Under the pieces are notes generated by a model. It was not told the origin of the DNA. It made no database searches and worked only from the letters and a program-made list of their open reading frames with translations. From Nostoc cf. commune SO-36 (GTDB taxonomy: Bacteria; Cyanobacteriota; Cyanobacteriia; Cyanobacteriales; Nostocaceae), in contig NZ_AP025732.1 in NCBI RefSeq assembly GCF_023734775.1, positions 1,804,501 to 1,868,500 on the forward strand: a stretch of DNA of 64,000 nt. Direction: 5' to 3'. The position numbers were made by a program, and so were the translations under genes. This document shows positions 1 to 64,000 of this stretch, one piece after another (position 1 is the stretch's first letter; each line of letters starts with the position of its first letter).

Positions 1-600
1 ACAACGCTCTAGCCGCAGTGCTTTCCCCAAACTATCAACTGTTTGCTGCCAAATAATATCTAAATCCAACGTCCGGCGGATATTTCTGGTAATGCGATTT
101 ACCACTTTTTGGTGTTGCTGCGCTCTTATTGCCACCTCTATTTGTGTGGGCGTTTTTGCTGCCACAGGCACTTGTTTTTTGTTGAGTGTCGCTTGCACTA
201 ACCGTCCCATCACTAAAACTGTAGTAGCAGTAGTTCCCAAACTCGGCATAATCGGACTAATCACCAATTCCAACTCAAATAATTCCTGATGGTAGCTAAA
301 CCAACACTGAAACCGTTCTGGCACTAAACTTGTCAGAATTCGGTGCAATCTTTCCAAATAAGTAACCTTATCTACCGGAGCAAAGGTTTGGGTCTGGTTC
401 AGATCGTCAACTATTTTTTCAGCATTTAACCCCAGGAGTTCGCTGTACTGCCAAAAAAAGGTCAGATACCGCCCTGCCCCATCTTGCGTATACACCAACT
501 CGGCTCCTAGAGTTGGTAATGAGCTATCAGTTTTACTGGTTATAGATTCCAGATTTGGGGATAATACATTCGGCAATTGGGAATTGGCAGTAATAGTCAT
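1..600 (-). CDS. Sensor protein, PAS-like and GAF domains (5' part, runs off the left edge)
   Basis: An open frame begins at the ATG whose complement is at 598-600 and stays open to base 1, giving the first 200 residues. Residues about 25-150 look like a PAS-type sensory fold (DGAGRYLTFFWQYSELLGL). The end (residues about 168-200, RITRNIRRTLDLDIIWQQ) matches the entry helix of GAF domains in cyanobacterial hybrid sensor kinases. The kinase or output part would lie outside the window, so its class is inferred. It is transcribed leftwards. Domain assignment rests on pattern recognition only. Confidence 0.7.
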   Translation of the reverse strand, partial: MTITANSQLPNVLSPNLESITSKTDSSLPTLGAELVYTQDGAGRYLTFFWQYSELLGLNAEKIVDDLNQTQTFAPVDKVTYLERLHRILTSLVPERFQCWFSYHQELFELELVISPIMPSLGTTATTVLVMGRLVQATLNKKQVPVAAKTPTQIEVAIRAQQHQKVVNRITRNIRRTLDLDIIWQQTVDSLGKALRLERC

Positions 601-773
601 TAATTGAGTTGGATAGACAAAGGGTGTCCGACCGTAATTTTACTAAAGCTGCTCAAATTTATACATAAATTTTTACAGCTTTTTTGTGTTTGATTGGGTA
701 TTTCTTGGTGTTCTGGAAACCGGATTGGCAAACTTTACTTTTTTTAACTTCCATTGACAGCTGAGTAATGGGG

Positions 774-1010
774 TCAATCGTTCCATTCACCGCGAGGAGG
801 AACGGGAGTACGCACGGGGGTGCGCGTCAATTCATCATCTCTGAGGATTTCACCACGCAACCACTGGCGAATCGCCACCTCAATGACTTTACTTGGGTCA
901 TTGGTGAGATGCTGAATTTGCTCTAGTAAATCGGAGTCTAAGCGGACAGCAATTTCTACCTTATCGGTTGGTGTGTTTTCCGCTTCGGTAGTTTTCTCTT
1001 GCATATTCAT
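774..1010 (-). CDS. Small ribbon-helix-helix-like protein
   Basis: About 78 residues from an internal ATG (MNMQEKTTEAEN). A longer frame reaches 1076 but its first 22 residues look non-coding in style. The core VEIAVRLDSDLLEQIQHL, then DPSKVIEVAIRQWLRGE, has the strand-helix-helix layout of CopG/ribbon-helix-helix DNA-binding proteins, often antitoxins or repressors. The C-terminal tail is rich in Pro, Arg and Thr. No toxin partner is visible beside it. The family is inferred from pattern alone and the start is uncertain because no Shine-Dalgarno site is seen. Confidence 0.55.
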   Translation of the reverse strand: MNMQEKTTEAENTPTDKVEIAVRLDSDLLEQIQHLTNDPSKVIEVAIRQWLRGEILRDDELTRTPVRTPVPPRGEWND

Positions 1011-1076
1011 AGGTTTATATACTCTGAATTCTCTAAATTGGTTTTGTCTAAAGCTTTGTAAAGTAGTTATATTCAT

Positions 1077-1565
1077 AATTTGGGCTAATTCACTGAAAAA
1101 TCTTCAAGGACGTAGTTAGATAGTTCCCTGAAACAGCACCAAAGTAACAGCTTTAAGTTTTAAATCGCGTTTTTCATATAACTGACTAGACAATTGCCTT
1201 AGAAGTTTTGCCGATAGATCAGTGATTTTGGGTAATTACAGGTGGTAATTGCCCATGATCCCTACATGTACTTATTTACATTTATTGTACGCTCCTAGCT
1301 GTTGAATACTAGCAGCGACAAATAGACTTTCATAATATTCTTAAAAGTCCACCTATTTAGATCGAAAGTTAAAGACGGGGTGAAGAAGGGATTGGGGATT
1401 AGGGATTGGGTATTGGGTACTGGCTATTAGAGATTGGGTTAGGAAAACTCTTCCCCAGTTTCTAATCCCCATTAAAAGCAAGCAGCGTCTTGGCTAAGAA
1501 AGCATTAAAATACATTAAGTAAATTGCTCTTTTAACTTTGGTTGCTGCTAAGGCAAAGATAGTAT
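1077..1565. other. Intergenic region upstream of lepA with a short tandem repeat
   Basis: No convincing gene. Bases about 1385-1440 hold a degenerate tandem heptamer-type repeat built on GGGATTGG / TATTGGG, of the kind scattered through Nostoc genomes. The remaining AT-rich part presumably holds the lepA promoter, but no promoter can be named with confidence. Confidence 0.5.
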
Positions 1566-3377
1566 ATGACTGACGTTCCCGCAGTTCGCATTCGCAATTT
1601 TTGTATTATTGCTCACATCGACCACGGGAAATCAACCCTCGCCGATCGCTTGCTACAAGCTACTGGCACTGTTGAAGACCGAAAGATGAAGGAACAGTTT
1701 CTTGACAATATGGATTTGGAACGGGAGCGCGGCATTACAATTAAGCTGCAAGCTGCCCGGATGAATTACACAGCTAAAGATGGTCAGCAATATGTGCTGA
1801 ATTTGATTGATACTCCAGGGCATGTGGATTTTTCTTACGAAGTTTCCCGCTCTCTTGTTGCTTGCGAAGGAGCGCTATTGGTAGTAGATGCGTCCCAAGG
1901 TGTGGAGGCGCAAACTTTGGCTAATGTATATTTAGCCTTGGAGAATAACCTGGAAATTATCCCGGTTTTGAATAAAATTGATTTGCCTGGGGCAGAACCA
2001 GAACGGGTAATTGGCGAAATTGAAGAAATTATCGGTCTTGATTGCAGTGGTGCGATTCTTGCCTCTGCTAAAGAAGGAATTGGTATTGATGAGATTTTAG
2101 AGGCAGTTGTTGAGCGGATACCGCCACCGCCCAATACGATAAATGAACGCTTACGGGCGTTAATATTTGATAGCTATTACGACAGTTACCGGGGAGTAAT
2201 TGTGTATTTCCGGGTGATGGATGGCACAGTCAAAAAAGGCGATCGCATCCATTTAATGGCATCGGGTAAAGAATTTGAAATTGATGAGCTAGGTGTTCTT
2301 TCTCCCACTCAAAAGCAAGTTGAAGAACTCCACGCTGGGGAAGTAGGCTATTTGGGAGCGGCAATTAGAGCTGTAGCTGATGCACGGGTGGGTGACACCA
2401 TTACTCTGAGTAAGGCAAAAGCTGAGTCACCCTTACCAGGCTACGCAGAAGCGAACCCGATGGTTTATTGTGGGATGTTCCCCATTGATGCTGACCAATT
2501 TGAAGATTTGCGGGAAGCTTTGGAAAAGCTCGAACTCAACGATGCAGCGCTGCATTACGAACCAGAAACTTCTAGCGCAATGGGATTTGGCTTCCGTTGC
2601 GGGTTTTTGGGCTTGCTGCACATGGAAATTGTTCAGGAACGCCTAGAGCGAGAGTATAACCTAGATTTAATCATTACAGCCCCCTCGGTGGTTTATAAGG
2701 TGATTACCATCAAAGGTGAGGAACTATACATCGATAATCCTAGCCGCTTACCTTCTCCCAACGATCGCGAAAAAATTGAAGAACCCTACGTGCAAGTAGA
2801 GATGATTACCCCGGAAACTTATGTTGGCAGCTTGATGGAGTTGTCACAAAATCGCCGTGGCATTTTCAAAGATATGAAATATCTCGCCCAAGGACGAACC
2901 ACGCTTACTTATGAGTTACCCTTGGCGGAAGTTGTAACTGACTTTTTTGATCAGATGAAATCGCGATCGCGCGGTTATGCCAGTATGGAATATCACCTCA
3001 TCGGTTATCGTGAAAATCCTCTGGTGAAGCTAGATATCATGATTAATGGCGATCCCGTGGATTCGTTAGCGATGATTGTGCATCGGGATAAAGCTTACAA
3101 CGTCGGTCGAGCAATGGCTGAAAAACTCAAGGAACTAATTCCCCGTCATCAATTTAAAGTGCCAATTCAAGCATCTATCGGTAGTAAAGTTATCGCCAGC
3201 GAACATATCCCTGCTTTGCGGAAAGATGTGCTAGCCAAGTGCTACGGTGGTGATATCAGTCGGAAGAAGAAACTTTTGCAGAAGCAAGCAAAAGGTAAAA
3301 AGCGGATGAAATCTGTTGGTACAGTAGATGTACCCCAAGAAGCTTTTATGGCAGTACTGCGCTTGGATCAAAGCTAA
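1566..3377 (+). CDS. lepA: Elongation factor 4 (back-translocating GTPase LepA)
   Basis: 603 residues, the usual family length. A ribosome-binding GTPase that remodels ribosomes during translation. G-domain motifs are complete: P-loop AHIDHGKST (about residues 14-22), DTPGH (about 83-87) and NKID (about 136-139). The EF-G-like domains II and III/V follow, and the family-specific basic C-terminal domain is present ([16 protein letters not shown] near residue 575). It is a single gene with no co-directional neighbour close by. An imperfect inverted repeat (GCAGGAATTA / TAATTCCTGC, 3442-3482) lies downstream and may act as its transcription end. Frame is intact throughout. Confidence 0.98.
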
Positions 3378-3872
3378 TTCTAGAAATCGGAAATACAGCC
3401 GTTTTCTTTTGCATGAAGTAGAAGAGGTTTTGAGGCAGGAAGCAGGAATTAGAAACTGTTTATGTCTAATTTTAATTCCTGCATTTTGTACCTCAGTTAC
3501 TGGTAAGTACTGTATGAATAGACCGTAAGACAAGCAGGTAAATCGTGAGGCATCATTCGCCACGAGCAACCTGCATACAATATATAAAAAAATCGCATTT
3601 ACTACTTCATGCTTTTTTCCACGATTAAAGCTTATTTTATCCTGGAATAATTAATTTTATCAAATGCCATTCGATATCGGAAATGTCTGTGGGATAAGCT
3701 TTTAGACTCATTGTATTCGATTCAAATATGACGGCTGTCCCTTTTAAAATACGTGTTCTAGTGAATGAATACGGCGCTATTTATTTTTGATTTATAAATA
3801 CCTTTTTATAAGTTTATAGTAAGTTTTGGGAATCATAAAAACAACAAAATGCTACACACATTTGGAGTTTTG
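3378..3872. other. Intergenic region between lepA and the ferritin-like gene
   Basis: AT-rich. Apart from the inverted repeat at 3442-3482 (10-bp arms, no strong T-run) nothing coding-like is seen. Frames here overlap the lepA end or are short and of odd composition. Confidence 0.4.
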
Positions 3873-4637
3873 ATGAATCCTCATAAGCTGTTACCTACTT
3901 TGTCTTCAATCACAACATCTGATGAGTGGTACACCTACTATAAAGCTAATGCTGAGTTTCAATTAGAGATACCTTGGAAGCATGGTGCAGGAATTACAGA
4001 AGATGAACAGAATGCTATAGCAGATTCCTTAGCGGCTTGGCAGTTGGGTGAAACATCAGACGGGTTGCACTTGCTGGCTGCTGCTAAAAACTATGCACAG
4101 CGCATCAAAGATCCAAAATATGTTGATGTAATCGAACTATTTATCAAGGAAGAACAACGTCACGGAGGCGACTTAGGACGGTTTCTTGACCTTGCCCAAA
4201 TTCCTCGGTTGCAACGTAACTGGGGCGACACATTGTTTCGGAAAATACGCTATGCAATCCCAACGATGGAGATTTGGACAACTCCCGTGATCATGGTTGA
4301 GACTGTAGCATTGGTCTATTACAAAGCAATTCAAAACGCAACAAATTCCCCAGTTTTAAAGCAGTTGTGTCAACAAATATTGAGAGATGAAGTAAAGCAT
4401 ATTCGTTTTCAATACGAGCGTTTGGCAGTTATACACAAAAATCGCCCTGCATTGTTACGGAAGCTCACTTATCTTATACAGTAATTTTTTTACTATGTAC
4501 CAGTGATTCTTGTCTGGATTGGTCATCATCGTGCGCTCAGAGCCGGAGGACATAGTTTTAAAAGTTATTGGCGGGATGCTTGGGTAAAAATGAATTTTGC
4601 TTGGCATCGAATGAAACCAGAAAGATATCAGTGGTAG
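3873..4637 (+). pseudogene. Ferritin-like di-iron protein, interrupted by an in-frame TAA
   Basis: The start ATG at 3873 is preferred over 3849 because GGAG lies 5 bases before it. The first 203 residues form a helical ferritin-like protein with two ExxH metal motifs, EEQRH (residues about 93-97) and EVKH (about 173-176). A TAA at 4482-4484 ends this frame. The same frame stays open for another 50 codons (YYVPVILVWIGHHRALRAGG ... MKPERYQW) to TAG at 4635-4637. That stretch reads like a natural C-terminal helix region. So the gene has either acquired a nonsense codon or carries a base-call error. Substrate and role are unknown; rubrerythrin or oxygenase-like functions are possible in this superfamily. 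Confidence 0.7.
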
Positions 4638-4682
4638 CATAGTCGATGTCTGAACTTCTCCAGAGACAACACTAAGAAAACA

Positions 4683-5645
4683 TCACGCTGACATCAATTG
4701 CTGGATACGCTGTGGTTCCTCTCCTAGCCAATCTGGATTTTGGGCTGTGCTGTCGAAAATTGATGAGGTTTTGAAAGGCTCAAACTCGCCCCGTGATGCC
4801 GCTTCTGCCGTTTTTGCTAAGAGCGATCGCACTTGCTCGTCATTCATTGGCTGGAACGTCCGCACTGCTTCAAAAGCTTGCTCTAAAATCTCCATGTTAT
4901 CCATGCCGGTAATTACAACCGATGTGGGCAGATTCAAAGCATAGTGTAAACATTCAATTGGCGTTACAGTATTTGACCGTAAAAGAATACCATTTGCCAA
5001 GCTTTTCATCCCCAAAATGCCGATGTTTTGTTTAACCAATTCAGGCATAACCAGCTTTGCAAAGCTCCGGTAGTGAGCATCCATCACATTCAGCGGCATC
5101 TGCACTGTATCAAATTTAAACCCGTTAGTGGCTGCAACTTCCAGCATGTGCAGATGAACATAGGGGTCTTTGTGCCCAGTGAAACCAATATATCGAAGTT
5201 TGCCAGCTTCCCGTGCCTCAATTAAGGCAGCATTCGCCCCTTCTTCGTGAAAAACTCGATGTGGGTCTTCGTGTCGAAGGATTTCGTGGTGCTGAACGAG
5301 ATCGATGCAATCAACTTGCAGGCGTTGGAGTGATTCGTCTAGCTGTTTTGCTGCTGCTTTTTTAGAGCGACCATCGATTTTCGTCATCAGGAATACTTTA
5401 TCTCGGTAGCGATCGCGCAGCGCTTTCCCCATGCGAATCTCGCTGACTCCACCGTTGTAATCCCAACTGTTATCCATAAAGGTGATGCCACGATCAATGG
5501 CTGTTCTCACAATTCGGATCGCCAATTGCTCATCAACGTGCTTCAAAGCAATGTGCCAACCACCCAATCCAATCGCAGAAACTTTCTCTCCTGTACTGCC
5601 GAGAACTCGGTATAGCATTTCTGAATTTGATGTAGTTCCTGACAT
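4683..5645 (-). CDS. Aldo/keto reductase
   Basis: 320 residues, the standard length for a TIM-barrel NADPH-dependent oxidoreductase of the AKR superfamily. The catalytic tetrad can be read as D58 and Y63 (FMDNSWDYNGG), K89 (LMTKIDG) and H119 or H120 (IDLVQHHE). The C-terminal cofactor end is present (SVVITGMDNMEILEQAF). A GGAG site 6 bases before the ATG supports the start. Physiological substrate cannot be told from sequence. It converges on the ferritin-like gene with only about 45 bases between them. Confidence 0.93.
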   Translation of the reverse strand: MSGTTSNSEMLYRVLGSTGEKVSAIGLGGWHIALKHVDEQLAIRIVRTAIDRGITFMDNSWDYNGGVSEIRMGKALRDRYRDKVFLMTKIDGRSKKAAAKQLDESLQRLQVDCIDLVQHHEILRHEDPHRVFHEEGANAALIEAREAGKLRYIGFTGHKDPYVHLHMLEVAATNGFKFDTVQMPLNVMDAHYRSFAKLVMPELVKQNIGILGMKSLANGILLRSNTVTPIECLHYALNLPTSVVITGMDNMEILEQAFEAVRTFQPMNDEQVRSLLAKTAEAASRGEFEPFKTSSIFDSTAQNPDWLGEEPQRIQQLMSA

Positions 5646-5833
5646 CTGTTCTCCAAGTCTTTCAGCTATTACTTAAGTACATATAGCTGTGTGCCAATTC
5701 AAAAACAAGGGAAAGTTGAGAATATCTTGCTGAAGATACACTTTTGAACCCGATCAGGAAAAGAATCAAGAAGCCAAAATACCGATGGCAATTTAAGATG
5801 TGTGAGCTAAAGAATTGAAGGCACAGCATTGCT

Positions 5834-6038
5834 CATAAATGTCAACTTAAGCTAAAAGCCTTTTCAAATCTCGTTTCCAGCCTCTGGGCTGGAAATGCAA
5901 CTCGAAAGCGGCTCTGCCGCCAGCAAGGGAGGCGGAGCCTCTAAGATGGCATTCCCAGTCGGAGCAGGGGAACAAGACAATGAGACAATATATAGAAACT
6001 GTTTCTAGGCTGGCTTTCACGTTAAGTTGACACCAATG
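5834..6038. mobile_element. MITE-like element, 205 bp, with 17-bp inverted ends and 9-bp target repeat
   Basis: The ends CATAAATGTCAACTTAA and, inverted, CATTGGTGTCAACTTAA match at 14 of 17 positions. The element is flanked by direct repeats AGCATTGCT (5825-5833 and 6039-6047). Joining the flanks rebuilds a palindromic GGCACAGCATTGCTG(T/C)GCC repeat, a type also seen whole at 43381. The interior has no gene but several hairpins, for example TTCCAGCC-TCTG-GGCTGGAA near 5877. The size, ends and target repeat are typical of a non-autonomous transposon. Confidence 0.7.
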
Positions 6039-6104
6039 AGCATTGCTGCGCCCCTACAACATATTTGGTTCAAATAAATTAAAACTGTTGTAAAACATTA
6101 ACAA

Positions 6105-6414
6105 TTATTTACTTACCACTATAAAAAAGGCAATTTCTTTTTCTTTTAGGGGTGCAAAACCAGCATCTACAAGTAATTGGTCGAGTTCTACTTGAGGAAT
6201 GTGCTTTGCACCAATTCGCACAATGCGCGATCGCATAGTATTAGATACGCCACTGCGCTGTCTATTGCCTTCTAGCCCCATAACTTTACCATAAAGTTCT
6301 AGCTTGGCAGGTGGAATGGGGAGATCCATCAAAATCAATTCCTTGTGCGATCGCTTCATCAATCGCATCAGCACCTGTGGTAGTTTGATTCCCTGGGTTA
6401 GTTTCGGTAGGCAT
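6105..6414 (-). pseudogene. Conserved cyanobacterial small protein, +1 frameshift
   Basis: The downstream frame (to 6105) encodes IPPAKLELYGKVMGLEGN ... FAPLKEKEIAFFIVVSK. The upstream frame, from an ATG at 6414, encodes MPTETNPGNQTTTGADAIDE ... IDFDGS. The two join if one C is removed from the CCCC run (GGGG at 6318-6321 on the + strand), giving a continuous protein of about 102 residues. From memory this looks like a small protein conserved in heterocystous cyanobacteria; its function is not known to me. The indel may be a sequencing error. Confidence 0.65.
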
Positions 6415-6560
6415 GGTGATTTACTCTTCTTCGCTATGGGTAGATTTTACCAGTCTTGTTGACACCAAACCTGCCTACTGGCTTTTTTGCGATCGAGGAT
6501 TAATTGCAATTCTTGGCGCGAGAAATCTATCTTGATTAAGTCTGTCTAATGATCTGAATC

Positions 6561-6605
6561 AAAAAACCTCTCGCTGGTTTTGCGTAGTCAAACCAGCGAG
6601 AGGTT
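6561..6605 (-). terminator. Rho-independent terminator
   Basis: A perfect 16-bp stem (AACCTCTCGCTGGTTT / AAACCAGCGAGAGGTT) with a 9-base loop. On the minus strand it is followed by a T run (AAAAAA at 6561-6566 on the + strand). It lies just after the stop of the small membrane protein gene at 6624. Confidence 0.85.
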
Positions 6606-6623
6606 CGCTGAACTTAGGCTAGA

Positions 6624-6878
6624 TTAATCACGAGCTTGTCGTGTCACCAAACCACCAACAAATGCCCCTAAGATAGTGCCTGTCCACAGTCCTCTTGTGC
6701 TACCTTGCCATATTGCTCCTGGTGTCATCCAAGTATTGCACATCTCCTTGAAACCCCAAGGTTGATTTTGACACTTTTGGCTATGCAGCATCATGGTAAT
6801 TTGCCCACTGGTGTAAGCACCAAAAAAACCTGCTGATAGCGCCAAAAAAGTGCAAATTAAAATTCTATTTTTTGTCAT
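6624..6878 (-). CDS. Small membrane protein of unknown function
   Basis: 84 residues. A hydrophobic N-terminal helix (ILICTFLALSAGFFGAYTSG) and a second glycine-rich hydrophobic stretch near the C-terminus (GTILGAFVGGLVTRQ) suggest two membrane segments. Between them is a loop with two cysteines. It ends in front of a strong terminator and starts just downstream of a tandem TGACAAA repeat, which supports a real transcription unit. No function recognised. Confidence 0.6.
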   Translation of the reverse strand: MTKNRILICTFLALSAGFFGAYTSGQITMMLHSQKCQNQPWGFKEMCNTWMTPGAIWQGSTRGLWTGTILGAFVGGLVTRQARD

Positions 6879-6938
6879 TTGTCATTTGTCATTTGTCATT
6901 TCTCCTGATTCCCATGCCCAATGCCCAATGCCCTATTC
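6876..6938. repeat. Short tandem heptamer repeats
   Basis: About four units of TTTGTCA (6876-6900) followed by CCCAATG units (6910-6935). These Nostoc-type short tandem repeats sit between the small membrane protein and ppc. Confidence 0.8.
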
Positions 6939-6942
6939 CCGA

Positions 6943-9900
6943 TCAACCTGTATTTCTCATCCCAGCAGCAATCCCATTAATAGTTAACAATGCTCCTCGC
7001 AGTAACTCGCCTTTGCTGTAACGAGAGTGAATGACTCCAGAAGTAGCAGTAGTATTTAAGGATTGGCGTAGCCGCTTAAGTAGTGAAACTTGGATAAATC
7101 CCAAGGGGACAATTGTGCCATTGCGTAACTGCACAGATCGTTGTAACACAGGATCGCCATCTAACAGTTGATTATGATCGGTGATTTTTAAGACCAAATC
7201 CCTTGTGAGATAGAACTCGCTAGCAATTTGGTCAAAAACCTTGGCAAAACGCAGTTTATCTTCTGGTTTTGACAATTCTTGGACGTAGTGATGTGCCATT
7301 TGCATATCTACTTTTGCCAAGGTCATTTCGGCTTTAGAAATCACCATCTTGAAGAACGGCCATTTAACGTAAAAGTAGCGCAGCAATTTCAAGTGTTCTT
7401 CTGGTTCTTCGTTCAAGAATTCTTGTAAAGCTGTGCCAACGCCATACCAAGAAGGAAGTAAAAAGCGGGTTTGTGTCCAGCTAAATACCCAAGGAATAGC
7501 TCGCAGACTGCTTAAATCTTTCTTGCCAGATGGACGGCGTGCTGGACGGGAACTAATTTGCAACTGGCTAATTTCTTCAATTGGAGTTACTTCGTGGAAG
7601 AAGTCAACAAAATCAGGTTGTTCGTAGATTAGGGCACGATAATGTTGACGCGATCGCACTGCTAATTCTTCCATAATCTCATTCCAGGGTTCAATATCAT
7701 CAAACCCTGTTCGCAACAGGCTAGCTTGAATCACAGCAGTCGTGATGGTTTCCATGTGGTATAATGCCAAATCCAACAAGGAGTATTTGGAAGCTAAAAC
7801 TTCTCCTTGCTCGGTAATCTTGATTCGCCCATTGATACTATGACCGGGTTGAGCCAGAATCGCCTCGTAAGCAGGGCCGCCACCCCGTCCCACAGAACCG
7901 CCGCGTCCGTGGAAAATCCGCAAATTTAGATCATAGCCTTCTGCTATTTTTTGCAGTGATTTTTGGGCTTTATGAATTTCCCAGTTACTACTTAAAAAAC
8001 CTGAGTCTTTGTTGCTATCAGAATACCCCAGCATTACTTCTTGCAAGTTAGGGGTGAGGGGGGAGGGTGCTGGAGAGGCAGGGGAGGATGAATTTTCATC
8101 CACAATACTCTTTGTTTTTGTCTGTTCGTAACCGCCGGCTAATAAAGCGCGATATAACGGGAGCTCAAACAGTTTCCGCATGACGCTTCTGGAGCGTTGT
8201 AAATCTTCTACTGTCTCAAATAGGGGGACAACTTGGATAGTTCCGACAGCAATGGCGGGGTCAAAAAGTCTGGCTTCTTTCGCTAACAACAACACTTCCA
8301 ACACGTCGCTGACGTCGCGGCACATGCTGATAATGTAAGTTTGGCAGATATTTAGACCAAATTCTTGTTGCAGCGATCGCACGACGCGAAATGTTTCAAT
8401 TACATCGTTGGTTTTTTCAGAAAATGGCAATTCTGCCGGAATTAATGGTCTCCGGGTTTGCAGTTCTCCTGTAAGCCAAGCAACTTTTTGCTCCTCAGAG
8501 AGTTCGTTGTAAGGTTGAGGTAATATTTGCAGGTATTGTAGTATCTCATTCAGCGCATCGGCGTGGCGAGATGATTCTTGACGGATATCTAGCTGTGTCA
8601 AGTTAAAACCAAAAATTTCTACCTGACAGATAAGATTTTCTAATTCTCGACAGCTTAAACCTGTTTTCTGTTAAGTTGCGCTGAATCATCCGCAGTTCTG
8701 CTAAAAAATCGCCTCCCGAACGGTAGAGGGGACTATCTTGATTTTTTGGCGTTTCCCGATTGTACAAAGCTAAATTGCGATCGCTAGTATTTTCTAGCCG
8801 TTTCAGGACATAAGCCAGTTTGAGCCGATAGGGTTCTTGTCGATAACGTAGCGCCAGTGCATCGTATACCTCACTTAGCTGGGACTGATCCAATTCTAGA
8901 GATTCCAGTAAGTCTGGTAAAACATCACTCCAGTGCATCGACACACTCAACAATTCAATCAAATTTTTTACTGACTGAATATATCTCCCTAGCACCATTT
9001 TGCGCTGATAGCAAGCTGTTTGCCAGGTAATTTCGGGTGTGACTGATGGGTTCCCATCTCTGTCTGAGCCTACCCAAGAGCCAAAAGAGCAAAAGTTTTT
9101 ACTCGGTGGTTCTAGCCAAGGAAAGGTATTGGATAGGGTGTGTTTGAAACGTTTATACAGTTGGGGAATGCCATCAAATAAAACTTCTTGGAAGTAGTGG
9201 AGAGCATAATCTACTTCATCTAGCACAGTAGGTTTGAACTGGTGAAGTTCGTCTGTACGCCACCACAGGCGAATCTCTTCGAGCAACTGTTCGCGGACAT
9301 CTGCTGCTTCCCAAGGATATGCTCCTGGTGTAGTCCCGGAATGGTTTTCCAAGGCATCCAGTTTTTGCAAAAGTTGTACCACCTGGCGCTGTTTATCCCG
9401 AATGGTATGACGAACAATTTCCGTTGGGTGCGCGGTGAAAACTAACCGCACATCCAGATGTGCAATTAGACGTTGAATTTGCTGGGGTGGTACATTCAGC
9501 TTGAATAAATAGGGAAACAAGGCAGCAAAAGTACCTTTTGGTTTGACTTGCGCTTTTTCGAGAAAACTCTTTCTCAGCAAGTCTGCTGCGAGTCCCTTGC
9601 TAACAGGCGCGTCATCTTCTCTTTGATTGGAGGAGTAGTTGACATTAGATGGTGTTTCTGGCTCTATTTCCTCTGTATCTGCTTCATAGCGGCTCAATTG
9701 CTGCCGTTGTTCGTATTCCTGCTCTATGATGTTAATTAACTGAAAATACAGAGCGAAAGCACGAGCTGCACGAATTGCTTCGTTGATATTTAGTTGTTCA
9801 ATTAATTTGACGGCTGAGGATGCTTGGTCATTTGTTGCTTGTCCTTCTGGTGAACACAAATCGCGCAACTGCCGCAATAATTCTACCATGTTTTGACCGC

Positions 9901-10021
9901 ATTCTTGCCGGAGAACTGACTCCCACAATTCTTCCACTACCTGGAGACGATGACGCAAAAATAATTCCGACACCGGGTATATATCAGCAGATTGAGACGA
10001 AGAGTATAAAAGGGAACCCAT
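6943..10021 (-). pseudogene. ppc: Phosphoenolpyruvate carboxylase, split by one frameshift
   Basis: Carboxylates PEP to oxaloacetate, the main anaplerotic step and C4 entry for amino acids in cyanobacteria. The N-terminal part (10021 to 8603, 472 residues) carries the catalytic-His block VFTAHPTEIVRHTIRDKQ. The C-terminal part (to 6943, 552 residues) carries [14 protein letters not shown] and the closing GMRNTG. The natural joint reads ...RNLTETGLSC... then [10 protein letters not shown]. It is broken by one extra A (TTTT at 8664-8667 on the + strand). Total is about 1020 residues, as expected. A Pro/Ser-rich insert ([16 protein letters not shown], bases about 8044-8100) comes from GC-skewed repeat DNA. 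Since PEPC is normally indispensable, a sequence error is likely. Confidence 0.93.
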
Positions 10022-10105
10022 ATTCTCTATTCTTGTAAAGCTAATTACTGTTTACGGTTCTAGGTTGTGCAATTAATGCTCACCTGGTTATTCCTGAGCA
10101 AATAA

Positions 10106-10360
10106 TTATTTGGTGTATATCTTCTCATCTTGATTGATATCGTGTTCATCTGGGAAGTCTAGGATCGGTAGGCGATCGCCTCGAAATAATTCTTCACTGG
10201 CTTCCCCTACGGCTTCTAATGCTCTTACTGTAGTTTTTCCGGTAATGAGCAGCAGTAATATAGACGCTGTACCTATTTGTAAAAGGAACAACGGGGGAAT
10301 GGGAAATAAATCCAGATTGGATGCGGGTTTAGATGAAGGCTGTTGGTTGGCAGAAAGCAT
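10106..10360 (-). CDS. Small single-span membrane protein of unknown function
   Basis: 84 residues. A polar N-terminus is followed by one membrane helix (FLLQIGTASILLLLITGK, about residues 25-43) and an acidic tail (GEASEELFRGDRLPILDFPD). An overlapping frame on the opposite strand has poorer composition. It lies just upstream of ppc in the same direction, so co-transcription is possible. Its function is not recognised. Confidence 0.55.
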   Translation of the reverse strand: MLSANQQPSSKPASNLDLFPIPPLFLLQIGTASILLLLITGKTTVRALEAVGEASEELFRGDRLPILDFPDEHDINQDEKIYTK

Positions 10361-10843
10361 TGCTAATTTTTGGTTATGGGAATATGAGGCAAAAGGAGTC
10401 AGGAATTAGGAGTTAGTAGTTAGAAGTTAGGAATTATGATTACTCCAACGATCAAAAGACGGAGTTTAAATGAGATAAGCTTGTTGTTTGTTTTGCCCAT
10501 TAGGGTCGTTAGCGCAGTGGGATGGAAGTCCAACTTTAAAGGACAAGTCATCAGCCAGTCATATAGAATTATTCTGACTCCTGGCTCCTGTAACGATGCG
10601 ATTAATCGCGTCTCTTCTAACTCCCAACTTCTTAATTCTGACTCCCTATTAGTAAAATAAACGCAAAACTCAACATTAGTCAGACTTACAACCTATACAA
10701 GACTATCTTGTCCGATTTTGTGAGCTACGAAGGTAACAAAATTGTTAAAAAAAAACGTCAGAGTGTGATAAACAGATGGTTCTAGTTTACAAGTGTAGGC
10801 ACTATCCTCCCCCAACAATCGCTGACTCTAAAGTTAACTGAGC
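10361..10843. other. Divergent intergenic region
   Basis: Contains degenerate short repeats (TTAGGAGTTAGTAGTTAG-type, about 10400-10435, with related motifs near 10615-10640). No convincing gene or RNA was recognised. Promoters for the flanking divergent genes should lie here. Confidence 0.4.
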
Positions 10844-13800
10844 ATGAAAACAGTATTACCAGATCGCCAGCAATCCCTAGTGCAATGGGTAAGCCAAGCA
10901 ACAGGGATCAACACTTTCGGAGTGAAAGTCCGGTTGCGGGGAAATGACCTTCATATTCTTTGTGAAGGTACGGAATGTCCGCAGCGTTGGCGCACTTTGT
11001 CTGACTTGCTGCAAGCGCTACAGCAAACAAACTTAGATATCCTCACAAATAGCGAACAAACCTCAATATATCAAGTATTTGTCTATGGCCGAAGAAAAGG
11101 GGAACAACGCCCCTCATGGTGCCATCGGGTTCACTTGAATCAAATAGATAAGCATCTGGAGCAGGTGGAGCAAGCCTTGCTAACAGACTCGGAAAAATCA
11201 AAACAATTGGGTGGGGCGCTGATTGTCTCTAATGAAAGTCTGGCACGCCAAGGGAACCCAGAGGCGATCGCTCGATATCTCAGTGAAACTCTGAGTGCAT
11301 TAGGTGTATCGGTTCAGGCAAAGATTAAGCTATATAAGCCCAAGAACTCCCAGCCAGAAGAAAATCGCTTGTGGATATTTTGCCAGTCGAGCTATAGCCC
11401 TGATGCATCATTGCTTGCTGAACCCATAGCACAAAAGTTGCGTTATCTCAAGCTTTCTGGCTACCAAGATGCAGTAATTGTTTCCCAAGTAATCGGCGAA
11501 ACTGCCCCTGATTGGTTACTGCGGGTAGATTTGACCCCACCAGAGGTGATGCTGAAGGAGTGGGCGCGTTGGGGAGATGTCCAAGCGATCGCGCGATTAT
11601 TAACTGAGGTATTGTCAGAGTTAAAAGTTGCTGTCCAAGTTTCTTTGAAAGAATCAACGCTACACATTTTTTGTAGCCCAGCTTTTGATCCTTTAGGACC
11701 TGCCCCCATCCCAGACAAGGAAGTGTGTTTAGAGGCGATTTTACCCCAGCTAGAAGCGATCGCTCCTCAAGGCATTCTCGCTACCACCATATACGGACAA
11801 AAAGCAGGCGATAAGCAACCCACTTGGATTGATTGGCTGGCTTTACCTGCTGCCAAGCATCCCGCCTTTGCCATATCACCACTAGATTTGGCGAATACTG
11901 GTGATGAACCAGCCATGATATTTTTACTGGAGCGCTTACTCAATCCCGATCTGGATTGGCGGCTATTGACAGGTGGAATTCGCGTACTACTGCTGAACAA
12001 AAATGATTTATTGCACATCATGTGTGATGCACCTGTTTGTCCAGTGCGGCAACAAGTAGCGAGTAAAATTACGCAGTTCATCCGCCAGTTAAAAATTCCC
12101 GGTATTATGGGAGTACGTATCTATGGTCGCCGTTCTGGGAATAAAGAACCTTTTTGGCATTATGGCGTTGATCTTGAACATCGCCAACGTTTAGTACCAG
12201 AAGCAACCCCAGAATTTGCTGCTACTTCTATATACATTAACGATTTAGTAACCTCTGAGACTAGTGAACCAATTTTGCGCCCAGACTTAACGACAGAAGA
12301 AGTTCAAAGTTTTGTAACAGAAGTAGCGCGAGATTGGATAGCAACAGCGAGTTCAACAGCGAAAAAATTCCTGTTGAAAAGCCAGCTATTTACCGAAAGC
12401 AAACAGTCAGCAGAAACAAGCCCTGATGTTCAAGGACTTAAAATTGCTTTAGTTTGGGGAACGCTAGGATTATTACTTACCCTCCAAACTGATTGGGTCT
12501 TGGGTCGAATTATTGCACGTAGTATGCCAAGTTCCCCAAAAGTCGCTAGTGTCACCCTCCCATCATCTTCTGAGCAAAAGCCATCTTTGACATCTGGGGA
12601 AAATCAGAGCGAGAAAAGGACATTATTTACCAGCACCTCCAAAACAAAATCTTCTCCTAATGAGAGTTCTGTATTTAATGCTTCGGAATTTACCCAAAGT
12701 GATGAGACTCCGACAAACAATTTGGCAGCCGCACCACTGAAGGAAAAAGCAACCGCAACAGCTATTCTTTTAGCAGCGCGATCGCAAATGCCAAGTTTCA
12801 ATGTCAGGCAGTTAGATGAGCAACTAGCACTTTATAAACAGCGTTTGGCTAAAACTGGTAGTCCGCCAGATGTATTGATTATTGGCTCTTCCCGCGCTCT
12901 CAGGGGAGTAGATCCGGCAGCACTTTCTAAAGCTTTAGCGACTCAGGGCTATCCAAATCTTGACGTGTTTAACTTTGGGATTAATGGTGCTACCGCACAA
13001 GTTGTAGAGTTTGTAATTCGTCACGTACTCGAACCCTCAGAACTACCCAAAATAATCATCTGGGCAGATGGTGCGCGTGCTTTCAACGGTGGGCGCGAGG
13101 ATATTACCTTTAACTCCATCGCTACATCAGCTGGTTATAAACAAGCATTCCAAAAAACATCAACAACTGTAGATAGCAGTGATTCGCCTGAAAATACGCT
13201 AAATTCAGAAGAAAAAAATGCAACTGAAGAAAAACAGGATATTAGTACCTATCAAGCTGTCAATCAGTCTTTAAATGAGGCTCTAGCATCTGTTTCTTCT
13301 AGCTATCAAAATCGTGACCAAATAAAAAGTTTACTGCAAAAACAACTGCTTATACTTGGTCAAAATCAGACAGTTGCATCACAAAAACAACTGACAGATG
13401 GTACTTCAGATCAGAGTATTTCCCAGCAAGCAGTTGATTTTGATGGCTTTTTACCTTTGTCGATTCGCTTCAATCCCGCCAGATACTATCAAAAACATTC
13501 TAAAGTTCCTGGAAATTACGACAACGACTATAAATCTTTCCAAGTAGAAGGACAGCAAGATGCTGCCTTTCAAGAAGTGCTTCAGTTTACTCAGTCTAAG
13601 AACATTCCTTTAATCTTTGTCAATATGCCTTTGACAGGAGATTATTTAGATCCAGTGCGTAAACAATATGAGCAAGAATTTCAGCAATATATGTTGCGTT
13701 TGGCTACTAATCCCAACTTTATTTATCGTGATTTGAGCCAACAGTGGCCAAAAGCAAATGACTACTTTTCTGACCCCAGCCACCTCAACCGATTTGGCGC

Positions 13801-13858
13801 ATACGAAGTCTCGAAAAAGCTGGCTAATGATCCGATGATTCCTTGGCCAGTGAAGTAG
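10844..13858 (+). CDS. Large membrane-anchored SGNH-like protein (DUF1574-type) with four N-terminal repeats
   Basis: 1004 residues in three parts. Residues about 1-460 are four copies of a roughly 100-residue module. Each has a strand LHIxC or LWIFC followed by Pro, and most end in IYG(R/Q)(R/K)xGxxxPxW. A membrane helix follows (IALVWGTLGLLLTLQTDW, about 530-548), then a Ser/Thr-rich linker. The C-terminal domain (about 670-1004) has SGNH-hydrolase-like blocks: IIGSSRALRG, FNFGINGA, and DPSHLNRFG with the Asp and His of block V. Such proteins occur next to MBOAT acyltransferases, as here, and are thought to acylate exported polysaccharide. The role of the four repeats is unknown. Family naming is from memory. 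Confidence 0.8.
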   Translation: MKTVLPDRQQSLVQWVSQATGINTFGVKVRLRGNDLHILCEGTECPQRWRTLSDLLQALQQTNLDILTNSEQTSIYQVFVYGRRKGEQRPSWCHRVHLNQIDKHLEQVEQALLTDSEKSKQLGGALIVSNESLARQGNPEAIARYLSETLSALGVSVQAKIKLYKPKNSQPEENRLWIFCQSSYSPDASLLAEPIAQKLRYLKLSGYQDAVIVSQVIGETAPDWLLRVDLTPPEVMLKEWARWGDVQAIARLLTEVLSELKVAVQVSLKESTLHIFCSPAFDPLGPAPIPDKEVCLEAILPQLEAIAPQGILATTIYGQKAGDKQPTWIDWLALPAAKHPAFAISPLDLANTGDEPAMIFLLERLLNPDLDWRLLTGGIRVLLLNKNDLLHIMCDAPVCPVRQQVASKITQFIRQLKIPGIMGVRIYGRRSGNKEPFWHYGVDLEHRQRLVPEATPEFAATSIYINDLVTSETSEPILRPDLTTEEVQSFVTEVARDWIATASSTAKKFLLKSQLFTESKQSAETSPDVQGLKIALVWGTLGLLLTLQTDWVLGRIIARSMPSSPKVASVTLPSSSEQKPSLTSGENQSEKRTLFTSTSKTKSSPNESSVFNASEFTQSDETPTNNLAAAPLKEKATATAILLAARSQMPSFNVRQLDEQLALYKQRLAKTGSPPDVLIIGSSRALRGVDPAALSKALATQGYPNLDVFNFGINGATAQVVEFVIRHVLEPSELPKIIIWADGARAFNGGREDITFNSIATSAGYKQAFQKTSTTVDSSDSPENTLNSEEKNATEEKQDISTYQAVNQSLNEALASVSSSYQNRDQIKSLLQKQLLILGQNQTVASQKQLTDGTSDQSISQQAVDFDGFLPLSIRFNPARYYQKHSKVPGNYDNDYKSFQVEGQQDAAFQEVLQFTQSKNIPLIFVNMPLTGDYLDPVRKQYEQEFQQYMLRLATNPNFIYRDLSQQWPKANDYFSDPSHLNRFGAYEVSKKLANDPMIPWPVK

Positions 13859-13859
13859 A

Positions 13860-13970
13860 AGAATGGGGATAAGGGAGCAGGGTGGGCAGGAGAGGCAGGG
13901 GAAGAAGAATTAATGCCCAATGCCCAATGCCCAATGCCCAATGACAAATAAGAAATAACAAATAACTAAA
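13860..13970. repeat. Short tandem repeats between the SGNH-like gene and the MBOAT gene
   Basis: GGGAGCAGGGTGGGCAGG-type purine-rich DNA, then four CCCAATG units and several AAATAAC units. The same arrangement recurs inside the histidine kinase gene and near 59455. Confidence 0.8.
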
Positions 13971-13972
13971 AA

Positions 13973-15472
13973 ATGAACTTTATATCAATTTTCTATGGGC
14001 TGTTTTTGTTGAGTGTGTTAGGAATTTACTGGTCTTTAGCACAACATAAATTGCGATTGTGGACTTTGCTAATTGCCAGTTTGGTTTTCTATGCATCTTT
14101 ACACATTCAATACATACCATTACTCTTAGCATTGACATTTATTAATTTCCGTATAGGGTTGGAAATTGGTAAAAACACATCACCAGGAAAACATTCTCTT
14201 GACTGGCAAATTTCTAATGAAGAATGGCAATTTGCTCAAGGTGATTGGAATCGCCGCCGTCTAAAAGTTTTGTGGCTGGGTATAACTCTAAATGTTTTAC
14301 TCTTATTAGCTTTTAAGTATTTTACTCCTTTATTCAAGTTTGTTTTTAATGTACAAACAAACTCACCAGATAGCTCTTTTAAATTAATTGCCCCCTTGGG
14401 AATTTCATTTTTCACCTTTGAATGCATTGCCTATTTAATAGATGTTTATCGCGGTGCCCCTGCTACTGATAATTTTCTCAAATTTGCTACATACAAATTA
14501 TTCTTCGCCAAACTGATTTCAGGGCCGATTACGCGCTATCACAACTTAGCAAATCAATTTAATACACTAGAACTACCCAATACCAATAGAGTAACTGAAG
14601 CGCTGTGGTTGATTGCTAGGGGTGCAGTCAAAAAAGGTATTTTTGCAGATCACCTGGGAATTTTCGTCGATTTATGTTTTGGTAATTTGCAACGTGCCGG
14701 TAGTACGCGATTTGTGGTTAGCTACATTCGCTTATGGCTTGCAGTTATATCTAGATTTCAATGGTTACGTAGACATTGCCCGTGGTAGTGCTATGCTTTT
14801 CGGCTTGGTTCTACTGAAAATTTCGATTTTCCTTATTTCAGCACTAATATTTCAGAATTTTGGCGGCGCTGGCACATGACTTTAGGAGATTGGCTACGTA
14901 ACTATGTCTACTTTCCTTTGGGTGGTTCCCGTCGGGGTTTAGTTCGTACCTGCGGGAATTTATTTATTGTCATGCTAATCGCTGGTATCTGGCACGGTGC
15001 TGCTTTGGGTTATGTAGTGTGGGGCATATTCCACGGGTTAGCCTTGGTGGTTCATCGACTTACAGATACTATAAGCGATCGCTTTGAAAATCTAGAACAA
15101 TTCTGGCAAAATCCTCTGGGTATCTTTGTCGCTTGGTTATTGACTCAACTGATGGTTTTTACCTCTTGGATTTGGTTCCGTCTACCCAATCTTCAAGACT
15201 CTTCTTTGGTATTTCGCCATCTTTGGGGTTATCCGGCGGACGCCCAGTTTGCTGAAAAGGTCTATGTAGATGCCTTAAATATGAGTCAATACCAACTCAC
15301 TTGGGTACTTCTAACTTTAGCTGCCCTTATGACTGTAGTCTATGCCTTTAACCGAATGCTGAAGCTAGAGTTTAACTGGCCGCTTAAGCTTGTCTTTGTC
15401 CCCATCTGTTTCTACGCTGTTTGGTTATTAGCTCCTGAAGGCAGTTTGCCATATATCTACTTTGATTTTTAA
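13973..15472 (+). pseudogene. AlgI-type MBOAT O-acyltransferase, two frameshifts
   Basis: A polytopic membrane protein of about 500 residues that moves acyl groups to the outside for polysaccharide or wall acylation. Three frames join into one protein: residues to GNLQRAGST (to about 14706), then DLWLATFAYGLQLYLDFNGY (to about 14810), then ENFDFPYFSTNISEFWRRWH onwards. The first joint needs one base removed in ACGCGA (14705-14710). The second needs one base added in CTACTG (14811-14816). The MBOAT block YLDFNGYVDIA and the catalytic-His region AGIWHGAALGY are present. It follows the SGNH-like gene in the same direction, so the two likely form a functional pair. Confidence 0.88.
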
Positions 15473-15826
15473 GTGAAACATTAGACAATATAGAACTTCT
15501 CATTTCGTAATAAATCAGCAAGACTTAAAATTTTTCCTATAGGCTAATTATAAAGAAGTGTAAAGATGAATAAATAGGCGATCGCACATTGAAAGTTATA
15601 GCTAGCTTGGTGTTGGAATGACTGATATACCTTCAATCTATTACTTTTATCACCATTGTTTATAGTAGAAAAACTTTACAGTTCGATGAGCTTTTTAAAG
15701 TATTCTGTTACAGAATATTAAGCCGGAGATCGCGTCAAAGTAAATTCATGTAGACTGTAATTTAACAGGCTAAAACACAATTTGCTTGTTCAATTTTTAA
15801 CAACAACATATAGCACTTATAAAACA
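15473..15826. promoter_or_regulatory. psbA upstream and leader region
   Basis: No gene. The AT-rich sequence should contain the psbA promoter and 5' leader. A TGTAAT box near 15756 could be a -10 element, but a matching -35 is not clear. One HIP1 site lies near 15580. Confidence 0.35.
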
Positions 15827-16909
15827 ATGACCACAACCTTACAACGGCGCTCTGACGCTAACGTATGGGATCGCTTTTGCGAGTGGATTACCAGCACCGA
15901 CAACCGCATCTACATTGGTTGGTTTGGTGTATTGATGATCCCAACCCTAATATCTGCTACTGTTTGCTTCGTAATCGCCTTCATCGCAGCACCTCCAGTA
16001 GACATTGATGGTATCCGTGAACCTGTTGCAGGTTCATTGATCTACGGAAACAACATCATCTCTGGTGCAGTTGTTCCTTCCTCCAACGCGATCGGCTTGC
16101 ACTTCTACCCCATTTGGGAAGCAGCTTCCTTAGATGAGTGGTTGTACAACGGCGGCCCTTATCAGTTGGTAGTTTTCCACTTCTTGATCGGTTGTGCTTG
16201 CTACCTTGGTCGTCAGTGGGAACTTTCTTACCGCTTAGGTATGCGTCCTTGGATCTGCGTAGCTTACAGCGCACCTTTGGCTTCTGCTTGTGCAGTATTC
16301 TTGATCTACCCAATCGGTCAAGGTTCTTTCTCTGATGGTATGCCTTTGGGTATCTCTGGAACCTTCAACTTCATGATTGTGTTCCAAGCAGAACACAACA
16401 TCTTAATGCACCCCTTCCACATGTTAGGTGTGGCTGGTGTATTCGGTGGTGCTTTGTTCTCCGCAATGCACGGTTCTTTAGTAACTTCTTCCTTGGTGCG
16501 TGAAACCACCGAAACCGAATCCCTTAACTACGGTTACAAGTTTGGTCAAGAACAAGAAACCTACAACATCGTTGCAGCCCACGGCTACTTCGGTCGTTTA
16601 ATTTTCCAATACGCATCATTTCAAAACAGCCGTCAATTGCACTTCTTGCTCGCAGCTTGGCCTGTCGTCGGTATCTGGTTCACTGCTTTGGGTATCAGCA
16701 CGATGGCATTCAACCTGAACGGTTTCAACTTCAACCAATCAGTTATTGACTCCCAAGGTCGCGTCATCAGCACCTGGGCAGACGTAATCAACCGCGCTAA
16801 CTTGGGTATGGAAGTAATGCACGAGCGCAACGCTCACAACTTCCCCTTAGACCTAGCTGCCGGTGAAATTATTCCTGTTGCTCTGACTGCTCCTGCTATC
16901 AACGGTTAA
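15827..16909 (+). CDS. psbA: Photosystem II D1 protein (Q130 form)
   Basis: 360 residues from [10 protein letters not shown]. An upstream in-frame start at 15782 would add a foreign N-terminus and is rejected. D1 binds the reaction-centre pigments and the manganese cluster in thylakoid PSII. Y161, D170, H190 and H198 fall at the canonical numbers, and the C-terminal processing site [10 protein letters not shown] is intact. Residue 130 is Gln ([11 protein letters not shown]), which marks the standard or low-light D1:1 type rather than the high-light E130 type. A strong terminator follows, so it is monocistronic. Confidence 0.99.
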
Positions 16910-16929
16910 TTCTGAAGATTTAGCTAAAT

Positions 16930-16967
16930 AAAAAGCGCCCTCCAGGAATGGGGGGCGCTTTTTTTTG
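16930..16967 (+). terminator. psbA rho-independent terminator
   Basis: The stem AAAAGCGCCCTCC pairs with GGGGGGCGCTTTT and is followed by a T run, about 20 bases after the psbA stop. Confidence 0.93.
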
Positions 16968-17246
16968 TTTAGATTCAAGCTACAACTCTTACGGATAAGG
17001 AATACAGATAAATTTTAAAAAAATATCTGGTGTATTTGGGTACAATTACTAAATTGTTACTCATATATTAGTAAATGCATTGGTATCAATAAAAATAATT
17101 ATTAAAACTGTGATCAGTGAGTAAACTATCTACTGATGGTTATCTCCAGAGTTAATATTCATTGTATTTACACTGACTACAACTCTCAAATTTTAGTTTT
17201 TGTCTCAATTCAATATAAAATCTAAAACTTAAAATCCAAAATCAAC
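16968..17246. other. AT-rich gap upstream of the malic enzyme
   Basis: No gene seen. It ends in a short TAAAATC-type repeat (about 17215-17240) directly before the start codon. Confidence 0.4.
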
Positions 17247-18639
17247 ATGACAAACCTAACTCCAAATTCTAGTTTTAGTTTGACACTGCGCTTGCAGATT
17301 CCCAATCGTGTGGGAATGTTAGCATCGATAACTCAAGCGATCGCAACTACTGGCGGTAATCTCGGTCAAATTGATCTAATTGAGCAAACCCGCAAAGAAT
17401 CCACCCGCGATATTACTGTTGATGCTGCTAGTACCGAACATGCTGAAACTATTGTGCAAGCAGTTAAAGCATTGCCAGACATCAAGTTACTCAGCGTCTA
17501 CGATCGCACCTTTAATTTGCATCGTGGCGGCAAAATCAGCATTACCAGCAGAATTCCCTTAAGAAGCGTGTCTGATTTAGCAATGGCTTACACGCCCGGA
17601 GTCGGTCGAATTTGTACAGCGATCGCTCAAGATCCAGAGGAAGTTTACAACTTAACCATCAAACAAAACACCGTTGCCATTGTTACCGATGGTAGTGCCG
17701 TTTTGGGTTTGGGAAATCTCGGCCCAGCCGCAGCCCTACCAGTTATGGAAGGCAAAGCCATGCTATTCAAGGAATTTGCAGGGCTAGATGCTTTTCCCAT
17801 TTGTCTGGCCACCCAAGATACAGAAGAAATTATCCAGGCAGTTAAGAATATTGCTCCGGTGTTTGGGGGCGTGAATTTAGAGGATATCGCTGCACCTCGC
17901 TGCTTTGAAATTGAAAAGAGATTACGCCAAGAGTTAGATATCCCCGTTTTTCACGATGACCAGCACGGTACAGCAATTGTCACCTTGGCAGCATTGTTTA
18001 ATTCCCTGAAACTGGTACATAAGTCCTTAGCAGAAATCAAGATCGTGATTAACGGTGCTGGGGCGGCGGGAGTAGCGATCGCTCGGTTACTGAGGAAAGC
18101 TGGGGCAGAAAAAATCTGGATGTGCGACTCTAAAGGGATTATCTCAACCAGTCGCAGCGATTTGACAGAAGAAAAACTCGAATTTGCTGTGAAAGCTCAG
18201 GGTACATTAGCAGGTGCAATGCAAGGGGCAGATGTGTTTATTGGCGTCAGCGCACCGGGAGTTTTGACACCAGAAATGGTGCAATCGATGGCGAAAGATC
18301 CAATTGTTTTTGCAATGGCAAATCCCATTCCAGAGATTCAGCCAGAATTAATCAGTAAAGATGTTGCTGTGATTGCTACCGGTCGCAGTGATTACCCAAA
18401 TCAAATCAATAAGCGTCCTGGCTTTTCCTGGGGTATTCCGTGGTGCTTTAGATTGTCGGGCACAAACAATTACCATCAAAATGTACCTAGAAGCCGCAAG
18501 TGCGATCGCCTCTTTAGTCAAGCCTTCAGACTTGGATCGGGAACACATTATTCCTTCAGTTTTTGATGAGCGCGTCGTCACTGCTGTTGCTGCTGCTGTG
18601 CAACGTGCAGCACGTGAAGAAGGTATCGCTCGAAATTAA
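17247..18639 (+). pseudogene. Malic enzyme with N-terminal ACT domain, one frameshift
   Basis: Oxidatively decarboxylates malate to pyruvate, giving NAD(P)H. An ACT regulatory domain occupies about residues 10-85 (LRLQIPNRVGMLASITQAI). The malic N-terminal domain follows (YTPGVGRICTAIA, NTVAIVTDGSAVLGLGNLG, VFHDDQHGTAIV), then the dinucleotide fold (VINGAGAAGVAIARLL). The frame breaks after SDYPNQIN. Removing the extra G at about 18413 restores LAFPGVFRGALDCRA and runs on to EEGIARN at 18639, about 463 residues in all. Allosteric control through the ACT domain is inferred. The break is probably a consensus error. Confidence 0.9.
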
Positions 18640-18660
18640 TTAAAAGATAATTCTTTTGAC

Positions 18661-18692
18661 ACTCCCCGCTCTAAAGAGACGGGGATTCTTTA
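18661..18692. terminator. Hairpin after the malic enzyme, terminator or insertion-sequence end
   Basis: TCCCCGCTCT pairs with AGAG-A-CGGGGA around a two-base loop and is followed by TTCTTTAAT. It lies about 25 bases after the stop, so it can serve as a terminator. The form CTCCCCG...CGGGGATTCTT also resembles end hairpins of IS200/IS605-type elements in cyanobacteria. The two readings cannot be separated here. Confidence 0.5.
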
Positions 18693-18831
18693 ATCAATGA
18701 GATTACAGGTTGGGGTTTTATTTTGGATGCTTTATTTGTATCAGGTTTTTCATGAATTGGTATTAACCCAAGCGTATTGTGGCATGAGAGATTAACCAGA
18801 CTTAATACAATTCCTAACTCATAACTCCTAA

Positions 18832-18866
18832 AAAAAATCCCCACTCAGGCATTTGTCTGAGTGGGT
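18832..18866 (-). terminator. dnaK rho-independent terminator
   Basis: CCCACTCAG / CTGAGTGGG with an 8-base loop, followed on the minus strand by a T run (AAAAAAA at 18831-18837 on the + strand). It lies about 45 bases after the dnaK stop. Confidence 0.9.
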
Positions 18867-18911
18867 AATATGAGGTGGGACAAAACAATCTTCCCAAAAG
18901 AAGTAAGGGAA

Positions 18912-20822
18912 TTATTTGCTCTCTGTAAAATCAGCGTCAATCACATCGTCGCCACTACCAGAGCTAGATGTGGAACCACCATCGCCATCTTGAGGTTCAG
19001 CACCTGGTGCAGCACCGCCACCGGCTTGTTGATAGATATTGCTACCAACGGCAAACAATGCTTGTTGTAATTCTGGGGTGAGCTTTTTGATTTGCTCATC
19101 GTCTTCTTTAGCAACTGCTTCCCGCAGTTCTTTGACTAAACCTTCGACTTTGGTCTTGTCAGCATCGGGAACTTTATCGCCCAATTCTTGTAGCTGCTTC
19201 TCAGCTTGGTATGCTAAAGAATCGGCTTGGTTCTTGCGTTCAATCTTTTCACGCCGCTCTTTGTCAGATGAAGCATTTTGTTCAGCTTCTCTTACCATCC
19301 GGTCAACGTCATTTTTATCCAGGGTGGAAGCGCCGGTGATGCTGATGGACTGTTCTTTACCAGTGCCTTTGTCCTTAGCGGTGACGTTAAGGATACCGTT
19401 AGCGTCAATATCAAAGACCACTTCAATTTGAGGAACGCCACGTGGTGCAGGAGGAATACCATCCAGGCGGAAGGTTCCCAAACTCTTATTATCGTTAGAG
19501 AATTCGCGTTCACCTTGGAGAACGTGAATTTCTACGTTCGTTTGTCCATCCACAGCAGTGGAGAAAACTTCCGATTTCTTGGTGGGAATTGTGGTGTTGC
19601 GGGGGATAATTTTGGTCATCACGCCGCCCAATGTTTCCACACCCAAAGATAGCGGTGTCACGTCTAACAGCAAGATGCCAGTTACATCACCAGCTAGTAC
19701 CCCGGCTTGAATAGCTGCACCAACTGCTACGACTTCATCAGGGTTTACACTTTGGTTGGGGTCTTTACCCAATACCTGCTTCACAATCTGTTGGACTGCG
19801 GGAATGCGGGTAGAACCACCAACTAATACCACTTCATCAATATCGCCTTTGTTTAACTTGGCATCCCGAAGGGCGTTTTCCACAGGAACACGACAACGGT
19901 CGATTAAGTCAGAGCAAAGTTCTTCAAACTGGGCGCGAGTCAGGGTTGTATCCAGGTGCTTGGGGCCATCCTGGGTAGCAGTGATAAATGGCAAGTTAAT
20001 TTCTGCTTGGGTGACGCTAGAAAGCTCAATTTTGGCTTTTTCTGCGGCTTCAGTCAGACGTTGTAAGGCTTGTTTGTCTTTCCGCAGGTCAATGCCTTCG
20101 GCTTTCTTGAACTTGTCAGCTAAGAAGTCAACTATTTTTTTATCGAAGTCGTCACCGCCAAGGTGGGTATCACCAGATGTGGCTAGTACTTCAAAAACTC
20201 CATCTCCTACTTCCAGTACGGATACGTCGAAGGTACCACCACCCAAGTCAAAAACGAGAATGGTTTCGTTACTCTTCTTGTCAAACCCATAAGCCAAAGA
20301 TGCGGCTGTAGGCTCGTTGATAATCCGTAGAACTTCAATCCCGGCAATTTTACCAGCGTCTTTTGTCGCTTGCCGTTGGGAGTCGTTGAAGTATGCCGGA
20401 ACGGTGATTACAGCTTGGGTTACGGTTTCGCCCAAGTATTTGCTGGCATCTTCAACTAGTTTGCGAAGAACTTTTGCAGAAATTTCTTCAGGAGCAAATG
20501 CTTTACCAGCGATTGGACAATCTAATTTGACATTGCCGTTATTGCTGAGGACTTTGTAAGAAACTTCCGTAGCTTCGTTACTCACTTCGTCGTAGCGGCG
20601 TCCGATGAAGCGTTTGACTGAGTAAAACGTATTTTCTGTGTTCATCACAGCTTGGCGTTTGGCGATTTGGCCAACCAAGTTGTCGCCATTTTTGGCAAAT
20701 GCTACTACTGAGGGCGTTGTCCGAAAACCTTCAGCGTTAGCAATTACTGTGGGTTTACCACCTTCCATCACTGCCACACAGGAGTTCGTTGTTCCTAAGT
20801 CAATTCCAACTACTTTTGCCAT
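18912..20822 (-). CDS. dnaK: Chaperone DnaK (Hsp70)
   Basis: 636 residues. An ATP-driven chaperone that binds exposed hydrophobic segments with DnaJ and GrpE. The actin-like ATPase domain begins [17 protein letters not shown] and includes phosphate loop [19 protein letters not shown] and adenosine loop [12 protein letters not shown]. The substrate-binding domain and helical lid end in [12 protein letters not shown]. Frame is intact. A strong terminator follows directly and no co-directional grpE or dnaJ lies beside it, so it appears to be transcribed alone. No CIRCE operator was seen upstream. Confidence 0.98.
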
Positions 20823-21331
20823 TTTAGGTGCTGGCTCCGTATAAGTACAAATGAATGAATGAGAATATAAAGGACTAAATTTTGAACCAACCGGGTCAAT
20901 AAATCAGCCAGTTCAGCATGAATACCTTTGTTTTGGCTTTTCTGGGGTTAAAACTCCAGATTATGCTGATATATATACTGAAGCTTAGTGTTAGCCAGTC
21001 CATGAAGGGTGGTTTCCCGAACCTTGCTTGGGACGGTTAATCTAACTAAATTGTGTTTTTAGTTGGTTCATGGATTTATTTGTCTTCACTCTGTCTAATG
21101 TATGAGAATTAATACTTTCAGTAATTAGGGTGAACCGTAACGGTAGAGTCGTGTTTGCCGTCTTTTGAGGTAATAAGTTACAAAAGTACCGAAAATAGAA
21201 CAAAATTAAAGGGCGCGACGGCGAATAGCTCACCGCAGGCATCGCCTCAGTAATTCCGTATTAATCGCCAATATTCTGGTATTGGGCTTTGGGCAGAGGC
21301 ATTGGGCATTGGATAAAATACTACTCAGCAC
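20823..21331. other. Intergenic region upstream of dnaK
   Basis: No gene seen. A short repeat of ATTGGGC / GGCATTGG units lies at about 21276-21312. The dnaK promoter should be within the first 200 bases, but no clear heat-shock box was recognised. Confidence 0.4.
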
Positions 21332-22151
21332 TTACTCAAGCTTAGAGAAAAGAGTTTCCCAGTTAATAGCAGGTGGTCTTTGTCCCTGGTTGACTATTTC
21401 AAAAATTTTCATGGAACTACTTGGGTGTAAAAGAGATTCTACGCAAGCGTTTGCTACATCAATCCGGCTGGTATCACCTGAAAGTGTATCCCCAGTGCCT
21501 ACTACCACACCATATTTACCTCCTGTTTTTGCCTTCAACAGTGTGTTGAGGTCGTATGAGGTATATGGCCCGTCAATCAAGCGTCCTGGGCGGATAATGG
21601 TGTAGGGTAATCCTGAATTAATAATGGACTCTTCACCCTTCTGTTTGGCATCCAACACGCCAAAAGCATTAAGAACACTAAAAGGAAACTGATTTTTACG
21701 CTCAATTCCGCAAGAAGAGACGAAAACGAATCGCTTCAAATTCTGGGGTGCTGCTGCTACTAGGTTCCTGACACCTTGAGCATCGACCTTTGCCGGACTG
21801 TTTTTTGCTTTTGCTTCGCTAGATTTGGGGTTAAGGAAGGTGATTCCCCATTCAAGCAAGTTCGGGGTTTCGTCAAACTCCCATCGCGCAGAGGGAAAGG
21901 CAGTGGTTCCAGTACTAATTTATGATATGGGTGACATTTTGTGTTGCGGCTGGCAGTGTAGCTGGCTGGCGGATGTCACCAACGGCGATTTCCACTCTTC
22001 GGTTAAACATCTCTTCCGCTTTTGCGGCATTGCGTGTCAAGACACGAACTTTCAAACCCTTTTCTAGCAGTTTGCCTACCACCAATTGCCCCACTCCACC
22101 AGTAGCACCAGCAACTAGTACCAAATCTTCAACTGAATTAAAAGAAGTCAT
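21332..22151 (-). pseudogene. NAD(P)-binding atypical SDR, one frameshift
   Basis: The N-terminal part (from 22151) has the nucleotide-binding motif VAGATGGVGQLVVGKLL and VRVLTRNAAKAEEMF, and stops at TAG after THIIN. Removing one T in the AATT run (about 21917-21921) continues as STGTTAFPSARWEFDETPNL. It then runs into the second frame LLEWGITFLNPK ... RFVFVSSCGIERK ... YTIIRPGRLIDGP to 21332, about 272 residues. Such atypical SDRs act as oxidoreductases or as assembly and regulatory factors in cyanobacteria and plastids. The substrate is unknown. Confidence 0.85.
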
Positions 22152-22376
22152 AAATTGCCTTTAAGATAGTCTATTGCTAATCTACTCAAAAAAATGCGAT
22201 CGCTATGATCGATAACATGGTAAAAGTGAGTGCGATCGCAGTTAGAGGGGAAATTGCGCCCGAATTGTTCGGTTCTACCACTGTTACAAGAACACAAATG
22301 GCTATAACCTCTTAGATAGAGTGAAATGTCTACCCTAGACGCTGTTAGTCGCTCTTGATTTAAGGGGTGAAAGCCT

Positions 22377-23864
22377 GTGTACCAATGGATATTGCCAAGT
22401 CTGAGCGAAATCTTGGCTGAAAATGAATCAAGTGTGGGAGAATGTTCACCTGCTAAAGCAGAGCAGCAGTGGCGTGTCAGCCTCGCAGCGACGGAACATT
22501 TGCTATTAAATACTTTAGCAGTTACTTCAGTTGACACAACTCAAGGATTAGTTTTAGCTGCACCAGCACCCTTATTTAGTCAGCCAAGACTAACTCAAAG
22601 TTTACAAACAGTAACTTTTACAGCTAAACCATTTAATCCATTGGCGCTAATGCCATTTCAGATGCCTACGGCGGATTACATCAACGCATCTGCCAACGAA
22701 GAAATTGCTCCCCATGAATCGGTACTTCCCTTACTACCTGCCGATCCTTTGGGTGCAGAACAGTTTTGCTTAGTTTTTACAGATAAATTTAGATTAGTAC
22801 TGGTTTTAGCAAGCCACAAAAACGGTAAAAAAACTTTTGCTTTTTCTTTTGAGCCAGAAGTAGTGCAGCAGGCTTGGCGATCGCTAGGGGCACGGGTAAT
22901 GCTGGCTAATCCAGAATTTTTCGCCCGCTTGGACGCATTAGTAGAACAGTATTCCCCGGTAGCACCAGACTACCGCATGATGGTTCAGTTTAGCCAGTTG
23001 TTGCTTCAAAAATTAACAGAACCACCAGAAACTAGAGACTCTTCACTGGGAACTGCCCAAGAGGCAGGAGAGCAGGGAAGAAGAGTTCTCCCCAATCCCC
23101 AATGCCCAATCCCCAATGCCCAATCCTTAAATCCTGATGTAGAATTGCTCCAAGCTTTTGCTCACGAAGTCCGCACACCTTTAACAACTATTCGCACCAT
23201 GACTCGTCTGCTATTGAAGCGGCGAGACTTAGATGCAAGTGTGATCAATCGCTTAAAGGTTATCGATCACGAGTGTACCGAGCAAATTGACCGCATGGAG
23301 TTGCTGTTTAAGGCGGCAGAACTAGAAACTACTGCCTCCGCAAAATCTTCAAAAACTCAACTCACACCGATGTCTTTAGATCAAGTGTTGCAGCAAAGTA
23401 TTCCCCGTTGGGAACAAGCAGCGCATCGACGGAATTTGACTTTAAATGTTGTTTTACCCCAGCAACTACCAACAGTGGTGAGCAATCCCACCATGCTGGA
23501 TCAGGTTTTGACCGGTTTGATGGAAAATTTTACTCGCAGTTTACCTGCTGGCAGCCATATTCAAGTACAAGTTATCCCGGCTGGAGATCAACTAAAGTTA
23601 CAATTATCGCCTCAATTCGGGTGTAAAGACGCAAATAAAGCCGCTATCCCGGCAACGCCACCTATTCGCAAAGCCCTTGGACAACTATTAATGTTCCAAC
23701 CAGAAACAGGTACTATTAGTTTGAATCTGGCCGCAACCAAGCATTTGTTTCAGGCGATCGGTGGCAAACTGATTGTGCGCCAACGTCCACACTATGGGGA
23801 AGTTTTGACGATTTTTCTACCTTTAGAAGTTAGCAATAAACAGAAACCAGCAGTTATGAATTAG
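22377..23864 (+). CDS. Sensor histidine kinase
   Basis: 495 residues from a GTG start with AAGGGG about 9 bases upstream. An N-terminal sensory region (about 1-210) has no named domain. A linker encoded by repeat DNA follows (LPNPQCPIPNAQSLNPD, about 239-255). The H-box is AFAHEVRTPLTTIRT with the phospho-acceptor His near residue 263. The ATP-binding part is weak: an N-box-like MLDQVLTGLMENF is seen but glycine-rich G boxes are poor, so autokinase activity is not certain. No response regulator is adjacent. It is followed after 12 bases by a small conserved gene. Confidence 0.85.
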   Translation: MYQWILPSLSEILAENESSVGECSPAKAEQQWRVSLAATEHLLLNTLAVTSVDTTQGLVLAAPAPLFSQPRLTQSLQTVTFTAKPFNPLALMPFQMPTADYINASANEEIAPHESVLPLLPADPLGAEQFCLVFTDKFRLVLVLASHKNGKKTFAFSFEPEVVQQAWRSLGARVMLANPEFFARLDALVEQYSPVAPDYRMMVQFSQLLLQKLTEPPETRDSSLGTAQEAGEQGRRVLPNPQCPIPNAQSLNPDVELLQAFAHEVRTPLTTIRTMTRLLLKRRDLDASVINRLKVIDHECTEQIDRMELLFKAAELETTASAKSSKTQLTPMSLDQVLQQSIPRWEQAAHRRNLTLNVVLPQQLPTVVSNPTMLDQVLTGLMENFTRSLPAGSHIQVQVIPAGDQLKLQLSPQFGCKDANKAAIPATPPIRKALGQLLMFQPETGTISLNLAATKHLFQAIGGKLIVRQRPHYGEVLTIFLPLEVSNKQKPAVMN

Positions 23865-23876
23865 AAGCATTTGAGT

Positions 23877-24146
23877 ATGAGCAAGCAAGATACTCCACTT
23901 ACGGGAGACGCACTGATTAAAGAAGTTTGTCGGCGGATTCGAGTAGCCCGCAGTTATTGGGATGCTCACAATAATGCTGCTTGTCGGGGTGAACGCGATC
24001 GCGCCTTAGCCCTTTACAACACCCTGAGTAAAGAACAAAAAGAACAGATTCCGCAAGTTTTGCGGGTATGGTTGCGTTACCGCAGTGAAAAATATTTTGG
24101 CGCACACCGAACGCCGCCAAAGTCAGCACGAAAATCAAATTTATAA
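23877..24146 (+). CDS. Conserved small cyanobacterial protein
   Basis: 89 residues from ATG 23877; a TTG two codons earlier is less likely. Basic and helical, with DALIKEVCRRIRVARSYWDA, then NAACRGERDRALALYNTL and a basic tail. It begins 12 bases after the histidine kinase stop, so the two are probably co-transcribed. Function not recognised. Confidence 0.7.
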   Translation: MSKQDTPLTGDALIKEVCRRIRVARSYWDAHNNAACRGERDRALALYNTLSKEQKEQIPQVLRVWLRYRSEKYFGAHRTPPKSARKSNL

Positions 24147-24436
24147 TTACTCACCTGAAGACCAGCGTATAGGTTTCTTTTTGCTGATTGTTCGTACTGC
24201 TGCGATCGCGGCGGCTGATGCTATCCACCACTGTACCCCGTGTTTCGTTTAGCGTGCGGTGCTTTGATGGGGTTTAAAATTCATGGGTTTGGCGATCGCA
24301 GAACAATAAATTTAATTTGGCACTACTAACCTTATAATTGCGTCAACTATGTTGCAGTTAAATTACTGTATCAGTTTTCCTGGTGTAGCAATTTAGCGTC
24401 TATATGTAATGAAATATAACTAATTAAGTAGAAGTA

Positions 24437-25708
24437 ATGACAACTCAGTTTTGGAAGAAACGTCTGCTGCCATTATTATGTCTAATATCATTCTTGGCGG
24501 TAGTGCAACTCAACAGCTTTGCCCCTGTCGTTGCCCAACTACCTCCTCAACCTCGTCAGGAAATTCGGGGAGTATGGTTAAGTGGTAACGATTTTAGCGT
24601 TTTTAGAAATCGTTCACAAGTGCAAGCAGCTATGAGCCAACTACGGCAGTTAAACTTTAATACTGTTTATCCCGTAGTCTGGAATGATGGTTATACCCAA
24701 TACCCCAGCGCCGTAATGCAAAAAAAGGGTGTCCCTTTTTTCTTCAAGGGAACAGATGGACAAGATGTAATTGCAGACATTATTACCCAAGCTCGCAGAC
24801 AAGGGTTACTTGCAATACCCTGGTTTGAATTTGGTTTCATGGTTCCTCTAACTTCAGAACTCGCATCGCAGCATCCAAATTGGCTAACACAAAAGGGGGA
24901 TGGGACTCAAACTTCAATTAGCGCTGCGGGTGAGGTAGCGTGGTTGAATCCTTTTCACCCCGAAGTGCAAAGCTTTATCCGCGAACTCGTCATGGAAGTT
25001 ATCACTAAATACGATGCTGATGGCGTTCAATTTGATGATCATACGAGTTTACCCGTAGATTTTGGTTACGATAAATACACAATCGGTCTATATACTCAAG
25101 AAACTGGCAATCCTCCACCATCCAATCCCCAAGCCCAAGCATGGATAAAATGGCGGGCAGATAAAATTACTGCATTCATGGTAGACCTCCAGCAAACTGT
25201 GAAAACCAGAAAACCGAATGCTATCTTCTCGGTTGCTCCCAATTACTATGATTTCGCTTACAAGCTGCAACTGCAAGATTGGCTCAACTGGGTACGCTTG
25301 GGTATTGTCGATGAGTTGATTATGCAGGTATACCGTAATGATTTGGAAAGTTTTATCGCTCAAATTACCCGCCCAGAAATTTTAGAAACCCAACAAGTTA
25401 TCCCAACTGCTATCGGTATTATGGCGGGATTACGAAATCGCCAAGTTTCCCTACCACAAATCCAATCTCAGGTACAAGCGTCGCAACAACGCGGTTTAGG
25501 TATCGGCTTTTTCTACTACGAAAGCCTTTGGAATGTTGCGCCTGAACCAGCAGCGCAACGCCAGGCAGCATTTGCGGCACTTTTCCCAAATTCAGCCTGC
25601 GCGATATCTCTCAAAATACACCCCGCCAGCCAACTTTTAACACCATATCTTTACCTTTATATCCAAAACCTTCCCTCGGTTCATCGTGTGCGCGGTTATT
25701 TTCTGTAA
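24437..25708 (+). CDS. Secreted GHL10-family glycoside hydrolase-like protein
   Basis: 423 residues. A signal peptide lies at about 1-33 (PLLCLISFLAVVQL ... APVVAQ), so it is exported. The GHL10 (DUF187) barrel spans about 42-385, with EIRGVWLSGND, FNTVYPVVWNDGYTQYPS, PWFEFGF, YDADGVQFDDHTS and DELIMQVYRNDLESF. These carry the acidic residues expected of a polysaccharide-cleaving enzyme. After AALFPNSA (about 390) the last 35 residues look unrelated to the family. The TAA stop directly abuts the ATG of the next, protease-like frame in the same phase. The C-terminus may thus be altered by an indel or rearrangement. Confidence 0.85.
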   Translation: MTTQFWKKRLLPLLCLISFLAVVQLNSFAPVVAQLPPQPRQEIRGVWLSGNDFSVFRNRSQVQAAMSQLRQLNFNTVYPVVWNDGYTQYPSAVMQKKGVPFFFKGTDGQDVIADIITQARRQGLLAIPWFEFGFMVPLTSELASQHPNWLTQKGDGTQTSISAAGEVAWLNPFHPEVQSFIRELVMEVITKYDADGVQFDDHTSLPVDFGYDKYTIGLYTQETGNPPPSNPQAQAWIKWRADKITAFMVDLQQTVKTRKPNAIFSVAPNYYDFAYKLQLQDWLNWVRLGIVDELIMQVYRNDLESFIAQITRPEILETQQVIPTAIGIMAGLRNRQVSLPQIQSQVQASQQRGLGIGFFYYESLWNVAPEPAAQRQAAFAALFPNSACAISLKIHPASQLLTPYLYLYIQNLPSVHRVRGYFL

Positions 25709-26579
25709 ATGGCTACGGCAAATGGTCAGCCAAGACGTATTTTATTAGATACAGGGTCAGCAGGGCTAAGAGTTCCTAAAGAGTTTTTAGGTAATGCTCC
25801 GATTCAAAGAACAGGTCAGAATATCAAGGAAGTATTAGGTGATGGTACTATTCTGGAGGGTAGAATTAGTTTATGCTAATGTCCGGTTTGGTTTAATTCC
25901 TACCGCCGAACCTATTCCCATACAGATTGTTACTAGTCGCCAATGTACTCCCCAAAAACCTAATTGTTCAGCAAAGAATGGTGTGCCTTTTTCTGGTATT
26001 GTCGGTGTCAATTATTCAGAAAAATCACTTCTTTATAATCCATTGAGAAAATTACCGGGCAATCTGAGTAACGGATTTATCGTCACTGGAAATGGTGGTA
26101 GTAACAAGAATGGCAACCTAATTCTCGGTTTAACTGCCCAAAATCAAACGGGTTTTAAAATGGCTTCTTGGAATCAGCAACCGGAAATAAATGGTGTACC
26201 CGGTAAAAGATGGGATTCTCGACTGAGCAAAGTTTGTTTAACTCTGGCTGGGAGTACTGCTAAAAATTCTTGTAATAGTGCAATGATTGCTGATACTGGA
26301 ACTATTAATGGTTTGGCTGAATTTAAGTCAGCTTCTATAGCAGGTAAACTCAAACCAGGAGTATTAGGTTCAGCAAATACTGTAAAAGTAGCAATAAATG
26401 GCATTTTTGATTATGGTCTGGTTCCAGGAAACCGCGACGGATTTAATCGCTGGAATTTGGCTATCTCGCCACAGGCAGAACAGACTATATCTGTAAATCC
26501 GGGAATCGCATTTTTTGATAAATACGATGTACTCTTTGACCAAGTTAATGGAAGACAGGGTTTTCGCAGTCGGCGATAA
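25709..26579 (+). pseudogene. Pepsin-type aspartic-protease-like protein, frameshifted
   Basis: The first frame (25709 on) encodes NGQPRRILLDTGSAGLRVP, a catalytic DTGS loop. It then reads DGTILEGRIS and stops at TAA. Removing one T from the TTT run (about 25870-25873) continues as YANVRFGLIPTAEPIPIQIV and runs to 26579. A second DTG loop (SAMIADTGTINGL) completes the pair expected in a bilobal aspartic protease, about 290 residues. Where translation begins is unclear: the ATG abuts the glycosidase stop, and the upstream +2 frame also reads plausibly. Activity is not certain. Confidence 0.65.
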
Positions 26580-26658
26580 AGACTTGCTCCCTACTCCCTG
26601 CCTAGGGTGTTGACTCTGTGCCTTTTTAGAAGTTAACAAATCATGCAAAATATGTGTA

Positions 26659-26744
26659 GTCATTGCGAGCGGAGCGTTCGCGGAGCGTCTCGAAGAGAAG
26701 CAATCCCAGAGATTTTGCGATTGCTTCGCAAAGCTCGCAATGAC
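26659..26744. repeat. Palindromic repeat related to the 182-bp element core
   Basis: Starts GTCATTGCGAGC and ends GCTCGCAATGAC. It includes GCGTTCGCGGAGCGTCTC and an AAGCAATC / GATTGCTT pair, as in the middle of the 182-bp elements at 38200 and 46114, but without their GGGAGCATCCC ends. Confidence 0.7.
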
Positions 26745-26799
26745 ACAAGAGAGATTTTGCTCTGACACAAAAATAGTATACCGGACACGATATTATTTA

Positions 26800-27882
26800 T
26801 TAATGTCCATCATTAGACCAATGGGGACGATCGCTAGATAATTTAATTACACCGTAAGAACGGCCTACCTGCCATAAAGTAGAATTTTCATAGCTGGTTC
26901 GTGGTTGATTGATACTAACTATAGTTCCACTCGCGTTTTTGACATTTAAGGTTCCTGACCAAGTAATTTCCCAATCAATTGCTAATCTTTGGGTATGACG
27001 AGAGCTAAGAACAGGTCGAAAAGCAATATTATAAGTAGACACCATTTCTTTAGCGGCTTGGACAGAGGCAGCTTGGGTATAATGTAGCCAATTAATATCT
27101 ACATTAGGCATAGGTGGAACATCTTTGGCAGCAATTTCATTATTACTAATACGAAAAGAATAATGCATTAAATAAGCCCGTTCTGAAGGACGAAATACTG
27201 AAGCAATACTGATATTAGCTCCAGCATTTTTTAAGGCTTGCTCAAAAGCTTGTACTTTTTGACGGAAAGGAGAAGCCAAATCATCAATTGAATCGCTATC
27301 TGGGAAAAAATTAACCCAGGCTTTTCCACTTAGCCGTTGTCTTAGTCTTTTGGCATATTCGGTGATGGTGTCTAGAGCCAAGTCCAAATCAATGCCAAGC
27401 TTAGTTTTCGTTGCATTAGAAAGCTGTTGAGTTAACTCGGCTCGAAAATTGATGTCTCTTTTCTTATAAGTTTCGGTTAGTCCCCTGGTACTGTTGGGGC
27501 CAAAATCCCCATCAACCGCTAACGCAGGATTTAAAGGAGCGATCGTTGTTAAACTCTTTTGTAAGTCTTTGATCTCATTCCCGCCAAAGTTAAGATAAGC
27601 TAATAATTTTTCCGCAGAATCGGTATAAATAGCAAAATAAATGACAAAATCTTGCTCTAGCGCTTTTTTATAAGTAGCTGTATCTACAATTCCCGTTACC
27701 GTTAAACCATTACGACTCTGAAATTCACGAGTTGCTCGATCTGTAATATTACCAAAATCTCCATCAACGGCAGCAATGGGGAAATCATTATCTAAAAGAA
27801 ATTTTTGCCAAGCGGTTACAATCAGCCCTTCAGATTGTTTCTTGAGAGTAGGAAGTTGCAAAGCTTGAAAGTTAAGGCTCAT
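26800..27882 (-). CDS. Peptidoglycan-binding, M15-like D,D-peptidase
   Basis: 360 residues. Two PG-binding-1-like modules lie at the N-terminus (AVDGDFGNITDRATREFQSR, then AVDGDFGPNSTRGLTETYKK). The C-terminal domain has SSRHTQRLAIDWEI, close to the SxHxxGxAxD zinc motif of M15/VanY peptidases (Arg where Gly is usual). A final DRPHW supplies the third ligand. This suggests a zinc enzyme trimming peptidoglycan stem peptides or a phage-endolysin-like enzyme. No signal peptide is seen, so export would need another route. Confidence 0.78.
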   Translation of the reverse strand: MSLNFQALQLPTLKKQSEGLIVTAWQKFLLDNDFPIAAVDGDFGNITDRATREFQSRNGLTVTGIVDTATYKKALEQDFVIYFAIYTDSAEKLLAYLNFGGNEIKDLQKSLTTIAPLNPALAVDGDFGPNSTRGLTETYKKRDINFRAELTQQLSNATKTKLGIDLDLALDTITEYAKRLRQRLSGKAWVNFFPDSDSIDDLASPFRQKVQAFEQALKNAGANISIASVFRPSERAYLMHYSFRISNNEIAAKDVPPMPNVDINWLHYTQAASVQAAKEMVSTYNIAFRPVLSSRHTQRLAIDWEITWSGTLNVKNASGTIVSINQPRTSYENSTLWQVGRSYGVIKLSSDRPHWSNDGH

Positions 27883-27962
27883 AGTTTTTATTTAATAAAA
27901 CAATTATTTTCAGCTTCAGAAGTGCTAATACCAATTCTGGATGAAGATGCGCTAAACAATAT

Positions 27963-28223
27963 TTAAGTACAAGAAAGAAGAAAGATGCAAGCCGCAGCCG
28001 TTCCCAAGAACACTGCCATAAATAATGGATTGATTACTGTGATATTGATGGATTGCATGGCGACAATGCCCTGTACTGGCTGGAGTCGCGCCAGAGCGTT
28101 CATCACGAAGGTAGAGAAGGCAAAAAAGACTCCGGCCATCAGTCCGCAACCCAATGCTGAAAAAACTTTTAATGCGAAATATTGTTGTTGAGACAGATGT
28201 TGTAGCATTGCCTTATCATCCAA
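27963..28223 (-). pseudogene. DUF1772-like membrane protein, truncated
   Basis: 86 residues matching the N-terminal half of the DUF1772 (anthrone-oxygenase-like) membrane family: FSALGCGLMAGVFFAFSTFV, then ALARLQPVQGIVAMQSIN and a second helix ending GTAAACIFLLSCT. Family members are usually about 150-160 residues, so the C-terminal half is missing. About 25 bases past the stop lies a TAATACCAATT motif, which is the end sequence of the repeat at 42612. The 5' end overlaps the 3' end of the WD40 gene. Confidence 0.55.
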
Positions 28224-31200
28224 CCAGTTGAGCTATTTGAATATGAGCAGATGCGATCGCATTTTAACGCCCCCAAAGCTTTTAAAGTTCCCATCTCTGC
28301 TTCAGTCAACCCTATCACTTCAGTAATAATCATGCCTTCATACGGGCGGACTGGTCTGAAAGTTTGCCGACATTGCCCCGTAGTAATATCCCAACAGTTG
28401 ATTGTTTCATCCCAGCTACCACTGAGAAGAGTTTGAGCGTCGTGGCTCAGATTAAGCGACCATACCCAATTGAGATGATTCTGTAGTGTACCAAGGCAGT
28501 CTCCAGTAACTACATTCCAAATTTTGATGGTACGATCGCTACTACTGGTAATCATGCGATCGCCATCGCCGGTGAACAAAATACAGAGTACCTGGCTGGT
28601 ATGTCCAGAGAATGTACGCAGACAAACCCCTGTGTGGATATCCCACAGCCGCACCACGGACTCATCACCACCAGTAGCAACGTATTGAGTATCTGGACTC
28701 ACCGCAACTGCCCAAACACGGTTAGAGTCTGCCTCCCAACTATGAAGACAGGTTCCTGTTTCAATATCCCAGCGTTTAGCTATCTTTTCATAGCCACTGC
28801 TGAAGAGAGTCTTTCCATCAGGACTCCATGCGATCGCTAACACAGAACCAGGATGCCCCTGCAATGTTTGCAAACATTCACCAGAAGGTACATCCCATAT
28901 CTTAATTGTATGGTCGTAGCTGCCACTAGCAAGGAAGTTACTGTCTGGACTAAAAGCAATTGCCCAGACCCAACTACCGTTACCATGCAAGGTTTTCAGG
29001 CATTGCCCTGTATGCGGACTCCAAAGTTTAATAGTACGATCTGCGCTGGCGCTGGCGAGAGACTCTCCGTTGGCACTGAAGGCAACAGAGAAAATACGAT
29101 TTTTGTGTCCATGTAGTACACGAAAAGGCTGGAGGTCAGCCTTTAAGCGTTGCGGGGCATTGAGATTTACATCCCAGAGTTTAATTGTCTGGTCTTCATG
29201 TCCACTGGCAAGTAAGTTTTGCTGCCAACTGTGGGCAATCCCATAAACAGCATTACTGTGTCCTTGGAAGCTTTTAGTACACTGTCCAGTCTGAAGTTCC
29301 CAGATTCTAGCTGCATGGTCATCTCCACCACTAGCAATTAAGTGTCCTTGAGGGTGGAAAGCAATTGACCAAATCCGATTTGTATGCTTTTCCAGTGTAT
29401 CGAGACATTTCCCAGTGTCTGCGTCCCAAATCTTCACACTTTGATCGTAACTGCCACTGGCTAGCTGTTTACCCTTAGGGCTGAACGCTACGGAAGTTAC
29501 AACTCCGGCGTGTCCCTGCAAGGTCAATAAGCACACCTTAGTATGTAAATCCCACAGTTTCACAGTTTGATCAAAACTGCCACTTGCTAATATTTGCCCT
29601 TCTGGACTCCATGCGATCGCTTTTACCCAGTGCTGATGCCCTTCTAGGGTTTGCACACAGCATCCAGTTTCTAAATCCCACAGCTTGATTGTGTTATCTT
29701 CACCAGCCGTTGCTAAGATTTGACCTGCGGGATGAAAAGCTACACTCCACACACAAGCATTATGTCCTTGGAGAGTTTGCAGACATTCTCCTGTGGCTAG
29801 ATGCCAGACTTTAACTGTGTGGTCATAGCTAGTACTAGCAAGGAGTTTTGCGTCAGGATTAAAGGCGATCGCTGTAACAATGCTAGTGTGTCCATACAGC
29901 GTTTTGAAACATTCTCCGGTGGTAGTATCCCAAAGTTTAATTGTATGATCTTGACCACAACTAGCTAAAACTGGATACACAGGGCTAAAAGCAATATTCC
30001 AAACCCAACTGTTATGTTCTTTACAGCTAAAGAGTTGTTTACTATTGCTAATATCCCAAACATGAATTTCACCATTTGTATCACTGGTAGCAAGGCAGCG
30101 CCCATCTGGACTAAAGGCGACGCTAGTAATGCCGCCAAAGGTCGCAGCAAAAACACACTCTCGAAACGTCGTTTGGGTAAAGTTGACCCGATGTAAGTTG
30201 AGCAAGCGTAAATCGCAGTTACGGATGGTGAGACGAGAAAAGTCATACCCAGTTAAATCGGTTTCTAATTGCGCCAGTAAATTCAGCAGATTACCGCCAC
30301 CATACCCAACTGGATCTATAACTTCATTTTGGAGCTTTATAACTAGTCTGCCAAGTTTATACTCAAGCTGATGAACAGAGCCAAGGGTTATTTCTAGTTG
30401 ATTCAAAACAGGTCGCACAATCAGATGAATTTGACTATCGCGGATGTAGTCTTTTGCCTGGGCTTGCATCAAAGCATGAGTCAGCAGATGTTGTGGTGAT
30501 TCTGTGACTATTTCCTGGCAGACTTTTTCAATCAAGCAACCTGTCACGTATTCCATAACGACAGGTTGCTGTGTGAATCCTCCAGCATTGCTTTCTATTA
30601 AGCTACAGCAGCGTAAAGATTCTAGTACTGACATTAACTTAGGCTTAGGCAATGTTGGTGTGAAGGCTGTTTGCAATTCTGTCACGGAAAACTTCTCCCG
30701 ATTAATTGCCAGCCAATACATTACTTGCTGCTCTAAGGTAGAGAGTCTTTTGAATTGTTGCTCTAGGAGATTGCCAATGCCCTTAAATACGGTTGTGCCT
30801 TCGGCAAAGAAGTTGGCGATGTTGCCTTCATATAAGTCCCGAATGGAAGTGGCGGCAATTTTCAAAGCTAATGGATTACCACGGTAACACTCAACTAGTT
30901 GCCGGGTTTCGTCTTCGGAGCCTGATAGCCCTTTGAGTGTCAGAATTGTTTGTCCTGCTGCAACTTCTAATCCTGATAAAGCAAGGGTACGAACTGGCAA
31001 ACCATCACCTTCCAAAGCGGCGACTTCAGTAGGTTTTTCCCTGCTAGTGAGCAGGACACAGCTTTGATGCCCAGTTTCTCCCAATCGCCACAAAAGTTCA
31101 CCGTAAGGTTTGTAGCCCTCACGGTAACAGCCTGTCCCTTGCTGCAATAATGTGTCGAAATTATCCAGAATCAGCAAGCATCGAAATTTGCGGAGGTAGT

Positions 31201-31796
31201 CGATTAAACAAGTAATTTGCTCATGAGGGGAAGCAGGCAATGTGGTAACTTGCTGATGAGAAAGAATTTTGATGCAGTCCGTCACCTTGTCAGAAAAAAA
31301 AGGTGCGTGCCGAAGCGATCGCCAAATTACATACTCGAATTCGACCTGTAGCTGTTCTGCTAGCTTCACTGAGAGTGCGGTTTTGCCCATCCCACCCATA
31401 CCTAGCAATGTTACTACACGAGTCCGATCTCTCATAATCCATTGGCTGAGAGTTTCTAATTCAGTAGTACGTCCGTAGAATTGGGAAACGTCGATTGCTT
31501 CCCCCCAGCTTGTGTAGTTCCTGGAGGAGGCATTTGTGTTTTTGTCGCTGTGCGGTTCGCTTCAGTACTCCGTGCAGGTTATTTTTGGTAACTTTTTCTC
31601 CTAAAGCTTGAGAGAGCGATCGCCATAGTTGCGAACCAACATCTTTGATATGACCTGGATCGTATTTGACTTCTTTGGCCATTTCTAGGTAAGTTTTCCC
31701 TTCCCAGGAATAACGAAACACAATTTCTTGAACTTTTGTTAAGCGTCCCCGTTCCAATAATTGCTCAACTAGTGCGATCGCGTCTTCAACCGTCAT
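28169..31796 (-). pseudogene. STAND (NB-ARC) ATPase with 14 WD40 repeats, one frameshift
   Basis: The N-terminal frame (31796 to 31461) encodes a helical domain of about 100 residues (VEDAIALVEQLLERGRLTKV ... WEGKTYLEMAKEVKYDPGH), like the N-terminal module of cyanobacterial WD40-ATPases. It rejoins the main frame if one G is removed from the G6 run (C6 at 31501-31506), giving EAIDVSQFYGRTTELETLSQ. The NB-ARC core follows: GMGGMGKTAL (Walker A) and RCLLILDNFDTLL (Walker B). Then come 14 WD40 units with WD or near-WD ends, enough for two seven-bladed propellers. About 1200 residues. STAND proteins act as ligand-triggered switches in signalling or defence; the ligand is unknown. It may be functional if the indel is an artefact. 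Confidence 0.88.
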
Positions 31797-31822
31797 TTAT
31801 ATACGTATTAATACTAAGTTAA

Positions 31823-32000
31823 TAGGACTTACGCATTGACAGAAAAGCCGAAATGACAGGTATGCTTTTCAAAGCTTTTAGCTAAATTTTTCAACTATCT
31901 TTTTGCGATCGCAACTAATAAAGGGTGGTTTGGAAAAGGCTGAAACGACCTATTTACGTTAATACACAAGATCATTCGTTTGTACAGTGCGTAAGTCCTA
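31823..32000. mobile_element. MITE-like element, 178 bp, TAGGACTTACGCA ends, GTTAA target repeat
   Basis: Perfect 13-bp inverted ends TAGGACTTACGCA, with further partial matching inward, flanked by direct repeats GTTAA (31818-31822 and 32001-32005). There is no coding capacity; the interior contains one HIP1 site. Confidence 0.75.
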
Positions 32001-32176
32001 GTTAAATATGATATTCCCACCATCAACTCGATTTTTCCAAAAAGTTTACGTGAATCTACTAAAAAGATCCGACTTTTTCCCGACCTTTTCCGACCGTCAA
32101 ACTTTATACAAAGCTGTAGAGTATTGATGTGATTCAGTTGTAGTACAGGAATCTGCCCAATGATTAAATACAGGTA

Positions 32177-32276
32177 CAGCGCTTCCCGCTATTATGCAAT
32201 ACAGTTTTTCTTATTGCCTCTCTCCTAACATAGCTTTTAGCTTTGAGGATGTACCTCATAGCTGCCGGAAGTGCTG
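32177..32276. mobile_element. 100-bp MITE-like element, copy 1
   Basis: The inverse copy at 55401-55500 is identical over all 100 bases. Ends are CAGCGCTTCC and, inverted, CAGCACTTCC. Both copies are bordered by TA on each side, which fits TA-target transposons (Tc1/IS630 type). Confidence 0.75.
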
Positions 32277-32530
32277 TAAGTGTTTACCCAAACACCGGAA
32301 GGTGTTGAGTGCGATAAATTTTTCATTTAGTTGAGCCATAGCAGTTGTGAGCGGCGATGTTTATTCGTTCGCTAGTTTTTCTGACTAATGGTTTGGAATT
32401 GGGATGCGATCGCACTTAACTTATCGGGGTTTAGGAGGGGTGCGATCGCCTTCTAAGCGGATCTAGAACGACTTGCAAATCCTAAGTTTAATCTGACCAA
32501 AATCATCAAAATAATTAGTGGAGTAGAGTG

Positions 32531-35500
32531 ATGGCTGACTTCAATATCGAATTTGCAGAAAAAAATTTAGGTATTATTAAAAGTGTTTTTGATACCCTTA
32601 AAACACCTTTAGGAAATGAAAAATCCGATAAGATAATCAAGGCTATAGATAATGCTAATAGCAAGCTTACAGTTGGGTTAAGAAATGATAAAATTGAGGA
32701 GATACTTAAAGAACTTGATTTTGGGGTTGATGGCGTTGCAGGTAATAATATCTCCGCCGATTTTTCTAGTTTCAAGTTTGGTGAACAATTAAAAACATTT
32801 GGTGAACAATTAAAAACACAAATTAATGGTAAATTGCCATCAGTTTCTGCAAACCTCAATTTAAACTGGTCGTTAAACTCAGATCAAGGTAGTGCAACTT
32901 TAGCTAATTTAAAACTTGGTTCATTACTTGGTCAAAACAGTTTTATTGGTGGAGTACTTTCGAATGTAGAGTTAGCATTAAATCCAGTACGTAAAATTAT
33001 TGATGGATTGACGGAAGACATCCCGTTTATCACAAAAGATATTCCAAATGGTTTGGGTATTTCTAAATCAACCCTAGACTTAGACAGAGATAATTCTGTA
33101 TCGGTTATTGACTTACTTAACTATGCAAATAATAATGTACCAAAACAATTTAAAGAAACATACAAAATTACTGGCTTAGAAGAACTTACTAAACTCATTA
33201 CTGAAGCCCAAAAAATATCAACTTTTACTGAAAAAGTCAAAAAAGCTTCTAATGGTGATATTCCTCTTCCTGGTAGTTTGAAATTTGATACCAAAGAAAA
33301 AAAATTTTTAAGTGATACTCCTTCACAAGGCTCACTACTCCCAAAAGATTTGCAAGATACATTGAGTGGCATATCTAATTTCACATTACCTGTTTTGCAG
33401 ACACAAACCGCCGCTAAATTATTCTTTGGTCAACCTGATGTTTCACTATTTGAATATGAGATGCCAAAAGTTTCGCTAATAACATCTCCAGGCTTTGCAG
33501 AATTTGTAAAAATTCCTATTGTAGTTCCAGCGCTTAAGGTGACTTTTGGCCCAACGATAGGTGGCTCGATAGCCCTTGGTTTTGGATACGATAGTACAGG
33601 ATTTTATATCAAAGATGTTAATGGTACTGGAAAACCTGAACTCGAATTCAAGGGCGAATTTCGTGTCGGAGTAGAACTAGGGGCTGAAGGTATAGCAGAA
33701 ATCCAAGGTGGTGGAAATATTGGTCTTACAGCAGGTTTTTCTATTCCACAAGACAAAGCACGAACTTTTAACTTTACGACAAGTGGATCTGCATACGCTT
33801 ATTTAGATGCCTCAGCAAGCATTGATGCGCTGGGTGCAGCAACTGCCTATTTGGATTTCCAGTTACAAGCGACGGGAGCAGCGACCGACTACTTTAGGAA
33901 AATCACTAAAGATGCAGGTATTTTAGGAGATGGGTTTAAAGTTCTTGATAAAGGTGTTAAGAAATTAACATCATTCTTCAAGAAAAATAAACCAAAAGCT
34001 CCTTCGGCCATACTATTCAATGTTGAAAGTCCACGCGTGACATTATGGGAGTTCGGTGGTTCAAATAAAAGTGGCAGTGGTGAACCCACACAGCCGATTC
34101 TAGCAGCGCTTTCTGGAGATGTTTTATTCCTAAATATTGGAACTCGTTCTGGAGAGCGTAAAGTAGGAAACATTACTGATGGCAGCGAAACTTTTAAAGT
34201 CACACAAACTGATACCCAACTTCTAGTCTCTGCGTTTGGACTTGAACAAGCTTACCCAATTTCTGACCAAAACAAAATCAAAATTATTGCTGATGGCGGT
34301 TTGGGCAACGATATTATCACCATTGATACAAGTATCTCAGCAAATCTAAAAGGTGGTAAAGGAAACGACAAACTATACGGTAGTTCGATTAACGATATTC
34401 TCTACGGTGAGGCTGGCGATGATGAGCTAGAAGGTGGTGATGGCATCGACCAACTATACGGGGGTACAGACAATGACACTCTCAGTGGCGGTGCAGGAAA
34501 TGACAAACTCTTTGGTGAAGGTGGGAATGATATCCTCTATGGCGAAGCTGGCAATGACGAGCTAGAAGGTGGTGATGGCATCGACAAACTCTACGGGGGT
34601 ATAGACAATGACCGTCTTTATGGCGGTGCGGGAAATGACAAACTCTTCGGTGAAGACGGGAGGGATCTCCTTCTCGGTGATGCTGGCGATGACGAGCTAG
34701 TAGGCGGTGCTGACGCTGATACCCTATACGGCGGTTCTGACACTGACACTCTATACGGCGGTGCTGACGATGATAAGCTGTTAGGTGAAGCAGGCAATGA
34801 CTTTATTGACGGTGCTACTGAAATCGATACCGTTAGCTACGACAATTCTCCCAGTAGTGTAGTTGTAAATATTGATGAAGCACAGAACTACCAAAATCCC
34901 GGCGGAACTTTCCACACAACCATAGTTACTACCAGCCTCATACCTACCGACACAGAACCAAACTTTACGATCGCAGCAGGCACAGCTAAAGACGGCTTTG
35001 GCACTACAGATACCCTACGAAATCTAGAAAATATCATCGGCTCTGCATTTGATGATGTTCTAATTGGCAACAGCCTAAATAACCGCATTTCCGGCTTAGT
35101 CGGCAATGACCTGTTAGTTGGCAATGCTGGCAATGACTCCCTTGACGGAGGCGATGGCATTGATACTGTTAGTTATCGCCGCGATCCTAGCCAAGTCATA
35201 GTTAACTTAGAGCAAAACTACGCTAAAGACGGCTTTGGTGGCACTGACCTAATCTACGGTGAAGCAGGCGACGACTGGCTCGATGGTGGCACAGGAAGCG
35301 ATCGCCTTTACGGTGGAGATGGCAACGACGAACTTTACGGTCAAGCTGATGAAGACCTCCTCAAAGGTGAAGCTGGCAATGACAACCTGAATGGAGGAGA
35401 CGGCAATGATCAACTCTACGGTCAAGACGGCAGAGACACCTTAAATGGCGATGCTGGCAATGACTATCTCGAAGGCGGCACAGGCGATGACCTCCTTGAT

Positions 35501-37489
35501 GGTGGCAATGGCAATGACCAAGCTTTATGGTCAAGAAGGCGATGACTATCTCGAGGTGGCACAGGCGATGACCTCCTTGATGGTGGCATAGGCGAGACTA
35601 CCTCAATGGAGGAGACGGGGACGATCAACTTTATGGTCAGGCCGATAAAGATTACCCTAAATGGCGGGTTGGGTAATGACCTCCTAGATGGAGGTGATAA
35701 TAATGACAGACTTTATGGCGACGAAGGCAACGATCGCCTCTACGGCCAAGTCGGTGAAGACACCCTGAATGGCGGGTTGGGCAATGACCTCCTAGATGGA
35801 GGTGATAATAATGACCGACTTTATGGCGACGACGGTAACGATCAACTTTACGGTCAAGCTGGTGATGATAACCTCGAAGGTGGAGCCGGAAATGACGCTC
35901 TCTACGGAGGTACTGGTATAGATACCCTTTTAGGGCAAGCTGGTGATGACTACCTCGATGGTGGAACGGGCGATGACCTACTCAATGGCAACGAAGGTAG
36001 CGATCGCCTTTACGGTCAAGCTGGTGACGACCTACTTAACGGCAACACTGGCGATGACTACCTTGATGGTGGGTTAGACAATGACGAACTCAATGGTAAT
36101 GAAGGTAACGATCGCCTCTACGGTCAGCAAGGCTACGATATCCTAGATGGTGGCACTGGCGCTGACTTCCTGGATGGCGGTACTGAAGATGACTATCTCT
36201 ATGGCAGAGATGGTAGCGATCGCCTTTACGGTCAAGGTGGTCAGGACTATCTTGATGGTGGCAATGACGATGACCGCCTTGAAGGGGGTACGGGTGATGA
36301 CCCACTCTTCGGGCAGCAAGGGCGTGACTACCTCGATGGCGGCATCGGCGAGGACTTCCTTTATGGGGGTGATGATGCTGATAAGCTGCTAGGGCAGACT
36401 GGCAATGACTACTTAGATGGTGGCTCTGGTGACGATCAATTAGATGGTGGCAACGGCAACGACCAACTATATGGTCGAGACGGCAACGACATCCTTGATG
36501 GCAATGCTGGTAATGATTACCTTGAAGGTGGAAACGGTGATGACCAACTGATTGGTGGTATAGGTAATGATTACCTTTACGGTCAAGATGGTAACGACAC
36601 CCTCAATGGCGGTGCTGATAATGACAACATATATGGTGGAGTCGGAGATGACAATCTCTTGGGAGGCGATGGCAGCGATCTGCTCTCTGGTCAAGAAGGG
36701 AACGACATTCTTGATGCCGATGCTGGCGATGACTACCTAGAAGGTGGGTTAGGCAATGACCAACTCATAGCTGGATTCGGCAACGACCAACTCTACGGTG
36801 GTGGCGGCAACGACATTCTTGATGGTCGTGCTGATAATGATTATCTAGAAGGTGGATTGGACGATGACCAACTCATAGGCGGCGACGGTGACGACCAACT
36901 CTTTGGTCAAGAAGGTAACGACACTCTTGCTGGAGGCAGTGGTAATGATAATCTTCAGGGTGGCGACGATGCCGATATTCTGCAAGGGCAGGACGGAGAT
37001 GATTATCTCTTTGGTAATGACGGTGACGATCAACTCTACGGCGGTGCTGGTAACAACTCACTAGAGGGTGGTGCTGGCAACGACCTCCTCTACGCCGATA
37101 TCCCGCAGCAAGATGGAGATAATTATCTCTACACTAATAACGATGAGGAGCCGATCTACAACAGGGGTGGCAACGACTATCTTACAGGTGGCGGTGACAA
37201 TATCTTGAATGGTGGAACAGGTGAAGATACATTGTATGGCGGTAGCGGTCGTGATATGTTTGTGCTGGCGAGCGAGTCTGGAAGTGACACTATTTTCAAC
37301 TTTACAGTCGGTAGCGATTATCTAGGTCTATTGAATGATCTGACCTTTGAACAGATCACTATTACCCAAGGCATTGGCACTGATACCAGCAATACTCTAG
37401 TCAGTAAACAGGATGGTGAACTCTTAGCCACACTAATTGGGGTACAAGCCAACACCCTTAGTCTGTGGGATTTCACTAATTTAGGGTAA
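32531..37489 (+). pseudogene. Giant RTX calcium-binding repeat protein, indel cluster at 35.5-35.65 kb
   Basis: Start ATG 32531 (GGAG upstream; a GTG one codon earlier is also open). The N-terminal 590 or so residues match no named enzyme. They include a dockerin/EF-hand-like loop (LDLDRDNSVSVIDLLNY, about 178-194) and a long strand-rich region. From about residue 600 several dozen GGxGxDxLx nonapeptides follow, which bind calcium and fold as a beta-roll after type I secretion. The C-terminus (GRDMFVLASESGSDTIFNFT ... LWDFTNLG) fits a type I export signal. Four single-base indels at about 35522, 35553, 35595 and 35652 (net zero) break the repeat region into two frames; about 1650 residues if repaired. 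Confidence 0.85.
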
Positions 37490-37680
37490 CAGTTAGGCGT
37501 CATTACTTCTGTTACTGTGGCGCGATCGCTACATAATTTATTGAATGCGATCGCTCTCACTTTAATCCTAGTTAGCGATCGCACTTTTTATTACACGATA
37601 ATTTTGTGCGATCGCTCTTTCTGAATAAACTAAAAACCCAGAGCGATGCCTATGGCGAGTAAAGCTATCAATGAATATAA
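37490..37680. other. Gap with a cluster of HIP1 octamers
   Basis: Four GCGATCGC or one-off copies lie in about 100 bases (37521-37615), separated by short AT-rich DNA. No gene. Confidence 0.5.
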
Positions 37681-37890
37681 TTAATCTTGCCAATTTTGTT
37701 TTGATCTAGTAAAGATTTCATCTATGGTCTGATCTTGATATATTGTTCTGGAAATTTCTACATAATCAGTAGGGTTTTTGTGTAACAATATTAAGAACCT
37801 CATTGCTGCTGCTGAACCAAGAGATTTATATAGGGCATTTATGCCTTTTACTCTAATTTCTGTATCATCCATAATATTATTTATTTCCAT
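37681..37890 (-). CDS. Small protein paired with a PIN gene (toxin-antitoxin-like)
   Basis: About 69 residues from ATG 37890 (MEINNIMDDTEIRVKGINAL); ATG 37872 is an alternative start. The longer frame to 37917 uses TTG. The sequence ALYKSLGSAAAMRFLILLHK, then DYVEISRTIYQDQTIDEIF, is helical and soluble. Its start overlaps the stop of the broken PIN-domain gene upstream, the usual layout of toxin-antitoxin or related two-gene units. Antitoxin function is inferred from position only. Confidence 0.6.
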   Translation of the reverse strand: MEINNIMDDTEIRVKGINALYKSLGSAAAMRFLILLHKNPTDYVEISRTIYQDQTIDEIFTRSKQNWQD

Positions 37891-38521
37891 AATTTTCATT
37901 ATTCCTAATATAGTCAATTGGGTTCATAATTGCTATTTCTAACTCCAACTTCTGAGCTTGTTTCCTGAGACTGTCATCACAAGTTAAGAAAAAATCAGCT
38001 TGAATATAAACAGAACAGGCTAAGTGTAGAGCATCTTGCTCGATAGATTAGCTAACTGCTGGAACATACGGGCTTGTTCTGCTATTTCAGTTTTGGAACT
38101 ACCTTTATTTACACAAACTCACCATGCCCAAAACTGAATACTTACGATCAACAAAGGGGCATAATTCAGTTTCATCTTGGTGGATAAAAGACCGCACCAG
38201 GGAGCATCCCAAATGTGTAAAAACATATTTTGTCATTGCGAGCGTAATTAAATGAAGCGTTCGCGGAGCGTCTCTAAGAGTTGCAATCGCAGCCGCTAGA
38301 CTTTGCGATTGCTTCATTCCGCTTCGCTCCATTCGCAATGACTAGTTCTAATTGGTAAATTTGCAAAATTGGGATGCTCCCACCACACCAGACTTACTTG
38401 TTCTGTTTGAGCTTGAGTAAATATTTCTTGACAGGCTACAGCCTCCATTTGAATTTCTAACTTGTCTTGGATCGTCAAAGCCACGTTGAAAGCAGTTATA
38501 GTCTAGATAAATCAGAGTCAT
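37881..38521 (-). pseudogene. PIN-domain ribonuclease-like gene, interrupted by a 182-bp MITE and by indels
   Basis: From ATG 38521: MTLIYLDYNCFQRGFDDPRQ with the first PIN acidic residue. An extra A near 38455 shifts the frame to IQMEAVACQEIFTQAQTEQV, then SLVW. Here the element at 38200-38381 is inserted. Removing it and one target copy continues the same frame as SFIHQDETELCPFVDRKYSV. Further indels follow near 38115 and 38045. Then comes the conserved PIN C-terminus QDALHLACSVYIQADFFLTC, with the remaining acidic residues (CDDS), ending in YGNK at 37881. The gene is clearly dead: one insertion plus at least three indels. Confidence 0.8.
38200..38381. mobile_element. 182-bp MITE, copy 1, inside the PIN gene
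   Basis: Ends GGGAGCATCCCAA and, inverted, GGGAGCATCCCAATTTT; the GGGAGCATCCCAA arms are perfect. Flanks ACCGCACCA (38191-38199) and ACCACACCA (38382-38390) form a 9-bp target repeat with one mismatch. It differs from the inverse copy at 46114-46295 at a single base (38250 region, T against G). No coding capacity. Confidence 0.9.
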
Positions 38522-38671
38522 GTTTCATTTTTAGCAACTGCACTACTGCTTTTTTATATTAATTGGTTATGGCGATGCCTACGGCGGTAAACTACGCATA
38601 GTCTACAGTTTATTCCTAACGAATCCTCTAAGCGATCGCTATTTCCCCCTTTAGATTATTCTGAAAATATC

Positions 38672-40556
38672 CTAAGTAGTTCCCAACATCTGCAAGTTAT
38701 GCAAAGTGGCATAAAGCCCTCCTTCTTGCAGTAATTCATCATGGCTTCCCTGCTCAATTAATTCGCCGCGCTTCAGAACAAAAATCCGGTCTACATTGCG
38801 AATCGTAGACAGGCGGTGAGCGATAATAATCGCGGTACGTCTGAGCAAAAGCTGGTTTAATGCTTCTTGAACTAAAGCTTCTGTACCAACATCTAAACTA
38901 GCGGTAGCTTCATCTAGTACCAAAATTTGGGGATTGCGAATGGCAGCTCGTGCAAAGGCTAAAAGTTGCTTTTCACCACTAGAAATATTTGTACCTCGTT
39001 CTCGAAGTTGAGTATCATACCCTTGAGGTAGTTCTTCTATAAACTGGGCAATGTTGGTTTGTTCTGCTGCTTGTTGAATCTGTTCAATGGTATAGCCATC
39101 TCCTAAAGAAATGTTGCTTTTAACATCGCCAGCAAACAAAAAGCCTTCTTGGAAAATTACTGCCATGTAGCGCCGCAGTTCTGCCTGTGGTACTTCCCGA
39201 ATATCTATACCATCTATGAGAATGCGTCCTTGGGTGGGTTCGTAGAGGCGGCACAAAAGACGGATGATCGAACTTTTACCCGCACCTGTGGGGCCGACTA
39301 ATGCAATTTTTTCACCTGGATGAATGGTGAAATCTAAGTCTTTAATTACGTAATCATCATTTTTGTAAGCAAACCAAACGTGATCAAAACGGATTTCTCC
39401 CAGTTCAGGCTCGGAAGTTACGTCTGGGGATTCTTGATTTGCAAGGATCTCGTCTATATAGCCAAATTTTGCATCAAATATTGAGAAGCGGACATTGGCG
39501 CGATCGCGGATTTCTATCGGTTCATCTAATATATCTCCCACGCGTTCAATAGCAGTGAAACCAGCTTGAATTACTGTAAATTTTTCCGCAAAATCCCTTA
39601 AAGGATCAAATAATCGCTGGGCATACAAGATAAACGCAGATAATGTCCCAAAAGCTAAACTTTTTTTTAATAGTAAGGAACCACCTAAGCACAAAACAGC
39701 TGCGATCGCAATCAAACCAATCCATTCCAAGGTCGCTGAAATAAATGAATCATAAAAGATGGTTTTATCCATTTGCTGAGTGTAGCGGCTGTTCGTGGCA
39801 CGAAACAATTCGGCATTAAATCTTTCCCTGCGGAATAACTGCACCACGTTAATCCCAACCACATTTTCTTGTAGCTGTGAGTTCAATATAGAAAGTTCTT
39901 CTCGCCCTTTGTAATTGGCTTTGCGGTACTGTTGCTGAATGTAAACAATTAACCAAGTAATTGGTAACAACATTAATAACAGCAAGCAAGTGAGTTGCCA
40001 TTCGAGAGAAAACATTAAACCCAAAATCACCAGCATGGAAAACAAATTGGACACAATGCCAATTGCCCCAGTAGAAAATACATCACCCAACACTTCCACA
40101 TCACTGGTGATTCTGGTGATTAATTTACCTACGGGTGTCCGGTCAAAAAAGCGTACTGCTAATGATGTCACATGCTGGAATAAGTCTTGGCGAATTGCTG
40201 CGGTGATTTCTTGCCCTAGCTTTTGTACTAAATAACCTTGATAGCCTGTCAAAATCAGTCGGCTGGCGATCGCAACTAACAATATTCCTTGCAGGATATT
40301 TAGCCCTTGGGACAAGGGGCGATTCCTGAGAAATTCGTAAGTGCTTGGTTCATTGCGAATTAGGGAAATAGCTTGGCCAATCAACAGTGGTTGTATGGCA
40401 TTAGCTAGTGCGATCGGTACGAGTAAGCTCATTGATAGCACCAATAGCCGTCCGTTACGACGGGCGATAAGGCACTAGACGTAAAAACAACCGCCAGTCA
40501 TTCTCACGGCGATGGTCTTGCGTGTAAGATTTTTTGAGAGATTGGTAGATGCTCAT
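38672..40556 (-). pseudogene. ABC transporter, fused membrane and ATPase domains (MsbA/MDR type), one frameshift
   Basis: An exporter half-transporter. The main frame (40444 to 38672, 590 residues) holds a six-helix membrane domain and a nucleotide-binding domain with GPTGAGKSS (Walker A), ISSGEKQLLAFARA (signature) and LVLDEATASLD (Walker B). The true N-terminus begins at ATG 40556: MSIYQSLKKSYTQDHRREND, then WRLFLRLVPYR. It joins the main frame when one C is removed from the CCC at 40462-40464. Substrate unknown; lipid or drug export is usual for the class. Total about 627 residues. The adjacent giant RTX gene is on the other strand, so a link is not shown. Confidence 0.9.
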
Positions 40557-41601
40557 AGTAAGAGCATTATATTAATGTTTTGCCAAAAAATACGCTTGTT
40601 TAAAGTAGCGTTTAAACTCCTACTCTGTACCATACCTGAGATAGAAACCGCAAGACTGCTACTAACACCCTGTATTCCTCAAGGACTGGAAGTCCCTTGC
40701 TCTCATTTTCAAGAACCCAGCAGCTATGAGGTATTTATCCAGAGGGTTTATACCCAAATAACACTAAGATAAGGCTAAAGTCTTGTTCTGCCTTGTTCTC
40801 AGAGGGCTGCTAGGACTTCCAACTAAAAAAATCCATCGCATTGGTAAGCAGGGGGCGCTGGCGTTGCAGGGGGGATGGAACAAAAAAGCGATTTGACACT
40901 TCTGCTTATGCTCAGTGACCACCCCATTTGTTGCGCTAGCTTCCCACTTTCTGACGAGAACCACGCTTATGGAAGTGAGTTTATCGAACAGAATTCAGGA
41001 GTCAGGAGTCAGAATTCAGAATGAATTCTGTACGACTGGTGGATAGCGCAGCGTTAGCGAGTCCGCGTTCGCGCAGCGTCTCGTAGAGAGCGTCTCGATT
41101 CTGACTCCTGAATTCTGACTTCTGAATTCTTCTTCAACAAATAGCCCATAGAAAAAGCTTATTGAAATCAATAAATTGCTAGCGAAGGCTCAAGCGAACG
41201 CAGCGTTAGTTAGTCTGCGTCCCTTGCGTGTCTGGTACAGAGCATCATTGCGAATGACGAATGATTTTAAAGAGTTGTGAGTAAACACCTGACATAAATT
41301 TTAATCAATACTCATCAAGTAATAATGATGAAATTAATTATAGAATCGGGTGCTTTTAATGAAAGTTATGATTGAAGAATAATTCAGACGCTTGCGGATT
41401 CGCTACCGCCATTCGTACAGAAGTCATGGCTTGATTTTGGCGAGTGATATCTTTGTTCTGTTTCGGATAAATGGAATTCATTGACTCGTCCAAAATCGGT
41501 ATTTATAATGGTCATGGCGAGTCGCGATCGAGTGTGCGATCGCACGCTTCGAGCAAGAAGCGTCAGAAATAAACTAAATCTCAAAAATAGGATATTATTT
41601 T
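40557..41601. other. Gene-poor repeat-rich region
   Basis: About 1 kb with no convincing gene. Bases 40990-41130 form a large inverted arrangement: GAATTCAGGAGTCAGGAGTC on one side and GACTCCTGAATTCTGACTTC on the other, around GCGTTAGCGAGTCCGCG / GCGCAGCGTCTCG repeats. Similar GCGTTAG-type repeat DNA recurs near 41200 and 44860. The short frames here follow repeat sequence and look non-coding. Confidence 0.5.
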
Positions 41602-42615
41602 ATGGAATCTTTCGGTATTTATACACTTGCGAATGATGCCGTTTATGATCAATTAGTGGCATTTTTGAATAGTGTTGAGGTTAATGTTAGTCCCGATATT
41701 CCAGTTTGTATTATTCCCTATGATGAGAGATTAGACTTAGTTCAAAAAGAAGTAAAATCTAGAAAAAACGTCAGCATTTTTGAGAATTGGGAGTTAATAC
41801 AGTACTGGGAAGACTTTGCTCACCAAGTTTGGGCAGTTCATCCAGGTGCTAAAACTTCTAAAATCTCACGTAATTGGTGGTCATCAGGTCACTTACAAAG
41901 AAAAATGTGTATTTTTTCGGGGCATTTTGATAAATTTATATTTTGTGATGCTGACAGCCTTCTAATGAAGCCAGTTGATGATATTTTTGAAAAATTAAAC
42001 GGATACGACTTTGTATTTGATGACTGGATACACACTAAAGAACGTACAAAAGTACCATTAAATATTCCGCTTTTAGAACAGTTGAATATTGGTTACGAAA
42101 AAGACATACGTCCTAGACTTCATTGCTCTGATTTTTTTGGTTCTAAATCAGGAATATTTTCAGAAAACGATTTAGATTTATATAAAAAATTATTAATTGA
42201 AGACCGAGAGGTTGAATGGTTAACCGCATGGTGGGATGATGCACATTTATTTAATTATTTGACATATAAATCAAATTTTGCCTTATTTAATTTTACTCTT
42301 AGTCCTAACGGCCAAGATAGAACAGGTAACTGTGCTAACTCAGATCCTTTTGTAAATATTAATAATATCCTGTACAATCAAGATGAATTAAAACCAATTC
42401 ATCGCATTCACTACATGAACTATCCTTTTAGTGATTTCGCCCGTTTATGTCAGGGTGAAGATGTCAACATTCGTTACAGAGATGAGTTTTTATACTATCG
42501 TTTTCTTAAGGAACTAGAGAAAAAGCCGCAACAGCTAAAACAGCCTAGTATTGCGACCAAAAGTAATCGATTAATTCAAAAAGCAGTGAAGAAACTTCAA
42601 ATAATTCTGGCTTAA
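41602..42615 (+). CDS. Glycosyltransferase-like protein (Npun_R2821/R2822 type)
   Basis: 337 residues. FGIYTLANDAVYDQLVAFLN opens a GT-A-like nucleotide-sugar fold, and FCDADSLLM (about residues 114-122) supplies the DxD metal motif typical of retaining glycosyltransferases. Later motifs include HCSDFFGSKSGIF and WWDDAHLFNYL. From memory it resembles a Nostoc family named after Npun_R2821/R2822. It is strongly AT-rich compared with neighbours and stands alone between repeat-rich gaps, hinting at horizontal acquisition. Sugar donor and acceptor are unknown. Confidence 0.75.
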   Translation: MESFGIYTLANDAVYDQLVAFLNSVEVNVSPDIPVCIIPYDERLDLVQKEVKSRKNVSIFENWELIQYWEDFAHQVWAVHPGAKTSKISRNWWSSGHLQRKMCIFSGHFDKFIFCDADSLLMKPVDDIFEKLNGYDFVFDDWIHTKERTKVPLNIPLLEQLNIGYEKDIRPRLHCSDFFGSKSGIFSENDLDLYKKLLIEDREVEWLTAWWDDAHLFNYLTYKSNFALFNFTLSPNGQDRTGNCANSDPFVNINNILYNQDELKPIHRIHYMNYPFSDFARLCQGEDVNIRYRDEFLYYRFLKELEKKPQQLKQPSIATKSNRLIQKAVKKLQIILA

Positions 42616-42758
42616 TACCAATTTAATGTGAAGTTGCACATATCTTGATCCCCCTAAATCCCCCTTAAAAAGGGGGACTTTGAATTCCCCCCTCCTGCTT
42701 TCTAAGGGCAGCTAGGGGGGATCGAATTCTATGCAGCTTCATAAAGAATTGGTATAAG
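42612..42758. mobile_element. MITE-like repeat with TTAATACCAATT / AATTGGTATAA ends
   Basis: The two ends pair over most of the first 30 bases (ATACCAATT then GAAGTTGCA / TGCAGCTTC). The inside has a CCCCCTAAATCCCCCTT / GGGGGACTTTGAATTCCCCC hairpin. The left end overlaps the stop codon of the glycosyltransferase. The outer TA dinucleotides fit a TA target. Confidence 0.65.
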
Positions 42759-42798
42759 TTTGGGATTATTAACAATTTAATTCTGAATAGGGGTAATT

Positions 42799-43329
42799 AT
42801 GGAGATAGAAACTGCACGACTGCAACTAAGGCATTTCTCTCTAAATGACTTTGATTACCTATTTCGCCTCTACAGCGATGCAGAAATCATGAGGTATCTG
42901 TTGCCAAGAACAAGGGAACAAACTCAGGTAAGTTTAAACAAACATATTCAACAGTGGCAACAACACAACTTTGGGATGTGGGCGGTAATATACAAAGAAA
43001 CTGGTGCAATGATAGGTCGTTGTGGACTTGGTTTTCTGGAAAATACGCCGGAAGTTGAGCTTGGCTATGTGTTTGACAAGTCTTATTGGAACATGGGGCT
43101 GGGGACTGAAGCCTCACAAGCAACTTTAAAGTTTGGATTTTGGCAAGTGAAGCTAGATCGGATCGTAGCGATTGCCCATCCAGAAAATATCGCTTCAGTA
43201 CGTGTGATTCAAAAGGTAGGGATGAAGTACGAAAAAAATGCTCGGTATTATGGTCCTGATGTAGTCTACTACGCTATTTTTCAAAGAGAATGGCAACCGG
43301 ATGATTCCCTTTACATTTTGAAACATTAA
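42799..43329 (+). CDS. GNAT family N-acetyltransferase (RimJ/RimL type)
   Basis: 176 residues, the usual length. METARLQLR-type start (MEIETARLQLRHFS), core fold with GMWAVIYKETGAMIGRCGLG, VELGYVFDKSYWNMGLGTEA (acetyl-CoA pyrophosphate loop) and ASVRVIQKVGMKYEKNARYY. Transfers acetyl from acetyl-CoA to an amino group of a protein or small molecule; the substrate is unknown. Confidence 0.92.
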   Translation: MEIETARLQLRHFSLNDFDYLFRLYSDAEIMRYLLPRTREQTQVSLNKHIQQWQQHNFGMWAVIYKETGAMIGRCGLGFLENTPEVELGYVFDKSYWNMGLGTEASQATLKFGFWQVKLDRIVAIAHPENIASVRVIQKVGMKYEKNARYYGPDVVYYAIFQREWQPDDSLYILKH

Positions 43330-43658
43330 ATAAGTCAAGAATCTGAGCATTCTCGATTGTATAAAAGACAGACTACTGTAGGCACAGCATTGCTGTGCCT
43401 TTACTATATGTTGCATCCAAACGAAAGCTGCTATAGGTAGTTCTTTGAGGCGCATAGATAGAAGTCGCCTCTACTAGCGTATTTGTATTAATTGCTTCAT
43501 AAATATCCCTTTAAATATGAGAAAATAGCATACTTTTCTATTTTCGTCTTATATCTAAAGATAGAAGATTAAGGTTAGAATTTGGGAAACCTAACCTAAG
43601 AGGGGTTTACTCCCAGAAGATGTCTTGCCTAATTATCGCAGAATGCAACTGAGGTCAG
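43330..43658. other. Gap with a palindromic repeat
   Basis: Contains a perfect palindrome GGCACAGCATTGCTGTGCC (43381-43399), the same type that the 205-bp element at 5834 has invaded. No gene seen. Confidence 0.5.
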
Positions 43659-44681
43659 ATGAAGCAACTTTTAAATCAAGTCAAAGAGTGGGAACAACGT
43701 CGTGATGAAGCAAATCACTATTACCAGCGAGGGAAATTTCAGGAATCTCTCGATCTTGCAACCAAGAATCTACACTTAGCTAGAGCAATTCCAGACCGAA
43801 CCAGAGAAGGTTCTACATTGAACGACCTTGGTTTAGCTTACCTCAGTTGTTGCCAGCCTCAAAAAGCATTAGAGCATTTTCATCAAGCCCTTTCGATTGC
43901 TGTTGAAATTAGCAACGCTGCCGCAGAGGCAACTGCACTTAGCAATCTGGGTTCTACCTATAGCCGTCTTGGACGCTTTTCGCAAGCGTTGGAATATTTT
44001 GACAAAGCACTGCCAATTTTTAGGCTATTGCAAGATACTCAAAGTGAAGTTTCTACTCTCAATGATGTAGCGCTACTTTATACGCGGTTGGGCGAACCCA
44101 AACGGGCACTGTTGCTACAACACCAAATTTTGACGATGCGGCGATTGTTAGGTGATTTTTCTGGTGAAGCAACAACTCTAAATGGCATTGGGTTTGCTTA
44201 CAACGTCTTAGGCAAGTTTGAGGAAGCTCTAGAATTTTTTCAAGCAGCACTTCCAATTCAACGAGCAGTGAAGAATTTGCTTGGTGAAGCAACCACCTTA
44301 AATAATATTGCCTCAATGTATAGTGATTTAGGAAAACCGAAACAAGCGTTATTGCTCTACCATCAAGTTCTTTTGACACGCAGAGCCATCAGCGATCGCT
44401 CTGGTGAGGCTACAACCCTTCATAACATTGGTTTTACCTATAGCAATCTGATAGAGCATCGGCAAGCAATGAAGTTCTATAAGCAAGCCATTGCAATTTA
44501 TCAAGAACTGGGCGATTCTTTGGGAGAAGTTTCCACTTTGCTGAATATGGGAAGCCTTTACGCCGTTACGAAACGCAAAAAAATGGCGCGATCGTGCTAC
44601 AAAAATGCCCAAGGGTTAGCAGAGCAAATCGAACATCAGCCACTCTTAGAAAAAGTACAGCAGTTCATAGATTCTCTGTAG
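43659..44681 (+). CDS. Tetratricopeptide repeat protein
   Basis: 340 residues made of about seven TPR units of the LGN/Rapsyn style, each with E(A/G)xTLNxIGxxYxxLGxxxxAL. Examples are EGSTLNDLGLAYLSC, EATTLNGIGFAYNVLGKFEE and EATTLHNIGFTYSNL. No enzymatic domain is fused and no signal peptide is present, so it is probably a cytoplasmic scaffold. Binding partner unknown. AGG lies shortly before the ATG. Confidence 0.9.
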   Translation: MKQLLNQVKEWEQRRDEANHYYQRGKFQESLDLATKNLHLARAIPDRTREGSTLNDLGLAYLSCCQPQKALEHFHQALSIAVEISNAAAEATALSNLGSTYSRLGRFSQALEYFDKALPIFRLLQDTQSEVSTLNDVALLYTRLGEPKRALLLQHQILTMRRLLGDFSGEATTLNGIGFAYNVLGKFEEALEFFQAALPIQRAVKNLLGEATTLNNIASMYSDLGKPKQALLLYHQVLLTRRAISDRSGEATTLHNIGFTYSNLIEHRQAMKFYKQAIAIYQELGDSLGEVSTLLNMGSLYAVTKRKKMARSCYKNAQGLAEQIEHQPLLEKVQQFIDSL

Positions 44682-44964
44682 TATTGCCAGGGCGGTTACA
44701 AACCTCAAATACACGAGACTTTACCCGCCCCTGTTCGTAGCAAAGATTTTACTCCTTATTTTCTAAGCACTGAAGTGCTTACCCAACGCGAAAATTAGTC
44801 GCTCACGGGGGAAACCCCCAGACGATGCTAACGCTTTTGGCAGGTGTCTCCCCTTCTCTACGAGACGTTACGCGAAGGGAGAAGACTGTGCTAACAACTG
44901 TCAAAAATAGCTTGAGAAAGTAATGGTCTTGTAACATTGCTTTTAAGCTATTGACAAAAAATTT

Positions 44965-45978
44965 ATGAAAGCTTACGAAATTCAAAGCAATGCCGGAATT
45001 GATGCCCTCACATTAGTCGATCGCCCTGAACCAAAACCCGCATCTGGACAAGTGCTGATTCAAGTCAAAGCAACATCCTTAAATTACCGCGATCTGCTTG
45101 TCATAGACGGAGCTTATGGTACTGGACAGAAGTATCCGTTAATTCCCATGTCTGACGGTGCGGGGGAAGTTGTAGCGGTAGGGGAAGGTGTGACACGGGT
45201 GAAAATAGGCGATCGCGTGGCGGGTATTTTCTTCCAAGATTGGATTTATGGCTCTTTAACCAAAGAGAAAATGAAATCCGATCTCGGAGGCGGTATCGAT
45301 GGAATGCTGGCTGAGTATGTTGTATTACACCAAGATGGTTTAGTAATATTACCTGACCATTTATCGTATATTGAAGGCGCAACTTTGCCCTGTGCAGCAG
45401 TCACAGCTTGGCATGGACTAGTGACAAAAGGCAATATTGGCGCAGGTGATAGTGTTTTATTACTAGGTACTGGAGGAGTTTCAATTTTTGCTCTCCAGTT
45501 TGCCAAGATACATGGTGCTAGAGCAATTATTACTTCCAGCAGTGATGAAAAGTTGGCACGAGTAAAACAGCTTGGTGCTGATGAGACAATTAACTACAAA
45601 ACAACCCCAGATTGGGAAAAGCAAGTTTACCAACTAACCAATCGCACGGGTGTAGATCATGTAGTTGAGGTAGGCGGTGCAGGTACTCTGCCAAAATCAC
45701 TACAAGCAGTCCGCATTGGAGGACGTATTAGCTTGATTGGTGTATTGTCAGGCAGAGGAAATGAGATTGACCCCATGCCAATACTTTTCAAAAGTTTAAC
45801 AGTTCAGGGAATTTATGTTGGTAGTCGGGAAATGTTTGAGGCGATGAATCAGGCGATGCAACAACATAAAATCAAACCGATTATTGATCGAGTTTTCTCC
45901 TTCACCGAAGCACGAGAGGCTTATCATTACCTCAAAAGTGCGGCTCACTTCGGTAAAGTCGTAATTCGTAATTCGTAA
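44965..45978 (+). CDS. NAD(P)-dependent medium-chain alcohol dehydrogenase-like oxidoreductase
   Basis: 337 residues. GroES-like N-terminal domain (SGQVLIQVKATSLNYRDLLV, VGEGVTRVKIGDRVAG) and Rossmann domain with LLLGTGGVSIFALQFAK. The positions that normally supply catalytic-zinc Cys and His are not conserved (NYRDLL in place of a GICGTD type), so a zinc-less quinone or enoyl reductase-like activity is more likely than a true alcohol dehydrogenase. Frame intact; substrate unknown. Confidence 0.9.
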   Translation: MKAYEIQSNAGIDALTLVDRPEPKPASGQVLIQVKATSLNYRDLLVIDGAYGTGQKYPLIPMSDGAGEVVAVGEGVTRVKIGDRVAGIFFQDWIYGSLTKEKMKSDLGGGIDGMLAEYVVLHQDGLVILPDHLSYIEGATLPCAAVTAWHGLVTKGNIGAGDSVLLLGTGGVSIFALQFAKIHGARAIITSSSDEKLARVKQLGADETINYKTTPDWEKQVYQLTNRTGVDHVVEVGGAGTLPKSLQAVRIGGRISLIGVLSGRGNEIDPMPILFKSLTVQGIYVGSREMFEAMNQAMQQHKIKPIIDRVFSFTEAREAYHYLKSAAHFGKVVIRNS

Positions 45979-45995
45979 TTTTAAAGAGTTTAATT

Positions 45996-46370
45996 CTATG
46001 TTTTAACTCGTTCCCATAGACTTAGTTGATGGCGTTTGGCAATTTCCACAGAAGCTACTACTGCTTGGCTTACTTTTGGTTTGAGATAGCGCTGACCAAA
46101 TGCGATCGCTACTGGGAGCATCCCAATTTTGCAAATTTACCAATTAGAACTAGTCATTGCGAATGGAGCGAAGCGGAATGAAGCAATCGCAAAGTCTAGC
46201 GGCTGCGATTGCAACTCTTAGAGACGCTCCGCGAACGCTTCATTTCATTACGCTCGCAATGACAAAATATGTTTTTACACATTTGGGATGCTCCCTCGCT
46301 ACTTGGGGATTTTCGGCTGATTTACAATCACTTCAGTCGATGTTCACGGTTGTATTAGAACAACTTAGAA
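45996..46370 (-). pseudogene. Gene remnant interrupted by a 182-bp MITE
   Basis: On the minus strand, the DNA left after removing the element and one target copy reads KSAENPQVAIAFGQRYLKPK, then VSQAVVASVEIAKRHQLSLW and ERVKT, to TAG at 45996. The sense composition and continuous frame across the rebuilt site suggest a real former gene 3' end. Upstream, a TGA interrupts the frame and no start is found, so only the last 50 or so residues remain. Family not recognised. Confidence 0.5.
46114..46295. mobile_element. 182-bp MITE, copy 2
   Basis: Inverse copy of the element at 38200-38381, 181 of 182 bases the same. It is flanked by a perfect 8-bp direct repeat TCGCTACT (46106-46113 and 46296-46303). 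Ends GGGAGCATCCCAA. No gene inside; a short frame that follows it in both copies is a by-product. Confidence 0.92.
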
Positions 46371-46385
46371 CAACTCTACTTCTCA

Positions 46386-47183
46386 CTACTGTGAGATGTG
46401 CAAGCTTTTCAAAATATAACTAGATAACTCACAAAATCCTTCCCCTTCGGCAGCAGCCGTAATGTAAGCAGGCTGATATTGCAACTGATTCACATATTCC
46501 AGAACATTAGCCACGCCTACAGAAACAGGAAAATAACGCCGATCAAATAAACTTTCATCATTGGGGCTATCGCCAACCGTGACAATTTGTTCTGATGAGT
46601 AGTGTGGCAAATATTCGCGCAATACCTGCAACAATCCCACAGCTTTATCTTGCCCTTGGGGTTTAATGTGACACTGCACGTTGCTATAGGTAAATCCCCA
46701 ACCCATTTGTTGACAAAGATTGTCTAAGGTTTGTAGTTCGTCTTGACGCAAACCAGCTACATCAAAAGTCCAGTCGGTAATGCGAAAGCGATTATCAGCA
46801 GATTCTTGGATTTTGGGAAATTTAGTTTGTAAATTTTCAAAAGTCGTAGCCAAGCGCTGGCGATGTTGAGTTAAATCGGAAATGGGTGTTAAGACTACTG
46901 GTTTATGGTTCCCAGGTGGAAAATACAAACCACCATTTTCTGCCATAGCACCTGCCACTGGCATCAAACTACTCAATCCACTTACCCACCCAGCAGAACG
47001 CCCTGTGACAATCAGCACCTGAATGTCAGCTGCTGCTAAATCCTCTAAAGCTTGCAGCAGTGCGGGAGTAAATTTTCCTCGTCTAGTCAGAGTGCCATCC
47101 ATATCTGTGGCTATCAGACGAATCTTGCTAAGGCTTGTAGATGAAATCTCAGACAGGGCAGGGAGGCTCAAATGTCTGGACAT
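46386..47183 (-). CDS. HAD-superfamily phosphatase (Cof/SPP-like)
   Basis: 265 residues. HAD motif I is IATDMDGTLTRRG (nucleophile Asp near residue 27), motif II VLIVTGRS, and motif IV IVTVGDSPNDESLF. A C2-type cap lies between motifs II and III, as in Cof-type sugar phosphatases and sucrose-phosphate phosphatase. The substrate cannot be assigned. A start slightly downstream is possible, since the first 18 residues are Ser-rich and poorly conserved in style. Confidence 0.88.
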   Translation of the reverse strand: MSRHLSLPALSEISSTSLSKIRLIATDMDGTLTRRGKFTPALLQALEDLAAADIQVLIVTGRSAGWVSGLSSLMPVAGAMAENGGLYFPPGNHKPVVLTPISDLTQHRQRLATTFENLQTKFPKIQESADNRFRITDWTFDVAGLRQDELQTLDNLCQQMGWGFTYSNVQCHIKPQGQDKAVGLLQVLREYLPHYSSEQIVTVGDSPNDESLFDRRYFPVSVGVANVLEYVNQLQYQPAYITAAAEGEGFCELSSYILKSLHISQ

Positions 47184-47288
47184 ATACGGTTTGTAAAAGG
47201 GCTGTAAAAAATATTAATCATACAGCAAGATGGGATGGAATATTTGGGCATCCTAAACATCAGGAGTCAAGTTTTTCAGTTTTCAACC

Positions 47289-48110
47289 ATGTCCACTTCG
47301 ATGTTTCTTGCCCAATCCTCCGGGACAAAGACTAAAAAGGCATCCCAGGAAGTGCCAGCAAGTAATCCTCAGATACCACCATTATTGTTGGTAACTTCAG
47401 GAGGACTGGCTTTAGCGGTGATTGCTTTGATTGTGTATAGTAAGCTCCAGAAGGATAAGCTGGAGAAAAAACTTAAGTTTGAACAATTCCGAGCGCGAGA
47501 ACTAGAAAAAAAGTTTAAGCTGGCGCTGGAAACAATCCGCAAAATGGAAACTAATCCCGATTTGGTTAACTCACGGGACTTTAACCTAGATTATCTGCGA
47601 ATGCGGATGTCAGAGGAGGTGTTTCATTTTGCAATTCTTAATCAAGTGAAGATTCAGATCAAAGAGAAAATTTCTCAAGCCTTGCGTCCAAATCAAGCAC
47701 AACAAGGATCAGTCGGAATTGCTAATAGTGCTGGGCGGCAAATAGATGAAATTTTTGATGTCGAGTATGAGACTGGTACTCCGCCGAATTCTGCAAAACG
47801 AGTATTGTTTCGGATTCAAATCCGGTTAATGAAGTTACCGACGCAAGCAACTTCTGCGACTATTAGTCAAATTATTGACTGTATAGAAACTTACCTTAGC
47901 CCCATAGAAGATGAAGATAGTTGGCAACCAATAATTCAAGGTCGGATTGCTACTATGCATTGGGATCAAAAGGCTAAACCTACGCCTTTACTGGTACTGG
48001 AGCAATCGAATGAAGGGGTAAATGTGACTTTTCGTACTAGTCGCCAACCAAATACCCCAACTCCGCCAAAGCCACCTGGAGTGAAAAAATCAGGCTCGGC
48101 TAGACAATAA
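47289..48110 (+). CDS. Cyanobacterial single-span membrane protein with coiled coil
   Basis: 273 residues from ATG 47289 (MSTSMFLAQSSG); an upstream ATG at 47235 is less likely. One membrane helix (LLLVTSGGLALAVIALIVYS) is followed by a charged coiled coil (KLQKDKLEKKLKFEQFRARE). A globular domain comes next (YLRMRMSEEVFHFAILNQVK ... RVLFRIQIRLMKLP), then a Pro-rich tail (TPTPPKPPGVKK). No function recognised. Confidence 0.75.
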   Translation: MSTSMFLAQSSGTKTKKASQEVPASNPQIPPLLLVTSGGLALAVIALIVYSKLQKDKLEKKLKFEQFRARELEKKFKLALETIRKMETNPDLVNSRDFNLDYLRMRMSEEVFHFAILNQVKIQIKEKISQALRPNQAQQGSVGIANSAGRQIDEIFDVEYETGTPPNSAKRVLFRIQIRLMKLPTQATSATISQIIDCIETYLSPIEDEDSWQPIIQGRIATMHWDQKAKPTPLLVLEQSNEGVNVTFRTSRQPNTPTPPKPPGVKKSGSARQ

Positions 48111-48182
48111 ATTATGGCTGTCATTGGTTATTGGTCATTGGTCATTCACGAAGGACAAAGGACAAGTGACAAATGACTCAAA

Positions 48183-48893
48183 TCATGACTGAATAACTGT
48201 ATTTGAGGAATTACGGGTTAAAAGACCATCTTCCATTTCTACGATGCGATCGGCTATATCTAAAATGCGGTTGTCGTGTGTGACTAATAAGATAGTAGTT
48301 CCCTGATTTTTGGCTAGACTCTGCATTATTTCCACGACATCGCGTCCTGATTGTTTGTCTAATGCTGCTGTCGGTTCGTCTGCTAGCACTAGTGGGGGAT
48401 GATTCACTAAGGCGCGAGCGATCGCAATTCTTTGTTTTTGTCCACCAGAAAGATTGTCTGGGTAGTAATCAACTCGTTCTTCTAGACCCACAGACCCCAG
48501 CATGGCTTTTGATTTAGCCACTGCTTCTGTTTGAGAAATATTATCGTTCAATTCTACCGCCATTTGTACATTTTGCTTCGCAGTCAAGAACCCTAGCAAA
48601 TTGTGAGCTTGGAAAATATAACCAATGTTGCGTCGCATCTGCACCAGTTTGTTTTGACTGACGCCAACGAGTTCTTCACCTAAAAATTTTAAACTTCCTT
48701 CTTGTACAGACCGCAAACCACCAATTAAGCTCAGTAATGTTGTTTTACCTGAACCTGATGGCCCGGTCATAATTACAATTTCACCAGGATAAATTTCTAG
48801 GTTGATGTCAAATAATATCTGTTTTCTCAGTGCGCCTTTGCCATAGTAATGATTGAGATTTTTAATGGCAATTACAGGTTCTTTTTCTATCAT
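48183..48893 (-). CDS. devA: DevA-type ABC transporter ATPase
   Basis: 236 residues. Complete ABC motifs: GPSGSGKTTLLS (Walker A, about 44), LSGGQKQRIAIARAL (signature) and LVLADEPTAALD (Walker B). It is the third gene after DevB and DevC homologues in the same direction, which identifies the set as a DevBCA exporter. In Anabaena DevBCA with TolC-like HgdD exports heterocyst glycolipids. Nostocales carry several devBCA paralogues, so this set may serve another substrate. Confidence 0.9.
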   Translation of the reverse strand: MIEKEPVIAIKNLNHYYGKGALRKQILFDINLEIYPGEIVIMTGPSGSGKTTLLSLIGGLRSVQEGSLKFLGEELVGVSQNKLVQMRRNIGYIFQAHNLLGFLTAKQNVQMAVELNDNISQTEAVAKSKAMLGSVGLEERVDYYPDNLSGGQKQRIAIARALVNHPPLVLADEPTAALDKQSGRDVVEIMQSLAKNQGTTILLVTHDNRILDIADRIVEMEDGLLTRNSSNTVIQS

Positions 48894-49018
48894 AATTTCG
48901 TTAGTTCTAATTTAGAGCTTTTGGAATTTAACTGTAGTGCCTACCAAAAAAAAGATTTCTTAACTATTAATTTTAAGCTATGTTTTTAATCTGTATCTTT
49001 TAATTAATATTGAATTAA

Positions 49019-50173
49019 TTAAAAGATATCTGCTGGATCGGCAGAACGTAATTTACGGACTGCGATCGCACCAGAAATAATGCACATTAACATAGTCAAA
49101 ATTAATACCATTACTGCCCGTTCAAAACTCATAAAAACTGGCAAAAGTGTTGCTTCTCTAGCACTATTGTACATAAATAAAGCAAAAACTATTCCCGGAA
49201 AATATCCTAAAACTGCTAACAGCAAAGCCTCTTGAAGGATAACTGTCAATAAATAGTTTTGTGTGTAGCCTATTGCCTTAAGAGTAGCGTATTCAGCTAA
49301 GTGATCTGCAACTTCTGTATAAAGAATTTGATAAACAATCACAGTTCCTACAATGAAACCCATGACAGTTCCTAATGTGAAAATAAACCCAATCGCTGTA
49401 CTATTTGCCCAATAACTCCGCTCAAAATCAATAAATTCTTGTTTAGTTAAAACATTTACTTCATTAGGTAAATACTTTCGTAATTGTTGGGCGACAACAT
49501 TAGCATCTGCTCCTGGCTTTAATCTAATTAGCCCAATATCAATTAATCCTTTTTGACGATTGCTGAATATTCGCAGAAAGTTTATATCACTGGTGATTAA
49601 ATTACCATCTGCGCCAAATGATGCACCTAATGTAAATAGTCCTGCTACTTTAATTCGCCGCCTCCGCACTTCTGCTGTTACAGGTTTTCCTTGGTCATAA
49701 TTAGTAGCGATCGGGCCATATTCCACCCTAGAAGAACGGTCAAATAGAACTACATCAGGTAGTTTAAGCTTATCTAAATTTTCCTGAACACCAGATAAAT
49801 TAACTATGTTAGTTTCTGGGTTCATGCCAAATATCAGGATACTTCGGGGACGGCCTGTTACAGGATTTTTCCAGATTGTAAAGTCTAAATATATCGGATG
49901 TACTGATTGGACTGCGGGTAACTCTAAAGCTTTATATAACCGTCGTTGAGAAAAGCTTCTCATCGCCAAAATAGCATTAGATTGACTATTAATTAAAACA
50001 ATATCGCCCTGCAAGCTGTTATGGAATCGAACGTTACTATAATACAGAGCATCCCGGAAGCCGAGTTGCATAAACATTAAAATATCAGCAAAAGCAATTC
50101 CTGCTAAAGCTACAGCTAGGCGAGTTTTTTCTCTTGTTAGTTGTAGCCACGACAGAGGTATTTTTTGATTCAT
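49019..50173 (-). CDS. devC: DevC-type ABC transporter permease
   Basis: 384 residues from ATG 50173 (MNQKIPLSWLQLTREKTRLA); the longer TTG frame to 50188 is not preferred. An N-terminal helix, a large periplasmic domain (about 50-260) and three C-terminal helices (IGFIFTLGTVMGFIVGTVIV, LLLAVLGYFPGIVFALFMYN, MVLILTMLMCIISGAIAV) give the FtsX/MacB-like topology of DevC. It is 125 bases upstream of devA. Confidence 0.92.
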   Translation of the reverse strand: MNQKIPLSWLQLTREKTRLAVALAGIAFADILMFMQLGFRDALYYSNVRFHNSLQGDIVLINSQSNAILAMRSFSQRRLYKALELPAVQSVHPIYLDFTIWKNPVTGRPRSILIFGMNPETNIVNLSGVQENLDKLKLPDVVLFDRSSRVEYGPIATNYDQGKPVTAEVRRRRIKVAGLFTLGASFGADGNLITSDINFLRIFSNRQKGLIDIGLIRLKPGADANVVAQQLRKYLPNEVNVLTKQEFIDFERSYWANSTAIGFIFTLGTVMGFIVGTVIVYQILYTEVADHLAEYATLKAIGYTQNYLLTVILQEALLLAVLGYFPGIVFALFMYNSAREATLLPVFMSFERAVMVLILTMLMCIISGAIAVRKLRSADPADIF

Positions 50174-50383
50174 TTTATAGGCATCCAAGCACAGTTAAGA
50201 TAATTCGTAATTCGTAATGACGCTTCTGCGGACGCTCGAGTACTCGCTACCGTAACGTAATTCGTAATTACGCTCAGATCGAATTTATAGAATGCTTAAA
50301 ATTGATTAGACAGTTTAATTAAGAGCATTTGTAATCCAAGATATCAAATAATAAATTGGTATTACTGCTCGCCAATAACTTGA

Positions 50384-51808
50384 TTAGTTATTAATATCGA
50401 CAACAACCTTGGCGTAAGTTAAACCAGAAACTTTCTGGCTATCTTCTGGAGATAGAGCAATTTTCACTTCTACGACTCTGGCATCCACATCTGCTGCTGG
50501 ATCTGTATTCAGCACATCTTTTTTACCAATTTTTCTGCCAATTTCAGTGACAATTCCCTTTAATTCGCCGCTAAATGCGCCATTATCGCTGGTGACAGTA
50601 GCATTTTGACCAATACGCACTTTACCAATGCTGTCTTCGGCGACTTCAGCAATCACAAACATTTGGCTGGTTTGACCAATTTCAGCAATACCATTAGCAC
50701 CGATCGCTTCGCCTGATTTGGTGTAAACTTTTAAAATCTCTCCAGCGATTGGTGCTTGAACGTAGCTTAACTTTAGTTCTGCTTCAGCTCTTCTGATATT
50801 TGCGATCGCATTACTAACTTGGGCTTGCGCTATTTGCACATCGGTAGGACTAACGTCCACAATTCTGCTAAGTTTGGCCTTTTCTTCATCGATTTGTCTT
50901 TGCAAAGTTGCTACGTTTTTATCACGGTTAACTTTGGCTTCGATTAGCTGCTGTTGCAAAGTTGCTAAATTTTGTATTTGGGTAGCTCTGGCTTCGGCAA
51001 GTTGCTGTCGTATAGTTGCCAATGTCTGTTTCAGGGTAGCTTGGCTTTCAGCAACCTGTTGATTAGAAGTTACTGCACTCAAGCGTCTTCTATCCCGCTC
51101 TTGCTGAGAAATAGCACCTTCTCTGTATAAATAATCATAGCGTCCGGCATCGACTTGAGCATTGCGCTGTTCGGCTCGAATACGTGTAAGCGTTGCTCTT
51201 AGAGCATCTCTTTGCCCACTGAGTTCAGCTTCTAAGCGATTCACGGTTGCTTGTTGAACAAGTTTATCACCACTTAACTGAGCTGCAATCCGTGCGATCA
51301 TTGCTTGCCCTGCATTCCTTTCCCCAACTAACTGCGCTTGTAAGCGAGCAATAACTGCTCTTTGGGCTTGAATATCTCTTGGCGATCCAGCCCTAACTTG
51401 CGCTAAATTCGCACGGGCTTCTTGCATTTTCGCTTTTGCCTCTTGTAGTCCGGCTATTTGGGTATCGCGGTTGTCCAAAATTGCCACAATTTGGCCTTGT
51501 CTTACCTGTTCACCCTCTTTCACCAGAAGTTGCTGAATTCGTGACGATGGTGCTAATCCTGATGAGGGGGCAGACAATTTAACAACTTCGCCTCGCGGTT
51601 CCAAACGCCCAACAGCACTAATGCTATTACTAGATGGCATTATTGGTACGGATGTAGTTAGTTTTCTTAACTGCTCGATTTTAGCTGTACCTAGTATCCC
51701 AGCCGCAATTACTATTGGCACGGCTACAGCGATACCCCACCAAATCTTAGGTTGTTCTTGATTAAATGCCTGCTCACTTGGCTTTGGCTTTTCAGTCACC
51801 CTTGACAT
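50384..51808 (-). CDS. devB: DevB-type HlyD membrane-fusion protein
   Basis: 474 residues from MSRVTEKPKPSEQ (ATG 51808); the longer frame to 51895 adds an unlikely leader. A membrane anchor (IAVAVPIVIAAGILGTAKI) is followed by the first half of a lipoyl domain (VGRLEPRGEVVKLSAPSSGL). A long coiled-coil hairpin with repeated QQLxEA units comes next, then the second lipoyl half (LKLSYVQAPIAGEILKVYTK) and a beta-barrel. It would bridge the DevC/DevA pump to an outer-membrane TolC. First gene of the devBCA unit. Confidence 0.93.
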   Translation of the reverse strand: MSRVTEKPKPSEQAFNQEQPKIWWGIAVAVPIVIAAGILGTAKIEQLRKLTTSVPIMPSSNSISAVGRLEPRGEVVKLSAPSSGLAPSSRIQQLLVKEGEQVRQGQIVAILDNRDTQIAGLQEAKAKMQEARANLAQVRAGSPRDIQAQRAVIARLQAQLVGERNAGQAMIARIAAQLSGDKLVQQATVNRLEAELSGQRDALRATLTRIRAEQRNAQVDAGRYDYLYREGAISQQERDRRRLSAVTSNQQVAESQATLKQTLATIRQQLAEARATQIQNLATLQQQLIEAKVNRDKNVATLQRQIDEEKAKLSRIVDVSPTDVQIAQAQVSNAIANIRRAEAELKLSYVQAPIAGEILKVYTKSGEAIGANGIAEIGQTSQMFVIAEVAEDSIGKVRIGQNATVTSDNGAFSGELKGIVTEIGRKIGKKDVLNTDPAADVDARVVEVKIALSPEDSQKVSGLTYAKVVVDINN

Positions 51809-52859
51809 AGTATGTTGCCTGTTTACCTGAATTGTGCTGATGGAAGTAAAAATAAAAAGGTTTTTAATTAACAGCCAGCCGTTTAGGACAAACAACAGTG
51901 GTTTAAAGCTGGGTATGGCTTAAAATCCATTGTGTGATGAACGTTCAACACTATGGCTTTGCAAAATGGTGTTTTCTATAGTTTTTCTCATTTGTATACA
52001 ATACACTTACCTCACTTCCATTCCTCTCTCCTAAAAGGAGAGAGGCTTTGAATATTACTTCCCTTCCCTTATAGGGAAAAGCTTTGAATATTACTCCCCT
52101 TCCCTTGTAGGGAAAGGGCTGGGAATTAGGTATGTATTGATACTAAGAAACGCTATAGTAGCTGGCTATTCAATAACTCTGAGTATTACTGAGACATGAG
52201 TGCAATGGGAGTTAGCAGAATTTACAAGCAGTATGAATCTAGATGTAGAGACACGATATCTCACGTCTTTACACAAAATCCTAAATTGCTATGATGCGGT
52301 ACTTTACTGCTACATTCCGGCTATAGTTATTCACAAAATTGAAAAGAAACGTCAAAAATAGACTGTTGCCTTTGCTGGATACAATCTTGGTACAAAAGTT
52401 AGTCTTCCTTAAGTGAATCAAGGATTAATTAACTAAAAAATATCTGTCAACTTGAGCATTCCTAACATTAGAGTTTCCTTAACTTTTTGGTCAATGAGTT
52501 AGCAGGGCCACTTGCTTGCACCTACCAAAACAACAAACCATTTTGTGATATTCGCTTCAAAAACTTCACTACTCTTCCTGTTGCTGTTTTGGAACTCCAT
52601 TAAACTCTCGTTGAATGAATTCTACATTTATCCATGACGCGAAAACGTAACAGAACCTACAGATGGGAAGATGAGGGAGATAATTAACTAATTTTGGGGG
52701 TTTAAGTTGCATAGCAACTAACAGAGGCAAGTTTTGTGGCTCTTGTCTTTATAAAATTTACAAAACTTAATGACGTTAGCGAGTCAGTGAGCGTCATTAC
52801 AAATTACGTTAGCACAGCGTTAGCGAGTCAGTGAGCGTCATTACGAATTACGAATTATT
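51809..52859. promoter_or_regulatory. Long region upstream of devB with several repeats
   Basis: No gene in about 1 kb. It holds a CCTCTCTCCT / AGGAGAGAGG hairpin (52023-52045), two tandem 36-bp units (52045-52116) and two direct 33-bp repeats (52774-52806 and 52819-52851). In Anabaena devBCA is driven by NtcA, but a clean GTA-N8-TAC site was not found here. Confidence 0.4.
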
Positions 52860-53597
52860 TTAAGTTGGGAGGTCGAATAAAACTGTGGTCATGTAATTTT
52901 CTGCCCAAGCTGGGCCAAAGGCTTTTTCTAGTACACGGCGGGTTTTATCGTTTTGCTGCTGTTTGGTGCAGTAGTTGTGTTGTCCGGCGAGATTTTGTGT
53001 AACTTGTTCAGCTGAAACAGGATGTGAGGCGATCGCTTGGGTACAGTGAATGTCTAAAAATTCTCGCACCCGCGAGAGAAACATTGTTTCTTCTTCTGGG
53101 GAACCGGGGCGAACAAAGATGCAAAAATCTGAAAAAATATCTCCCCATTCAGGTAATTCACGGGGTTGGGAAAAGTTAAGCACTGTTAGCTGTGTCAGCG
53201 CAGAAGTATAAGATTCTGGTAAGGTGCGTTCCACTTGGATCGGAGAAAGGTCTGCGATCGCTGCACTAATTTGCCCTCTACCTCCAACTAAATCGCAACC
53301 AAACATCGGCAGGTTGTATTCTGGACGGGGAAACATGACGCAGTGCAAAATATCCAGCATATTTCCGATTTTTGCCAGTTCCAAGTGCATTTTTCGGAAC
53401 TGGGGCGTTTGATAGCAACGGTTTTCAATCGTCAGTTTTTCGCCTTCTAGTCTACCTTCCACATATCCCAACTCATCAGGCAAATGGTAGGGCGATAAAT
53501 CCAGGTGCTGATGCCAAGCTGCTTCAATACAATCAGCTAGCTGACGAATTAGGGGGTGTTGTTGCTCACGCAGCGAGGGTATAGAAGTAAATGACAT
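52860..53597 (-). CDS. pcyA: Phycocyanobilin:ferredoxin oxidoreductase
   Basis: 245 residues. Reduces biliverdin IXalpha by four electrons from ferredoxin to phycocyanobilin, the phycobilisome and phytochrome chromophore. The active-site residues are seen as E73, H85 and D102, matching E76, H88 and D105 in the Synechocystis enzyme ([20 protein letters not shown], then FGCDLVGG). Frame intact, single gene. Confidence 0.97.
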
Positions 53598-53798
53598 ATT
53601 CTAGTTGGGAATGCGATCTAGTGGCCAGTCTACAACCTGTTGTGTCATAGCTGTCATAGACTGCAATATAAGCAAACACTTACACCCAGCCAACGTAAAT
53701 TTATAAGACAGATGCTTTTCAGAAAGATTATTTATTTTGTAGTCTAGGTTACAGAATTAATTTTGGATTAGCCCATTCGCAAAGGCTAATAGAAAGCT

Positions 53799-54026
53799 AT
53801 GAAACTAGATTCTCGTAGACCAGATTTTGCTGTGCAACCAAAAAGACAGAATCTGGAAGGTTTGCAGCAGTTAAGAGCTTCTACTTGGGTGAAAATTTTG
53901 CAACTTCCCAACCCATTTAGTTTTGACGAAGCACTTTTATTATGTCCGGTTTCAGCAGATGAGTGGCTAGCCTGGATTCCAGATCATGGAGAGGCAATAC
54001 TGAATATCAGGCAATTTAGTTATTAG
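53799..54026 (+). CDS. Small conserved protein of unknown function
   Basis: 75 residues, DSRRPDFAVQPKRQNLEGLQ, then ASTWVKILQLPNPFSFDEAL and CPVSADEWLAWIPDHGEAIL. Coding-like composition, no membrane segment. It lies divergent from pcyA and convergent with maf. Function not recognised. Confidence 0.65.
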   Translation: MKLDSRRPDFAVQPKRQNLEGLQQLRASTWVKILQLPNPFSFDEALLLCPVSADEWLAWIPDHGEAILNIRQFSY

Positions 54027-54048
54027 TTATTGGGCATTGGGCATTGGA

Positions 54049-54642
54049 CTACTGCCAAAAATCAGTGGCATCATATCCTAGTTCCCCTAGCATCTGCCGC
54101 AGCAAGGGTAAACTGAGTCCAATTACATTGGTGTGACAGCCTTCAATTTTTTCGACGAAGAAACTACCAAAACCTTCAATTGCAAAGGCTCCAGCGCACT
54201 TTAGGGGTTCCCCTGTGGCAACATAAGCTTTAATTGCCTTCTCACTCATTTGAGCAAAATAAACTCTTGTAACTTGAGACTTGACTATAGTACGGTTTTG
54301 AGATAAATCAATTAAGGCGTGACCTGTGTATAAGTCGCCAAAGTTACCTTGCATTATCTGCCAACGTGCGATCGCATCAGTTGTATCTGCTGGTTTTCCG
54401 TAAATTTCACCATTCATGGCCAAAACTGAATCACAACCCATAATCAAAGCCGATTCAAACTGTGGGGCTACAGTTTCCGCCTTGTACTGGGCAAGAGTTT
54501 TGACCAATTCTGCTGGTTCACTTAATTCAATTTGCGACTCATCAAAGTCACTTGCTCGAACTATCGGTTCAATACCAACAGTTTGCAACAATCGGCGTCG
54601 GGCTGGGGAAGCGGAGGCAAGTACAAAAGGTGGAATTTTCAT
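54049..54642 (-). CDS. maf: Maf-type nucleoside triphosphate pyrophosphatase
   Basis: 197 residues. Hydrolyses non-canonical NTPs or dTTP/UTP to monophosphates. The diagnostic start [12 protein letters not shown] (SxSPxRR), catalytic GCDSV and GKP loop are all present, as is the C-terminal [11 protein letters not shown]. Length is standard. Confidence 0.94.
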
Positions 54643-54655
54643 GATATTTCCGAAA

Positions 54656-54745
54656 AATTTGGTAATTGGACATTGGGAATCGGGGATTGGTGATTAAATT
54701 TCTTCTCTATCTCCCATTCCCTATTCCCTATTCCCCACTCCCCAA
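54656..54745. repeat. Short degenerate tandem repeat between psbP and maf
   Basis: TTGGGAATCGGGGATTGG-type units, then CCCTATTCCCTATTCCCC-type units, of the Nostoc intergenic kind. Confidence 0.6.
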
Positions 54746-55291
54746 TTAATAGACAGAAAAAGAATTAACAACCTCATCAATCATCCGTTTAACTTTCTGC
54801 CAGCGTTTTTCAGGAATTGAGGCGTTGAAGGTAAAAACTTTACCACGACTTACAGCAACGCTGGCGATGTTGTGTCGTTGCTGTTGATTGGGGAGTTTAA
54901 CCTCATACTCTAAAAGGTAGTAGATTTTACCGTCTACTTCTCGCTGTGAGGCATTGACTAATTCAGCCGAACGGCCAGAGTCAGGAGGCGCGAGAGCCGC
55001 TTTTCCTAATTTGTATCCTACTTCTGTTGGCGTTCCCAATTCTGACAAAGTTTTGCCTTCTGGAACTGGGCTAATCACAACCGAAACATTTTCGGACACC
55101 TCAATCAAATCGTGGAAAACCACATCTGGCCCATCGGCAACTTTAACTGGTAGCCAGCCGTTAGGATATAAAAACTGATAGCCATCATTAGTGTCTACAA
55201 AGCTTTTGAGTCCAGATGCAGCAGCCACACCAGAATTACACAGGCTGAAGCTCAACATCAATAGCAAAATTAATACAATTCGTTTCCACAT
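54746..55291 (-). CDS. Photosystem II PsbP-family protein
   Basis: 181 residues from ATG 55291 with AAGGA upstream (MWKRIVLILLLMLSFSL). A signal peptide with a Cys at about residue 19 is present. Cyanobacterial PsbP proteins are usually lipidated, although the residue before this Cys is atypical. The PsbP fold follows: DTNDGYQFLYPNGWLPVKVA, DVVFHDLIEVSENVSVVISP and KVFTFNASIPEKRW. Lumenal, involved in PSII assembly or stability. Confidence 0.9.
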   Translation of the reverse strand: MWKRIVLILLLMLSFSLCNSGVAAASGLKSFVDTNDGYQFLYPNGWLPVKVADGPDVVFHDLIEVSENVSVVISPVPEGKTLSELGTPTEVGYKLGKAALAPPDSGRSAELVNASQREVDGKIYYLLEYEVKLPNQQQRHNIASVAVSRGKVFTFNASIPEKRWQKVKRMIDEVVNSFSVY

Positions 55292-55652
55292 TTCTAAAGA
55301 TTCCTTTGGGCTGGAGACGACACCAGACAAGCATTATTTCTCGTCTTTATTCTCCCACCAACCGGGACGCTTCGGATGATACATTAGATGCTGAGGTATA
55401 CAGCACTTCCGGCAGCTATGAGGTACATCCTCAAAGCTAAAAGCTATGTTAGGAGAGAGGCAATAAGAAAAACTGTATTGCATAATAGCGGGAAGCGCTG
55501 TAAATGCTTAAATGTCGGCCAATACTGCCTGGTGTATCGTCTTATGGATGAAAGAAAAAATGTAGGTTGGGTTTCGTCCCTCAACTCAACTTATTCCTAA
55601 ATTTATCAAAGCCGATAAAAATAAAAATTAGAAACTTTTATTGTTTGAAATT
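55292..55652. other. Gap containing a 100-bp MITE-like element
   Basis: Other than the element at 55401-55500 nothing coding-like is seen; short frames run through the element. Confidence 0.4.
55401..55500. mobile_element. 100-bp MITE-like element, copy 2
   Basis: Exact inverse copy of 32177-32276 (100 of 100 bases), ends CAGCACTTCC and CAGCGCTTCC, bordered by TA on both sides. Confidence 0.75.
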
Positions 55653-56276
55653 TTATAGAGCAATGTTATAAGGAAACCAATTTAACCAAGCATCCCAATT
55701 TTCTACAATTTGGGCAAATTCTGCATAACCACCTGCTTGAGGATGAACACCATCATTGGCTTTTGCCTCATTTATCCAGATGTTTGATTTTTCTAATAGC
55801 GGAAAAATATTTAAATAAGATACATTTAATTCATTACAAATTAAAGCAAACTGTTTAGATAAATCAATAGTTCTCTGGCTTATTTGAGGATCTTCTTGTT
55901 CTGCGTATGGCGCAGGGCTAACCATCAACACAGGGTACAATTTTTGAGCTTCACTTAATATTTCACAGACATTTTTGATAGAATCTGCAAAATCTACGCG
56001 AGTTTTACCGTTTTCCAATGTTGTATCATTCAATCCAAAAGAAAATACAACTCTGCCATCATATTCTTTGGGTAAGCGAAGTGATACTTCCTGTAACCAA
56101 CGCTTTGCTATATCGGTACTAGTCTCTCGCCTAATTCCTAAATTATAGTAAGTAATGTCATAACCTTTTTTATTAGCATTAGCGCATATCCTACCCGTCC
56201 AACCAAGACATTCACTATCGCCAGTGCCGTTAACAAAAGAGTCACCAACAAAACAAATTCTTACTTCTTGTAGCAT
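55653..56276 (-). CDS. SGNH/GDSL-family hydrolase
   Basis: 207 residues. All four SGNH blocks are visible: I with VRICFVGDSFVNGTG (nucleophile Ser), II YYNLGIRRE (Gly), III FSFGLNDTT (Asn), and V NDGVHPQAGGY (Asp and His). An esterase or lipase acting on small esters or acylated sugars; no signal peptide, so cytoplasmic. It lies downstream of rbcS in the same direction but behind a likely terminator. Confidence 0.9.
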   Translation of the reverse strand: MLQEVRICFVGDSFVNGTGDSECLGWTGRICANANKKGYDITYYNLGIRRETSTDIAKRWLQEVSLRLPKEYDGRVVFSFGLNDTTLENGKTRVDFADSIKNVCEILSEAQKLYPVLMVSPAPYAEQEDPQISQRTIDLSKQFALICNELNVSYLNIFPLLEKSNIWINEAKANDGVHPQAGGYAEFAQIVENWDAWLNWFPYNIAL

Positions 56277-56377
56277 TATTAGTTTCTTAATAAACCTATA
56301 GGCACACAGAGAATAATTCTACGCTCCTTCCCTGCGGGAAGGCAAAGCGCCTATGTATTTCCAAACAAATTTAGTAA

Positions 56378-56409
56378 ATAGGAGAGGCAGATAATTCTAC
56401 CTCTCCTAT
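56378..56409 (-). terminator. Likely terminator of the rbcLXS operon
   Basis: A perfect 10-bp stem ATAGGAGAGG / CCTCTCCTAT with a 12-base loop, about 55 bases after the rbcS stop. The T-run on the minus strand is weak (TTTACT). Confidence 0.65.
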
Positions 56410-56464
56410 ACAGGGATAGACAAATTAATTGAACTATCCCATGATTAATTCCAACTAACTAGAC

Positions 56465-56794
56465 TTAGTATTTGTTGGGTTTGTGAACAAGAAAGCTGAG
56501 AATTTGGCACTGCTTGATGTTGTCAAAACCCACAACACGGATATAGCTGGTGTTGAATTGAGAACGACATGCTTGAACTTCGCTCAATACTTCTTGAGTA
56601 GATTTAGCACCGAACAAAGGCAGCTTCCACATTGTCCAATATAATTCTGTTGGCTCAGAAGTTTCATTGAACTCGATCGCTGGAATGTAACCTTGATTCA
56701 AAATGTACTGGATCTGCTTGGCAATTTGAGCATCAGTCAGGGGTGGCAGATAAGAAAGGGTTTCGTAACGACGCTCTTTTGGTAAAGTTTGCAT
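56465..56794 (-). CDS. rbcS: RuBisCO small subunit
   Basis: 109 residues, the usual cyanobacterial length. [20 protein letters not shown] start, [14 protein letters not shown] and [14 protein letters not shown] are family hallmarks. Third gene of the operon, 47 bases after rbcX. Assembles as L8S8 inside carboxysomes. Confidence 0.98.
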
Positions 56795-56841
56795 AGCTTT
56801 TTGATAATGGGTTGCGATTTTTGACTACTAGGTTGACCGAA

Positions 56842-57249
56842 CTAATTGGATAAGTTATCCAAATTCGGATCTGAAGTTGCTTGCTGTTCTGTGTGCAGGC
56901 TGGGGTTAGATGTGTCTATTCGTGTGATGCGTTCTAAATGCTGGCGACGCTGCTCCATATTAGATTGCTGAATGCCAGTTCGAACCATTTCCGGCAAAAA
57001 TTCTGCAATTTCTTCGGCAATGTGTTCTCTGACAGTCATAATTCGCAACGCCAAATCTGGTTTTTCTCGCAACAGTTGCTCAATATATGACTCACCATTC
57101 TGAATTTTGCCAGACGAAAAGTTATGCAGCCAAAGTTCTAATGGCGGATTTGTTTCGCCTAGCTGTGCCAATACTGTCCTTAGAGCCTGATAAGTCAGAT
57201 AGCTTTGGAGAGTTTTGGCTGTGTCCTTCGCAATTTGCTTAAGATTCAT
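56842..57249 (-). CDS. rbcX: RuBisCO assembly chaperone RbcX
   Basis: 135 residues. A helical dimer that holds the RbcL C-terminus during L8 assembly. KDTAKTLQSYLTYQALRTVL forms the peptide-binding groove, and RIMTVREHIAEEIAEFLPEM the helix 4 region. Lies between rbcL and rbcS as in other Nostocales. Confidence 0.96.
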   Translation of the reverse strand: MNLKQIAKDTAKTLQSYLTYQALRTVLAQLGETNPPLELWLHNFSSGKIQNGESYIEQLLREKPDLALRIMTVREHIAEEIAEFLPEMVRTGIQQSNMEQRRQHLERITRIDTSNPSLHTEQQATSDPNLDNLSN

Positions 57250-57268
57250 GCTTGACCCCAGCCCTGAA

Positions 57269-57343
57269 GAGTTATGAGTTATGAGTTATGAGTTATGAAT
57301 TAATGCAAATCCTAACTCTTAACTCTTAACTCTTAACTGTTAA
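57269..57343. repeat. Tandem heptamer repeats between rbcL and rbcX
   Basis: Four GAGTTAT units (57269-57297) and about four AACTCTT units (57314-57341). Being near-inverse of each other they could form a hairpin in the polycistronic message. Confidence 0.8.
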
Positions 57344-57349
57344 CCCAGA

Positions 57350-58780
57350 TCAGACGGTATCCATTGCTTCAAACTCGAACTTGATTTCTTTCCACAGTTC
57401 GCAAGCAACAGCCAGTTCAGGAGACCACTTGGCAGCTTCGCGGATGATATCGTTACCTTCACGAGCCAAGTTACGGCCTTCGTTACGAGCTTGAACAACA
57501 GCTTCTAAGGCGACACGGTTAGCGGTTGCACCAGGAGCGTTACCCCAAGGATGTCCTAGAGTACCACCACCGAATTGTAGTACAGAGTCATCACCAAAGA
57601 TTTCTACCAGTGCGGGCATGTGCCATACGTGGATACCACCAGAAGCAACTGCCATTACACCAGGTAGAGAAGCCCAGTCTTGGGTAAAGTAAATACCACG
57701 AGACTTGTCTTGCTCAATGTAGTTTTCACGCAACAGGTCAACGAAGCCCATTGTGATGCCGCGCTCACCTTCCAACTTACCAACTACTGTACCGGTGTGG
57801 ATGTGATCGCCACCAGACAAACGTAGGGCTTTAGCCAATACACGGAAGTGGATACCGTGGTTCTTTTGACGGTCGATTACAGCGTGCATAGCACGGTGAA
57901 TGTGTAGCAGGATACCGTTATCGCGGCACCAATGAGCCAATGTGGTGTTGGCGGTGAAACCTGCGGTTAGGTAGTCATGCATGATGATGGGCATTTTGAG
58001 TTCTTTAGCGTACTCAGCCCGTTGCAACATTTGTTCGCAAGTAGGAGCGGTGACGTTTAGGTAGTGACCTTTAATTTCACCGGTTTCTGCTTGAGCTTTG
58101 TTGATAGCTTCAGCTACGAACAAGAAGCGATCGCGCCATCTTTGAAATGGTGCAGAGTTGATGTTTTCGTCGTCTTTGGTGAAGTCCAAACCACCGCGTA
58201 AGCACTCGTATACAGCGCGTCCGTAGTTCTTAGCGGAAAGACCCAATTTGGGCTTAATGGTACAACCCAACAAAGGACGACCGTATTTGTTTAATTTGTC
58301 GCGCTCAACTTGGATACCGTGAGGAGGCCCTTGGAAGGTCTTGATATAAGCTACTGGGAAACGGATATCTTCTAAACGTAGTGCCCGCAGAGCTTTGAAA
58401 CCAAATACGTTACCAACAATTGAGGTCAATACGTTGGTTACAGAACCTTCTTCAAACAAGTCCAAAGGATAAGCAACGTAGCAGATGTACTGGTTGTCTT
58501 CGCCGGGAACTGGTTCGATGTCATAACAACGACCTTTGTAGCGATCGAGGTCGGTGAGCAAGTCTGTCCACACAGTTGTCCAAGTACCCGTGGAAGACTC
58601 AGCCGCTACAGCCGCACCTGCTTCTTCGGGAGGAACGCCAGGCTGGGGTGTCATGCGGAACGCAGCTAGAAGATCGGTATCTTTTGGTGTGTAATCGGGT
58701 GTGTAATAAGTTAATCTGTAATCTTTAACCCCGGCTTGATACCCAGACTTGCTCTGAGTCTTCGTTTGAGCGTAAGACAT
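57350..58780 (-). CDS. rbcL: RuBisCO large subunit
   Basis: 476 residues from ATG 58780 ([15 protein letters not shown]); the 8-codon upstream extension is rejected. Fixes CO2 on ribulose bisphosphate. The carbamylated Lys and metal ligands lie in [11 protein letters not shown], loop 6 is present, and the phosphate-binding end has [18 protein letters not shown]. Form I type, first gene of rbcL-rbcX-rbcS. Frame intact. Confidence 0.99.
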
Positions 58781-59598
58781 AATTTTATCCTTCCCTGAAA
58801 TCACTCTTGTTAATTATCAAATCACGTTTTGTGCAACTTCCCCTCACCCAATTTTCCCCCCTTCATCGGGAAGAAGATTCAGGAAAAATTTTTGTTAGGG
58901 GTTGTTTTTGTTAAAAGGTAGTAGTTTTTTTGCGGCGGACACTTTGTTAACGGTGGTAGCCCTCCTCACCAGTGTTATCCCCTTCTAGGGGTACACGATC
59001 CAGCGCTTCTACTGTTTCCTCTTCCTACGAATCAAAATTCTTTTTTACCTCTTCTTCGTACCCAACTAAACTTTCTCAATTTCACCAAAACTTCCGCTTT
59101 TTGCGGTTCGATTTAGATAATTCCCCTACAAATCGGGGTATTCAGGGGATTGGGCTGGCCGCCACACATTCCCGCTTCTACACTCCCTCTATCTTTTCCT
59201 TTGATGGAAAAGATACCAGAAAAGAATTTACTTGACAGAGATTTAGCAGAGTGATGAGCGAAAGATAAAAAATTGCACACCACGTAATTTGTAACTTATT
59301 CCACAATATATCAATAATTCGATAAGTTATTCTTTGAAAGTTTTTAACTTATATATTTAGTTTTGTTATTACATAAAGATTTAAAATTTTTGTTACAAAT
59401 GCTTTACAAGGTGTCATAAATAACTGTACAGAAGCTTTTCGATAGTGGGGAGCAGGGAGCAGGGGAGAAATAACTAATGCTCAATGACAAATGACAAATG
59501 ACCAATGACTAATGACAAATTTGAGAAAAATTGCCTATTAACGTTTAAAAAATCACAGCTAGGGGAACACTGGAATTAATCCAAAGCCAGTTTAGGTA
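58781..59598 (-). promoter_or_regulatory. rbcL upstream region and long leader
   Basis: About 800 bases with no convincing gene. Three AACTTAT half-sites lie close together. Two form an inverted pair, ATAAGTTA (59322-59329) and TAACTTAT (59345-59352), and the third is at 59293-59299. Such AT-rich inverted pairs could bind a LysR-type regulator (RbcR/CcmR class); this is inference. A heptamer repeat (AATGACAAATGACAAATGAC) lies at about 59480-59520. Confidence 0.4.
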
Positions 59599-60711
59599 AT
59601 GGCTATGGGTACTGTCTCCAAAGGAAATGTCACCGTGGTATTGTTTTGCAAGCGTAGTAGTTTATTGATTACTTCTATTCTGCTGGGGTTGATAGCTTCA
59701 TCAAATATAGGATGGGCACAAAAAACCCCTGACATTAATTCATCTGATTTAACCCCCGCTTACCCACCTGCGCCACCGCCACCGCGAGTAGAACCTTTGC
59801 CCGATGAGCGAGGAGTGCAAGAACATTCACCAGAAACTGATTATCGTGTCGGTAACTTACTAGAAGATATTACAGGCAATCTTTGGGTAGGTTCTTGGCG
59901 CGGACTATCGCGGATTGATCCTAAAAGTGGCAAGATTGTTTCTCGTGTTAGTTTACCGAATATTGCCATTGGTGCTTTAGCCCAAGACAAAGTAGGACGT
60001 TTATGGGTAGGGAGTTATGAGGGACTAGTCCGAGTAGACCCCCGCACTAGCGAAATCACCGCGCAGAATTTATTTTTGCCTTCTAAACGGGTGTTGTCGT
60101 TGTTGCTTGACAAACGGGGTTATTTGTGGACTGGAACCGATAACGGTTTAGCTCTCATTAGTCCCGACCAAGGCTTGATTATGACAACATTAAAAAATCT
60201 GCCTGGTGTCAGCGCCAATACCCTGACTTTAGATGCTGAAGGTCAATTGTGGGTTGGCACTCTTGATGGATTAGTACGGGTAAATACTGCTAGTGCTGCA
60301 ATTATGAAGCGGATTGCCGATTTACCAGGGACGACTGTCCAAGCTTTAGCTATCAGTCCAGAAGGGTTGATTTGGGCGGGAATGCCGAATAATTTGCTAG
60401 TTATTAACCCGAAAACTGGTGCAGTGTTGCGGTCTGTAACTCGTCTGCGTGGGCGTAACGTAACAGCAGTGCGTTTTGCTAAAGATGGTAGTGTCTGGGT
60501 CGGCACTAACAATGGTTTGTTACGATTAAATCCAAATACAGGCGCTGTGTTAGATGCAGAAGTTGCTGGACTTCCTTCTAGTCGGGTTCTTGCCCTTGCA
60601 CCTGACATCGCTAATAAATTATGGATTGGTACTACTGAAGGTCTAGCTTGGTTAATGCCCAAAACCAGTAGTGCAAAACCTCATATTGCTTTCAGTCGCG
60701 CTGTTAAATGA
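59599..60711 (+). CDS. Secreted beta-propeller protein (two-component-regulator propeller repeats)
   Basis: 370 residues. A signal sequence (SSLLITSILLGLIASSNIGW) with cleavage near AQ-KTPD, then a Pro-rich linker. About seven repeats of the form LWVGxxxGLxRxxPxxG follow (NLWVGSWRGLSRIDPKSG, RLWVGSYEGLVRVDPRTS, SVWVGTNNGLLRLNPNTG). These make one propeller, as in the periplasmic sensors of hybrid kinases, but here with no kinase part. Probably a periplasmic binding or scaffold protein. Stands 95 bases upstream of panB. Confidence 0.82.
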   Translation: MAMGTVSKGNVTVVLFCKRSSLLITSILLGLIASSNIGWAQKTPDINSSDLTPAYPPAPPPPRVEPLPDERGVQEHSPETDYRVGNLLEDITGNLWVGSWRGLSRIDPKSGKIVSRVSLPNIAIGALAQDKVGRLWVGSYEGLVRVDPRTSEITAQNLFLPSKRVLSLLLDKRGYLWTGTDNGLALISPDQGLIMTTLKNLPGVSANTLTLDAEGQLWVGTLDGLVRVNTASAAIMKRIADLPGTTVQALAISPEGLIWAGMPNNLLVINPKTGAVLRSVTRLRGRNVTAVRFAKDGSVWVGTNNGLLRLNPNTGAVLDAEVAGLPSSRVLALAPDIANKLWIGTTEGLAWLMPKTSSAKPHIAFSRAVK

Positions 60712-60764
60712 TTAGTCATTTGTCCTTTGTCTTCTGTCCTTAGCAAATGACTAACGACTAATGA

Positions 60765-60810
60765 CAAAGGACAAAAAATCTAAAATCCAAAATCTAAAAT
60801 CTAAAATTGG
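60765..60810. repeat. Short tandem repeats upstream of panB
   Basis: Five or so AAAATCT / AAAATCC units end a few bases before the panB start codon, preceded by AATGACTAACGACTAATGAC units. The repeat occupies the place of the ribosome-binding site. Confidence 0.7.
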
Positions 60811-60812
60811 CA

Positions 60813-61583
60813 ATGGCAATCACTACCCAGCAATTAATTCAATGGAAACAACAGGGACGTTCAATTGTGGCGTTGACCGCCTGGGATTATGCGATCGCTC
60901 AACTCTTAGACGCAGCTGGTGTAGACTTGATCCTCGTAGGGGACTCTATGGCAGCAGTTCTAGGGTATGAAACAACACTGCCAATAACTTTGGATGAAAT
61001 TATCTATCACGCCAAATCTGTGCGCCGTGGGGTTAAACGGGCATTAGTAGTTGTAGATTTACCATTCTTGACGTATCAAGAAAGTCTCCAACAAGCGATG
61101 CACTCAGCTGGGCGGGTACTGAAAGAAACGGGCGCTCAAGCGGTAAAATTGGAAGGTGGCTATCCAGCAATGGCCCAAACTGTGGCTCGTTTAGTAGAAG
61201 CCGGAATTCCGGTCATGGGTCATGTGGGTTTGACGCCACAATCAATACATCAACTGGGTTTGCGACAACAAGGGAAGACACAAGAAGCTAGTGAGAGAAT
61301 TTTACTTGAAGCGATCGCTCTCGAACAAGCGGGTGTATTTTCTCTAGTGTTAGAACATATCCCCGCAGATTTGGCAATGCAGATTTCACAAAAATTAAGT
61401 ATTCCCACAATTGGTATCGGTGCGGGAATTCACTGCGATGGACAAGTTTTAGTTACCTCTGATGTCCTCGGACTTGCAGAGAAACATCCACCGTTCGCCA
61501 AAGTTTACACAAATTTGCGCGAGACGATTACCAAAGCCGTGCAAGATTATGCTGTGGAAGTGCGAGAACGGAAGTTTCCTTGA
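60813..61583 (+). CDS. panB: 3-methyl-2-oxobutanoate hydroxymethyltransferase
   Basis: 256 residues from ATG 60813; a TTG two codons earlier is also in frame. First committed step of pantothenate and CoA synthesis, using methylene-tetrahydrofolate. Hallmarks: [56 protein letters not shown] and [15 protein letters not shown] with the metal and substrate residues. Typical length. Confidence 0.97.
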
Positions 61584-62077
61584 AGAATTCCGAATCAATC
61601 GGAAAGTTAAATAAAAAACCCCGACTTGATAGCCGAGGTAGATGGGAGAATTTCAAATGTCGATGGGGTATTTCAATACCGAAGTCTGTTTTTCTTAGCT
61701 GATACCCAATACAAGCAAAACTAGATAGGTAATATATAAGGCGCAATTTTAGCTATGAAGCTTACTTTTGGGCTTTGCTAAGTTATGTAAATAAATATAA
61801 CTATAATATTACAAATAGTCAACTAGACTTGACAAACAAAGGCTGATAAGTGTCATAGCTAATACTTATCAAAGCAGTATGATCGGAAAATAAAACGGGT
61901 TACTGGCTAAGATAATGGGATGAAAATGAGAACTGAACTTTTGGGGAGTAGAAAAACTGAGCGATTAACGGCACAAATCCGAGTAGTCGCAATTAAGCCA
62001 GAGATTTGAGAAGCTAGCTACTAGATCACCAAAGTCTTTACAATTCCCTTGTTGACTCAAAAAGTATTTCTCGACCT
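61584..62077. other. Intergenic region panB-dapB
   Basis: No gene recognised. Contains a GATAAGT...ACTTATC inverted pair (about 61847-61872) and AT-rich DNA suitable for a dapB promoter. Confidence 0.4.
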
Positions 62078-62914
62078 ATGACGAATCAAGCTCCTATCCC
62101 GGTTATTGTCAACGGTGCTGCTGGAAAAATGGGCCGTGAGGTGATTAAGGCGGTGGCGCAAGCGCCTGACTTAAACCTAGTGGGTGCAATTGACCACAGT
62201 TTAGAACATCAAGATAAAGATGCTGGAGAATTGGCGGGTTTAAGCGAACCTCTGGAAGTGCCGATTACTAATCAGTTAGAACCGATGTTGGGGTATGTGG
62301 CTGGTGACAGACAGTCACCTCCAGGGGTGATTGTAGACTTTACCCATCCCGATTCAGTTTATGACAATATTCGCAGTGCGATCGCTTACGGTATTCGTCC
62401 TGTAGTCGGCACTACTGGGTTAAGTCCAGAACAAATTCAAGACTTGGCAGACTTTGCCGACAAAGCTAGCACTGGTTGTCTAATTATTCCTAATTTTTCC
62501 ATTGGCATGGTGCTATTGCAACAAGCTGCGATCGCAGCCTCCAAATATTTTGACCATGTAGAAATTATCGAACTGCATCACAACCAAAAAGCTGATGCAC
62601 CCAGTGGTACTGCCATTCAAACGGCGCAGTTATTAGGAGAATTGGGTAAAACTTTTAACCCTGCTGTTGTAGAAGAAACGGAGAAATTACCAGGAGCAAG
62701 GGGAAGTATCGCAGATGAAGGCATTAGAATTCATAGTGTGCGCTTGCCAGGATTGATTGCCCATCAGGAAGTGATTTTTGGCGCAGCTGGACAGATTTAT
62801 ACTTTACGACATGATACCAGCGATCGCGCTTGTTATATGCCAGGAGTGCTGCTAGCGATTCGCAAAATCTTAGCGCTAAAGTCGTTAGTATATGGATTAG
62901 AAAAGATACTTTAA
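62078..62914 (+). CDS. dapB: 4-hydroxy-tetrahydrodipicolinate reductase
   Basis: 278 residues. NAD(P)H-dependent step of lysine and diaminopimelate synthesis. Dinucleotide motif [16 protein letters not shown], the family signature [15 protein letters not shown] with catalytic His and Lys, and [11 protein letters not shown] are all present. Followed after 18 bases by a membrane-protein gene in the same direction. Confidence 0.97.
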
Positions 62915-62932
62915 ACACACAATTGGGCACTC

Positions 62933-63619
62933 ATGTTAGTACCACTGACTCGCCAGAAATTTGAACAAGTTGTCCCCCTAATTGCCACTGGTTTGCAGTA
63001 CAAGTACTACTGGGGGAAGTTCTCAAATTTTTTGCAACGGCTGTTAATTTCTGTAGTTGCGGTAGTTATTCTTTTGCTTGTAACAGTTATTTTCAAGCTT
63101 GAGTTTGCTTCAATAGTATTTGTGCTAGGGGTAATTAGCGCTTTTTTTTGGCTGTGGTATCCAGTGTTTCAAGCAAGTATGCGAAATTTGCAATACCGCC
63201 GTTATAAGTACGGCGGCTTTTTCCGTGGTCGAGTATTAGATTGGTGGATTACAGACCAATTAGTAGGTAAACAAGAAACAGTCAACAACAAAGGCGAATT
63301 GGTGATTGTAGAAAACCGAGAAAAACAGATAAACTTGGAAGTGGGTGATGAAACAGGATTTACAATTGAATTTGTAGCACCATTACGTCCTGCCCACAAA
63401 GTTATTACTCGCGGTCAAATTGCAGAAATGGTAGTAATGTCAAATCGCCCAGATTTGAGCAGTATTGAAGAATTCAGTGATATATACTTTCCCAGTCGTG
63501 ACCTTTGGGTGAGCGATTATCCTTATCTGCGGCGGGATTTCTTTAACGAAATTGGTCGCCGTTTGCGTGAAGACCAACAACAAAAGCCGCGGCGGCGGCG
63601 TCGCAGAGAAGAGGAATAA
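62933..63619 (+). CDS. Conserved cyanobacterial membrane protein of unknown function
   Basis: 228 residues with two close membrane helices (LLISVVAVVILLLVTVIF and IVFVLGVISAFFWLWYPVF, about 37-80). A soluble domain follows (GFFRGRVLDWWITDQLVG ... FTIEFVAPLRPAHKVITRGQ). The tail is strikingly basic then acidic (PRRRRRREEE). The 18-base spacing suggests co-transcription with dapB. Function not known. Confidence 0.8.
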   Translation: MLVPLTRQKFEQVVPLIATGLQYKYYWGKFSNFLQRLLISVVAVVILLLVTVIFKLEFASIVFVLGVISAFFWLWYPVFQASMRNLQYRRYKYGGFFRGRVLDWWITDQLVGKQETVNNKGELVIVENREKQINLEVGDETGFTIEFVAPLRPAHKVITRGQIAEMVVMSNRPDLSSIEEFSDIYFPSRDLWVSDYPYLRRDFFNEIGRRLREDQQQKPRRRRRREEE

Positions 63620-63645
63620 ACTCTCTTATACTTTCTGCCTTCTTG

Positions 63646-64000
63646 CTAACGGGAGCATCCCACTTTGATAAGTTTCCCTTGCAAACGATAAGTCACTGGT
63701 TTACAAACAAAACCTGCCGACTGAGGCTCTACATAAGAGCGCTTTGGCGGATTTTGTTTTTTTAGCAGCGACTTCCAATCACCAGACATTTTTTTGAGAG
63801 TAGGATGCTTACTTAAAAATTGTGAGTTTGCAACAATATCGTGAGGGCCTTTAACATTTATTTTGCCACTATTCATGTAGATATTATAATCATAAATAAC
63901 GTTTTTATTCTTAGTATTAAGATTAATATTTTTCCCCGGAAAAGCATAAAGAATGTTTCTGAGAATTCTGACATCAGATGACGTGTGAGCAAATATTTGT
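63646..64000 (-). CDS. Unknown protein (3' part, runs off the right edge)
   Basis: The frame ending at 63646 is open to the right edge, so the internal ATG at 63876 need not be the start. It reads FAHTSSDVRILRNILYAFPG ... SGKINVKGPHDIVANSQFLS ... QSAGFVCKPVTYRL and ends KVGCSR. The last codons are formed by GGGAGCATCCCA (63651-63662 on the + strand), the same 12 bases that begin the 182-bp MITE. No family recognised. Confidence 0.5.
   Translation of the reverse strand, partial: QIFAHTSSDVRILRNILYAFPGKNINLNTKNKNVIYDYNIYMNSGKINVKGPHDIVANSQFLSKHPTLKKMSGDWKSLLKKQNPPKRSYVEPQSAGFVCKPVTYRLQGKLIKVGCSR

Follow-up and report, generated by a model that had tools for sequence, protein, structure and literature searches.

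A 182-bp MITE in a PIN-domain pseudogene of Nostoc cf. commune SO-36 with ends matching those of an ISKra4-family IS

The question raised by this locus is how a sequence too short for a transposase came to lie within a PIN-domain gene, and what moved it there. The window considered here is the whole 64,000-nucleotide stretch of Nostoc cf. commune SO-36 DNA that was analysed. A first-pass annotation of it had described positions 38200..38381 as a 182-bp MITE with perfect inverted ends and a 9-bp flanking target duplication, and each part of that description was borne out, with the qualification that the two copies of the duplication now differ by one base.

The element and its copies

The MITE (38200..38381, plus strand, with what we call an A-type core) was delimited by its ends, its copies and empty sites. 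Its left 13-bp terminal inverted repeat, GGGAGCATCCCAA, lies at 38200..38212 (plus strand) and the right repeat at 38369..38381 (minus strand) is the exact reverse complement of the left, the ends being perfect over 13 bp. Flanking these are the left copy of the target duplication, ACCGCACCA, at 38191..38199 and the right copy, ACCACACCA, at 38382..38390 (both plus strand), which form a 9-bp repeat with one mismatch. The end sequence was matched 8 times in the window at up to two mismatches, compared with 1.09 expected, and none of 100 shuffles reached 8. Only ORFs shorter than 80 aa overlap the MITE. Its strand is strongly self-complementary, with a DNA fold of −41.3 kcal/mol, compared with −21.3 on average for shuffles (z = −6.8). 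The short length, inverted ends, multiple copies, target duplication and empty sites (below) identify it as a non-autonomous MITE, a further member of an already known type of element.

A second 182-bp copy was located in the window at 46114..46295 (minus strand), flanked by the 8-bp target duplication TCGCTACT (46106..46113, plus strand; other copy 46296-46303) and separated from the first by one substitution and no indel. In the whole genome (five contigs, 7.41 Mb in total) near-full copies number at least 11 (L001-L011), each of which spans the 182-bp query in full or falls short by one base at most; this is a lower bound from the scoring of 40 of 141 first-look candidates. Near-full copies come in sizes of about 161, 182 and 204 bp. 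In the one pair compared, the 182-bp form carries 21 bp extra in mid-element relative to the 161-bp form, and otherwise only the last base differs. This size difference recalls the very small cyanobacterial repeats reportedly described by Elhai. The exact 13-mer end occurs 32 times in the genome, against a single occurrence of the reversed control pattern. A search for the ends in other genomes, along the lines that the earlier annotation had proposed, found the exact 13-mer in 50 of 53 genus genomes; single copies in several of these may be chance, their counts being no higher than those of the reversed control.

The ends are also found around other cores. B-type elements of the same genome (L031-L035) are 160 bp long and have ends in common with the A-type, with visibly different cores. 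One B-type MITE (L040:501-938) has another repeat nested inside it, the ends of which resemble GCTACGGTGTACACACAAGT. A third MITE type of the SO-36 genome (L044-L046) has ends GGGAGCATCCCAC/T... and GGGTGCATCCCA... and duplications of 8-9 bp. In three own copies (L034, L036 and L041) the outermost base of one end is altered, AGGAGC standing for GGGAGC. The strict hairpin pattern of the core was found at 8 places in the genome, all within elements with these or related ends. Among 19 looser partial core matches that were fetched (L012-L030), 8 lay between paired ends and 11 did not. Core-like sequence therefore also occurs without these ends, since 10 of the 11 unpaired loci (L013, L018-L022, L025, L027, L029 and L030) match the MITE core. 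Elsewhere, the 24-base end pattern had no match in viral contigs, and a plasmid search returned four records matching part of the core only, over at most 42% of the query. A literature search for GGGAGCATCCC found nothing related, and a family with these ends may already be described in ISfinder.

The empty site and the interrupted gene

The two flanks of the MITE were searched separately and 11 loci were compared (L092-L102), of which five fail to reach across the insertion site and six align on both sides. The informative six comprise three same-genus genomes (L092, L093 and L094), Nostoc sp. FACHB-973 (L098), Dolichospermum planctonicum NIES-80 (L099) and the metagenome-assembled Anabaena sp. 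CRKS33 (L102). The MITE is absent from all of them. In four, the alignments of the two flanks share exactly 9 bases and the sequence at the site is ACCACACCA; the right copy of the duplication therefore retains the state of the empty site, and the left copy, ACCGCACCA, is the changed, derived one. In L099 and L102 the insertion site itself has a different sequence. A single frame reads across the site in all six relatives (e.g. SLVWSFMHQDETE in L092 and L093), and five have the PIN frame open over 152 codons from stop to stop. In L093 the open frame likewise crosses the site, and it stops prematurely after 127 codons. An intact PIN allele lacking the MITE, which the first-pass annotation had suggested looking for, is thus present in relatives. 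Its statement that the PIN frame is restored across the joint stands in the sense that the relatives read through.

That the 182 bp might instead belong natively to the PIN gene, or have arisen by local expansion of a hairpin with no insertion, is so improbable that it can be set aside: it is refuted by the six informative relatives, whose gene lacks these bases, and the same 182-bp unit sits at other sites in the genome with duplications of its own. These two results, a gene without the 182 bp and further genomic copies with these ends, also remove both grounds on which the annotation would have given up the MITE. Empty sites were furthermore sought for 14 own left flanks in order to polarise mismatched duplications, and a clean one was obtained for L008 alone, where the flanks overlap by 9 bases at the empty site in genome G047 and the duplication is perfect.

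The interrupted PIN-domain pseudogene extends over 37877..38521 (minus strand), with limits mapped from L092 and an approximate 3' limit. Insertion added 191 bases, a number not divisible by three, and so also shifts the PIN frame. As the annotation had noted, further indels lie elsewhere in the gene: four single-base indels over about 425 bp distinguish it from all six relatives, three in the left piece and one in the right. The protein of the intact relative L092 matches the PIN family of Pfam (PF01850) at 26.5 bits (cut-off 23.6), and no family of PIN-protein kind was found in NCBIfam. This match and the empty site in six of six relatives support insertion into a PIN-domain gene; the description of the gene as 'toxin-like' may hold, its sole basis being this match, just above the cut-off, in L092. 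The partner ORF downstream (37681..37917, minus strand) is still open, as had been claimed, and its stretch 37681-37890 is free of indels relative to the six relatives; in another set of six loci, one from a Chloroflexota MAG (L103) matched the partner weakly and was left out. On the question of an antitoxin, no Pfam or NCBIfam family matched the partner. At the indel rate of the PIN pieces the 182-bp MITE would have gained about 1.7 indels, and none was seen relative to its sister copy, a result not decisive on the order of insertion and gene decay. The host gene is in itself one more pseudogene carrying an insertion. Elsewhere in the window, two adjacent long plus-strand ORFs (32528-35545 and 35606-37489) with glycine- and aspartate-rich repeats resemble one protein split in two.

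Target duplications at 117 sites

Duplications were surveyed at a sample of the listed end pairs from 16 genomes. The survey gave 119 rows, from which two nested inner-end pairs (L162 at 163 bp and L086 at 199 bp) were removed to leave 117 sites. Of these, 108 are flanked by a duplication in which no more than one base mismatches: 86 are of 8 bp (71 perfect, 15 with one mismatch), 21 of 9 bp (15 perfect, 6 with one mismatch) and one, with one mismatch, of 7 bp. The length is thus 8 or 9 bp at 107 of the 108, a mix that fits the value published for the Mutator superfamily. Five of the remaining nine sites have two mismatches and four have three or more. Together with the empty sites and the matching IS described below, these more than 100 duplications make for a well-anchored MITE family. 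Two genomes appear to record recent bursts: duplications are perfect at 19 of 21 fetched sites in G039, where 15 of 21 elements have at least one other copy identical to them in the part that aligns, and at 11 of 12 sites in G052, or 30 of 33 in the two genomes combined.

The single mismatch at 38191..38199 could be taken as a record of a base mismatch already present in the target, with each strand passed to one flank, such that elements of this family would insert at mismatched sites. Some of the data lean this way, as a single mismatch, in every case a transition, occurs in 5 of the 11 own A-type copies, compared with 14 of 85 sites in other genomes (Fisher p = 0.04; 8 of 23 when all own sites are taken, p = 0.08), a comparison that was chosen after the data had been seen. 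Over all sites together, however, transitions (12) and transversions (10) both occur and positions vary, and the recent bursts are mostly perfect. Mismatches also tend to increase with divergence from the nearest copy, at 2/460, 2/194, 6/406 and 11/676 duplication bases in order of rising divergence (bins covering 106 of the 108 sites, two having no comparable neighbour). Statistically the trend is weak (p = 0.055 by permutation; p = 0.09 for identical versus >3% divergent copies) and points, weakly, toward ordinary mutation after insertion. Mismatch-targeted insertion is unsupported rather than excluded, and we consider it very improbable.

A matching IS and the probable source of the transposase

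Full ISs with the ends of the MITE, which the earlier annotation had named as a check, were located by reading end pairs at larger spacing in genus genomes. The check was largely answered: the strain's own genome yielded no suitably spaced end pair at up to one mismatch, and a same-genus genome, G020, holds an IS that matches at both ends. This IS (L214:1264-3035) is 1772 bp long and belongs to the ISKra4 family; its transposase frame of 325 codons scores 273.6 bits against the NCBIfam ISKra4 cut-off of 205, and a second ORF is also present. Its flanks, acaacaac/acaacaac, form an 8-bp duplication, which is a simple AAC-like repeat and so is weak evidence when taken alone. The two ends of the IS diverge from each other after base 13. 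The first 24 bp of the MITE are identical to one end (E = 3e-8) and its last 22 bp to the other, corresponding end (E = 4e-7; both from a comparison of three elements with three ISs). The MITE interior shows no similarity to the IS, and matches that do not pair end with end have E values of at least 1.2. A second IS, in G007 (1785 bp, perfect 8-bp duplication, transposase 275.3 bits), shares 13-16 bases per end with the MITE.

Published elements provide a frame for these findings. ISKra4, ISMich2 and ISAzba1 are placed in the Mutator superfamily, with duplications of 8 or 9 bp, in the account of PMC3942029, which also describes the ISMich2 transposase as split over two ORFs joinable by a −1 frameshift. 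ISKra4-family ISs resemble the MITE in ends beginning GGGAGCATCCCAA... and in duplications of 8 or 9 bp; the MITE differs in having no transposase and in being unlike the G020 IS beyond the ends. ISMic1, an ISKra4-like element by annotation on a plasmid of Allocoleopsis franciscana PCC 7113, is 74% identical to the G007 IS over all 1785 bp. The ISs with these ends probably belong to an ISMich2-like group of the ISKra4 family, because the transposase frame of a related IS resident in SO-36 (below) is split and the annotated ISMic1 gene measures 1079 nt.

With respect to MITEs, the type II elements of Anabaena sp. 90 (PMC3542288; type II MITEs are reviewed in PMC10969869) are, as portrayed there, likewise short and multicopy, with IS similarity confined to the terminal repeats, and some disrupt ORFs. 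They differ in that no IS sharing their ends is reported in that genome, as far as that account goes, whereas for the 182-bp MITE a matching IS was identified in relatives. Since its IS similarity is limited to the terminal repeats, the 182-bp MITE is itself of type II; ends in common with an ISKra4-family IS that has a duplication of its own, and a duplication of 8 or 9 bp, suggest that it is ISKra4-derived. Nezha, an active cyanobacterial MITE, is alike as a mobile cyanobacterial MITE, the likeness being one of description alone.

We propose that the MITE works through its two ends. A DDE transposase of the ISKra4 family (Mutator superfamily), made by an IS of roughly 1.77 kb with the same end pair, would have acted in trans, binding the two ends and inserting the 182-bp unit. 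The PIN-domain gene would have been cut with a 9-bp stagger, and filling in of the stagger would have produced the flanking duplication. A G020-type IS lineage may have supplied the transposase, having been transiently present in the ancestry of the strain and later lost. We put the probability of this reading, namely movement in trans by the transposase of an IS with the same ends, a 9-bp stagger and subsequent loss of that IS, at about 0.9. It is directly supported by what was seen of the ends and copies, by the duplication and the empty site in relatives, and by a relative's IS that has both ends along with an 8-bp duplication of its own; against it stand a genome without the matching IS, the 9 of 117 sites that lack a duplication of at most one mismatch, and the weakness of the G020 duplication.

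A different source of transposase lies closer at hand. The genome carries a cousin IS of the ISKra4 family (L195-L200), 1172 bp long, in six full-length copies and two length variants, and this resident could have moved the MITE by acting on partly matching ends. It looks recent, with five of the six full-length copies identical, the sixth bearing one substitution, and perfect 8-bp duplications in 6 of 8 copies; its transposase is of the same family as that of the G007 IS (55% identical), and both its ends begin GGGAGCATCC. The end match stops at 10 bases, however, compared with 24 and 22 for the G020 IS, and G039 and G052 hold many MITE copies yet gave no hit with the G007 transposase at E≤1e-60, in a search that did detect the cousin in the SO-36 genome. 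Mobilisation by the resident IS is for these reasons unlikely. The transposase in the cousin copy that was read seems to be divided between two overlapping frames, an arrangement (with a −1 frameshift) that has been published for the ISMich2 group.

Mobilisation in trans by an IS with the same ends leaves a puzzle in the recent bursts in genomes without a matching IS. Transposases at least 79% identical to the G007 type were found in 6 of the 53 genus genomes (G007, G030, G020, G014, G008 and G009), and G023 has a short fragment 81% identical to the G007 transposase. The MITE-rich and nearly complete G046 and G052 have no transposase at or above that 79% identity. The absence of the matching transposase from G039 and G052 is suggestive only, as weaker matches fall outside those listed and drafts may collapse an IS. 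For MITE-bearing genomes of this kind a shared, transient transposase would be the simpler reading. We advance only tentatively, with the odds somewhat against it, the broader idea that MITEs with these ends burst in genomes without a matching IS, served by ISKra4-family transposases that are transient, horizontally arriving or partly matched. If true, a genus-wide transposase pool would explain many type II MITEs with no parent in their own genome. With MITE and IS paired, it becomes possible to test whether a single ISKra4-family transposase serves elements of different strains and species.

Other end-paired elements were rejected as parent ISs. The G009 element has no duplication and a short transposase frame (232 codons), that of G010 has neither a duplication nor a transposase frame, and in the two G014 copies a transposase frame of 325 codons is present but a clean duplication is missing. 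Lastly, a 979-bp element of G010 (L052:685-1663), in which the transposase is absent and no duplication was seen, retains the second ORF of the IS (about 167 codons) between the same ends.
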